Source: a virus
Strand: one strand, 5' to 3'
Virus record (IMG/VR): IMGVR_UViG_3300014886_000001
Location: 1 to 39,838 of that record
Length of the DNA: 39,838 nt
Below the pieces are notes generated by a model, which saw only the letters and a list, made by a program, of their open reading frames with translations, had not been told where the DNA came from and did no database searches. Positions 1-39,838 of the stretch are shown here, piece after piece (the first letter of the stretch is position 1; each line of letters starts with the position of its first letter). The position numbers and the translations under genes were made by a program.

Positions 1-123
1 AATCAGGTTAGAGTAACGAGGGATTTGGGAGCATACAACTACTGGACTTCAAATGAGGAAACGCTCGAATCGTCTGAATTTCTGAGGTTTTACGTTAGAG
101 CAGACCAAGATGGTGTAACAATA
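1..123. repeat. Terminal direct repeat (first copy)
   Basis: These 123 bases are identical to the last 123 bases of the window (39716-39838). The repeat lies inside a coding frame that stays open across the junction, so it most likely marks an assembly closing on itself, or a circularly permuted genome, rather than two genes. A true short terminal repeat of the packaged DNA cannot be excluded from sequence alone. Confidence 0.95.
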
Positions 124-1527
124 GACAAGGTGAGAATTTACTTTTGGTCTGAAGGGAGATGGGCAACTTATGATGGTCCTTGGGATGTTCCAAACGGTTC
201 TTGGACCGAAATAAAAATCGACTTGAGAAATGATATAAACTATGATGATTCTTATTTGCGTAGCCGAGGGTTTATGTATGGTGTTCCTCGTGTTGATTGG
301 TGGATTTCAGGACCGAGCGGAGCTAACATTTATTTAGATACGATGGCTTTCGGAAGGGAAAACCACACGGTTTCATACGATAATGGTCTTTTCATATCCA
401 ACTATGCTATATACCTCGACAGTGGGGTTTACTTTTTAACCGAAAAAGAAATCTTTTACTGTACAAAACTTAATGGAGGGGAATTTAAATTTGGTAGCGA
501 CTTTCATTTCAGAGCTGGTACGTCCATTGAGGGAATTCCACTAAAAGGTAGCACATTTATTGTATCTCCTATGGCAGATAACTCTGGTGGATATTTTGCG
601 AGATGGAGCATATCGGGTGGAGAATTTCTTATGTACAATTCAAGATTACAGCTTATGGAAGATGAAGATGCACCTGCAAGAAAAAGAGGAATATGGTATC
701 CATTTTACCCGTCATCGGGCATGATTAATAGTCTCTCAACATCCGAAGCAACAGGTTTCTTCGTGAATGGAAATCCAAATAACTATGTGGGGTTGAAAAA
801 TTTTGTAGATAAGTCAATGCAATTAACTTTGTGGTATGGAACGGGTTGGGCGGTGCCTCCAGCAAAGTTTGAAGATTGTGAGGTTGGTTATGTTACGATG
901 AGAAACAAGGCAAATGCTCTTGGATATTCTACAAATAATGTTTTATATAGATTTAAGATGCATCATGAAATAGTTCATTTAAATTTTAACTGGGTTATCT
1001 ACACGCCAGTTATCGCTGTATGTGAAGACTGTGAATTCGATAACGACAAAGTAAGAATGAACTTCCCAAGCGGTTACGGAACAAGAAACCTCCAGTTATG
1101 GCGAGTAAATACTGTAAAAATCAAAGTTGTTGATGAAAACGGAGACCCAATCCAAGGAGCGAAAGTGACTATTGAAAACAAAGACGGCGTAATATCCAAC
1201 CCAGAAACTGAAACCACATTAGAAAACATCGAGACAGACGCTAACGGAGAAATAAATGAGAAAGTTATTGTTCGGTTGTGGGATATAACTTATGATGATG
1301 CTGGAAGCGGAGGATATGTCTATCCAACAGGCGAAGACCAAAACCCCTTCACAATAACAATTAAAAAATCTGGATACGAAACATATCAAGCGAAGGTCAC
1401 AATAGATAGTCCTGTGGATTGGACAATAAAACTCAAAAGGTCAAAACCAATAAGAATATCTTTTGATGGAAAGCCAATTTTGGCTCTTCAACCATCAAAG
1501 GGTAGCAATAGTATTTTATGGACTTAA
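1..1527 (+). CDS. Fibre-like beta-sandwich virion protein, 3' part
   Basis: This is the 3' part of a gene that starts at 39440. The frame is open from base 1 and joins the end of the window through the 123-base overlap to give about 600 residues. The N-terminal half, rich in Gly, Asp, Trp and Tyr, resembles carbohydrate-binding beta-sandwich modules. Near the C-terminus (about residues 460-560 of the joined protein) is a segment beginning VKIKVVDENGDPIQGAKV, typical of the carboxypeptidase-regulatory or bacterial Ig-like fold found on surface proteins. The gene sits between terminase-side genes and the portal, not with the tail genes, so it could be a head fibre or decoration as well as a receptor-binding protein. 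The function is inferred. Confidence 0.7.
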   Translation, partial: NQVRVTRDLGAYNYWTSNEETLESSEFLRFYVRADQDGVTIDKVRIYFWSEGRWATYDGPWDVPNGSWTEIKIDLRNDINYDDSYLRSRGFMYGVPRVDWWISGPSGANIYLDTMAFGRENHTVSYDNGLFISNYAIYLDSGVYFLTEKEIFYCTKLNGGEFKFGSDFHFRAGTSIEGIPLKGSTFIVSPMADNSGGYFARWSISGGEFLMYNSRLQLMEDEDAPARKRGIWYPFYPSSGMINSLSTSEATGFFVNGNPNNYVGLKNFVDKSMQLTLWYGTGWAVPPAKFEDCEVGYVTMRNKANALGYSTNNVLYRFKMHHEIVHLNFNWVIYTPVIAVCEDCEFDNDKVRMNFPSGYGTRNLQLWRVNTVKIKVVDENGDPIQGAKVTIENKDGVISNPETETTLENIETDANGEINEKVIVRLWDITYDDAGSGGYVYPTGEDQNPFTITIKKSGYETYQAKVTIDSPVDWTIKLKRSKPIRISFDGKPILALQPSKGSNSILWT

Positions 1528-1679
1528 AAACAAAAAAACAAGAATTAATTCAAGAATACAACAAAAACCAACAACTTTTACAACAATTAATGAATCGGCA
1601 ACAGCAAATTTTAGGAATGCTTAACTTAATTGAAGAGATTAAAAAGTCAGAAAATAAAAAAGACGAAAAAACCAAATAA
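1518..1679 (+). CDS. Small Gln-rich coiled-coil protein (53 aa)
   Basis: The ATG overlaps the last ten bases of the fibre-like gene, and the stop lies five bases before the portal ATG, so the spacing fits a translated cassette. The product is a charged, glutamine-rich helix (a QQLLQQLMNRQQQILGML core) ending in lysines. Small coiled-coil proteins of this kind are common near portal genes in tailed phages, but no specific role is established. It could be an assembly cofactor. Confidence 0.6.
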   Translation: MDLKTKKQELIQEYNKNQQLLQQLMNRQQQILGMLNLIEEIKKSENKKDEKTK

Positions 1680-1683
1680 AATT

Positions 1684-3552
1684 ATGAGATATAAACCAAC
1701 CCCTCAAGAAGAAGAAGTAATCAATATAATGAAAGCCGAAGCCACCGAATGGCAAGATGGTAGAGTTTGGGTTACTGAAAAAGTAAGCTATCAAATGTTA
1801 GGTAAAAATGGAATTATTCAAAAAGCTCGCAAGAACTATTTAGGGAAATATGATAACGAGAAAGATGAAGTGACGGGAAAGAAAAAAATTTTTGTTCCTT
1901 TAACTGAAGATATAGTAGAAACCATCGTTAAGAATATTGATTTAGATAGTGTAGATATTCAAATTAGAGCAACAAACCAAAACGGCTTTTCGGCTGCTTT
2001 AGTGTTGAGGTATCTCTTGAACTATTTTATGAAACGAAATTATTTTGGAGAGATACTTAATGAGGCATTAAGACTATTTTGTATTGATGGAACCATCGTT
2101 TTTAAAATTTTGAAAGGTTATGATAAGTCAATTGATGGTCAGACAATAAAGACGCGAATAGTTGATGTGAACAACTTTTTAATAGACCCTACAGAAGACA
2201 ATATTCAAAAAGCAGGAGCAGTAATAGAAAGAAATATTTTAAAACTTTCTGAACTAAAAGAATATCCGTGGGAAAACATTGAATATGTTGAGGGGCAAAC
2301 TGATGTTGAAAGGTTAATGGGAATAGATAAATCTGTAAGAACCCAAGTTCCTTATGTAGAAATATATGAAAGATGGGGAGATTTACCTAAATGGTGTATT
2401 ACGGGCAAAGAAGAAGATAAAAATATATGGGTTCCAACCGTAGCAATAGTTTCAAATCTTTTTACCAATCCTGTGGTTCATAAAATTGCTATTAATGAGA
2501 GAAAAATTAAGCCTTATGAGGAATGTAGATTCAGGAAAGTGTTTGGAAGATGGCACGGAAGAGGGGTTGGAGAAATTTTGTTGGGTCTTCAAAGTTATCT
2601 TAATGAGGTGGTTAATTTAAGAATGAACCTTAATAGGATTGCTCAAACTGGATTGTTTAAGATTAGAAAAGGTTCAGGTATTACTCAACAATTATTAAAT
2701 TCATTAGTTTCAGGAGGAGCCATTCCTGTTACCCGAATGGATGATATTGAAGAATTAAGAATGACACCTTCTTCACCAGCATCTTATCAAGATGAGGACA
2801 GAGGATATATTTGGAGCCAAAGAGTAACTGGGGCTTGGGAAATTGGAAGAGGAGAAACATTGCCCGCTTCTTTACCAGCAACCACAGCGGTTTTACAAGA
2901 AAGAGGAATGAGAAGCGGAATGGATTTATTACAAGAAAATCTTGGAATGTTTTTGAGTAGAGTATTTGAAAGACATATTATTCCGCTTTTATTAGAAACA
3001 ATGAAAGAAGAAGAAATAATTTCTATTATTGGTTCTCCAAAGGAATTAAAAGAAATAGATGAAAGTTATATTAATTATCAGATTAACAGAGCAATTCTAA
3101 ATAGTTTTCTTAAAGGAAAAGGTATTCCTCCAGCAGATTACATTGAGAGGTTGAGGAAAATATACCGAGAGAATTTAAGAAAATTAGAAAAAGTAAGATA
3201 CTTGAAAATTAAAAGAGCACTTTTGAAGAAATGGCAATATGAAGTTCAGGTGTTTGTAACAAATGAAGCATTTAATAAAGCGGTGATGGTAAGACAATTA
3301 AATGACCTTTTGATGGCTTACTCAAGATTACCAGGAGTGAATATTGACCCTGATGCTATCGTGAAAGAGATATTGGATTTAATGGGATTAGGAGGTTCAA
3401 GATTTCTTAAACCAATTGAAGAAACAATGAAAATTCCAGCCGCAAGGGAAGCTGTTACTCCAACCGTTAGACCTTTAGAGGAGACTGAAACGGTTGGAGA
3501 AGAAACAACTATGGAAAAGGTCGGTCGTCCAATTCCTAAAGTGGGAACATAA
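1684..3552 (+). CDS. Portal protein
   Basis: This 622-residue protein is the likely dodecameric portal through which DNA enters and leaves the capsid. Evidence is its size, its place between terminase and scaffold/capsid genes, and a portal-like pattern: an N-terminal region with a lysine-rich nucleic-acid-facing stretch, a central alpha/beta wing, the segment FRKVFGRWHGRGVGEILLGL followed by an asparagine- and arginine-rich helix, and a disordered Glu/Thr-rich C-terminus. The ATG at 1684 is chosen over an upstream TTG at 1630 because it follows the preceding stop and has the A/T-rich context ending in ATT seen at other starts here. There is no clear Shine-Dalgarno. Confidence 0.82.
   Translation: MRYKPTPQEEEVINIMKAEATEWQDGRVWVTEKVSYQMLGKNGIIQKARKNYLGKYDNEKDEVTGKKKIFVPLTEDIVETIVKNIDLDSVDIQIRATNQNGFSAALVLRYLLNYFMKRNYFGEILNEALRLFCIDGTIVFKILKGYDKSIDGQTIKTRIVDVNNFLIDPTEDNIQKAGAVIERNILKLSELKEYPWENIEYVEGQTDVERLMGIDKSVRTQVPYVEIYERWGDLPKWCITGKEEDKNIWVPTVAIVSNLFTNPVVHKIAINERKIKPYEECRFRKVFGRWHGRGVGEILLGLQSYLNEVVNLRMNLNRIAQTGLFKIRKGSGITQQLLNSLVSGGAIPVTRMDDIEELRMTPSSPASYQDEDRGYIWSQRVTGAWEIGRGETLPASLPATTAVLQERGMRSGMDLLQENLGMFLSRVFERHIIPLLLETMKEEEIISIIGSPKELKEIDESYINYQINRAILNSFLKGKGIPPADYIERLRKIYRENLRKLEKVRYLKIKRALLKKWQYEVQVFVTNEAFNKAVMVRQLNDLLMAYSRLPGVNIDPDAIVKEILDLMGLGGSRFLKPIEETMKIPAAREAVTPTVRPLEETETVGEETTMEKVGRPIPKVGT
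3516..3523 (+). promoter_or_regulatory. AAAGGTCG box, 34 nt before the 3558 start
   Basis: An exact copy of the recurrent octamer lies inside the last codons of the portal gene. It may be a chance copy because the spacing is at the long end and the bases are coding, but its orientation fits the rule. Confidence 0.45.
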
Positions 3553-3557
3553 AAAAT

Positions 3558-3770
3558 ATGGCAAAAAAAGGTAAAGCATTTGCGAAAGCACCATTAGGGT
3601 CAGGAAAAAGGTTTCAAGCTTGTGTAAGAAAAGTAAAAGCCTTTTATAAGAAAAAAGGAAGAAATTTATCTACTGAAAGAGCAAAGGCAATCTGTGCTGC
3701 TATTGGTAGGAGAGCTTATGGAAAAAAGAAATTTCAACAATTAGCTGTTAAAGGAAGAAAAAAGAAATAA
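3558..3770 (+). CDS. Small basic protein, first of two related (70 aa)
   Basis: A very basic protein with a C-terminal KGRKKK tail. The core SGKRFQACVRKVKAF followed by ERAKAICAAIGRRAYGKKKF is a pattern I recognise from small uncharacterised phage proteins encoded near portal genes. Two cysteines are spaced by about 25 residues. The downstream 55-residue protein at 3894 has a weaker version of the same pattern. Packaging-associated DNA binding is a reasonable guess from charge and location, not from a characterised family. Confidence 0.75.
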   Translation: MAKKGKAFAKAPLGSGKRFQACVRKVKAFYKKKGRNLSTERAKAICAAIGRRAYGKKKFQQLAVKGRKKK

Positions 3771-3892
3771 TGCAAGACAACATCTTAAGAACATATTTAG
3801 ACCAAACCCGAAAGGAATCAATTGCAAAAGGTAGAAAAGGAGGTTTAAGATACCCTAAATGGTGGCGTAGAACTAAAAAAAGAAAAAAATAA
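3770..3892 (+). CDS. 40-aa basic protein with a capsid-like N-terminal arm
   Basis: The ATG shares its first base with the preceding stop codon (TAATG), so it is translationally coupled. The first half (DNILRTYLDQTRKES) closely matches the start of the major capsid protein at 5104 (DNILRTYGDESRKES), also at the DNA level. The second half is unrelated and strongly basic (KGRKGGLRYPKWWRRTKKRKK, whole tail). A piece of the capsid protein therefore appears to be joined to a nucleic-acid-binding tail. The role is unknown; incorporation into the procapsid is an inference. Confidence 0.72.
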   Translation: MQDNILRTYLDQTRKESIAKGRKGGLRYPKWWRRTKKRKK

Positions 3893-3893
3893 T

Positions 3894-4061
3894 ATGCCAT
3901 ATAAAGGGATTCCAAAGAAATATTGGGATAAATTGGATAGATGTGTCCAAAAGGTTTTGAATTCTCCTTCATTTCAAAAGACATATAGAAGGAGGCGAGA
4001 TAAAAAGATGAGTAAGAAATCCTTGGCTGTTGCGATTTGTCGTAAAACATTAAAAATATGA
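3894..4061 (+). CDS. Small basic protein, second related copy (55 aa)
   Basis: It starts one base after the preceding stop and ends in an ATGA overlap with the next gene. The segment DRCVQKVLNSPSFQ plus SKKSLAVAICRKTLKI repeats the Cys-Val-x-Lys-Val and Ala-x-x-Ile-Cys pattern of the 70-residue protein at 3558, so the two are probable paralogues. It is highly basic. It is too short for confident family assignment. Confidence 0.68.
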   Translation: MPYKGIPKKYWDKLDRCVQKVLNSPSFQKTYRRRRDKKMSKKSLAVAICRKTLKI

Positions 4062-4345
4062 GAAAAAAACCAGACAAAGAATCAATAAAAAAGTGGTTAA
4101 AAGATGAAACAACCAAATGGTTTTTAGAAAAATTGGCTTGGTATTTGAATACGATTGATACGGTAAGGGATATAAATTCTGAAAACATTGATGAAGCATT
4201 AGCGAGAAAAATGGCAATAGATATTATTGAGGGTGCGTTGGCTGATGTATGGGAGGCAGGAGAATTAGAGAAACTTCAAAGAAAAATAGCAAGCGAAGAA
4301 GATAACATTCTTAAAAGATTAAGAGAAATTACTTTTGAATATTAA
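4058..4345 (+). CDS. Helical protein of unknown function (95 aa)
   Basis: A predicted all-helical, charged protein with Trp residues near the N-terminus (KKWLKDETTKWFLEKLAWYL). Its start overlaps the previous stop (ATGA). It lies just upstream of the scaffold and is presumably co-expressed with head-assembly genes. I do not recognise a family. It has no cysteines and no membrane segment. Confidence 0.7.
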   Translation: MRKKPDKESIKKWLKDETTKWFLEKLAWYLNTIDTVRDINSENIDEALARKMAIDIIEGALADVWEAGELEKLQRKIASEEDNILKRLREITFEY

Positions 4346-4397
4346 AGGTCGGGGTGTTGCTCTTCCCTTAATAGAGCGGTTAAGTTCTTCACAACAC
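4344..4397 (+). promoter_or_regulatory. AAAGGTCG box plus leader hairpin of the scaffold gene
   Basis: The box at 4344-4351 overlaps the stop of the previous gene. It is followed by an imperfect hairpin: GTGTTG at 4354-4359 pairs with CAACAC at 4392-4397, and inside it CTTAA at 4367-4371 pairs with TTAAG at 4380-4384. The outer helix ends one base before the scaffold ATG at 4399. The box-to-ATG gap of 47 nt is the longest in the set, and folding of the hairpin would shorten it. Confidence 0.6.
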
Positions 4398-4398
4398 T

Positions 4399-5097
4399 AT
4401 GGAGGAAAACAAACTCTCCGTCTCCGACTCTGAAGAGCTGGAGCTCGGCTCTGCAGAAGGAGAGGAGAATGTTTCCGAGGCGACCAACTTGGAGAATTCT
4501 CCTTCTCCTGCTGATACTCTTTCAGAGGCGGAGTACTTCCAGAAGTTAACTGGAAGGAAGGACATTAAAACTAAAGAAGATTTTGAGAAACACTATCAAA
4601 ATCTTAAGAAATTAGTAGGAGACCAAGCGATTGCTGAATTGAGAAAGAAAGCTGAAGCTTATGATAAGCTTCAGCAAGAGATAGAGAAGGAAGCGGATGA
4701 ATTCCTTGCCTCTGAAGAGGGGCAGGAATTTGCGAAGGAGCTTGAGGCGGATGTAGAAAAATCAGAAGTAGCCGACCTTAAAGAGAGGTTAGAGGCAATA
4801 GAGTTTCTAAAAAAACATCCAGAAGCAGAGCCGTATCTGGATGTTATTCGCTCTTTTGCCTCATATAGTGGAACCTCTCTTGAAGAGGCTTATGAGCAAC
4901 GCCTCAAAGACCTTATTGACTCCAAGTTGGAAGCCGAAAAACTCAAAAAAGAAGAACGAAATATAGGAGTGGAAAGTAAGCCTCGCTTGAGCTCCTCTAA
5001 AATAGCTAAACTTAGCCAGTTGGTGGAGCAAATCAAAAAAGCTCCTACCGATGATGCTAAGGAAGCTCTTGTTAGAGAGTGGCTCAGCGAGGAGTAA
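4399..5097 (+). CDS. Capsid scaffolding protein
   Basis: A 232-residue, strongly acidic, helix-rich protein directly upstream of the capsid gene, the standard position of a scaffold. The first 45 residues are disordered and Glu/Ser-rich. A long predicted coiled coil (about residues 60-125) follows, and the C-terminus is helical and charged, as in proteins that bind the inside of the capsid shell. Codons are more GC-rich than in neighbours, with many CTC and GAG, as also in the capsid gene; this suggests selection for high expression. It has a six-base gap to the capsid ATG. No protease is evident nearby, so scaffold is probably released rather than digested. Confidence 0.8.
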   Translation: MEENKLSVSDSEELELGSAEGEENVSEATNLENSPSPADTLSEAEYFQKLTGRKDIKTKEDFEKHYQNLKKLVGDQAIAELRKKAEAYDKLQQEIEKEADEFLASEEGQEFAKELEADVEKSEVADLKERLEAIEFLKKHPEAEPYLDVIRSFASYSGTSLEEAYEQRLKDLIDSKLEAEKLKKEERNIGVESKPRLSSSKIAKLSQLVEQIKKAPTDDAKEALVREWLSEE

Positions 5098-5103
5098 TGA
5101 ACA

Positions 5104-6021
5104 ATGGCAGCAGACAATATCTTAAGAACTTACGGAGATGAGAGCCGAAAGGAATCAGTTTTGCCTTTGGTTGAGATTTTGACAGCCAAAGAAACCTGGT
5201 TCCTTCAGAACTTAGGGAAAACGAAAGCAACTGATACGATTCACACCACACTGGTTGACACTCTAAGAACAGCTGGTTCACAAGCGGTGGAGGAAGCGGC
5301 AGATTATTCATATCTGTCCACTACCACTCCTACTAAAGTCCAGAATATAGTTGAGTTCATTGCTATTCCTATTAGGGTGTCCTTTGCTCAGAGATGGGTT
5401 GATAAGTACACCCAGCAGGATGAGTTAACCCGACAAACTACTAAAGCCCTTGTAGAATGGGGTAATGCTGCTGAGTTTGACCTTGTAAGGTCAACTTTGG
5501 TTTCAGGAGCCAGTGGTACTGCTCCTAAAATGAAGGGTATCCTTCAGGCTATCTCTAAATCTACCACCGTAACCGCTCAGACTTCTGGAACCGCTTTAGT
5601 AGCATCCATTCTTAAGGGCTTACTGAAAAACTGTTGGGATAACTCAAATGGGGAGGTACCAACTGACATTTTTGTTGGTTCCTACCTCAAGAGCGTGATT
5701 GATGGCTTTACTGCTGGGGCTACTAAATACATCCTGGCAAAGGAAGCAGCAGTGACCGACTATATTGATGTGTATGATTCAGGAGGCTTTGGTAGGGTGG
5801 CAATTCACACTCACCGCTATATTCAGCAATCCAGTGATGCTACTGGTAGAATCTTGGGTGTCAGACCAGATAAGCTAAAGATTGCTTATCTGAAGGAACC
5901 ATACATTGACACTCCAAGCAGAAGCGGTCCTTATGAGCCACGAGTAGTGATTGGTGCTCTGACATTGGAAGTTAGAAACCAAGACACTCACTTCTTTGCT
6001 TCAGGTTACTACATTGGTTAG
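5104..6021 (+). CDS. Major capsid protein, SU10/DUF5309-like
   Basis: A 305-residue HK97-fold shell protein. The order of features fits the SU10-type family: an N-terminal segment with ETWFLQNLGKTKATDTIH, then TTTPTKVQNIVEF, a central helix-rich region with AAEFDLVRSTLVSGASG, then DIFVGSYLKSVIDGF, and a C-terminal beta-rich end with VAIHTHRY, DKLKIAYLKEP and LEVRNQDTHFFASGYYIG. The length is normal for the family. The N-terminal 17 residues are duplicated in the tiny gene at 3770. GC-richer codons than flanking genes suggest very high expression. The 3' end is followed by a pseudoknot-forming RNA at 6062-6120. Confidence 0.88.
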   Translation: MAADNILRTYGDESRKESVLPLVEILTAKETWFLQNLGKTKATDTIHTTLVDTLRTAGSQAVEEAADYSYLSTTTPTKVQNIVEFIAIPIRVSFAQRWVDKYTQQDELTRQTTKALVEWGNAAEFDLVRSTLVSGASGTAPKMKGILQAISKSTTVTAQTSGTALVASILKGLLKNCWDNSNGEVPTDIFVGSYLKSVIDGFTAGATKYILAKEAAVTDYIDVYDSGGFGRVAIHTHRYIQQSSDATGRILGVRPDKLKIAYLKEPYIDTPSRSGPYEPRVVIGALTLEVRNQDTHFFASGYYIG

Positions 6022-6061
6022 TGCCTGAAGTAAAAGAAGTTAATCTCAGCTTCTCCTTGTG

Positions 6062-6120
6062 GGCTCGCTTGTTGGGTAGGAACCCCTCGGAACCTACCCA
6101 ACGGCGAGGGGAAGCGAGCC
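6062..6120 (+). ncRNA. Compact perfect RNA pseudoknot between capsid and next gene
   Basis: Three perfect helices interlock. An outer stem pairs 6062-6070 with 6112-6120 (9 bp). An inner hairpin pairs 6071-6080 with 6093-6102 (10 bp). Loop bases CCCCTCG at 6083-6089 pair with CGAGGGG at 6105-6111 (7 bp), making an H-type pseudoknot enclosed by the outer stem. Nearly every base is paired. It is strongly GC-rich in an AT-rich genome. There is no U-run after it, and the next ATG (6124) begins after only three bases, so it is not a simple terminator. It could stabilise the 3' end of the capsid mRNA or control translation of the next gene. The family is not recognised. Confidence 0.82.
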
Positions 6121-6123
6121 AAT

Positions 6124-6453
6124 ATGATTCCAGTAGATAAAAAATTAAGAAGACAATTTATTAAACAAATAGTAGAAGATTGGAAAAAGAAAAATCCTGT
6201 AAAATACAAAGATGCTATTGAACATGCTAAATTTATGAGAAAGGCAAAAGTTAATGTTTTTGGAACCGAAAAGTATTCCCCTGCCAAAGGACAACATATT
6301 GGAGAACAATTGAGGCATATAGTTTCTTTACCAAGAGAATTATTTGATTTGTTAAACAAGGCATTAGATAATCCAAAATTTATGGAAGAAGAAGATGAAG
6401 TAACTTGGTTCTGTAAAACTTTCCCTGAATTTAAAGGACATGAAAAAACATAA
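6124..6453 (+). CDS. Conserved-looking phage protein of unknown function (109 aa)
   Basis: A lysine-rich helical protein starting three bases after the pseudoknot. Its place between the capsid and the glycosylation genes suggests a virion or head-assembly accessory role, but no family motif is recognised. The segment KAKVNVFGTEKYSPAKGQH followed by LRHIVSLPRELFDLLNKAL looks like a folded domain. Translation presumably depends on whether the upstream RNA is folded. Confidence 0.7.
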   Translation: MIPVDKKLRRQFIKQIVEDWKKKNPVKYKDAIEHAKFMRKAKVNVFGTEKYSPAKGQHIGEQLRHIVSLPRELFDLLNKALDNPKFMEEEDEVTWFCKTFPEFKGHEKT

Positions 6454-6454
6454 T

Positions 6455-8779
6455 ATGCCAAAATTAAGTTTATGCTTAATTGTTAAGGCAGATGATAAGG
6501 AAGCATTTTATCTGGATAGATGCTTGAATTCTGTTTATCAATATGTAGATGAGATTTGTATTACTATCACTGGCAAGAAAGGAGAAAGTAAAGAAGTTGA
6601 AAGAATTTGTAAAAAATATAAAGCCCGAATTTCTTACTTTAAATGGATTGATGATTTTGCTACCGCAAGAAATTTCAATTTTTCTCAAGCCAAAGGAGAA
6701 TATGTTTTCTGGCTTGACGCAGATGATGTATGTAGAGGAGCGGAGAATTTGCCTCAAGTAATTAAGAAAATGGAGGAGGAGGTAATAGATGGAATAATAA
6801 TGGATTATTTATATGATTGGGATGAATTTAAGCAATGTATAGTTAAACACCGAAAAGTAAGAATTATTAGAAATGATGGATGTTTTAAATGGCAAGGAGC
6901 AATCCATGAAGATTTAATTCCTCAACGAGAAGTTAATTCATTCTTTGTTAAAGGAATTCAGATTTTACACTTATCAGCACCTACCAGATATGAAGATTCA
7001 AAGAAAAGAAATTTAAGAATAGCCCTTAAACAATTAAATAATAATCCATCTGACCCCAAAAACTATTGGGATGTAGCAAATGCTTATTTATCGTTAGGAA
7101 ACAATAAAGAGGCGATAAAGTATTATCAGAAATTTATTAAAAGAAGCGGTTCAGAAATAGAGAGATTGACTGCCTATCATAGAATGGCAGGAGCATATAT
7201 GGCATTAGGAAAAATTGATGAGGCGATTAAATGTGAAATGAAAGTAATTGAAATAAGACCATGGTTTCCAGATGGATATTTGGGGTTAGGAGAAATTTTT
7301 CATAAACAAGGAAAATATAAACACGCAAAAGAATTTTTAATTCAAGGATTGGCAAAAGATATTCCAGAAGATGAATATATTGTGTGGAATCCACGAGATT
7401 ATGATTTCAATCCCTTAATGTTATTAGCAGATTGTTATTTCAATTTAGCCAAACCAAAAGAAGCCAAAAAATGTTTAGAAGGTTGTTTGAAAATTTATCC
7501 TAATCATCCAAGAGTAAAAACTTTAATTAAAAAATTGGATGAGGAAATAAAGAAATTAGATGAGGTTGATAAAATTGTTGAGAGAGGCAAAAATTTAAAC
7601 AAAAAAGAATTAAAGAAATTATTAGATAGTTTGCCTCATGAGTTAAAATCTCATCCTAAAATTTGTTGGTTGAGAAATATCAATTTTATTAAGAAAAAAA
7701 GTTCAGGAAGAGATTTGGTTATTTATTGTTTTCCAACTGCTGAGAACTTTAATCCTGAAATAGTAATGAAGGAAGGAAGAGGGGGGTCAGAAGAAGCAGT
7801 AGTTCATATGTCTAAAAGATTGGCTGATTTAGGATGGAATGTGACAGTATATGCCAGTTGTGGTTATAAGGTTCAAAAATTTGGAAAGGTATGGTGGAAA
7901 CCTTATTGGGAATTTAATATCAGAGATAAGCAAGATGTAGTTATTGCTTGGAGACACCCGCTATTATTTGATTATGAGGAAGTAAACGCTACTCAAAGAT
8001 ATGTTTGGCTACACGATGTGTTAAAAGAAAATGATTTTACTCCCCGTAGATTAGAAAGAATTACAAAAATATTTGCTCTTTCAAAAGCCCAAAGAGATTT
8101 GTTTCCCAATATTCCAGATGAAAAATTCTTTATTACAAAAAACGGGATAGAACCTGAACAATTTAAGAAAAAAATAGAAAGAAATCCTTATCGTTTAATT
8201 TATACTTCTTCACCAGATAGAGGATTGAAAACCCTCTTAAAAGATATTTTCCCATATATCAAAAAAGAGGTTCCAAAAGCAGAATTACATGTTTTTTATG
8301 GGTGGCATGTTTGGGACGCAATGTATAAAGATGACCCAGTAATGATGAAGGAAAAAGAAGAAATAATGAAGTTAATGAACCAACCAGGTGTAATTTATCA
8401 TGGTAGGGTTTCTCAGGAGCAGATTGTTGAGGAATATATGAAATCAAGTGTTTGGATTTATCCTACTGAGTTCTTTGAAATTTCTTGTATTTCTGCCATC
8501 AAGGCCCAAGCAGCAGGTTGTATTCCTGTAACCACAAATGTAGCAGCATTAAATGAGACAGTTCAATTTGGTTTAAAGGTAGATTCTCAGCATATTTATT
8601 CTGATATTGATGCTCAAAAAGAAATTATTGAAACAACTATTAACTTGCTTAAGAATTCTCCAGCCGAGAAAGAAAGAGAACCAATGAAAAAATGGGCATT
8701 AAGAGAATATGATTGGGATAAAATAGCAAGAGATTGGGATAAATTGTTCAAAAAAAATGGAAAAGGGAATCGCACTTAA
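6455..8779 (+). CDS. Bifunctional glycosyltransferase: GT2, TPR and GT4-like domains
   Basis: A 774-residue fusion. Residues 1 to about 190 form a GT-A domain of family GT2 with SLCLIVK at the start and the metal-binding WLDADD at 86-91. About 195-370 contains TPR repeats (for example NYWDVANAYLSLGNNKEAIKY). About 425-774 is a GT-B/GT4-like domain with a GGSEE motif near its start and EFFEISCISAIKAQAAG toward the C-terminus, where the nucleotide-sugar ligand is bound. It would transfer sugars to a protein or glycan acceptor in the host cytoplasm. The start at 6455 is preferred over 6440 because it lies just after the previous stop. It heads a five-gene sugar-modification cassette inside the virion block. 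Confidence 0.85.
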   Translation: MPKLSLCLIVKADDKEAFYLDRCLNSVYQYVDEICITITGKKGESKEVERICKKYKARISYFKWIDDFATARNFNFSQAKGEYVFWLDADDVCRGAENLPQVIKKMEEEVIDGIIMDYLYDWDEFKQCIVKHRKVRIIRNDGCFKWQGAIHEDLIPQREVNSFFVKGIQILHLSAPTRYEDSKKRNLRIALKQLNNNPSDPKNYWDVANAYLSLGNNKEAIKYYQKFIKRSGSEIERLTAYHRMAGAYMALGKIDEAIKCEMKVIEIRPWFPDGYLGLGEIFHKQGKYKHAKEFLIQGLAKDIPEDEYIVWNPRDYDFNPLMLLADCYFNLAKPKEAKKCLEGCLKIYPNHPRVKTLIKKLDEEIKKLDEVDKIVERGKNLNKKELKKLLDSLPHELKSHPKICWLRNINFIKKKSSGRDLVIYCFPTAENFNPEIVMKEGRGGSEEAVVHMSKRLADLGWNVTVYASCGYKVQKFGKVWWKPYWEFNIRDKQDVVIAWRHPLLFDYEEVNATQRYVWLHDVLKENDFTPRRLERITKIFALSKAQRDLFPNIPDEKFFITKNGIEPEQFKKKIERNPYRLIYTSSPDRGLKTLLKDIFPYIKKEVPKAELHVFYGWHVWDAMYKDDPVMMKEKEEIMKLMNQPGVIYHGRVSQEQIVEEYMKSSVWIYPTEFFEISCISAIKAQAAGCIPVTTNVAALNETVQFGLKVDSQHIYSDIDAQKEIIETTINLLKNSPAEKEREPMKKWALREYDWDKIARDWDKLFKKNGKGNRT

Positions 8780-9272
8780 AAATTTAAACGATTTACAAAA
8801 AATTTTTCCAAAAGCATTCTTGGTATATGGAAGTTGTTTAGGGGCAATAAGAGAAGGAGATATTATTGATTGGGATTTGGATACCGACATGGGAATACTT
8901 GCTAAAGATTTTGACAAAAAGAAAGTAGAGGAAGCCAAGAAAATAGGATTTAGGGTTATTCATACGAAAGGCACATTAACAGATGGATATGAGGTTGCTT
9001 TTGGAAGAGATGGTGTTAAAACTGATTTATTCCTTTTCTATGATGGTGGAAAGTATTATTGGAATGCTTTATGGGATAGAAAGAAAAAAATTATTCACTT
9101 ATACCCAAAAGAACTTATTCAACCACAAAAAATTCAAATAGGAAAATATGTATTCAATTGTTTAGGTGAAAATTATGTGAGGTATGTTTATGGACCAAAT
9201 TGGAAAATTCCTAAAAAAGATTTTGATTGGAGAACAGACCACCAATGTAAGAGATTGGAAAAAATTTTATGA
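8757..9272 (+). CDS. LicD/fukutin-like nucleotidyltransferase-fold protein
   Basis: 171 residues. The YGSCLGAIREGDIIDWDLDTD stretch (residues 24-44; Asp38, Asp40, Asp42 and Asp44) matches the catalytic region of LicD-family proteins, which transfer phosphocholine or similar phospho-substituents to glycans. It overlaps the end of the large glycosyltransferase by 23 bases. It is slightly shorter than typical LicD proteins. The substrate is unknown; the neighbours suggest decoration of a sugar added by the adjacent transferases. Confidence 0.75.
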   Translation: MEKGIALKNLNDLQKIFPKAFLVYGSCLGAIREGDIIDWDLDTDMGILAKDFDKKKVEEAKKIGFRVIHTKGTLTDGYEVAFGRDGVKTDLFLFYDGGKYYWNALWDRKKKIIHLYPKELIQPQKIQIGKYVFNCLGENYVRYVYGPNWKIPKKDFDWRTDHQCKRLEKIL

Positions 9273-9744
9273 AAAAGAAAGGGTTCCTTTAAAACCAAGT
9301 AGTTTTGCGAAATTTTGTTTACCTTTCTTGAAAGAACCAATTTTAGATATTGGATGTGGAAACTTTAGGGACACAAATTATTTTAAGAAGCACTTTAAAA
9401 AAGTAAGAGGGATAGATAAGGCAACAACAGGCGAGGATGTGTTTAGTGTTGACCTTTCTAAATACAAATCATTTTATATGAGGTTTTTCCTTCATTGTCT
9501 TTCAAATAAGGAAATAAAAAAACTTTTAAAAAAGATAAAAGGTGTTGTTTTTATAGAATGTAGGGCAAAAGGAGACAAACCAAAAATATGGAAAAACCAC
9601 AAAAGAAATTATATTGATGGTAATTGGTTATTAAAGACGATGATAAAAAAGGGATTTGAAATAAAATATTTTCAAAAAGGACGAGGATTGGCAAAGTTTA
9701 AAAATGAAGACCCGTTGGTTATAAGAGTAATAGCAAAAAAATGA
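9184..9744 (+). CDS. SAM-dependent methyltransferase
   Basis: A class I Rossmann-fold methyltransferase: motif I ILDIGCGN at about residues 53-60, an acidic residue closing the next strand (RGID), then a helix-rich C-terminal half. The annotated ATG overlaps the LicD-like gene by 89 bases. The conserved domain begins near DWKKFYEKERV, so true initiation may be at a later non-ATG codon (for example the TTG about 13 residues in). It probably methylates a sugar built by this cassette. Confidence 0.72.
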   Translation: MFMDQIGKFLKKILIGEQTTNVRDWKKFYEKERVPLKPSSFAKFCLPFLKEPILDIGCGNFRDTNYFKKHFKKVRGIDKATTGEDVFSVDLSKYKSFYMRFFLHCLSNKEIKKLLKKIKGVVFIECRAKGDKPKIWKNHKRNYIDGNWLLKTMIKKGFEIKYFQKGRGLAKFKNEDPLVIRVIAKK

Positions 9745-10472
9745 AAGATATAACTGCCATTATTGTCACATTTTTGAGAGATAAATGTTTGTTTAGATGC
9801 ATAAGTTCTTTAAGAAGAACATACCCCCAAATTAAGATACTGGTTGGAGATAATGGACATTTAAGTTTAAAGAAACTAAATTTTGTTCGGAGATACAAGG
9901 GAGAATATTATAGATTACCATTTGCTTGTGGAATTTCTTATGGGAGAAATTTTCTGTTAAAGAAAGTTAAAACGCTATATTTCTTGGTTGGAGATGATGA
10001 TTTTTATTACACAAAATCAGCAGGTATAGAAAAAATGAAAAAACTTTTAGATATTGCTGATATTGTTGGTGGGAGATTAAAGGAAGGAAATGAGATAAGA
10101 AAATACGAAATTAAGTGGCGAGAAGAAGATGGAGGATTGGTATACGAGCAGGTTCCAGAGAAACACAAATATTATAAGGGAGTTCCATATATTGAAAGCG
10201 ATATGGTATTCAATTACTTTGTGGCACCAATAGATTTAGGGATTGAATGGGATAAGAATATTAAGGTAGCATTTGAGCATTCAGATTTTTTCCTTAACTG
10301 TAAAAAAAAGAAAAAGAAAGTAATTTGTTCGGTAAAATCAATAGTACATCACAAAAAAGAAACATTCCCTGAATATGAAAAGTATCGCTATTCTTTTGAA
10401 GATAAAGAGTATTTTTTCAAAAAATGGAAATATAAATTTTTAAAAGATGTAAGAGGGCAAATAATACAATGA
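9741..10472 (+). CDS. GT2-family glycosyltransferase
   Basis: 243 residues, with an ATG overlapping the previous stop region by four bases. The N-terminal strand TAIIVTFLRDKCLFRCISSL, the residue pair GDNG after strand 2 and the DDD motif at 85-87 (LVGDDDFY) are those of a GT-A fold. The C-terminal part has conserved-looking aromatics and a His-His pair (IVHHKKETFPEY) typical of the metal or acceptor site. Cytoplasmic; donor and acceptor unknown. Confidence 0.78.
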   Translation: MKDITAIIVTFLRDKCLFRCISSLRRTYPQIKILVGDNGHLSLKKLNFVRRYKGEYYRLPFACGISYGRNFLLKKVKTLYFLVGDDDFYYTKSAGIEKMKKLLDIADIVGGRLKEGNEIRKYEIKWREEDGGLVYEQVPEKHKYYKGVPYIESDMVFNYFVAPIDLGIEWDKNIKVAFEHSDFFLNCKKKKKKVICSVKSIVHHKKETFPEYEKYRYSFEDKEYFFKKWKYKFLKDVRGQIIQ

Positions 10473-11221
10473 AAATAGCGGTTTTAATAATAGCATACAA
10501 TGAAGAAAGATATATTGGAGCGTGTATAAAACAATGGGAAGGATTGGTAGATAAGGTAGTGGTTCTTTTATCAGCAAAACCTTGGAATGGTGTTCCCTCT
10601 GAAGCAGATAGAACAGAAATGATAGCCAGAAAAATGGGAGCAGAAGTAATAATTCAAGATTGGAGAACAGAAGCCGAACAAAGAAGTTGGGGATGTGCCA
10701 GATTATATGATTATGATTTTGTGATAATCAATGATGCTGATGAGTTTTATACAAGAGAAGATAGGGTAAAAATAATTGAACATTTAGAGAAAAACAAAAA
10801 TGAACCTTGTTTTAGATGTCCTAATATGGTTACTTATTGGAAAACTCCAGAATATATTTTTGACCCACCAGATGGACATAAACCAATTATTGTGGTTAAT
10901 CCCAAAAAAGTAAAGTTTTACGAACATAGACAACCGATGCCAGTAGAAGAAACGAAACTTCAAGAATATCAACCTATAATTCCAGTTACAATGCATCATT
11001 TTTCTTGGGTAAGGTCTGATAAAGAAGTAAAAGAAAAAATTGAACATTATAGCCACGCTGATATTATTAAGCCAAATTGGTATGAAGATGTGTGGCTTAA
11101 ATGGGAGCCAAATATGGATGATATTAGGCCATATGGTATTGAAAGGTCAAGAGCGGTATATAATCCCGCTCCAAAAGAAATAACCAACTTAATAGAACAA
11201 TGTCAACAATCGCTACTCTAA
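10469..11221 (+). CDS. GT2-family glycosyltransferase
   Basis: 250 residues in a 4-base overlap with the preceding gene. AVLIIAYNEERYIGACI at the N-terminus and IINDADEFY (Asp89 and Asp91) form the nucleotide-sugar and metal site of GT2 enzymes. The HHFSWVRSDKEVKEKIEHYSH segment resembles the C-terminal acceptor region of related hypothetical transferases. It ends by overlapping the start of a structural gene by 22 bases, so the sugar genes are transcribed with virion genes. Confidence 0.78.
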   Translation: MKIAVLIIAYNEERYIGACIKQWEGLVDKVVVLLSAKPWNGVPSEADRTEMIARKMGAEVIIQDWRTEAEQRSWGCARLYDYDFVIINDADEFYTREDRVKIIEHLEKNKNEPCFRCPNMVTYWKTPEYIFDPPDGHKPIIVVNPKKVKFYEHRQPMPVEETKLQEYQPIIPVTMHHFSWVRSDKEVKEKIEHYSHADIIKPNWYEDVWLKWEPNMDDIRPYGIERSRAVYNPAPKEITNLIEQCQQSLL

Positions 11222-11952
11222 AAAATTATATTGATGATATAGCAGGTACAGATGATACTTCATATCCATCAACAGATAAGATGGCTGCTTTAACTCGTTG
11301 GGCTCATATAATCAACGAGGAAGTTTTAGATGCTCAAGATGATTGGGATTTTCAAGGAGAAATAGCAACAACAGATTTGGTAGCTAATCAAAGAGAATAT
11401 GTTTTTCCAGCTGATATTCTTAAAATAAAAAGAATAGATTTAAAATTGGATGGAACTAATTGGGTAAGAGCAGCGTGGATAGATGAATCTGAAATATCAG
11501 ATTCAATTGCTTCAGAATCAGATATTACTGAACAATTTACAAATGATGAACCCTATGTGGCTTTATATGATAAAAGTTTCTTTATTTATTCTGGAACTAT
11601 TAAAGATGTGTCTGGAGGAATTAAAATTTGGTATTCAAAAGATATAGTTGGAAAAGATAGCAGCGGGAACGATATCACTTCTTTTTCAAGCGATAATGAC
11701 CAACCTAATTTAGCAGAATTTGCTCAATTAGCTTTAGTATATGGAGCTATATTAGATTGGGCAGATAAAACTGAGAATTACGAATTAGCAGCTAGAATGA
11801 ATCAAAGATTATATGGAAACTCGGTAGGAAGACCAGCTGATTCTGCTTCAGTTGGGGGTTTAATTGGTAGAATAAGGGCTTATTATTCACGAAGAGCAAG
11901 CGATAGAGAAGTAATAATGAAAGTAGCAAGCGATTTAGATAATTATGAATAA
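11200..11952 (+). CDS. Probable head-tail adaptor or connector protein
   Basis: A 250-residue protein with the helical N-terminal pattern MSTIATLKNYIDDIAG, a middle region with QREYVFPADILKIKRIDLKLDG, and a C-terminal helix EFAQLALVYGAILDWAD, which resemble phage adaptor or 'gp4-like' proteins that sit below the portal. It starts the tail module after the sugar cassette. Assignment rests on pattern and position; no catalytic site is expected. It is followed by an AAAGGTCG box. Confidence 0.6.
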   Translation: MSTIATLKNYIDDIAGTDDTSYPSTDKMAALTRWAHIINEEVLDAQDDWDFQGEIATTDLVANQREYVFPADILKIKRIDLKLDGTNWVRAAWIDESEISDSIASESDITEQFTNDEPYVALYDKSFFIYSGTIKDVSGGIKIWYSKDIVGKDSSGNDITSFSSDNDQPNLAEFAQLALVYGAILDWADKTENYELAARMNQRLYGNSVGRPADSASVGGLIGRIRAYYSRRASDREVIMKVASDLDNYE

Positions 11953-11958
11953 AGGTCG
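11951..11958 (+). promoter_or_regulatory. AAAGGTCG box, 22 nt before the 11981 start
   Basis: The box overlaps the stop codon of the previous gene (TAAAGGTCG) and is followed by an unstructured A/T-rich stretch to the ATG. No Shine-Dalgarno lies between them. Confidence 0.7.
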
Positions 11959-11980
11959 TCAATAATAAACAAATAGGATT

Positions 11981-12415
11981 ATGGCAACTTGGATATTCTA
12001 CAACAAATTTAAACAATATCAATTTGATGGAACGGCACCAGTGGATTTTGATAATGACACTGTGAAGGTGGCATTGGTAACAAATGCCTATACTCCCGAT
12101 ATTGATGCTCATGATTATTGGGATGATGTATCTGCTAATGAATTAGCAGCAGGCGATGGTTATACAGCAGGAGGAGCAACTATTGCTAATCCAACTTTTA
12201 CCTTAGATACTGCGAATGACCAAGTAAAATTTGATATGGATGATATAACTTGGACATTTACTGCTACAAAGAGTTTTAGATATGCTGTGATGTATAAAGA
12301 TACTGGAGTTGCAAGTACTTCTGTATTGATTGCTTACGCCGATTTAGGAGATACATCTCTTGATGGGACATTTACTTTACAAATGGATGCTGATGGTGTC
12401 TTTATTATAAGTTAG
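11981..12415 (+). CDS. Virion protein of beta-rich type (144 aa)
   Basis: An Ala/Thr/Asp-rich, lysine-poor protein beginning MATWIFYNKFKQYQFDG and containing VKVALVTNAYTPDIDAHDYWDDV. This pattern occurs in small structural proteins of many phages, usually near tail genes. It has no signal peptide or enzymatic motif. It is probably a tail or decoration protein. Confidence 0.65.
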   Translation: MATWIFYNKFKQYQFDGTAPVDFDNDTVKVALVTNAYTPDIDAHDYWDDVSANELAAGDGYTAGGATIANPTFTLDTANDQVKFDMDDITWTFTATKSFRYAVMYKDTGVASTSVLIAYADLGDTSLDGTFTLQMDADGVFIIS

Positions 12416-12419
12416 TAAT

Positions 12420-13694
12420 ATGGCTTGGTTATCATTTGATTGGGATTACAGAAGAAAAATAACAATTTCTGGTGCTTCTGGTGCTGGAACAAACTATCAG
12501 GTTCTTTTAAAAGTGGGGGAAAGCTCAGGAGCAACTGGGTGTGATTTTCATCTGAATAATAATTCAGAAAATTTTCCTTCTGGTAAAAATCAAGGAGGAG
12601 ATTTGAGATTTACTGCTTCAGATGGAACAACTTTATTAGATTTTTGGGTAGAAAAAGTAGAGGGAACTTCTCCAAATAGAGTAGCTCATATTTGGGTGGA
12701 GGTTTCTGCTGATTTGGGAACGAATCAAGATATTTATATTTATTATGGTAATTCTGGAGCAACGAATTATTCAAATGGAGATAATACTTTTGTTTTTTTT
12801 GATGATTTTGATTCATTTGATACTAACAAATGGACTGGAGTAGGAACTTATTCAGTTAATAATAGTATTTTAAAAGTAGAGGGTGATTCAGACAATAATT
12901 ATGTTTATTCCGACAATACTTATTCTTTTGGAGCGGTAGAAATTCGAAGAAGAGGAGGAAGAACTCTTGTGCAAGTGGGAGTTATGACAGGAACTGCTCA
13001 TTCTATGTATGATGCTTTAGGTTTTGCAAGACGATATGATGATGGTGAATATTATACTCACTTTTCTGATGGAACAAAAATAACGGAAACAGGAGATGCT
13101 GATTTTTGGAGTGGACAACCTGTTGATACTTGGGGAAGGTCATCTTTAAGAAATAAGGGGTCAGGATATTTTGATTTTATTACAAATGATACTACAGTAA
13201 AGTCAGATTATTATGCAAGTAATTATGCAGATTTTGTAAATAATGCAGAAATAGTTTTTCGAACGGGAACTGGAGCAACAAGTTATTATATAGAGGTTGA
13301 TTATATTTTTATCCGAAAGTTTGTTTCTCCAGAACCAGCATTTAGTTCGGTTAGTTCTTTAGAAACCAAATTTATTTTAATTTCAACGGCTACTTTTGAT
13401 TTAAGTAATAAAACATTAACACCAAAATTAACTAAAACACCTGTTAAGGTTACTTTAACTTTAACAGGAAAAAGTATTTCAAACATATTTAGGGTTAGTA
13501 TTATAGCTGGAACAATAAATTTAGTTGGGAAAAATACAATTTTAGCTAACATAGTTCAAATAACAAAAGCAATATTAAATCTTGTAGAGAAAACTATAAC
13601 CAGAATAGGAGGATGGATAAAAAGAGATAAAGTTTCTACATCTTGGACAAAAAGGTCTATACCCTCAACATCTTGGACAAAGAGAAATGAATAA
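12420..13694 (+). CDS. DUF2341-containing tail or fibre protein
   Basis: 424 residues. The first 115 form a DUF2341 domain: WDYRRKITI, YQVLLKV, NFPSGKNQGGDLRFTASDG, LLDFWVE and DIYIYYGN are in the expected order. A concanavalin-like beta-sandwich follows (about 125-310), typical of sugar-binding modules. The C-terminal 100 residues are a simpler Thr/Leu-rich repeat-like segment ending in two copies of a TSWTKR motif. It probably contributes to adsorption to surface glycans. Confidence 0.75.
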   Translation: MAWLSFDWDYRRKITISGASGAGTNYQVLLKVGESSGATGCDFHLNNNSENFPSGKNQGGDLRFTASDGTTLLDFWVEKVEGTSPNRVAHIWVEVSADLGTNQDIYIYYGNSGATNYSNGDNTFVFFDDFDSFDTNKWTGVGTYSVNNSILKVEGDSDNNYVYSDNTYSFGAVEIRRRGGRTLVQVGVMTGTAHSMYDALGFARRYDDGEYYTHFSDGTKITETGDADFWSGQPVDTWGRSSLRNKGSGYFDFITNDTTVKSDYYASNYADFVNNAEIVFRTGTGATSYYIEVDYIFIRKFVSPEPAFSSVSSLETKFILISTATFDLSNKTLTPKLTKTPVKVTLTLTGKSISNIFRVSIIAGTINLVGKNTILANIVQITKAILNLVEKTITRIGGWIKRDKVSTSWTKRSIPSTSWTKRNE

Positions 13695-13696
13695 TT

Positions 13697-15160
13697 ATGG
13701 CAAAATGGATACTTGAAATACCAAACTTTTTAGGAGGATACACACCTGCTTATTGGAAAAGCAGTTATCCTGCCTATGGAAACAAAAATATGGCAGGCGA
13801 TATGAAAAATGTTGATTTGACATATCCTGATTTTATTACGCAAGGACCAGGATTAGCAACATTAACAGATGGAGATGAGAACGGAAAAGTAACAACATTG
13901 ATTAAAGGAATTTTAGATGGAGGAGCACCAGTAGAGGATATAACTTATACTTATGCTATTGGCGGAAATAAACTTTATACTCTTAGTGATAGTAGTGTCA
14001 CAAATTCTCATACCATAGATAAAGCAGGTGTAACAGGAGAAAGCGGAGAAGATGTTGTTTATTACAATGGAGCACTTTATTATTCTTACAACTATTCAGG
14101 CGGAGCAGATATAGGAAAATTTGATGGTTCAACTTATGATGATGATTTTATGTCTACAGTTCCAACAGGAGGAACAACATTACAGAGTGGTGTTCCTCAC
14201 CCATTATTAGCAGCAGGAGATGATATGCTATATATTGGCAACAAAAACTATGTTAGTTCTTATTATGCTTCAGATAATACATTTACCGAAAAAGATTTAG
14301 ATTTACCAACTGATTTTACTATTGTAGATTTGAAGTGGGCTAATAATAGAATATATATTGCCGCTAACGAATTTTGGTGTTCTGATGATGAATTTGAGTT
14401 TGCTCCAGAAGGACGAGGTGGTTCTATATTTATCTGGGATGGAGTGTCTCCATCTTGGGAGTATGAGATTAAAACAACAAAAATAACCGCTTTATTTGTA
14501 AAAAATGGAATAGTATTTGTATTCAGACGAGACCCTGACAGCACAGCAAGATATAAACTGGGATATATTTCAGGAACTCAAATAGTAGATGTAGCAACAT
14601 TTGCTGATAGAGGACCTAATTATTATCAGGTAACAGAATACAACAATTTTATTATTTGGGTTTCTCCAGAATCAGGGAAAATATACGCTTGGGGAGCAGT
14701 AGATAAAAATTTACCAACATTGTTATTTCAGTTAGCAGATGGTGGATATTCAAAAGTAGGTGGATTGGCTTCTCCTTTTGGGACACCAATAGTTGCTTCA
14801 ACAGATGATACACATTATCGGTTAGCAAAATTTTCAGGATATGACACAAGTTGTTATTGGAAATCTCTCTTATTTGATGTTACTGGCGATGGCAGAAAAT
14901 CAATGATTGATAAGATAGTTTTCAATTTTGAAAAATTAGCCACAGGAGCAAGAGTAGATTGGACATTAAGAAATAACAGTGGAGTTGCTCTAAAAACAGG
15001 AACAATATCTTATTCTGGAGATGGAGCAGTAACTCAAAAAATATCTTATCCAAAAATTGAGACAGAAAACTTTAGAATAGAATTGGATTGGTCTAATGGT
15101 TCAACAACTAATCCTCTTTCAATAAGAAGTATCAAAATTTATGGACACACAATCCAATAA
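13697..15160 (+). CDS. Beta-propeller-like tail protein
   Basis: 487 residues with many short beta-strand repeats separated by Gly/Asp turns, for example YTYAIGGNKLYTLSDSS, DVVYYNGALYYSY and DMLYIGNKNYVSS, suggesting a propeller followed by a C-terminal beta-sandwich (RVDWTLRNNSGVALKTG). In short-tailed phages, proteins of this kind form the tail tube or nozzle. The start is two bases after the previous stop. The fold is inferred from the repeat pattern. Confidence 0.6.
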   Translation: MAKWILEIPNFLGGYTPAYWKSSYPAYGNKNMAGDMKNVDLTYPDFITQGPGLATLTDGDENGKVTTLIKGILDGGAPVEDITYTYAIGGNKLYTLSDSSVTNSHTIDKAGVTGESGEDVVYYNGALYYSYNYSGGADIGKFDGSTYDDDFMSTVPTGGTTLQSGVPHPLLAAGDDMLYIGNKNYVSSYYASDNTFTEKDLDLPTDFTIVDLKWANNRIYIAANEFWCSDDEFEFAPEGRGGSIFIWDGVSPSWEYEIKTTKITALFVKNGIVFVFRRDPDSTARYKLGYISGTQIVDVATFADRGPNYYQVTEYNNFIIWVSPESGKIYAWGAVDKNLPTLLFQLADGGYSKVGGLASPFGTPIVASTDDTHYRLAKFSGYDTSCYWKSLLFDVTGDGRKSMIDKIVFNFEKLATGARVDWTLRNNSGVALKTGTISYSGDGAVTQKISYPKIETENFRIELDWSNGSTTNPLSIRSIKIYGHTIQ

Positions 15161-16043
15161 CAAAAACCAAGAGGAGGAAATTTTAGAAATAGTAAAAGAC
15201 CAAGTGAAACCTCTAACATTTGACGAGGAGGTAAAGGTTGAAAATGTTTTTGATTATCCTATTTTAAATGCTCCAACAATTAGAGGTGGAAAGATAATTA
15301 GTGGTTCTGGAGATAAAACATTTAGATTTGAGGAAGATAAAGGAATTTGGTTGGGAAATACTGATTATGATAATGCTCCTTTTAAAGTAAGTATGGATGG
15401 AGAAGTAATTGCTTCTCACCTTCAAACAGGAACGAATGCTGATGAAAAATGGATTGATATGTCAGAAGGGAGAATATCACAAAAAACAGAAACTGATGAA
15501 GTTGTTTTTACTGATGTTGGTAGTGACGGAGGGGTTTTTGGATTAAAAGACATTTCAGGAAACTTAATGTTAATGATGAGTATTTCAAATGATGCTACCT
15601 ATGGTTATGTCGTAAATTTTGATTTTAGTTATTCTTATCCTGACGGAATTTTGTTCACTCAATTAGGAAAATCGGTAACATTTAAATTAAACCAAACATC
15701 AGCAATTAAACCAGGAAATGATAATTATGGTTATTTAGGAACTAATGATTATGCTTGGAATACCGTATATGCCTACAACTATGTAGACAAATGTAAGGTT
15801 TATGATAATATAGACGCCATTTCTTTACTTAAAAAAATAAAACCAAAAAAGAAAAAAGATAAAAAAACAGGCAAAATGATAATAACTGATGAATTGAACC
15901 ACGCAACATTACCAGATTTTATACGAGAAGGTAAAAACGCAAGAAATCTTGGAAGATATGTAGATTTATTAGCATCGGCAATAAAACAATTATCTCAAAA
16001 GGTTGAGCAATTAGAAAAAAAATTAAAATTCATAAATAAGTAA
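15141..16043 (+). CDS. Tail fibre with S74-chaperone-like C-terminus
   Basis: 300 residues, overlapping the previous gene by 20 bases. The N-terminal third carries an acidic helix, the middle is beta-structured, and the C-terminus contains YGYLGTNDYAWNTVYA followed by a YDNIDAISLLKKIKPK segment, a LPDFI stretch, and a final coiled coil (AIKQLSQKVEQLEKKL). This order is that of the intramolecular chaperone domain at the end of trimeric fibres. I cannot confirm the Ser-Lys autocleavage pair, so self-cleavage is uncertain. Confidence 0.72.
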   Translation: MDTQSNNKNQEEEILEIVKDQVKPLTFDEEVKVENVFDYPILNAPTIRGGKIISGSGDKTFRFEEDKGIWLGNTDYDNAPFKVSMDGEVIASHLQTGTNADEKWIDMSEGRISQKTETDEVVFTDVGSDGGVFGLKDISGNLMLMMSISNDATYGYVVNFDFSYSYPDGILFTQLGKSVTFKLNQTSAIKPGNDNYGYLGTNDYAWNTVYAYNYVDKCKVYDNIDAISLLKKIKPKKKKDKKTGKMIITDELNHATLPDFIREGKNARNLGRYVDLLASAIKQLSQKVEQLEKKLKFINK

Positions 16044-16044
16044 T

Positions 16045-17610
16045 ATGGCATCACTAACAGAAAAATTTAAAAGATTATATGGAAGAAGCCCGAAAGGAGG
16101 TGAGATTTTGTTTTCTGGAGGAATAGGATATCAGTATAGTGGTGGGATGTGGAGAAAGATAGGAAAGACAACGATACAAACAAAAGCAACAACAGCTCCT
16201 GTTAATATAGAAGATAAACAAAAGAAGGCGACAGAGATAAAACAGAGAATAAATGAAATTCAATCAAGGATTCAGGCAATACAAAGAGTAGTTAAAGAGG
16301 CACAAACGAAAGGAATTAAACCAAACGAGCCCATTCCAGCAGATATTTTGGCAAAAGAACCATCATTAGCAGACCTTGTTACAAGAGAGGAAAAAAGAAG
16401 TAAATACTCTTTTGATGATATTGAAACAGCCAGTCAAAACTTATTGAAGGATATTACGCAACAGTTGAGCAAATATAGAGAAGAAAAAGAAGAGGCAGAG
16501 AAAGAAATGAAAGAATGGAGGTCAAAAATAGAAAAACTAATAGAAGAAAGGAGAGAAAGAATAGAGGATTATATAGAAGAACAAAGGAAAAAATATGAAA
16601 TACCAGAAACCTACCAGAGATTACAAGCAATTATTCCAGAAATAGATACATTAAACCAAAAACTGATAGACCTGAAAAAGGAGGAAGAAATGCAATTATT
16701 GAAAGCAGAACAAAAATTAGCCCCAATGGCAATAATTAGAGGAGAACAGGCACTAATTCAAAGACAATATGCTTCTTTGAGAGCAGCGGTAGCAGCAGAG
16801 TTAAGCGCAAAAACAGCAATTGCTGAGATGTACAGAGGAAATATAGAGTTGGCAGAAAGCTTAATACAGAAAAGTGTTAATGCTTTAGTTTATGACACAG
16901 AACAGAAATTAAACGATTATAAATATTTGTTTGATTATTATAGTGATTACATTGAAACATTGGATAGTAAAACCCGAGGAGCTCTAAATAAAATTTATTC
17001 TTTGCTTCAAGACAAATTAGAGACCGAAAAAGAAGAATACGAATTAAAAGTAGAACTATACCGAGATTTGGTTACTGATGGAGTTTATGTAGATTTTAAT
17101 GATTTTGTCAGAAAGCCAATTGATGAAGCATTGGATTATTATGGTCAACAAGTCCAAGAAATAGCAGAAATAGTAGATGTGAGTGATTATTTTTCTCCTA
17201 ACCAATTAAGGCAACTTAGGAGAGTTGGTATAGACCCAACTACCCCAGAAGGATTTAAAAAGGCATTAGAAATGTTTCCTCCTGAAACAGAAAAGTGGGA
17301 AAAAGCAGAAAATTATATTATTCAAAATATAAAAACATATGGGGCAGAAGTAGATATGGCAGGAATTTATGCTACACTTACAGCCCCTCCACCAAAAGGA
17401 GCTGGATTAAGTTCAAGTGACGCTTATGCTTTAATGGCTCAGTATGGAATGGTAAAGATAGGCGGGATTTGGGTTTATGCTTCCACAGAAATTCCTACAA
17501 CAGGAATAGAAACTCCTACCACAGGAACAGAAAAAACCAAAGAAACAAAAAAACCTTGGTGGCGGAGAGTTGCATCAGAAATTTGGCACAGATTACCATT
17601 TGTAAAATAA
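16045..17610 (+). CDS. Coiled-coil internal virion protein
   Basis: 521 residues with a long charged coiled coil (about residues 50-260) and a helical C-terminal half ending in a Thr-rich linker and a basic Trp-rich tail (KKPWWRRVASEIWHRL). It sits directly before the 1314-residue protein, as ejection-protein genes do in short-tailed phages. No enzymatic motif. Likely packaged in the capsid and expelled with DNA; inference from position and architecture. Confidence 0.58.
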   Translation: MASLTEKFKRLYGRSPKGGEILFSGGIGYQYSGGMWRKIGKTTIQTKATTAPVNIEDKQKKATEIKQRINEIQSRIQAIQRVVKEAQTKGIKPNEPIPADILAKEPSLADLVTREEKRSKYSFDDIETASQNLLKDITQQLSKYREEKEEAEKEMKEWRSKIEKLIEERRERIEDYIEEQRKKYEIPETYQRLQAIIPEIDTLNQKLIDLKKEEEMQLLKAEQKLAPMAIIRGEQALIQRQYASLRAAVAAELSAKTAIAEMYRGNIELAESLIQKSVNALVYDTEQKLNDYKYLFDYYSDYIETLDSKTRGALNKIYSLLQDKLETEKEEYELKVELYRDLVTDGVYVDFNDFVRKPIDEALDYYGQQVQEIAEIVDVSDYFSPNQLRQLRRVGIDPTTPEGFKKALEMFPPETEKWEKAENYIIQNIKTYGAEVDMAGIYATLTAPPPKGAGLSSSDAYALMAQYGMVKIGGIWVYASTEIPTTGIETPTTGTEKTKETKKPWWRRVASEIWHRLPFVK

Positions 17611-17624
17611 AATTATAAAACAAT

Positions 17625-20600
17625 ATGGCATTACCTTTTTATTGGGAAACAATTCCAAAAGAAAAAACCTCTGTTAAGAAGAAAGTTTTACCGTGGACAG
17701 AAGAAACCACCAAACCCTTAAGCACCGTTGAAGTTGTTCAAATGGTTGGTTATCCTGTTTTAAGAGCCGCTCCACCAGAAAAAGAGAAAAAAGATACTTG
17801 GCTTAAGAGGGTAGCAAGATTTATCTTACCAAGAAGTTTAGAAATAAAATTAGGTATCACAGAACCAACTGAGTGGGAGTTAAGGATGCAACACGAAGAT
17901 GCAAGATTGAACTATTTACGAAGGCAGTACTTTAAAAAGTTATATCAAAAAGAAATTATTAAAAACCCAAAAATCCCAAAAGACTATAAAGAGCCCACCA
18001 CTTTTATTGGACAATTTTTAGAAGGAATAAAAGAAGGATATATTTCTATGAAAAGTAGTTTTGGTTATTTTGTGGAAAGTTTAGGTAGACAAATTGGTAG
18101 TCCAAAATTATTACAATGGGGAGCCAATTTAGGAGATAGAGCAACAATAGAACTAATAAAAAAACCAGAATTATTAGAGCCAGAAGATTTAAAACCCTTT
18201 TTTAAGGGTGGTTGGGTAGATAGAAGATGGTGGGGCAGAAGAATAGGACAAGCTCTTCCCACTATAGGAACAATGCTTGGGTTGGCTACTTTTGGTGGGT
18301 TTACAGGAGGAATACCTGGTGCTCTTACTGGTGGTTTTGTATCGGCAGCAGCATTAGAAAAAGGTGCTGCTTATAAAAGATATATTAACGAAGGAATGCC
18401 ACCAGATAAAGCAGATATTTATTCAAATGTTTATGGGACAATAGCAGGGTTAATTGAAAATGCGTTTGGTATATCTCCTGCCAAAATTGGAACCCAAATC
18501 GCAATACGAGGAATAGAAAGAGTGGTTTATGATAGTTATAAACAATTTTTATTAAGAGAAATTCCCAAAATAGGATTTAAAACATTAAAACAAGCAATAC
18601 AAGAAGGAGGTGAAGAGGTTGCTCAAAGTATTGCTGAAAATCTCGTTTTAAAATTTTACAAAAAAGAAACCCCTGTTTTTAGCAAAGATTTAGCAGAAGA
18701 ATTTGCTGGTGGATTTGTAGCTGCCATTCCTTTTGGAGCAATTAACATTAGAATACCAGAAATTAAAAAAATAACACCAAAAGAGGTAAAGGCAATAGAA
18801 CAAACCATCAAAGAGGCAGACGAGGTTTTAAAGAAGGAAGTTAAGAAAAAGCCAACAGAAGTGAAAATAGAGGGAATTCCGAAAGAATTAGAACCGTTAG
18901 CAAGGGAAGCGAGGAAATATAAGTCAGTGGAGGAGTTTAGGGAGAAATTAAGACACATATCTTTAGGAGAAAGAGTTGAAGTGGGAACAGGAAAGAAAAT
19001 AACTTTGACAAAAGAAGAAAAAAAATTAAGAAAATTGATTGTAGGAGATACCCCACTCGTAAGAAAGTGGAATGAATTGGTTAAAAGAAGTAACAAAACC
19101 CTCGAAGAGTTTTTTCAAGATTTCTACAACCAAGCAGTTAAAGGAGCAAAAAGAGTTAAGCCCCCGAAATTTCCAGAAAACAAATATAAACTTGAACTTT
19201 TAGAAGAAATAAGAAAATTGGAAGAATTACCTAAAATTGACCCAGAAGCTTTTGAGTTTACTCCTAAAACTGTTAGTTATAATAACCCTTATACAAGGGT
19301 AATGACAAAAGTTTGGAATAGGGTTTTAAAAATTTGGGATTCTAAAGCCCCTCGTGTTGTAAAAGAAGCTCAAACCCAAGAAATAGCCCATCTTTTAAGA
19401 GAAAGACAAAGAGTTTATGATGGTTTAGTTAAAAAATATTACGAAGAAATTATTAGACCCTTAACAAAACTAACCACAGCAGAAAAACAAAAAATTGGTA
19501 ATATGATTTTCAAGAGGATAAACATCCCGCCAGAGTATAAACCGTTTATTAAGGATATTGATGTTAAAATAGGACAATTAGGAGGAGCGATAGTTAATTT
19601 AGAAAAAGAGATGGTTAAGAAAAAATTGATTCCCAAAGAAATGGCATTATTAACCGAAGAAACTTGGTTGTCTCATTTAGGAGAATATGCCAGAACTCTA
19701 TATGTTAGAGTTGACCCTAAAACTGGTAAACCAGTTATAGTTCCTCGTTCTGTTTTGACAAAAGAAGGGGTAATAGATAGGTCGGCTTTTAAGAGGAAAT
19801 TAACAGATGAAGAATGGGGAGCGAACGCTTTACAATTTGAAGGTAAAACATTGGACGAAATTAAACAATACACAATAGAGGAACTGCGAGCAATTGGACA
19901 AGAAGCAAAAGAAAAATATGGTTGGGTTTTTCAAGCAGATTATATTTTAGCCAGAACATTTAAAGATTTGTCAAAAGCATACGCTACGAGATTATTTCAA
20001 AAAGCCATTGTAGAAAACCCAAGATTATTTACGAAAGATGTTAAGTTAGCAGAAGAGTTAGGATTTGTTTCAGTAAGAAACATTTTACCGAAAGGAGTTG
20101 AAAAAGATGTAAGGTTGGGACCACTAAATTATGGTTATATTCATCCAGGACTTCAAGAAGAATTAAGAACCTTTGTTTTGGGAAGCGGACGAGATGCTGT
20201 AATGTCTATTTTTCAAGAACCCCTTTCTTGGTGGAAGGCATTTAAGGTTGCTGGCAATCCCCCTACAGTAATTAGAAACTGGTTATCTGGTATGTTTTTC
20301 CAAACCGATATGGCTGGTTATCCAGTTTGGACGCCCAAAAATTCAGCAAGATATATAAAGGCAGTAAAATCATATCTTACCAAAGATAAGGTCTATAAAA
20401 AATTTAGAGATAATGGTTTATATGGAACAGATTATTTTACAGTAGAAATTGAAACTGATGAGTTAGCAAGAATTATTGCTAAAGCAGAAAAATCTAACAA
20501 TCCATTACGAGTTTATTCAGAAGGATTATTAAGTAAATTAGGAACAAAATTAAAAGACGCTAAACAAGTATTTAGTTATTATGGACACATAGACCACATT

Positions 20601-21569
20601 CAAAGAACTTATTTAGCGTTGTGTGCTGTAGAAGATGGAGCATCTATTCCGCAAGCAGTTCATTTTGCTAATAAATGGGAGTTAGATTATAGGTTTGTTC
20701 CTCAGATAATAGAGAAATTACGAACAGGAATAGGAGGTTGGTTATATCCATTTTTATCATTTTATGTCTTAATGGCTCCAAGAATTGCTGAAGTTTTAAT
20801 TACAAGACCTTGGGTTTTATTGAAATATCCAATTATTATTGGAATATTCAATGCTATTTCTGTTGCTATACTTGGAGCAGAGGAAGACGAAATAGAAAAC
20901 GCAAAACCAGAATGGTTAAAAGATAGGGATTATGTTTTAATTTTACCATTTAGAGATAATCAGGGAAATTTTGTATTTATGGATTTAGATTATACTTTAC
21001 CATTTGGTGGACCAGAAAGTTTATTTATGGATTGGACCCAGGTTACAAATATGGCAAAATTTCCAGGATTGATGAATATAATGATAAACATTTTTAACAA
21101 TTACGATACTTACACCCAAAGAAAAATTTATAACGAATCAGATTTACCAGAAGAGAAAAGAAAAAAAATCGCTGAATATGTAGCAAGAAGCTTGGGTCCT
21201 GGTGCTGTGCCTCACGCTTTAAATATCTACAGAGCAGCAACAGGAGAGATTATTGGTTTTCCTATGCGAAGAGAAAGAGATTTAGCTCAATCTATTGCCA
21301 GAACTTTAGGGGTTTCAGTATATTCTGGTGGTTTTAATGAGGCATTCTGGAAAATAAGAAATCTTCAACAAGAAATTAAAGATATTCAATGGGCTATGGT
21401 ATTGTTGATGCAAAACCCAAATATTCCACCAGAAAAGAAAAAAGAAAAAGTAATTGAATTTCAAGACGAGATTAGAAGAAGAACAGAAAAAATACAAGAA
21501 ATTGCAAAAGCGATGCCCTCAAGTGTTCCAACAGAAAAAAAGCGTAGTAAAACTCTTCCTTTTAAATAA
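17625..21569 (+). CDS. Large internal virion (ejection) protein
   Basis: The largest gene, 1314 residues. It has a short Pro-rich N-terminus, a glycine-rich hydrophobic segment (about residues 210-245, LPTIGTMLGLATFGGFTGG) that could insert in membranes, long charged helices, and a C-terminal half with aromatic and helix-rich regions (GNPPTVIRNWLSGMFFQTD; WLYPFLSFYVLMAPRIAEVL). Size, membrane-active stretches and place after fibre genes fit an ejection protein forming a DNA conduit across the envelope. No lysozyme or other catalytic motif is seen. No tape-measure repeat pattern. Confidence 0.65.
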   Translation: MALPFYWETIPKEKTSVKKKVLPWTEETTKPLSTVEVVQMVGYPVLRAAPPEKEKKDTWLKRVARFILPRSLEIKLGITEPTEWELRMQHEDARLNYLRRQYFKKLYQKEIIKNPKIPKDYKEPTTFIGQFLEGIKEGYISMKSSFGYFVESLGRQIGSPKLLQWGANLGDRATIELIKKPELLEPEDLKPFFKGGWVDRRWWGRRIGQALPTIGTMLGLATFGGFTGGIPGALTGGFVSAAALEKGAAYKRYINEGMPPDKADIYSNVYGTIAGLIENAFGISPAKIGTQIAIRGIERVVYDSYKQFLLREIPKIGFKTLKQAIQEGGEEVAQSIAENLVLKFYKKETPVFSKDLAEEFAGGFVAAIPFGAINIRIPEIKKITPKEVKAIEQTIKEADEVLKKEVKKKPTEVKIEGIPKELEPLAREARKYKSVEEFREKLRHISLGERVEVGTGKKITLTKEEKKLRKLIVGDTPLVRKWNELVKRSNKTLEEFFQDFYNQAVKGAKRVKPPKFPENKYKLELLEEIRKLEELPKIDPEAFEFTPKTVSYNNPYTRVMTKVWNRVLKIWDSKAPRVVKEAQTQEIAHLLRERQRVYDGLVKKYYEEIIRPLTKLTTAEKQKIGNMIFKRINIPPEYKPFIKDIDVKIGQLGGAIVNLEKEMVKKKLIPKEMALLTEETWLSHLGEYARTLYVRVDPKTGKPVIVPRSVLTKEGVIDRSAFKRKLTDEEWGANALQFEGKTLDEIKQYTIEELRAIGQEAKEKYGWVFQADYILARTFKDLSKAYATRLFQKAIVENPRLFTKDVKLAEELGFVSVRNILPKGVEKDVRLGPLNYGYIHPGLQEELRTFVLGSGRDAVMSIFQEPLSWWKAFKVAGNPPTVIRNWLSGMFFQTDMAGYPVWTPKNSARYIKAVKSYLTKDKVYKKFRDNGLYGTDYFTVEIETDELARIIAKAEKSNNPLRVYSEGLLSKLGTKLKDAKQVFSYYGHIDHIQRTYLALCAVEDGASIPQAVHFANKWELDYRFVPQIIEKLRTGIGGWLYPFLSFYVLMAPRIAEVLITRPWVLLKYPIIIGIFNAISVAILGAEEDEIENAKPEWLKDRDYVLILPFRDNQGNFVFMDLDYTLPFGGPESLFMDWTQVTNMAKFPGLMNIMINIFNNYDTYTQRKIYNESDLPEEKRKKIAEYVARSLGPGAVPHALNIYRAATGEIIGFPMRRERDLAQSIARTLGVSVYSGGFNEAFWKIRNLQQEIKDIQWAMVLLMQNPNIPPEKKKEKVIEFQDEIRRRTEKIQEIAKAMPSSVPTEKKRSKTLPFK

Positions 21570-21577
21570 ATAGGCTT

Positions 21578-21868
21578 ATGGAGCAAGAAATCTTATTAGA
21601 ACTAATTAAATATGGAGGAGGAACAGCAATTATTATTGCTTTAGTTTTCTTGTTTAGAGAGATTAGTAAATTGATTTCATTAAACAAAAGAAATGGAGCA
21701 ATAGATAAATTGGTTAGAAAAACAGATTATTTAGAGACCAAAATAGACAATGAATACTTCCATCTACTTGACAAGTTGTCTTGCGATGTGAGAGAATTAA
21801 GAGAGGACATTCAAGACCTTCAACAAAGAGTATCCAGATTAGAAACAAAGGTTTTCAATAATAAATAA
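21578..21868 (+). CDS. XhlA-like membrane plus coiled-coil protein
   Basis: 96 residues with one hydrophobic segment (about 10-27, GGGTAIIIALVFLFREI) followed by a long heptad-patterned helix. This is the shape of haemolysin XhlA-like phage proteins that help holin function, or of a small virion-associated membrane anchor. Its stop shares a base with the next ATG (TAATG). Confidence 0.62.
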   Translation: MEQEILLELIKYGGGTAIIIALVFLFREISKLISLNKRNGAIDKLVRKTDYLETKIDNEYFHLLDKLSCDVRELREDIQDLQQRVSRLETKVFNNK

Positions 21869-23040
21869 TGGCAAATCAATTCACCCACGGGTGGACAACA
21901 GAAGAAAGGGAGTGGCTAAAAAATAATTATCCATATCTTACCAGAGAAGAAATTATAAAATGGTGCGAAGAACATAATCGTTCCTATAAGGCAGTTATTA
22001 ACCAAGCGTCTTATTTGGGAATTAAAAAAGATAAACAGCACCTTAAAAAATCAAAAGGAGGTGATAAAATGAGTAAGGTGTTAGTTGATTTAGAGGAGTT
22101 CGTTAATACCTTATTGGAGAAATTTAAAGAAAAACCGCCAAGAGTAAGAATTCCAAAGGCAAAATTAACAACTGGAAAACTGAAAGAAGATGCTATCTTG
22201 GTAATTTCAGATATTCATTTAGGGAAAATAAATCATTTTGTGGATTTGAAAACAGGAAAGTCAGTTGAAACCTATAATGAAAAGATAATGTGGAAACAGG
22301 CAAGTAGATTAGTAGAAAGTGTAAGAGATATTAACAATCTCTTAAGTAAAAGTTATAAACTGACAACGCTGTATATCTTTTGTTTAGGAGATTTGGTAGA
22401 TAACGATATTATTTACAGCGGGCAGAGGTTCTTTATTGAAGCAGGAGCAGGGTCTCAAGTAATTAAAGCAGTTCAGTTATTTCAATTCTTTATTAAAGAA
22501 TTCCTGAAATTGTTTGAAAAAATACACTTGGTAATTTTAGGCGGAAATCACGGTAGATTATCAGGAGATGCTAAAACTGCTCATCCTTGGTATAACAATT
22601 TAGATTGGTTGATTGGACAAATGCTCCAAATCTCTTTCAAAGATGTAGACAGAGTAAAAATTGAAACTCCAGAAAGTTGGTTCTTTATTAAACAAATCAA
22701 TGGCTGGAAATACCTCTTACATCACGGAGCAGGAATTCCTTCTTGGATGGGCTTTCCATATTATGGTATTTCCAGAAGGGCAATGGCAAGAAAAGCAGAA
22801 ATGGATATTGATGTTGAGATAATTGGTCATTTTCATCGTGTTTTTGAAATTCCAGTTAGTTCAAGGTCTTTTACTCTTGTTAATGGTTGTTGGATGGAGA
22901 AAGACCAATATTCTTGGCAAAGATATGGCTATCTAACTAAACCCCAGCAACTTTATTTTGGAAGTTCAAAGAAAAGACCAATAACTTGGCGGTTTGTATT
23001 AGATTTAACAAAACGAACTCCTCGCAAGGGGAGAGAATAA
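21868..23040 (+). CDS. Calcineurin-like metallophosphatase with N-terminal helix-turn-helix
   Basis: 390 residues. Residues 8-55 (WTTEEREWLKNNYPYLTREE then AVINQASYLGI) look like a SANT/Myb-like DNA-binding helix-turn-helix. From about 108 the metal centre of the calcineurin-like superfamily is complete: DIH (115-117), GDLVDN (174-179), GGNHGR (225-230), LHH (284-286) and GHFH (320-323). Substrate could be nucleotide, DNA or phosphoprotein. A perfect Shine-Dalgarno before in-frame Met68 suggests a second product lacking the DNA-binding part. It is the first of a run of genes with canonical ribosome-binding sites. Confidence 0.82.
   Translation: MANQFTHGWTTEEREWLKNNYPYLTREEIIKWCEEHNRSYKAVINQASYLGIKKDKQHLKKSKGGDKMSKVLVDLEEFVNTLLEKFKEKPPRVRIPKAKLTTGKLKEDAILVISDIHLGKINHFVDLKTGKSVETYNEKIMWKQASRLVESVRDINNLLSKSYKLTTLYIFCLGDLVDNDIIYSGQRFFIEAGAGSQVIKAVQLFQFFIKEFLKLFEKIHLVILGGNHGRLSGDAKTAHPWYNNLDWLIGQMLQISFKDVDRVKIETPESWFFIKQINGWKYLLHHGAGIPSWMGFPYYGISRRAMARKAEMDIDVEIIGHFHRVFEIPVSSRSFTLVNGCWMEKDQYSWQRYGYLTKPQQLYFGSSKKRPITWRFVLDLTKRTPRKGRE
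22055..22071 (+). promoter_or_regulatory. Perfect Shine-Dalgarno and internal start inside the metallophosphatase gene
   Basis: AAGGAGGTGAT at 22055-22065 is fully complementary to the usual 16S rRNA 3' end and lies seven bases before ATG 22069, in frame with the gene. Initiation here would yield a 323-residue metallophosphatase without the helix-turn-helix. The identical block recurs before the gene at 23260. Confidence 0.75.
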
Positions 23041-23052
23041 TTCTCTCTCCCC
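23028..23052 (+). terminator. Hairpin over the metallophosphatase stop codon
   Basis: GGGGAGAG at 23028-23035 pairs with CTCTCCCC at 23045-23052 around the stop codon. The tract after it (TCTCTTTAAAAATTT) is only partly U-rich, so it may act as a weak terminator or as a transcript stabiliser rather than a full stop. Confidence 0.5.
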
Positions 23053-23084
23053 TCTCTTTAAAAATTTAATAAGGAGGTGAAACA

Positions 23085-23255
23085 ATGAGAAAAAATTCAG
23101 AAGTTTTAGAGTTAGTAAAAGGAAAAAGAGAAAGTGAATTTTCTTGGTTTATCAGAATTTATAGGTGTAGATTGACTTTTGAGAATTTCTTTCCTGATAG
23201 AGTGAAGATTGTAATTCAGGGTAAGAAAGCAAAATTCTACATAAAAAGGAGGTGA
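23085..23255 (+). CDS. Small basic protein of unknown function (56 aa)
   Basis: Preceded by AAGGAGGTGA six bases before the ATG. The product is basic with aromatic residues (FSWFIRIYRCRLTFENFFPDR) and ends IKRR. Its stop TGA is embedded in the Shine-Dalgarno of the next gene, so the two are coupled. No family recognised. Confidence 0.7.
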   Translation: MRKNSEVLELVKGKRESEFSWFIRIYRCRLTFENFFPDRVKIVIQGKKAKFYIKRR

Positions 23256-23259
23256 TAAA

Positions 23260-23478
23260 ATGGATAAAAAATTATTGCTTCTTAAAAGAAAGGAATTAAG
23301 AAGATTAAAAAAAGAAATTGAAAAACTGAAAAGAAGTAGAGACCCTTGTAAGAAAGAAAAAATCAATGAATTGAGAAAAAGAATGGTAAGAATTTTAAGA
23401 GAAATGTTAGAGATGTTTCCACCGTTTGATAGAAGTACAATTAAAGAAAACAATGGATTTAAGGAGGTGAAAAAATGA
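23260..23478 (+). CDS. Lys/Arg-rich coiled-coil protein (72 aa)
   Basis: A perfect AAGGAGGTGAT lies just before the ATG. The product is a highly charged helix (KRKELRRLKKEIEKLKR, then INELRKRMVRILREMLEMF) with a short C-terminal tail. The stop overlaps the ATG of the next gene (ATGA), whose Shine-Dalgarno lies in this gene's final codons. Role unknown; possibly a partner of the secreted protease that follows. Confidence 0.7.
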   Translation: MDKKLLLLKRKELRRLKKEIEKLKRSRDPCKKEKINELRKRMVRILREMLEMFPPFDRSTIKENNGFKEVKK

Positions 23479-24029
23479 GAGGGTTATTGGTTTTAATGGG
23501 GATGGGAGTTTTCCTTTTCTCATTTGCTTTTGCTGGTTTTATTGATAATTTTGTTCCTAAAATTACAAGACAAGTAGTAAGAGTTTATAGTTATAAAAAG
23601 TTAGGAGGCGGGATAATTATTCAGAATTATTATGTTCTTTCAGTGGCTCATTTAGCAAATGCGATGATTTTTGTGAATGGATTACCTAGTGAGATAAAGA
23701 AACTAGATGATGATTTGATGTATCTTCAAGTTCCTTATAATTTCAATAGAAAGGTAAAATTTGCTAAAGAGGTTCATTTATTAGAAAAAGTTTATATTGT
23801 TGGCTATCCAACAGGTAAGAAAATGGTAATTCCTGCTACTATTTGTGGAATTGATAACTATGTTCTCTATTTAGACGCTAAAGTGATTGGAGGAATGTCT
23901 GGAGGAGGGATATTTAATGAGAAAGGCGAATTGGTTGGTATAGTTCACGGTGGAAAAGGTTATCCTGAACAAATTTTAGTTGCTTCTTCTTTTGTGGCTA
24001 TTAAGAGGTTCCTCGGTATTGAGGAATAA
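23475..24029 (+). CDS. Secreted trypsin-like serine protease
   Basis: 184 residues with a clear signal peptide (residues 1-20, LLVLMGMGVFLFSFAFA). The chymotrypsin/HtrA-fold triad is visible: His59 in LSVAHLAN, Asp80 in DDDLMYLQV and Ser142 in GGMSGGG, followed by the usual LVGIVHGG strand. It is short and has no PDZ domain. A Shine-Dalgarno AAGGAGGTGA precedes the ATG. It would act outside the membrane, perhaps on envelope proteins at lysis or on superinfecting virions. A strong terminator follows immediately. Confidence 0.83.
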   Translation: MRGLLVLMGMGVFLFSFAFAGFIDNFVPKITRQVVRVYSYKKLGGGIIIQNYYVLSVAHLANAMIFVNGLPSEIKKLDDDLMYLQVPYNFNRKVKFAKEVHLLEKVYIVGYPTGKKMVIPATICGIDNYVLYLDAKVIGGMSGGGIFNEKGELVGIVHGGKGYPEQILVASSFVAIKRFLGIEE

Positions 24030-24030
24030 A

Positions 24031-24057
24031 GGGGAGGCTCCCTCCCCTCTTTTTTTC
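24031..24057 (+). terminator. Strong intrinsic terminator
   Basis: GGGGAGG at 24031-24037 pairs with CCTCCCC at 24041-24047 across a 3-nt loop, followed by a T-rich tract to about 24057. It begins right after the protease stop and ends just before the next promoter. Confidence 0.88.
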
Positions 24058-24059
24058 TC

Positions 24060-24089
24060 TTGACAAGCGTTTTTGCTTCTTGGTAAAAT
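24060..24089 (+). promoter_or_regulatory. Sigma-70-type promoter of a leaderless transcript
   Basis: TTGACA at 24060-24065, an 18-bp spacer and TAAAAT at 24084-24089. The next ATG is at 24096, where transcription would be expected to start, so the message probably has no leader. The -10 context TAAAATGGAA is shared with two other promoters in the window. Confidence 0.82.
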
Positions 24090-24095
24090 GGAAGT

Positions 24096-25001
24096 ATGAA
24101 GAAATCTCTCTTTCAAACAGGGTTAGTCCCTTCTCCCTTTGATAAAAGGGACATTCTAACTGCCGAAATTACTCCTGATGTTAAGAGGATACCAAAAGAA
24201 ATTCCTTGTCCTTTTGATTTAAATATTATAGACCAAAACGGTTATCCAATTTGTGTAGGTTGTGCTTCTGCTTACGCAAAACAATATTTAGAAGCCAAAG
24301 AAAAAATTTGGAAAAAATTTGACCCTTTTTGGATTTATAAAAAATGTAAAGAAATAGATGGAATTCCTCATATAAGAGGAACTTTTTTTAGAGCAGGTTT
24401 AAAAGTGCTTCAAAGATATGGTGCTAAACCATTAAACGAACCAGAAAAAGAAGCAGAAAAATATAAAATAGGAGGATATGCCAGAGTAGAACCACTAACA
24501 TTTAATGAACTTAAAAAAGCCATATTCTTATATGGCGTTGTTTTATTAGGATTTAGAGGAAGTAATAAAGGTTGGAGAAAAGCCCATATAAGATCACCAA
24601 GAGCAGGAGAGAAAATTTTTGGACACGCTGTTTTGGGAACATCTTATGATGAGAACTATGTTTATTTTTTGAATAGTTGGGGCGATTGGGGCAATAATGG
24701 AATTGGTTATTTTGATAAAAACTATCTACCATTTGAAGCGTGGGTTCCCTTATTAGATTTTCCTACCAAAGCCCAATTATTAGAAATTGTAGATGGTTGG
24801 GTAGCAAAAAAATATCTTACTCCTGATAAATATCACCCAGGGCAGATAGCCAGAGTAAATGTTTATCGCTTAAATTTAAGAAATGCTCCTTGGGGTTTAA
24901 AAGTTGGCTCTCTTAAAAAAGGAGACAAGGTAATGGTTATTGAGGACGAAAACCTATATAAAGATGGATATAAGTGGGTAAAGATTAAAAAACTTGCTTA
25001 A
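24096..25001 (+). CDS. Papain-like (C1) cysteine peptidase with SH3-like domain
   Basis: 301 residues. The triad is Cys56 (GYPICVGCASAYA), His177 (FGHAVLG) and Asn193 (FLNSWG), with Gln47 at the oxyanion position, as in C1A peptidases. Residues about 245-301 (VNVYRLNLRNAPWG, then KVGSLKKGDKVMV) form a bacterial SH3-like wall- or surface-binding domain. No signal peptide is visible. It may cut peptide cross-links or a surface protein. It stands alone between a terminator and a separate promoter, hinting at expression timing different from the virion block. Confidence 0.83.
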   Translation: MKKSLFQTGLVPSPFDKRDILTAEITPDVKRIPKEIPCPFDLNIIDQNGYPICVGCASAYAKQYLEAKEKIWKKFDPFWIYKKCKEIDGIPHIRGTFFRAGLKVLQRYGAKPLNEPEKEAEKYKIGGYARVEPLTFNELKKAIFLYGVVLLGFRGSNKGWRKAHIRSPRAGEKIFGHAVLGTSYDENYVYFLNSWGDWGNNGIGYFDKNYLPFEAWVPLLDFPTKAQLLEIVDGWVAKKYLTPDKYHPGQIARVNVYRLNLRNAPWGLKVGSLKKGDKVMVIEDENLYKDGYKWVKIKKLA

Positions 25002-25007
25002 AGGTCG
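25000..25007 (+). promoter_or_regulatory. AAAGGTCG box, 30 nt before the 25038 start
   Basis: The box overlaps the stop of the peptidase gene and is followed by the AATTAAA stretch common to many copies. Confidence 0.68.
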
Positions 25008-25037
25008 TTAATTAAAAACTAACACCCAAAAACTACT

Positions 25038-25151
25038 ATGATGAAAGTATTTCTCCAAGATGTTGAAACCGAAGAAACACCAGAAGTTGAAGAAGAAACC
25101 AAAGAAGAAGAAACAGAAGAAACAGAGGAAGAAGAAACAGAAGAAGAGTAG
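25038..25151 (+). CDS. Tiny Glu-rich acidic protein (37 aa)
   Basis: The frame runs from paired ATG codons to TAG. After MMKVFLQDVE nearly every residue is Glu or Thr in an EEETEE repeat. The presence of an AAAGGTCG box at the usual distance supports real translation. Function unknown; a DNA-mimic or disordered binding tail is possible but unproven. Confidence 0.55.
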   Translation: MMKVFLQDVETEETPEVEEETKEEETEETEEEETEEE

Positions 25152-25157
25152 TAAAAT

Positions 25158-25290
25158 TGGCTGGGCTACTGCTGGTTAATAGGTCTAAGCCTTGGTATTT
25201 TGCCAGGGAAGGGTTATAAAAATAGCCCCCTGGAACTGCCTAAATAAGTTTAGGCTAAGTAGGGCTTATTAACACAGGGTAGCCTGGCTA
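25158..25290 (+). ncRNA. Multi-helix structured RNA before the DNA methyltransferase
   Basis: Nested helices enclose a junction. Stem A pairs 25158-25169 with 25279-25290 (12 pairs, three G-U). Stem B pairs 25175-25186 with 25262-25273 (12 pairs, three G-U). Hairpin C pairs 25203-25208 with 25228-25233, then 25212-25217 with 25222-25227 around an AAAA loop. Hairpin D pairs 25238-25244 with 25249-25255 (7 perfect pairs, TAAG loop). A 16-nt single-stranded segment (25187-25202) enters the three-way junction. No open frame covers it. It could be a riboswitch-like leader or a trans-acting RNA; I do not recognise the family. Confidence 0.78.
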
Positions 25291-25430
25291 CTTTTGCTAC
25301 TCAAAAAACATATAAATTAACTTAAACTTTAAAAATCAGAGAATTTAAAAGGTTTAATAGTATTAATTTAGCCCAAAAACGGCTGAGAGAGGCATTTTTG
25401 TGCGAATTAGGGGCATTTAAAAATAGTTAT
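25291..25430 (+). other. Intergenic leader between structured RNA and methyltransferase
   Basis: An AT-rich stretch with no convincing open frame, terminator or good promoter. A copy of GCTAC at 25296-25300 repeats the 3' half of the preceding helix region. No AAAGGTCG box is present, although AAAAGG occurs near 25349. Confidence 0.5.
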
Positions 25431-26558
25431 ATGGCAGAGCAAAAAATTTACAATATAGATGAAATTAGAAAGAAGATATTGTGCGGCGATACTCTTTCAG
25501 AATTAAAGAAATTTCCAGATGAGTGTATAGATTGTATTATAACATCGCCTCCCTATTGGAAGCTCCGAGATTATGGCGTAAAAGGGCAAATTGGTTTAGA
25601 ACCAACCTTAAAAGAATATCTTGACCGCTTGTTTGAAATAATGAAAGAACTAAAAAGGGTTTTAAAAAAAACAGGGGTTATCTTTTGGAACCATGGAGAT
25701 TGTTATGGAAGTAATATTTCAGCCCCCAATCAGCCGAAGCTTGGTAAAAGAGACCCCTATAAAAAATTAACTAAAAAAAATAGATTAAGAAACAAACTAT
25801 ATCAAAAATGTTTAATGCTTCAAAACTATCGCTTTATTCTTCGCTGTGTTGATGAACTTGGTTTAATTTTAAGAAACATTATTATCTGGTATAAGCCCAA
25901 CCATATGCCCTCCAGCGTTAAAGATAGGTTTACCAACGCCTATGAACCAGTGTTTATGCTTACAAAAAACAAAAAATATTGGTTTGATTTGGATGCGGTG
26001 AGGGCGCCAGTTTTAATAAAGGAAAGAAAGAGGGGACAAACTTTTTACGGAGGACAGAAAGTTCCAGAGAAGTATAAAATTTGGAAAGCAAAAAATGGTG
26101 GTAAAAATCCAGGTGATGTTTGGACTATTGCAACCCAACCATTCCCAGAAACACATTTCGCAACCTTTCCCGAACGATTAGTAGAACCAATGATGAAAGC
26201 AGGTTGTCCTCAATGGATTTGTAAGAAGTGTGGAAAGGCGAGGGAGAGGATGATAAAAACAAGTTATATAACAACTGGAAACAATATTAACAAGGGCAAC
26301 TTAAAAGATGATTTAACAGCAAGACCTTATAAAGAAAGAAAAGAGGCATTTCATCAAACTATTGGCTGGACCGACTGCGGTTGCAATGCTGGCTGGGTTA
26401 GCGGTATAGTCCTTGACCCTTTTATGGGAAGTGGAACCACTGCTGTAGTAGCTAAAAAATTAGGTAGAGATTTTGTTGGAATAGAGTTAAACCCTGATTA
26501 TGTAAAAATGGCAGAAGAAAGAATTAAAAACACTCCTAAACCACTTCTAATTATATGA
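25431..26558 (+). CDS. Site-specific DNA methyltransferase, beta-type (m4C or m6A)
   Basis: 375 residues from ATG 25431; an upstream in-frame TTG/GTG region is less likely to be coding. Catalytic motif IV is TSPPY (residues 38-42) and SAM motif I is DPFMGSGTT (329-337), in the order of beta-class enzymes. The SPPYW-x-LRDYG context resembles N4-cytosine enzymes, though N6-adenine is possible. Between them, four or more cysteines (CPQWICKKCGKARERM, DCGCNAGW) suggest a zinc-binding target-recognition insert. No endonuclease partner is present, so it is an orphan enzyme, probably for protecting phage DNA or timing gene expression. Confidence 0.88.
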   Translation: MAEQKIYNIDEIRKKILCGDTLSELKKFPDECIDCIITSPPYWKLRDYGVKGQIGLEPTLKEYLDRLFEIMKELKRVLKKTGVIFWNHGDCYGSNISAPNQPKLGKRDPYKKLTKKNRLRNKLYQKCLMLQNYRFILRCVDELGLILRNIIIWYKPNHMPSSVKDRFTNAYEPVFMLTKNKKYWFDLDAVRAPVLIKERKRGQTFYGGQKVPEKYKIWKAKNGGKNPGDVWTIATQPFPETHFATFPERLVEPMMKAGCPQWICKKCGKARERMIKTSYITTGNNINKGNLKDDLTARPYKERKEAFHQTIGWTDCGCNAGWVSGIVLDPFMGSGTTAVVAKKLGRDFVGIELNPDYVKMAEERIKNTPKPLLII

Positions 26559-27352
26559 AATACTATATCTCTGTTAACCAAATAGTTTTAAGTAAAACCA
26601 AGTTAGATATAAAAGATGCGGCAATTTTAGATTATTTAAGGGCTTTTTGTTTAGCAGATGATAAAAATGTTAGAAGATTAACGATTGAGGAAGGGGGTAA
26701 AAGATATAATTACACTTGGATAAACTTTAACCATTTAATCAAAGAGATGCCCTTATTAGGAATTAAAAATAAAGCAAGTATTAGTGAAAGAATAAAAAAA
26801 ATTGAAAAAGAAGGATTTATTAAGGTCTTCCGAGCCCCAGATAGAAGTTTATATATAAGGTTGTTACCAAAGATTAAAGAATTAGAGTTTTATGAAGGTG
26901 TTAGTTTAAACAAACAGAGGTGTTTGTCTAAACTAACAGGGGTGTTAGTTAAAACTAATAGCACAAACAATATATCATACAAACATAATATCAATAATAA
27001 TATCTCTAAAGAGAGCGATTCAAAAGAATCGCAGAATTTAAAAGATTTTAATTTTTATGAGAAATTAGAAAAACTATCTTCTTCTAAACGCCGAGATTTA
27101 CAAATAATTGCCCTTTACTGGAAATATAAGGGTTATGAGTTTAGAAACGAGAAACAATATCAGGCGGCGTTGAAACGAGAGTTGCGTCCCGCCCAAATGC
27201 TTGAAGGTTATACAGACGAAGAAATTACTCAAACAATGGACTGGCTTTGCGAAAATACTGATATTAAATGGACATTAGAAACCGTCCATAAATTCATAGA
27301 TGAACCCCTTGATGATATTGAACCAATAAAAGGTCGTAAAAAAGATGGATAA
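26555..27352 (+). CDS. Winged-helix replication-type protein
   Basis: 265 residues in a 4-base overlap with the methyltransferase. The N-terminal 110 residues (ISVNQIVLSKTKLDIKDAAILDYL, then ASISERIKKIEKEGFIKVFR) look like a winged-helix DNA-binding domain of phage replisome-organiser proteins. An Asn/Ser-rich linker and a C-terminal helical domain (RDLQIIALYWKYKGYEFRNEKQ) follow. With no helicase or polymerase in the window, it may load host replication enzymes. A replication role is inferred. Confidence 0.65.
   Translation: MKYYISVNQIVLSKTKLDIKDAAILDYLRAFCLADDKNVRRLTIEEGGKRYNYTWINFNHLIKEMPLLGIKNKASISERIKKIEKEGFIKVFRAPDRSLYIRLLPKIKELEFYEGVSLNKQRCLSKLTGVLVKTNSTNNISYKHNINNNISKESDSKESQNLKDFNFYEKLEKLSSSKRRDLQIIALYWKYKGYEFRNEKQYQAALKRELRPAQMLEGYTDEEITQTMDWLCENTDIKWTLETVHKFIDEPLDDIEPIKGRKKDG
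27329..27336 (+). promoter_or_regulatory. AAAGGTCG box, 21 nt before the 27358 start
   Basis: This copy lies inside the last codons of the winged-helix gene, where it encodes KGR. Spacing is within the main range. Confidence 0.65.
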
Positions 27353-27357
27353 AACAA

Positions 27358-27687
27358 ATGCCATACGATTGGCGAAAAGGCGTGAAAATTTATTGGGTTA
27401 AAAAAGAAATTGGGTATAAAGAATGGAAAGATTTTTACTCCCATAATTTGTCTTATCATAAATTAGGAGTGATAGGAGTAGGAAGAAATAAAAGAGTAGT
27501 TATTGGATTTTGTGTTCCAAACGAAATTCCACTTGATTGCGAGCCCTTAAATGAACAAGAATTATTAGAAATATATGCCCAGAGGCAGGCATTAAATATT
27601 AAACCTCTTCCAACTATCCAAAGGTCGGAAAATAATAATCCTAAATTAAACTATGAGAATTTTAACCAGTATTCCAAAAGCAGTTGA
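27358..27687 (+). CDS. Unknown protein (109 aa)
   Basis: Begins MPYDWRKGVKIYWVKKEIGYKEWKDFY and has a beta-rich centre (KLGVIGVGRNKRVVIGFCVPNE). The last 12 codons overlap the holin gene in another frame. No family recognised. Soluble, basic, possibly DNA-associated by location next to the replication-type gene. Confidence 0.65.
   Translation: MPYDWRKGVKIYWVKKEIGYKEWKDFYSHNLSYHKLGVIGVGRNKRVVIGFCVPNEIPLDCEPLNEQELLEIYAQRQALNIKPLPTIQRSENNNPKLNYENFNQYSKSS
27620..27627 (+). promoter_or_regulatory. AAAGGTCG box, 25 nt before the holin start
   Basis: Box inside the preceding coding region, followed by an AATAATAAT and TAAATTAAA stretch before the ATG at 27653. Confidence 0.68.
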
Positions 27688-27874
27688 AACAAAAGGGTTC
27701 TGGAAAGCCTTGTTTTATTCGTTTGGTTCTTGGTTGGCGGCTTGGGTTATTACCTGGTTGGCATCAAGCGAGGCATATGTTTATCTTGGAAAATACGGTT
27801 GGGTAATTCCATTACTCAATACCATTGCCGTGTTTTTCAAGCAGTATTTTGATAGTTTGTTGGGAAAACAGTAG
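27653..27874 (+). CDS. Holin-like membrane protein
   Basis: 73 residues with two hydrophobic segments (about 19-37, LFYSFGSWLAAWVITWLA; about 48-65, YGWVIPLLNTIAVFFKQYF) and charged ends. Size, topology and position immediately before a lysozyme-like gene fit a holin that permeabilises the membrane. A GGGAAAA heptamer lies four bases before its stop codon and is discussed in the findings. Confidence 0.72.
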   Translation: MRILTSIPKAVETKGFWKALFYSFGSWLAAWVITWLASSEAYVYLGKYGWVIPLLNTIAVFFKQYFDSLLGKQ

Positions 27875-27946
27875 CCCTAATCTTGATTTTTTCGGGGCTT
27901 GGGTTCTTGCCGATTTCGGCTCAAGCCCCTGCCCCTTTTGGGGCAG
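27862..27946 (+). promoter_or_regulatory. Slippery-like heptamer and two GC-rich hairpins at the holin-lysozyme junction
   Basis: The holin frame contains G GGA AAA (27862-27868), a plausible -1 slip site, just before its stop. Two stable hairpins follow. The first pairs 27894-27901 with 27922-27929 (8 bp) and encloses GCCG/CGGC. The second pairs 27929-27935 with 27940-27946 (7 bp, TTTT loop). Both are within the lysozyme signal-peptide codons. The first stem begins 25 nt after the heptamer, further than is usual for frameshift signals, so start-site control is an alternative. Confidence 0.5.
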
Positions 27947-28263
27947 AAACGCAAGGGCTGATAGTAATTGAAGGAAATTCTTTATTAGGAGTGTATAACC
28001 AGACAGGATTAGAAATAGATGAGACGCTTCGCAAAATTATTGAGTGTGAATCTAATTGGAGATGGTGGGTAAGAAATAAAAAATCAACTGCTTACGGGCT
28101 TTGCCAAATGATTAAACCTACAAGAGAAAGAGTAGAGAAAGAATTAGGAAAGATAGATTGGAATGACCCAAAAGAACAATTAAAAGCCTGTAAGTGGTTA
28201 TATGAGACAGAAGGAACTAAACATTGGAAGGCTTCCAGAAAATGTTGGGAGAACAGAGATTAA
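27883..28263 (+). CDS. Lysozyme-like (SLT) endolysin with export segment
   Basis: About 126 residues from TTG 27883. An N-terminal hydrophobic segment (IFSGLGFLPISAQA) ends in an Ala-x-Ala cleavage-like site. The catalytic region IIECESNWRW (Glu56-Ser57) followed by AYGLCQMIKPT matches the Glu-Ser and GLMQ-type motifs of transglycosylase SLT or lysozyme folds. It cuts peptidoglycan glycan strands. No ATG or GTG is available upstream in frame. Initiation at TTG by coupling to the holin stop, or entry by -1 frameshift, would both explain the missing start. Confidence 0.75.
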   Translation: MIFSGLGFLPISAQAPAPFGAETQGLIVIEGNSLLGVYNQTGLEIDETLRKIIECESNWRWWVRNKKSTAYGLCQMIKPTRERVEKELGKIDWNDPKEQLKACKWLYETEGTKHWKASRKCWENRD

Positions 28264-28290
28264 GAATCGGTATTAGGGCTTAAAAAGACA

Positions 28291-28306
28291 CCTGTGGAAA
28301 ACTCAA
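28291..28306. repeat. 16-bp repeat with DnaA-box-like core, copy 1
   Basis: CCTGTGGAAAACTCAA recurs exactly at 36129-36144. Its core TGTGGAAAA is the complement of TTTTCCACA, which fits the relaxed DnaA box TTWTNCACA. It lies just upstream of the promoter at 28320. Confidence 0.7.
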
Positions 28307-28319
28307 GGGTTTTAACCTC

Positions 28320-28348
28320 TTGACAGGTTTTCTTGCTTGGATTAAAAT
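28320..28348 (+). promoter_or_regulatory. Sigma-70-type promoter of the early-type gene run
   Basis: TTGACA at 28320-28325, a 17-bp spacer and TAAAAT at 28343-28348, followed by GGAA as at the two sister promoters. The expected start near 28355 gives a leader of about 20 nt to the ATG at 28377. Confidence 0.85.
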
Positions 28349-28376
28349 GGAATAAGAATAATAAAACAAAAAAACT

Positions 28377-28559
28377 ATGCCAAGAAAAATATCATTACCA
28401 GAAAAAAGATACAGACAACTTTTAAGAAGCGAAGAACGCCTTTTAGAATTAAAAAAACGCTGGAAAGAGTTTAGGAAGGCTTTTAGCCAACACCAAAAAC
28501 TTCTTTCCAGTATTTTATTACGCACCCATTATAATCAAAGGTCGGATAATAAAAACTAA
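28377..28559 (+). CDS. Small basic helical protein (60 aa)
   Basis: First gene after the promoter. MPRKISLPEKRYRQLLRSEE followed by ELKKRWKEFRKAF is a basic amphipathic helix, a common look for small phage regulators or host-takeover peptides. No family is recognised. The next box lies inside its last codons. Confidence 0.68.
   Translation: MPRKISLPEKRYRQLLRSEERLLELKKRWKEFRKAFSQHQKLLSSILLRTHYNQRSDNKN
28537..28544 (+). promoter_or_regulatory. AAAGGTCG box, 19 nt before the 28564 start
   Basis: One of the two shortest gaps. The interval to the ATG is almost pure A and T. Confidence 0.72.
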
Positions 28560-28563
28560 AACT

Positions 28564-28974
28564 ATGGCAAGAGATTTTCATTATTATTTAAAACTGGCAG
28601 CCCATTTACAGAAAGATGGTATCTTGTTTCCATTAGTGTATTCATTAGAGAAATTTAGAGAAAAAGAAAATTATCCGCTTGAATTAGAGCAAAAGAGAAT
28701 AATGAGGCAAAGTATTTTTTCAAGTTTGTGTAATGATAATGCGGGGAGAGTAAAAGAAGATAAACTTTCAAGAGAGGAGTTAGTTAAACTTGCTTGTGAA
28801 ATTACTGATGTGTTTTATTCAGAAGGAGAGGAATTAAAAGGGTCTCAAAAGATTGCTCAAGAAATAGTGGAGGACTTGAAAAAAGAAAAAGAAATTGAGG
28901 AGGCAAATAAAGAATTAGATGCTGAAGCAAATAAACAAATAGAAAAAGAACAAGAAAATTTAATTGTTGAATAA
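28564..28974 (+). CDS. Unknown acidic helical protein (136 aa)
   Basis: Starts MARDFHYYLKLAAHLQKDG. The N-terminal 70 residues look folded (LFPLVYSLEKFREKENYPLEL) and the C-terminus is a long Glu/Lys helix ending in LIVE. It precedes a probable nucleic-acid-binding protein and may act with it. No motif recognised. Confidence 0.68.
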   Translation: MARDFHYYLKLAAHLQKDGILFPLVYSLEKFREKENYPLELEQKRIMRQSIFSSLCNDNAGRVKEDKLSREELVKLACEITDVFYSEGEELKGSQKIAQEIVEDLKKEKEIEEANKELDAEANKQIEKEQENLIVE

Positions 28975-28978
28975 AACT

Positions 28979-29344
28979 ATGGAAACATTAGAAGAATTCA
29001 TTAAAAACAAATCAAATTTTCTAACCCTTAAATCAGGTGAGATATTTAAAGGAATTTACAAGGGCTATAAAATTGTTGAGAGAGAAAGATTTGGGAGAGT
29101 AGAAAAAGTTGTTTGTTATTCTTTTCAAGAGTTAAGCGGAGATAAGATTTGGCAATTAAATAGTACTTCTGTTTCTTTGGCTCGGCAAATGAAAGATGCG
29201 AAAGAAGGAGATGTGGTAGCAATTAAAAGAATTGGTGAAGGAAGAAATACAAAATACGAAGTGTTAATAGAAAAGAAACCCGAACAAACCCAAATGGATG
29301 TTCCTGCTTCTGAAAATGAAATTACTCCAGAAGAAATTTTATAA
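28979..29344 (+). CDS. Probable OB-fold nucleic-acid-binding protein
   Basis: 121 residues from ATG 28979 (an upstream TTG at 28964 would overlap the previous gene). The beta-rich pattern FLTLKSGEIFKGIYKGYKI, KVVCYSFQE and GDVVAIKRIGEGRNTKYEVLIE, with an acidic C-terminal tail (PASENEITPEEIL), resembles single-stranded DNA-binding or related OB proteins of phages. An acidic tail is typical of SSBs that recruit partners. The fold assignment is from pattern only. Confidence 0.55.
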   Translation: METLEEFIKNKSNFLTLKSGEIFKGIYKGYKIVERERFGRVEKVVCYSFQELSGDKIWQLNSTSVSLARQMKDAKEGDVVAIKRIGEGRNTKYEVLIEKKPEQTQMDVPASENEITPEEIL

Positions 29345-29346
29345 AT

Positions 29347-29589
29347 ATGGATTTGGAGGAATTTATTGAGGAGAAAGAAAATGAGTTCTTAAAAGAAAGA
29401 ATTGAGGAAGTAAAAGATTTTTGGAGAGTAAGGTCATTTTCAAACCCAAGAGAGTATTATACTGTGGTTTTATACAAAAATGGCAGAATGAGTTGTGAAT
29501 GTTGGGATTACTTGGTTCACGCTAAAAATCCAAATTATGAGTGTAAACACATCAAAAAAGTCAAAGAGTTTATTGGTAAAAATAAATAG
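29347..29589 (+). CDS. SWIM zinc-finger protein (80 aa)
   Basis: Cys50, Cys52, Cys66 and His68 (MSCECWDY, then YECKHIKKV) make a CxC...CxH SWIM motif, used for DNA or protein binding. Short helical N-terminus (LEEFIEEKENEFLKERIEE). It lies two bases after the previous stop, so it is likely co-translated. Confidence 0.78.
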   Translation: MDLEEFIEEKENEFLKERIEEVKDFWRVRSFSNPREYYTVVLYKNGRMSCECWDYLVHAKNPNYECKHIKKVKEFIGKNK

Positions 29590-29590
29590 A

Positions 29591-29851
29591 TTGTGGAAGG
29601 GTAAATATGCCTCATTAAGGGATTATCAGGTAAAGAAAGCCCTTCAAGAGAAAAAAGATTTAAGGATATTATTGCTTTCAAATGGCGAAACAATGACTAT
29701 TCCTTATCAACAGATTAGACAGCGAGCAATAAAAAACAATCAGAAATTTAAGAGCAGAATTGATGGAAAAGAGTATAGTTTAATAGATTTTTACTGGCAA
29801 AGAGATTTAGATTTAAACAACCCGCAAGATTTTTCAAAAATGGTATTATGA
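29591..29851 (+). CDS. Unknown protein (about 86 aa), start uncertain
   Basis: The open frame extends back into the SWIM gene, but the folded-looking part begins near LWKGKYASLRDYQVKKALQ. TTG 29591 just after the SWIM stop is chosen; TTG 29573 inside the SWIM gene is an alternative. The core (KDLRILLLSNGETMTIPYQQIRQRAI) followed by DGKEYSLIDFYWQRD reads as a small alpha/beta domain. The last four bases overlap the next start (ATGA). Confidence 0.58.
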   Translation: MWKGKYASLRDYQVKKALQEKKDLRILLLSNGETMTIPYQQIRQRAIKNNQKFKSRIDGKEYSLIDFYWQRDLDLNNPQDFSKMVL

Positions 29852-30000
29852 GCCAAAAAACAGAAAAGAAAATTAAGTGTATTTTATGTGGTAGAGAAAT
29901 AAAAGAGGAGGAAATATACGATGAAAAAATTGAAAGAGTTTGGCAACCTTGCTGTAGAAAATGTTGGGAAAAATTAAAAATAAATGAGGAAAAAGAATAA
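29848..30000 (+). CDS. Small zinc-ribbon protein (50 aa)
   Basis: Cys11 and Cys14 (CILCG) and Cys35/36 and Cys39 (PCCRKCW) form a plausible zinc ribbon. Its coding sequence overlaps the HNH gene by 17 bases. Likely a nucleic-acid or protein-binding accessory factor. Confidence 0.68.
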   Translation: MSQKTEKKIKCILCGREIKEEEIYDEKIERVWQPCCRKCWEKLKINEEKE

Positions 30001-30370
30001 AAAAAGAGAACTTAAAAAAGAAGCAGAGCGGTTAATGTATCAATTAGCGTTTAAGTTATACGGCGATAGATGTGAAATATGTGGAAGCAAAAAAGGAGTA
30101 GTAGTTCACCATTTCATTTTTAGAAGCAAGTGTAAAGCGTTAACTTATGAAAAAGATAATCTAATCGTCCTTTGTCAAGATTGTCACTTCAAATTACATC
30201 ATACAAAATCATCAAGTATAATTGAACTGAAAATAATTCAAAAAAGAGGAGAAAGGTGGCTTAAAAGATTATTAAAAAAATACGAGAAAGCAAAGAAACT
30301 AACAAGTTATTATGGTGTGCGATGGTTAGAGGAGCAGATTAAAAAACTAAAAAGAGAAATTAAAAAATGA
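29984..30370 (+). CDS. HNH endonuclease
   Basis: 128 residues. Cys30-x2-Cys33 and Cys64-x2-Cys67 bind zinc. His42-His43, Asn59 and His68/His72 form the HNH catalytic core (VVHHFIFRS, DNLIVLCQDCHFKLHH). A basic helical C-terminus probably binds DNA. It is not next to the terminase as packaging HNH proteins often are, so it may be a recombination, homing or host-DNA-cutting nuclease. Confidence 0.8.
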   Translation: MRKKNKKRELKKEAERLMYQLAFKLYGDRCEICGSKKGVVVHHFIFRSKCKALTYEKDNLIVLCQDCHFKLHHTKSSSIIELKIIQKRGERWLKRLLKKYEKAKKLTSYYGVRWLEEQIKKLKREIKK

Positions 30371-30720
30371 AAAAAATCAAATGTAAAACTTGTTTCTGGA
30401 GACGAAAAAGCGAGTATGATGGTAAAGATTATTGCTACCTGATAGTAGATAAAACGGGTAGAAATATTGAGGCAAACCGAACAGAATGTGATTTCTACTT
30501 AAAGAAAGGCACTGAACCAAAATGGTTATGTTCTATTTGTGGGAAAAATACTTTTGGTGAAACCTCAATATCTGAAAACGGAAAACAATACTGTAGCGAC
30601 TGTTATTGGAAAGAGAAAGAAAAAGAAAGAAAAAGAGAAAGAGCCAAAAAAATTAAGAAACTAAAAGAATTGGTTGGCAAAGAAAAAGCAGAGGAAATAA
30701 TAAAACTATTTAACTTATAA
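30367..30720 (+). CDS. Protein with two Cys4 clusters (117 aa)
   Basis: Two zinc-site candidates: Cys6, Cys9, Cys23 and Cys41 (CKTCFWRRKS...YCYL...ECDFY), then Cys55, Cys58, Cys76 and Cys79 (CSICGKNTFG...YCSDCYWK), the second resembling LIM-like or treble-clef ribbons. A basic coiled coil forms the C-terminus. Overlaps the HNH gene by four bases. Unknown role in nucleic-acid binding. Confidence 0.72.
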   Translation: MKKIKCKTCFWRRKSEYDGKDYCYLIVDKTGRNIEANRTECDFYLKKGTEPKWLCSICGKNTFGETSISENGKQYCSDCYWKEKEKERKRERAKKIKKLKELVGKEKAEEIIKLFNL

Positions 30721-30726
30721 AGGTCG
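30719..30726 (+). promoter_or_regulatory. AAAGGTCG box, 19 nt before the 30746 start
   Basis: Overlaps the previous stop codon (TAAAGGTCG). Followed by TAAATTAAATAAAATT and the ATG. Confidence 0.72.
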
Positions 30727-30745
30727 GTCTAAATTAAATAAAATT

Positions 30746-30892
30746 ATGGCTAAAAAGCAAACAAAAAAGCAAAAAGAAGGATATGAAGAGAAACTGGACA
30801 AAATTATACAGATGCTGGAAATGGTTTTAGAGGAACTTGATAGTATTCGGTATTACACAGAGGAGGTGTATAATAATCAAAAAAACGGGTAG
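30746..30892 (+). CDS. Small helical protein (48 aa)
   Basis: MAKKQTKKQKEGYEEKLDKI followed by a Leu/Met-heptad helix (LEMVLEELDSIRYYTEEV). It begins with the Lys/Gln-rich leader seen in several small genes downstream (KKQKK). Probable coiled-coil oligomer of unknown function. Confidence 0.62.
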   Translation: MAKKQTKKQKEGYEEKLDKIIQMLEMVLEELDSIRYYTEEVYNNQKNG

Positions 30893-30900
30893 TAAAACAT

Positions 30901-31689
30901 ATGAAAACATATATCATTAAAAATCAAAAAGATTTAGAAAAACACAAAGACAATTATGGTTATCATATTAGGGGCGATGCTGAATTTGAATACTCCCCAA
31001 AAATTACAGGACGGTTATTGGTAGATGGTGATTTAGAGATTAAAGGCGGTAATTATATTGAGGTTGATAATTATATTGAGGTTAATGGGTATATTAAGGT
31101 TGGTGGGTTTATTAAGGTTGATGGGTATATTAAGGTTGGTAAGTATATTGAGGTTAATGGGTCTATTAAGGTTGGTTGGTTTATTAAGGTTGGTAGGTAT
31201 ATTAAGGTTGGTGAATATGTTGAGGTTGATGGGTCTATTAAGGCTGGTGGGTTTATTGAGGTTGATGGGTTTATTAAGGCTGGTGAGTTTATTAAGACTG
31301 ATGGGTATATTAAGGCTGGTTGGTTTATTAAGGTTGATGGGTATATTAAGGTTGGTGAGTATATTAAGGTTAATGGGTCTATTGAGGCTGGTGGGTTTAT
31401 TGAGACTGATGGGTATATTGAAAGCAAAAAAATGATAAGGGCAGATTTTCAAATAGAAGCAAGACGAGAAATTACAATTACAGACGATAGATATAAGATA
31501 TTCGCAGGCTTGTATGATGAGAATTATTCTTATATTAGATGTTCTAAATTAAATGCTAAAATTGGTTATGGTAGATTAGAATTGATTGAACCAGAAGAAA
31601 AATCTCAAGAAATGATAGAAATAGATGGTAAAAAGTATTCTAAAAACATCATTAAAGAAGCGTTAAAAGAGTATTTTAATTTTAACTAA
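30901..31689 (+). CDS. Hexapeptide-repeat beta-solenoid protein
   Basis: 262 residues. After an N-terminal cap (about 1-45), about 21 consecutive six-residue units follow the rule aromatic/Ser-Ile-Lys/Glu-Val/Ala-Gly/Asp/Asn-x (for example GYIKVG, GFIKVD, EYIKVN). A bactofilin-like or other beta-helix is expected, with alternating faces of charge. The C-terminal 80 residues are non-repetitive. It might assemble into a filament or act as a scaffold or DNA mimic. The repeat is encoded by near-identical 18-base units, so copy number could change between strains. Confidence 0.75.
   Translation: MKTYIIKNQKDLEKHKDNYGYHIRGDAEFEYSPKITGRLLVDGDLEIKGGNYIEVDNYIEVNGYIKVGGFIKVDGYIKVGKYIEVNGSIKVGWFIKVGRYIKVGEYVEVDGSIKAGGFIEVDGFIKAGEFIKTDGYIKAGWFIKVDGYIKVGEYIKVNGSIEAGGFIETDGYIESKKMIRADFQIEARREITITDDRYKIFAGLYDENYSYIRCSKLNAKIGYGRLELIEPEEKSQEMIEIDGKKYSKNIIKEALKEYFNFN
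31042..31425 (+). repeat. Tandem 18-bp coding repeats
   Basis: About 21 units of roughly ATTAAGGTTGGTGGGTTT, with variable codons for the first two residues and the fifth and sixth. The plus strand is almost free of C. Because the period is a multiple of three and lacks stops, several shadow frames stay open on both strands. Confidence 0.92.
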
Positions 31690-31691
31690 CT

Positions 31692-31781
31692 ATGCCACGA
31701 GGTCGTAGAAGAAAAATCTGTAAAAAAACGGGCAAAAAACCAACTTGGGCAAGAAAAAGAAAGCATTGGAGAGAGGGTTAA
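31692..31781 (+). CDS. Tiny Arg/Lys-rich protein (29 aa)
   Basis: MPRGRRRKICKKTGKKPTWA then RKRKHWREG. Starts two bases after the previous stop. Strongly basic, likely nucleic-acid-binding if expressed. A partial box-like GAGGTCG lies within its fourth and fifth codons. Confidence 0.52.
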   Translation: MPRGRRRKICKKTGKKPTWARKRKHWREG

Positions 31782-31796
31782 TTAAATAAAAAAACT

Positions 31797-32159
31797 ATGC
31801 CAAAACAAAAGAAAACAATTAAAGAGGAGATGTTAGAAAACATAAAAAGAAATAGGTTAAACACTCAATTTGCTTTGTTCTTTAGAGAATTTGAAAATGT
31901 GATGCCAAAGAGTAGAGAGCTTGAGGCGTTAGGTATGGAAAAGATTGCCAGAGCGATGCAAGTTGCGTTTCTTGTTGTTGTCCCAGAAATAATTAAATAT
32001 GAACTTCAACGCTTTATAGAGGAGACAGTGGGAAAAATGTATAGAAATGCTGTTTTATCAGACAAATATCCAGACTTAGCAAAAGAGAGCAAAATTAAAT
32101 TTGAAGCAAAACAAGAAATTGAAAAGAAAATGAAACAATGGCTAAAAGAAAACCTATAA
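31797..32159 (+). CDS. Unknown helical protein, paralogue group A (120 aa)
   Basis: Begins MPKQKKTIKEEML and ends KMKQWLKENL. Both ends, and the internal LQRFIEETVGK, recur in the protein at 32584, so they are paralogues. The middle contains a hydrophobic helix (ARAMQVAFLVVVPEIIKY). No known domain. Confidence 0.7.
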   Translation: MPKQKKTIKEEMLENIKRNRLNTQFALFFREFENVMPKSRELEALGMEKIARAMQVAFLVVVPEIIKYELQRFIEETVGKMYRNAVLSDKYPDLAKESKIKFEAKQEIEKKMKQWLKENL

Positions 32160-32416
32160 GAGTAGAATACAAAAAAGAAAAAGCAGTCTGGGGAGACAGG
32201 TATTTTGTAGAGGTTTTTGAAACTCAAAAGAATATTCCTGGTTTCGCTCCAACAGAGTATGAGCTTAAAGTTTGTGAAATATGGATGAAATATAGTGATT
32301 GGCCGCGTAGAATAGAGTTTGAAGAAGTGACAATTTCGCTCCAGACGCTTAAAGAGATTTATAAGATAGCCACTGGTAAATTTGAAAAGTCAAAGTATAA
32401 AGAAGTAAAAAATTAA
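32138..32416 (+). CDS. Unknown protein (92 aa)
   Basis: The first seven codons overlap the QWLKENL end of the previous gene. Predicted beta-rich N-terminus (PIRVEYKKEKAVWGDRYFVEVFET) and helical C-terminus. The junction sequence CAATGGCTAAAAGAAAA is repeated at the 32871 start. No family recognised. Confidence 0.66.
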   Translation: MAKRKPIRVEYKKEKAVWGDRYFVEVFETQKNIPGFAPTEYELKVCEIWMKYSDWPRRIEFEEVTISLQTLKEIYKIATGKFEKSKYKEVKN

Positions 32417-32423
32417 AAAACCT

Positions 32424-32612
32424 ATGAAAAAACAAAACAAAATAATTGAAGAATTAACCCTTTATGATTTTCTGACAACTTGTGATTTATATGGTGAGCC
32501 CGTAGAAATAAAACTTGATGCTACTAATTTTGAAGTTTTGATGAATAAATTAAATGAGGTTATAAGGAAACTCAATGAGTTTTATGACCAAAAAACAAAA
32601 GAAAACAATTGA
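32424..32612 (+). CDS. Small protein with shared leader (62 aa)
   Basis: Starts MKKQNKIIEELTLYDFL, a variant of the shared KKQKKTIKEE leader, and ends in a helix (LNEVIRKLNEFYDQKT) that overlaps the next gene. Small and acidic-basic mixed; function unknown. Confidence 0.62.
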   Translation: MKKQNKIIEELTLYDFLTTCDLYGEPVEIKLDATNFEVLMNKLNEVIRKLNEFYDQKTKENN

Positions 32613-32904
32613 AAAGGAGATAATAGAGATTTTAGAGGATTTTTATTCGGGTTATACACCAAACTCTGGAAGAAGGGGAATGTATAACTGGAGAGACAAA
32701 ATTTTAGATGTTCTCCACCAAACACTTCAACGCTTTATAAAAGAAACAAAAATAGAAAAATGGCATTATCCTACAGACCATAGGAGTGGAGAAGATTGTA
32801 TTTGTCCTGAATGTAATAAAATAACTGGTTATAATGAAGCCCTAAAAGATATCAACCAAAACCAACAACAATGGCTAAAAGAAAATCTCTCAAAAAAACA
32901 ATAA
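32584..32904 (+). CDS. Paralogue group A protein with CxxC motif (106 aa)
   Basis: ATG 32584 is chosen over 32575 because it yields the shared leader MTKKQKKTIEKEI. The LQRFIKETKIEK and QQWLKENLSKKQ segments match the 31797 protein. Between them lies CICPEC, a possible zinc or redox site. Its last codons overlap the RNA methyltransferase start. Confidence 0.66.
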   Translation: MTKKQKKTIEKEIIEILEDFYSGYTPNSGRRGMYNWRDKILDVLHQTLQRFIKETKIEKWHYPTDHRSGEDCICPECNKITGYNEALKDINQNQQQWLKENLSKKQ

Positions 32905-33344
32905 GGCAAAGAGGATACTTCGGGATAGGGGTATATAATATTAAAACAAAGATGAATTTAGGAACATTGTGGCGTTCAGCGTTTAATTTTGGGGCAAGTT
33001 TCATTTTTACAATTGGAAGAAGATATAAAAAACAGGCAAGTGATACCATAAAGGCTTTTAGGCATATTCCTTTATATGAGTATCTGACTTATGAGGATTT
33101 TTACAAAGCAATGCCCAAAGATTGTATATTAGTAATGGTTGAACAAACAGAAGGTGCAGAGAATTTGAAAGATTTTAACCATCCAGAACGAGCAATATAC
33201 TTGTTGGGGGCAGAAGATTGCGGTTTGCCAGAGAAAATAATGAAAGGACATCCTAAGGTTTTTATTGATACACCAATGTGTCTTAATGTAGCAGTTGCTG
33301 GTTCAATAGTAATGTATGATAGACAAATCAAGCAAAATAGTTAA
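32871..33344 (+). CDS. SpoU-family (SPOUT) RNA 2'-O-methyltransferase
   Basis: 157 residues. Motif 1 is NLGTLWRSAFNFGA (Asn29, Arg35), motif 2 LLGAEDCGLPE (Glu115) and motif 3 CLNVAVAGSIVMYD (137-150), the knotted SAM site of TrmH/TrmL-type enzymes. It is minimal in length, like TrmL, which modifies the tRNA wobble position. Target could be tRNA or rRNA of the host. It lies in the accessory early-type cluster, where a role in evading RNA-targeting defence or tuning translation is conceivable but unproven. Confidence 0.85.
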   Translation: MAKRKSLKKTIRQRGYFGIGVYNIKTKMNLGTLWRSAFNFGASFIFTIGRRYKKQASDTIKAFRHIPLYEYLTYEDFYKAMPKDCILVMVEQTEGAENLKDFNHPERAIYLLGAEDCGLPEKIMKGHPKVFIDTPMCLNVAVAGSIVMYDRQIKQNS

Positions 33345-33351
33345 ATAACCT

Positions 33352-33615
33352 ATGAAAAAACAAAAGAAGGTTAAAGAAAAAGCAAAAAACCCAAAAAAGC
33401 ATTTAGGAATTTCTATGGATTTAGTTATTTATCACCCTCGCAGGAGTATAACCCCTGAAGAAGTGGATAGGTTTGCCGACGCAATCATTAGAATGGTTGA
33501 AAGACGAGGATGGTATTCTGGTGGAGGATGGCACTTGGTTGATATAAATAAAAAAGGAAATGTTTATATCAATTTAACCCCTAAACATATCAAAAAATTT
33601 GATTTAGATGTATAA
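33352..33615 (+). CDS. Unknown protein with shared leader (87 aa)
   Basis: Starts MKKQKKVKEKAKNPKKH, then a compact alpha/beta-like domain (LVIYHPRRSITPEEVDRF then GGGWHLVDINKKGNVYINLTP). Basic N-terminus and neutral core. No family recognised; the leader links it to the small paralogous genes around it. Confidence 0.65.
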   Translation: MKKQKKVKEKAKNPKKHLGISMDLVIYHPRRSITPEEVDRFADAIIRMVERRGWYSGGGWHLVDINKKGNVYINLTPKHIKKFDLDV

Positions 33616-33631
33616 AAAAATAAAAATCGCG

Positions 33632-33716
33632 CTCGGCAAGTCCTCGAGGTTGTCGGGATAAGGTCTGGAGGTATCTTCCAGACCGACCGCCAGAACAAAT
33701 AAACAATGGCTGGCGG
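33632..33716 (+). ncRNA. Triple-hairpin GC-rich RNA element
   Basis: Three consecutive hairpins: 33632-33639 with 33650-33657 (8 pairs including G-U), 33662-33669 with 33677-33684 (8 bp, 7-nt loop) and 33687-33693 with 33710-33716 (7 bp). The third contains a mini-frame ATG GCT GGC GGG TAA (33706-33720) ending 11 bases before the next gene. GC content is far above the surroundings. It could be a leader controlling the 33732 gene or a separate small RNA. Confidence 0.68.
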
Positions 33717-33731
33717 GTAAGATTAAAACTT

Positions 33732-33917
33732 ATGAAAAAACAAAAGAAAACAATTAAAGAGGAGATAGAGGAGAATTACCTCCAATGTCAGGGAGTATAT
33801 TCAGGAAGATTATACTTAGCCAAAAAGAGCGTTGAGTGGAAAAATCTTCCTCTCAATAAAAAACAACAAATTTTACAAAAATTTTTAGAAGAGGTTTTCT
33901 ATAAAGAACAACAATAG
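33732..33917 (+). CDS. Small protein with shared leader (61 aa)
   Basis: Starts MKKQKKTIKEEIEENYL; about 30 bases of the leader are identical to the 31797 gene. The rest is a helical, aromatic-rich segment (LYLAKKSVEWKNLPLNKKQQ). Unknown function; regulated perhaps by the upstream hairpins. Confidence 0.62.
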   Translation: MKKQKKTIKEEIEENYLQCQGVYSGRLYLAKKSVEWKNLPLNKKQQILQKFLEEVFYKEQQ

Positions 33918-33929
33918 CTAAACAAACCT

Positions 33930-34247
33930 ATGACCAAAAAACAATTTCTAAAAAACAAAATCAATGAACTCCAAAGACTTATCTGGGAAACAGAATTAGA
34001 AATAAAAAGAGGAGAACTTTTAATAGACGACTTAAAAGAAAAACTAAAAGAGTTTGATAAAACTCCCATAATTACCAAACCAAATGAAAATCCATTAAGC
34101 GCCGTTGATGAGAAAAAGAAAACCATTGAAAATGTAAAAAAAGAACTATCAGAAATGGAGATAATGGTAAATTTATTGAGACACAGATTAAGGACTGATG
34201 AAATCTTTTTATCGGTTCTAAAAAAAGAATTAAAAGGGGAGAAATAA
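33930..34247 (+). CDS. Coiled-coil protein (105 aa)
   Basis: Two predicted coiled-coil segments (about 5-45 and 65-100) separated by a Pro/Asn linker (IITKPNENPLS). Starts MTKKQFLKNKI. It is the last plus-strand gene before the convergent terminator. Function unknown. Confidence 0.68.
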   Translation: MTKKQFLKNKINELQRLIWETELEIKRGELLIDDLKEKLKEFDKTPIITKPNENPLSAVDEKKKTIENVKKELSEMEIMVNLLRHRLRTDEIFLSVLKKELKGEK

Positions 34248-34272
34248 ATAATTTACCTCTCCCCCTTTTTTT
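34236..34272. terminator. Bidirectional intrinsic terminator between convergent units
   Basis: GGGGAG at 34236-34241 pairs with CTCCCC at 34259-34264, with seven T after it on the plus strand and, on the minus strand, a T-rich tract beyond the hairpin. It separates the plus-strand gene run from the minus-strand operon. Confidence 0.78.
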
Positions 34273-34471
34273 AGTTTTTCAGCATCTTTTTCATCAGTTT
34301 CGCATATTTTGTCATTGCCCACAATTCGCATTTATATCTTTTCACCTTTTCTAAAAATTTGTCTCTGGTTTTTATATACTCGTCTTCCTTTTCAAAATAA
34401 ACCCCGTTTTTAATATCGGTTAGTAATTTTTTCATTTCTTTCTCAAGTTCGGCTTTTTGTTTTGCTGTCAT
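34271..34471 (-). CDS. Small helical protein, last gene of minus operon (66 aa)
   Basis: MTAKQKAELEKEMKKLLTDI followed by two charged helices. Starts with the Lys/Gln-rich pattern of plus-strand small genes (KQK). Preceded by an AAAGGTCG box. Its stop overlaps the bidirectional terminator. Unknown function. Confidence 0.66.
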   Translation of the reverse strand: MTAKQKAELEKEMKKLLTDIKNGVYFEKEDEYIKTRDKFLEKVKRYKCELWAMTKYAKLMKKMLKN

Positions 34472-34490
34472 AGTTTTGAGGGTTTTTTAA

Positions 34491-35048
34491 TTAAAGCCGA
34501 CCTTTAATAAAATCAGCGGTTCTTAATTTATCTCTCCACTTTTGCCAAACCTGAAAGAATAATCTACCATTTTTTAATTGCTCCAAATCATACTCTTTAA
34601 TTATTTCTTCCCATTTTTGGACCAACAAATTGAAATATCCTTTTTTAACTGCTTCCAGTTTTCTAACCTGCCAGTCAAATTTTTCAGGATAAAAACTTGA
34701 AGGACTTTGCCTTCCTCTAATTGTAGCAATTCCAATTACTTTTCCGCCTTTGATAGCAAAAGTGCCACCGCAAAAATCAATATATTTTATCTTTTTAAGT
34801 TCGTCTGTATCAATTAAATAATCATCAAGCGTTCCTTTTCCTTCTTTTCTGGCTTTTCCGTATCGCCCAATGCCTATATTTTTGAGGATAGCGTAATAAG
34901 TAGCAACCCCAATTGCCAAACTTTTGGCTAAATTTTCATTAAATCCGCATTTTTTAGCCACTGCGTAGGCATAAGTAGCCATTATTGGGTAGCGGTTGAT
35001 TAAGTAAGCGTTCCAGATTTTACCATAATTATGGTATTTTTTAGCCAT
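34491..35048 (-). CDS. Unknown protein (185 aa), largest of the minus operon
   Basis: Starts MAKKYHNYGKIWNAYLINRYP. It has an Ala-rich helical N-terminal part (YAYAVAKKCGFNENLAKSLAIGVATYYAI), a beta-like middle (FCGGTFAIKGGKVIGIATIRGR) and a Trp-rich helical C-terminus. I do not recognise a family. No membrane segment or signal. As the largest early-type protein on this strand, it is a candidate host-takeover or anti-defence factor by location only. Confidence 0.72.
   Translation of the reverse strand: MAKKYHNYGKIWNAYLINRYPIMATYAYAVAKKCGFNENLAKSLAIGVATYYAILKNIGIGRYGKARKEGKGTLDDYLIDTDELKKIKYIDFCGGTFAIKGGKVIGIATIRGRQSPSSFYPEKFDWQVRKLEAVKKGYFNLLVQKWEEIIKEYDLEQLKNGRLFFQVWQKWRDKLRTADFIKGRL
34498..34505 (-). 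promoter_or_regulatory. AAAGGTCG box (minus), 26 nt before the 34471 start
   Basis: Located in the last codons of the upstream gene, encoding KGR. Followed by the TTTAATTAAAAAA stretch. Confidence 0.72.
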
Positions 35049-35074
35049 AATTATTAAATTGGTTTAATTTTAGC

Positions 35075-35082
35075 CGACCTTT
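35075..35082 (-). promoter_or_regulatory. AAAGGTCG box (minus), 26 nt before the 35048 start
   Basis: It overlaps the stop of the upstream gene at 35082-35084. AAAATTAAA follows. Confidence 0.74.
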
Positions 35083-35282
35083 TATTTTTCGGGGTAAATA
35101 TCAAATTGAGCACATTGTAAAATCTGCCACTTTGTCCAATAAAAATCTGGAAATTCTTTCTCGTATCTTTTCCATTTTAAGCACTCAATCTTTTCGGTTT
35201 TTTTCAGCCCAATATGGAGACCATAGAGAAAGAGAGCAAAGAGTAGAAGAATAAGCAAGAAAGTTAAAAATTGTCTAAGCAT
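35082..35282 (-). CDS. Single-pass membrane protein (66 aa)
   Basis: Residues 5-25 (FLTFLLILLLFALFLYGLHIG) are a strong membrane segment, followed by a charged, Trp/Tyr-rich domain with two cysteines (Cys34 and Cys57). Could act as a superinfection-exclusion or envelope-directed protein; inference from topology only. Confidence 0.72.
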   Translation of the reverse strand: MLRQFLTFLLILLLFALFLYGLHIGLKKTEKIECLKWKRYEKEFPDFYWTKWQILQCAQFDIYPEK

Positions 35283-35310
35283 GGTTTTGGTGTTTTTTTA
35301 ATTTAATTGG

Positions 35311-35318
35311 CGACCTTT
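35311..35318 (-). promoter_or_regulatory. AAAGGTCG box (minus), 28 nt before the 35282 start
   Basis: Intergenic copy. CCAATTAAATTAAA follows before the ATG. Confidence 0.74.
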
Positions 35319-35326
35319 TGATTTTG

Positions 35327-35473
35327 TTATTTTGCTTCATAATACCACTTTTCTCCCTTTTTTGTTACTGGTCTGCCGTCTCTTAAAACTCCTTTACTGC
35401 CTTCTATTTTGCAAATTTTAGCGGTAAAACTTCCCGCTTTTCTTTTTTTTATTTTTATGTAAATTTTTGGCAT
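35327..35473 (-). CDS. Small basic beta-rich protein (48 aa)
   Basis: MPKIYIKIKKRKAGSFTAKI, then GSKGVLRDGRPVTKKGEKWYYEAK. Alternating hydrophobic residues and basic charge suggest a small beta-barrel or nucleic-acid-binding domain. Preceded by the AAAGGTCA variant box and a hairpin. Confidence 0.66.
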   Translation of the reverse strand: MPKIYIKIKKRKAGSFTAKICKIEGSKGVLRDGRPVTKKGEKWYYEAK

Positions 35474-35497
35474 GTTTTTGTTTTAAGTTCTTAATTT

Positions 35498-35505
35498 TGA
35501 CCTTT
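35498..35505 (-). promoter_or_regulatory. AAAGGTCA box variant (minus), 24 nt before the 35473 start
   Basis: Last base differs from the consensus. It keeps the position and the following AAAATTAA stretch, and is preceded by hairpin copy 1. Confidence 0.62.
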
Positions 35506-35509
35506 AATT

Positions 35510-35575
35510 TTTAGCCCCTCGTCTTCCCCCTCTTCTCCCGCTTCTGCGAGGAAAAGAGGGAAGCCAGAAGCCAAA
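35510..35575 (-). promoter_or_regulatory. Intergenic hairpin copy 1, upstream of a box
   Basis: On the minus strand an outer stem (35569-35575 with 35510-35516) encloses a long inner stem (about 35551-35563 with 35523-35535, 13 pairs with some G-U). It begins right after the TAG of the 35576 gene and is followed by the box variant. It shares flanks and layout with copy 2 at 35801-35849. Confidence 0.7.
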
Positions 35576-35755
35576 CTAATTACTCATCATTTCTTCGATT
35601 ACTGGTTTAACTATTGTTTGAGCGATAAATTGTAGATAGAGAATTTGTAGGTTGTCGTATGATAACTCGTCAATTTCTAATCCGTGTTTATTAAGCCAAG
35701 CCTCAAAGTTTCTATCTGCCAGTATTATTTCTAAATTTATTTCTTCTTTTGTCAT
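35576..35755 (-). CDS. Small acidic protein (59 aa)
   Basis: ATG 35755 is chosen over TTG 35764 because it follows the AAAACC context seen at sister genes. MTKEEINLEIILADRNFEAWL and a helical C-terminus (LQFIAQTIVKPVIEEMMSN). Unknown function. Confidence 0.68.
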   Translation of the reverse strand: MTKEEINLEIILADRNFEAWLNKHGLEIDELSYDNLQILYLQFIAQTIVKPVIEEMMSN

Positions 35756-35788
35756 GGTTTTCAATTGTTTTTTTAATTTTGAGAAGTC

Positions 35789-35796
35789 CGACCTTT
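35789..35796 (-). promoter_or_regulatory. AAAGGTCG box (minus), 33 nt before the 35755 start
   Basis: Directly follows hairpin copy 2 and is followed by CAAAATTAAAAAA. Confidence 0.72.
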
Positions 35797-35800
35797 AATT

Positions 35801-35849
35801 TTTAGCTTCTCGTCTCTGCCCCTGTAAAGGAGCAGAGCCAGCAGCTAAA
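35801..35849 (-). promoter_or_regulatory. Intergenic hairpin copy 2, upstream of a box
   Basis: Outer stem TTTAGCT with AGCTAAA (35843-35849 with 35801-35807, 7 perfect pairs) and inner stem 35829-35837 with 35814-35822 (9 pairs, one G-U) around a 6-nt loop. It begins right after the TAG of the 35850 gene. Stem sequences differ from copy 1 while pairing is kept. Confidence 0.74.
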
Positions 35850-36047
35850 CTATTTTTTGCGAATTTCTAATCTCCAAATAGCAAATGGTGTTTCTAATTG
35901 TTTTACTTGTTGAGTTATCAATTGAAAGATTGCACCTGAAATGTCTTTATAACTTCCCTTTAAAGCGTATTTTAAACTATCAATGCTTTCTTCTGTTTTT
36001 GTGTTCGTTTTTTTATCAATTCTTACTATTTTAAATGCTCTTTTCAT
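35850..36047 (-). CDS. Small protein, first gene of minus operon (65 aa)
   Basis: MKRAFKIVRIDKKTNTKTEES, then a helical central part (LKYALKGSYKDISGAIFQLITQQVKQL) and an aromatic/basic end (FAIWRLEIRKK). First in a probable six-gene transcript. Unknown function; early expression is inferred from its own promoter. Confidence 0.7.
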   Translation of the reverse strand: MKRAFKIVRIDKKTNTKTEESIDSLKYALKGSYKDISGAIFQLITQQVKQLETPFAIWRLEIRKK

Positions 36048-36076
36048 ATTTTTAATTTTTTAATTTTTAATTTTGT

Positions 36077-36084
36077 CGACCTTT
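36077..36084 (-). promoter_or_regulatory. AAAGGTCG box (minus), 29 nt before the 36047 start
   Basis: It lies about ten bases after the -10 element of the minus promoter, so it would be almost at the 5' end of the transcript. That argues for a role in RNA rather than as a promoter element. Confidence 0.75.
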
Positions 36085-36093
36085 TTCACTTCC

Positions 36094-36121
36094 ATTTTAG
36101 CAAACCAAAAACACCTGTCAA
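36094..36121 (-). promoter_or_regulatory. Sigma-70-type promoter of the minus operon
   Basis: On the minus strand TTGACA (36121-36116), a 16-bp spacer and TAAAAT (36099-36094), followed by GGAA. Same core as the promoters at 24060 and 28320. Confidence 0.82.
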
Positions 36122-36128
36122 GACCCAA

Positions 36129-36144
36129 CCTGTGGAAAACTCAA
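36129..36144. repeat. 16-bp repeat with DnaA-box-like core, copy 2
   Basis: Exact copy of 28291-28306, sitting just upstream of the minus-strand promoter. Confidence 0.72.
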
Positions 36145-36530
36145 AAACAAATAAAAAATAACCAAAAACCGCCCTATTATATAATGTATATAAAAGCCCC
36201 CAAGATGTCTCAAAAATTAAAACCCCTTGATTTTTTTTCAAAAATATGTTATATAGAAAAAAAGAGGCAAGAAATAACTGAAAACTTGTAGGATTTAGAA
36301 GGAGACGCCAAAAAATAAAAAAACTGGGCCCAAAAGAAAAAGAACAATCAAAAACCCGCAAAAACATTTTTAAAATTCCCAAAAACCGCGCCAAAAAACA
36401 AAGAAAACCAAGCCAAAAGAAAACAAAAAACAAGGAGCAAAAAAGCAAAAAAGCAAGAAAACAAAAAGAAAAAAAAGAGAAAGAGACCTTAAACAGAAAG
36501 AATACTTAAACAAAAAACAAACAACAAAAA
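36145..36530. other. A-rich intergenic tract
   Basis: After an AT-rich run with TATATAATGTATATAAA (36177-36194), the plus strand from about 36300 becomes strongly A-rich and T-poor with oligo-A blocks. Apparent open frames here on either strand are Phe-rich or Lys-rich by composition and lack a start context, so I regard the stretch as noncoding. It may be an easily melted or bent region near an origin. Confidence 0.55.
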
Positions 36531-36580
36531 GGAGAGAGAATAGTTAAAAAAAGGAGAGAATGGTTAGGAGAGAATGGTTA
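36531..36580. repeat. Short direct repeats (iteron-like)
   Basis: Two adjacent perfect copies of GGAGAGAATGGTTA (36553-36566 and 36567-36580) and a variant GGAGAGAGAATAGTTA at 36531-36546. They could be protein-binding sites for an initiator, a packaging protein or a regulator. Confidence 0.72.
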
Positions 36581-36582
36581 GA

Positions 36583-36610
36583 TTGCAACCACCCGCAAAT
36601 TTTCTATACT
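36583..36610 (+). promoter_or_regulatory. Candidate promoter of the terminase and virion block
   Basis: TTGCAA at 36583-36588, a 16-bp spacer and TATACT at 36605-36610. It is the best match upstream of the terminase but weaker than the other promoters. A TAAAAT at 36656-36661 is a less likely alternative without a good -35. Confidence 0.5.
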
Positions 36611-36722
36611 TCGCATAATGTATCTTAATAGAAGTTAACTACCCAAAAATGAACCTAAAATGAAGGCGGAATGAACGAAAGAGGCACCCCTGCCATCGGC
36701 AAAATTTATTGGGAATATAGCC

Positions 36723-36741
36723 ACCTCACACAGTTTGAGGT
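36723..36741 (+). promoter_or_regulatory. Small hairpin in the terminase leader
   Basis: ACCTCA at 36723-36728 pairs with TGAGGT at 36736-36741 around a 7-nt loop, 24 bases before the terminase ATG. There is no AAAGGTCG box here. Confidence 0.45.
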
Positions 36742-36765
36742 AAAACCCCTTTTTAATCTCAAAAT

Positions 36766-38229
36766 ATGGCAAAAACCACAAAAAAAAGAGGAAAATATCG
36801 CATTAGATTGACCAAGAAGAACCTTGAAAAGATAATAAAAGATATGATTGAGAAGGGGAATGATGATATTAAACTGAAGGCGATTAAGTTGTGGAAGGAG
36901 ATTGAGGCTGAAGAAAGGGCAATAAAACAAACCCAGAGGGAGAAGGTGATTAAAAGAGTGGTTGATGATGAGAAGCTACAGGAATTGATTAAATTTAAGC
37001 CTCATCAGAAGCAGAAAGAAGTGTTGGAATGTAATGCTAATGAGATTGTGATTTGTGCTGGAAGACAGAGCGGAAAAACTATTTTATGTGCTTATTATGC
37101 TTTAAAAACGCTATTAGAGGAAGATAAAAGCGTATGTTTGATTGCTCCAAGTTATAGTTTGTGTGGAAGGGTATTGGATTATTTGAGGATTTGGATTGGG
37201 AAGTATTTTAAGGGGGAAATGGTGGTTTATAATAAGCCATTTCCAAGAATCGTTACAAAATGGGGTTCAATTCTTGAGGCAAAATCAACAGAACAACCAG
37301 ACCAGATTTTAGGTAAGGGATATGATTTAATAATTGTTGATGAGTGTACCAGAATTCCAGAAAAAATACATCATACTTACATTATTCCAGCATCAGGAAT
37401 AAAATTGGGTAAATATTTTTATATTTCTACTCCCAGAGGGAGGGATTGGTTTTGGAAATTATGGAGGAAAGCCAAAGAAAAAGGAGCAGCTTTTCATTGG
37501 GCATCTCTTGAGAATCCCTATTTTGATAGAAAAAAATGGGAACAAGAGAAAAAGAGATTGCCAGAAACTATATTTAGGCAAGAATATATGGCTGAATTTT
37601 TAGAGAGGGCAGTTGTTTTTGCTCATATTGATGACTGTATTAAAAACTATTCAATTCCGTTAGATTATAATGAGAACCATTTGTATGTAATGGGAGTAGA
37701 TTTGGGAAAATATGAGGATTATACAGCCATTGTGGTGATTGATATGATGACCAATCAGGTGGCAGATGCGATATTTTTTCAAGGAGATTGGGACATTCAA
37801 AAGGAAAGAATTAAGGCAATGGCTGATAAATATGGGAAGTGTCCAATTTGGATGGATGCTACCTCAGTGTCATCAGGAGATATTTTTGTTCAGCAATTAA
37901 GCGATGAAGGTTATCATGTAATGGGTTATAAAATTTCTTCAAATGTTTCAAAAAGACAATTAATTGAGAAAGCAATTGTTTTAATTCAAAATGGAGATAT
38001 TGCCTTACCAGCAAAAGGAGGAGATAGTGAAGAATTAATTAATCAATTAAGAGCCTTTACTTTTACTAAAACATTAGCAGGAATTATTAAGTATCATGCT
38101 CCTTCAGGAGAACACGATGATTTAGTAATTGCCTTTGCGTTGGCTTGTTGGGAATTAGAGGAAAGTCCTCTTCCCGAATTAAAAGATGGAAAGGTCGAAG
38201 TTTATTTACCACCAGAACAAGAATTTTAA
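36766..38229 (+). CDS. terL: Terminase large subunit
   Basis: 487 residues; the ATPase-nuclease that cuts and pumps DNA into the procapsid. ATPase domain: Walker A GRQSGKT (99-105), Walker B LIIVDE (188-193) and coupling motif STPRG (221-225). Nuclease domain: Asp312 in GVDLGKYED, Asp364 in WMDATS and Asp451-Asp452 in HDDLVIA, a complete RNase H-like triad. The first 75 residues are basic and helical, and no separate small terminase is recognised, so part of that role could be fused or encoded by an unrecognised neighbour. It opens the structural block. Confidence 0.93.
   Translation: MAKTTKKRGKYRIRLTKKNLEKIIKDMIEKGNDDIKLKAIKLWKEIEAEERAIKQTQREKVIKRVVDDEKLQELIKFKPHQKQKEVLECNANEIVICAGRQSGKTILCAYYALKTLLEEDKSVCLIAPSYSLCGRVLDYLRIWIGKYFKGEMVVYNKPFPRIVTKWGSILEAKSTEQPDQILGKGYDLIIVDECTRIPEKIHHTYIIPASGIKLGKYFYISTPRGRDWFWKLWRKAKEKGAAFHWASLENPYFDRKKWEQEKKRLPETIFRQEYMAEFLERAVVFAHIDDCIKNYSIPLDYNENHLYVMGVDLGKYEDYTAIVVIDMMTNQVADAIFFQGDWDIQKERIKAMADKYGKCPIWMDATSVSSGDIFVQQLSDEGYHVMGYKISSNVSKRQLIEKAIVLIQNGDIALPAKGGDSEELINQLRAFTFTKTLAGIIKYHAPSGEHDDLVIAFALACWELEESPLPELKDGKVEVYLPPEQEF
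38190..38197 (+). promoter_or_regulatory. AAAGGTCG box, 33 nt before the 38231 start
   Basis: Inside the last codons of the terminase gene. Spacing is at the long end, so it may be coincidental. Confidence 0.5.
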
Positions 38230-38230
38230 T

Positions 38231-38521
38231 ATGCCAAAATTTAAAAACAAATTGAATACAATGCTAACTGTAACAGGATGCGATTTTATCTTTGACCCAG
38301 GAGAAATAAAAGAATTTCCTGAAAATTCTCCTTATTTGAGATGGTTAAGAGAATGTCCTGATTTAGAAGAGATAAAAGACGAGAACGTTGAAACCCCAAA
38401 AGAGGTAGTAGGAGAAACCTCTAAAGAAGAAGAGGAAGTTTTCTATTGTGATGTTTGTGGTTGGGTAGGAAAGAACGAAAGAGCGGTGAGAATGCACAAA
38501 ATGAAGAAACATGGAAAATAA
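38231..38521 (+). CDS. Small protein with C2H2 zinc finger (96 aa)
   Basis: An N-terminal beta-like part (TMLTVTGCDFIFDPGEIKEF), an acidic linker and a C-terminal finger with Cys73, Cys76, His89 and His94 (YCDVCGWVGKNERAVRMHKMKKH). C2H2 fingers are uncommon in phage structural blocks. DNA or capsid binding during packaging is possible. Confidence 0.73.
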   Translation: MPKFKNKLNTMLTVTGCDFIFDPGEIKEFPENSPYLRWLRECPDLEEIKDENVETPKEVVGETSKEEEEVFYCDVCGWVGKNERAVRMHKMKKHGK

Positions 38522-38912
38522 AGAGACCAATCAATTAAATGAAAAAACAGAAGAAACAAAAGAGGAGGAAGTTTCTCCTGAATTTTCTATTAACAATTTA
38601 GAGGTGGTTAGAGCAGCTAATTGTTTAGATTTGAAATATGATGACTTAACAGAAAGAGAAGTATTTGAGAAGTTAGAATTGATTTGGAAGCATTGGTATA
38701 AGGAAGCCAAAAGTGAAAGTTTTTATGAATATGTAAGGAATTTAAACTCAAAATTGGGCTATAAACCAGGAATTCATCCTTTAGATAAAATTTACACTTA
38801 TTTAGTAGTAAAAAAAGAAACAAAAGATAAGAAATCTCAGGAGGATAAAATAGATGAGTTAAAATTTAAAGAAAAAATAAAGGCAATCATTAAACTATTT
38901 AAAGAGATTTAA
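38511..38912 (+). CDS. Unknown protein (133 aa)
   Basis: Overlaps the previous gene by 11 bases. Disordered Glu/Thr-rich N-terminus, a folded helical centre (NLEVVRAANCLDLKYDDLTE then LELIWKHWYKEAKSESFYEYV) and a Lys-rich helical end. It could fill a connector or small-terminase role by position, without sequence support. Confidence 0.66.
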   Translation: MENKETNQLNEKTEETKEEEVSPEFSINNLEVVRAANCLDLKYDDLTEREVFEKLELIWKHWYKEAKSESFYEYVRNLNSKLGYKPGIHPLDKIYTYLVVKKETKDKKSQEDKIDELKFKEKIKAIIKLFKEI

Positions 38913-38913
38913 A

Positions 38914-39198
38914 ATGGCTTATAAATCTGTTGTTAAACCTGCTATTGAGTTTGGAGGTTCGGCTCCACCAGAAAATGATAAGTGGGGAATAAACGATATT
39001 GATGAAGCATCAGAAACCTTAACTTATGTGGGAATAGAGAACATAAGCGGAAATTGGATAATTTTTAAAATTGATGAAAGTTCAGGAATTTCTATTAGGT
39101 GGGCTTCTCAAAATAATAATTCATCTATTACTTCTTATTCAACTGCGTGGCAAAATAGAACAACTTTAAATTACGCTACTTATAAGGAAGCAGTATGA
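38914..39198 (+). CDS. Probable small virion protein (94 aa)
   Basis: MAYKSVVKPAIEFGGSAPPEN, then a beta-sandwich-like Ser/Asn-rich body (ETLTYVGIENISGNWIIFK, IRWASQNNNSS). Lysine-poor like other virion proteins here. Probably a capsid or connector component. Confidence 0.62.
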   Translation: MAYKSVVKPAIEFGGSAPPENDKWGINDIDEASETLTYVGIENISGNWIIFKIDESSGISIRWASQNNNSSITSYSTAWQNRTTLNYATYKEAV

Positions 39199-39440
39199 AG
39201 AAAGAATACATAAAAATAAATGAGAATACAATTGAAGAAGTTACAAGAAGAAGAATAGATTTACAAGAATTGAAAAACCGACTTACAGAAATAGAAAAGG
39301 AAATCAAGTTTCTGAAAAGTCAGCCTGACGAAATTAAAGTGTCGAATGAGGATAAATTTACCAATTTACGCAATTTAGAAGAAGAAAGAAAACATATACT
39401 TGAAATTCTAAAACAAGTTAGAACTTTACAAACAGTATAA
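39195..39440 (+). CDS. Coiled-coil protein (81 aa)
   Basis: Overlaps the previous gene by four bases and shares its last base with the next ATG. A long charged helix (LQELKNRLTEIEKEIKFLKSQ, then NLRNLEEERKHILEILKQV). Likely an assembly or oligomerisation partner of the fibre-like protein that follows. Confidence 0.68.
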   Translation: MKKEYIKINENTIEEVTRRRIDLQELKNRLTEIEKEIKFLKSQPDEIKVSNEDKFTNLRNLEEERKHILEILKQVRTLQTV

Positions 39441-39838
39441 TGGCTATATCATTTGATACAACCTATAAACGAATAGTATTAACTCCAGAAACAGGAAAGG
39501 GAGATTCTTGGGCTAATGCTTACACTTTCAAAGATATAGCCGATTACTTTGCTTCCAATCCGATTTCAAATTGGTATGACCCGACAAGCGGAGATGTGAT
39601 TGAAGATTCAGATACTTCATATTGGTCTGTTGTTGAAGGAAGCGGGACGATAGCAGTGGAAAGCACGATTGTAAATACAGGCAGTTACTCAATAAATATC
39701 ACAAAAAGCGATGCCAATCAGGTTAGAGTAACGAGGGATTTGGGAGCATACAACTACTGGACTTCAAATGAGGAAACGCTCGAATCGTCTGAATTTCTGA
39801 GGTTTTACGTTAGAGCAGACCAAGATGGTGTAACAATA
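39440..39838 (+). CDS. Fibre-like beta-sandwich virion protein, 5' part
   Basis: Starts MAISFDTTYKRIVLTPETGKG and stays open to the window end, continuing as the feature at 1-1527. This part holds the first 133 residues, including the beginning of a carbohydrate-binding-like beta-sandwich (SYWSVVEGSGTIAVESTIV then GSYSINITKSDA). The short head followed by a repeat-like surface domain fits a particle-attached fibre or decoration. Confidence 0.75.
   Translation, partial: MAISFDTTYKRIVLTPETGKGDSWANAYTFKDIADYFASNPISNWYDPTSGDVIEDSDTSYWSVVEGSGTIAVESTIVNTGSYSINITKSDANQVRVTRDLGAYNYWTSNEETLESSEFLRFYVRADQDGVTI
39716..39838. repeat. Terminal direct repeat (second copy)
   Basis: Identical to bases 1-123. 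Reading frame and spacing are continuous through it, which supports a circular assembly. Confidence 0.95.

Follow-up and report, generated by a model that had tools for sequence, protein, structure and literature searches.

The window, i.e. the whole 39.8-kb record of an uncultivated virus of bacteria, carries portal and capsid genes, with the terminase genes at the opposite end. A nested pseudoknot was distinguished between the major capsid gene and the next gene (Table 1). The 109-aa product of that gene is represented by an alignment of 22 sequences, and no family reached its curated cut-off in searches with this protein. Its AlphaFold prediction (pLDDT 75) is mostly helical; a fold search gave no PDB match and no recognisable RNA-binding fold was found. 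The search for relatives by this downstream protein yielded none, or insufficient conservation. Region 6440-8779 encodes a 779-aa protein with two glycosyltransferase-like parts; phage MW202524 has an annotated gene in a similar position after its capsid gene. Elsewhere, within 23475-24048, a trypsin-like peptidase gene with an unusually strong Shine-Dalgarno sequence is followed by a good terminator-like site with a U-run (24030-24048), one of several such sites in the window.

Table 1. Features in and around the capsid-downstream pseudoknot (window coordinates).
Feature	Coordinates	Strand	Description
Major capsid gene, the element's constant neighbour on the 5′ side	5104..6021	+	phrog_1328 major head protein, E 1.8e-37
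Nested pseudoknot A B C B′ C′ A′	6062..6120	+	direct reading; shuffles; about 55 covarying relatives
Helix A, 5′ strand GGCTCGCTT	6062..6070	+	9 bp with 6112-6120, perfect
Helix B, 5′ strand GTTGGGTAGG	6071..6080	+	10 bp with 6093-6102, perfect
Helix C, 5′ strand CCCCTCG, inside the loop of B	6083..6089	+	7 bp with 6105-6111, perfect
Helix B, 3′ strand CCTACCCAAC	6093..6102	+	direct reading
Helix C, 3′ strand CGAGGGG	6105..6111	+	purine-rich GAGGGG inside
Helix A, 3′ strand AAGCGAGCC	6112..6120	+	ends 3 nt before the next ATG
Next gene, 109-aa protein, function not assigned	6124..6453	+	family kept in most relatives behind the element

The initial annotation had described three helices of 9, 10 and 7 bp arranged as A B C B′ C′ A′, ending three bases before an ATG and lacking a U-run. 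Direct reading reproduced the helices exactly to the base and confirmed both the position of the end (the next ATG being 6124) and the absence of the U-run. Fifty-two of the 59 bases are paired, and the loops are short (L1 AA, L2 GAA, L3 GG). The GAGGGG motif within the 3′ strand of helix C is a possible Shine-Dalgarno sequence of the next gene; the duplex energy upstream of ATG 6124 is -8.0 kcal/mol. A descriptor of the layout scored 63.5 for this element, whereas no score above 44.0 was reached when the intergenic region was dinucleotide-shuffled 1500 times, so the pseudoknot is not a product of chance. The nested part (A and B alone) gave a folding z of -3.1.

Recurrence, covariation and shape of the fold

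Searches of IMG/VR with the capsid protein yielded 15, then 68 and then 80 loci, many of which overlap. Behind the capsid stop codon of the relatives the same layout recurs with different letters. Scanning of all loci (936 kb per strand) gave 80 plus-strand matches, corresponding to 54 or 55 distinct sequences depending on the threshold, i.e. about 55 distinct relatives; the match at 6062-6120 is the only one on the plus strand of the window. Each match immediately follows the capsid gene or, where an HNH gene or an intron interrupts that gene (L008, L012, L014, L045), its last exon. The exceptions are second copies in L047 (L098 is the same contig) and L148, each following an HNH gene that is inserted downstream of the capsid gene. 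Minus-strand matches are the plus-strand elements read in reverse complement, apart from one in the window (35521-35576, score 50.5), which is weaker, lies outside the capsid region and may be due to chance.

In about ten further loci the version is weaker or differs slightly (e.g. L034, L041, L046, L085, L090, L145). The distant capsid relatives L017, L018, L019, L020 and L022 carry no such pseudoknot, a DNA search detected no near-identical relatives among annotated phages, and none were found in the bacterial genomes searched with the capsid. By eye, differently ordered or A-less pseudoknots could be discerned in the corresponding place in L135 (about 30-95 past the capsid stop codon), L063 and L146. 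Insertions that look HNH-containing interrupt the capsid gene in L008, L009, L012, L014 and L045, and within the interrupted gene of L014 a group I intron was recognised by Rfam (4515-4700).

Covariation in homologous capsid-downstream regions, proposed as a check in the initial annotation, was analysed and strongly supported all three helices. All 19 core pairs are standard in each of the 34 parsed elements, with 4-6 pair types per pair; this parse itself selects for pairing, and independent control is provided by the shuffles and by the lack of matches in the rest of the scanned DNA. When 3′ strands were exchanged between elements, pairing fell to 53% (sd 2.3, maximum of 500: 62.5%). In the close pair L026/L157, helix B shows a C-G to U-A exchange (TATCGGG/CCCGATA versus TATTGGG/CCCAATA) as well as one U-A to U-G change. 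Symmetric scoring left 60 G-T against 19 A-C combinations (45 against 8 inside helices), and this excess indicates that it is the sense RNA that folds and is under selection. The three helices, their strand and their fixed place are well supported by sequence comparison.

Across the family, helix A comprises 5-11 bp, B 7-12 bp and C 7-10 bp (mode 9), within a total length of about 55-65 nt. L1 is often 5 nt, L2 often 3 nt and L3 0-2 nt, and the junctions to A are mostly 0-2 nt. In a classical coaxial H-type pseudoknot L3 spans the shallow groove of stem 1; with B of 7-12 bp, an L3 of 0-2 nt is too short for this in nearly all elements. The dimensions were examined by a coarse rigid-helix search, which ignores linker paths and is a test of feasibility rather than a structure. 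The architectures of L001, L074 and L132 accommodated all three helices unstrained, those of the window and L062 did so with one or two end pairs frayed, and models with shortened loops failed. In most fits the angle between helices C and B is about 80-100 degrees, and A is often roughly in line with B. A switch with mutually exclusive B and C, suspected from the short L3, was rejected, as the coarse model accommodates all three helices, or does so with 1-bp fraying.

Genomic position and exchange with terminators

The distance from the capsid stop codon to helix A has a median of 12 nt (IQR 5-28; range -5 to 60 nt). On the other side, the gap between A′ and the next ATG has a median of +1 nt and falls within -8 to +3 in 33 of 53 elements. 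In the remaining 20 the ATG is 9-37 nt downstream of A′; a gate that works by covering the start codon is therefore not universal.

The usual next gene in the relatives encodes a member of a family of about 105 aa, with no match above the curated cut-off. In other loci it encodes a GroEL-like chaperonin (L132, L149, L148), an HNH protein (L014, L048, L073) or a Zn-ribbon-like protein of 72 aa (L033, L040); these assignments come from reading the translations, except that the HNH of L073 has a Pfam match. Because the downstream gene varies, the capsid gene is the constant partner, and a tie of the element to the 109-aa gene was ruled out. In L047 and L148, where an HNH-type gene follows the capsid gene, one pseudoknot precedes the HNH gene and another precedes the gene after it; these flanking pseudoknots differ from each other (L047 3943-4446, L148 3475-4079). 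By eye, a GroEL-like gene immediately follows the capsid gene and pseudoknot in L132 (3482-4850) and L149 (3480-4827); in L148 it lies behind 4079. In L048 an HNH-type gene is located between the pseudoknot and the apparent body of a GroEL-like gene.

Loci without the pseudoknot carry at this spot either a terminator with a U-run (e.g. L024, L086, L113, L131), a U-less hairpin, often with a UUCG loop, or another structure. These states were mapped on a capsid tree with 87 members, of which 54 have the pseudoknot, 15 a terminator, 9 a hairpin and 9 another structure; the terminator, hairpin and other labels and those of the roughly ten weaker pseudoknots were assigned partly by eye. In this analysis by a quick method the terminator state changes nine times on the tree, and eight of these changes are forced by well-supported branches. 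The tree indicates that pseudoknot and intrinsic terminator have replaced each other at least eight times, on every occasion at this site. This suggests that they share a task, either at the end of the capsid mRNA or in its separation from the next gene. Behind the terminators of L024, L086, L088 and L131, -10-like sequences often occur very near the next ATG; this observation, of weak statistics, suggests near-leaderless transcripts there.

Proposed function and alternative explanations

The capsid protein is a very abundant phage product, needed in far greater amounts than other late proteins; to our knowledge, few cases have been described of how phages raise its output inside one operon. 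The reading that we prefer, with moderate confidence, is that the element is a cis-acting structured RNA in the sense transcript, which marks an expression boundary after the capsid gene. A and B would stack roughly end to end, while helix C, in which the loop of B pairs with the segment linking B′ to A′, would cross at about a right angle and clasp the junction. Such a compact clasp could be a roadblock to 3′-to-5′ nucleases and give the capsid message a stable 3′ boundary, and A′, touching or covering the next start codon, could lower initiation on the next gene. One transcript would then yield much capsid and little of the following product. Of the two functions suggested in the initial annotation, a nuclease-blocking 3′ end and a translation gate, each gains some backing from the comparison. 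The constancy of the capsid gene as neighbour and the replacement by terminators favour a role as mRNA end or boundary. Two points count against it: a simple hairpin would suffice as a 3′ block, which leaves the need for a pseudoknot unexplained, and the exchange with terminators could instead mean that the element itself terminates transcription. A more specific proposal, which we put forward only tentatively, is that the element represents a new class of mechanically strong RNA clasps that block nucleases by shape alone, as a phage counterpart of viral exonuclease-resistant RNAs, and thereby set the capsid ratio of the operon.

In 33 of the 53 elements the 3′ strand adjoins or overlaps the start codon of the next gene, which favours a translation gate. 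In a pure gate or operator, C′ and A′ would bury the ribosome site and start codon of the next gene, with a protein perhaps relieving or stabilising this block, as in the operators of T4 gene 32 or rpsO. The presence of a pseudoknot before each downstream gene in the two loci with inserted HNH genes agrees with this, as do the Shine-Dalgarno-like purines in some C′ strands, although Shine-Dalgarno matches after the element are little above those at random positions. A translational operator would be constantly paired with one regulated gene, whereas the element keeps its place behind the capsid gene while the downstream genes are of at least four kinds. It is, moreover, replaced by terminators, and its helices vary too much in sequence for ordinary sequence-specific binding. 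We consider a pure gate rather unlikely.

The element might also be a U-less transcription terminator or strong pause, perhaps acting with Rho or a phage factor. The intrinsic terminators that about 15 relatives have in its place, with their repeated exchanges, speak for this. However, an intrinsic terminator consists of a GC-rich hairpin and a U-run, whereas the element is followed by AATATGATT and was absent from the terminator scan, and terminator-like sites of the normal type exist elsewhere in the window. The element mostly ends at the next start codon, leaving little space for a new promoter, and in a weak test on a small sample the -10-like score before the next ATG was 4.0, compared with 4.9 behind terminators. 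Termination by the element itself is accordingly improbable in our view.

Less probable still is a 5′-to-3′ exonuclease-resistant RNA that would protect the downstream message in the manner of flaviviral xrRNAs. A pseudoknot defined by shape, with variable sequence and narrow loop lengths, would fit such a role, but its topology is unlike that of any xrRNA known to us, and the element is not tied to any downstream RNA in need of protection.

Pseudoknots just behind stop codons can act in recoding, and in the window frame -1 stays open across the element. A stop-codon readthrough or frameshift signal producing a capsid extension is nevertheless extremely improbable, being disfavoured by the frame counts (each of the three frames is open in just 14-16 of 49 loci, rates like those of chance) and by the spread of the stop-to-A gap. 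Equally remote is a DNA-level signal (a cruciform, packaging or recombination site), which would accord with inverted repeats readable on both strands and is rejected by the G-T over A-C asymmetry between strands.

Comparison with known RNA elements

No Rfam 15 family, including RF03012, the ribozymes and the riboswitches, matched the window at its gathering score. Among 20 relatives, Rfam recognised no pseudoknot and only the group I intron of L014. With the threshold relaxed to E 10, RF03012 remained unmatched and only a weak snoR9 match (E 1.1) appeared, on the other strand. The layout had been thought to resemble no known ribozyme or riboswitch, which is consistent with the absence of an Rfam match, and both classes were rejected on this basis. 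The fold was not described in the open papers searched, and an earlier report may exist among subscription papers or preprints.

The T-phi terminator of T7 lies behind gene 10. Such capsid-downstream intrinsic terminators, including those of L024, L086, L113 and L131, occupy the same genomic place as the element, and in the relatives the two have been exchanged in evolution. The element differs from them in having no U-run, in being a pseudoknot rather than a hairpin, and in usually leaving no promoter space behind it.

The head protein of phage Mu is gpT. By its name, the Mu-gpT-DE RNA motif (RF03012; PMC7657543) is likewise a candidate RNA near a phage head-protein gene, but the window element did not match it even at E values up to 10.

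The translational operator of T4 gene 32 is, like our element, a phage mRNA pseudoknot upstream of a start codon (PMC3014915). The gene 32 pseudoknot lies 67 nt upstream, has coaxial stems and is bound up with a known protein (PMC3014915), whereas the capsid-downstream element has an enclosing stem and a near-zero L3 and usually touches the ATG. Hairpins that cover the ribosome-binding sites of homing endonuclease genes in T4-like phages (PMC2988022) are also stable structures at phage start sites, and the element too occurs before HNH genes. Those structures, however, are simple hairpins associated with late promoters and are not linked to the capsid gene (PMC2988022).

Stable structures between operon genes that set expression ratios are represented by SRPS (PMC8219983, PMC4423207). 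SRPS are stable RNA structures 3′ of a highly needed operon gene and are proposed to set its ratio to the next gene. The phage element is similarly a stable structure between two genes of which the first has an abundant product; it differs in forming a conserved family of nested three-helix pseudoknots, recognised here by sequence comparison. It is best read as a new RNA family, absent from the libraries searched, that belongs to a known general kind (intercistronic cis-acting RNA) and has an unusual topology: a small, strongly covarying fold with almost no third loop, interchangeable with terminators in evolution and short enough for direct assays.
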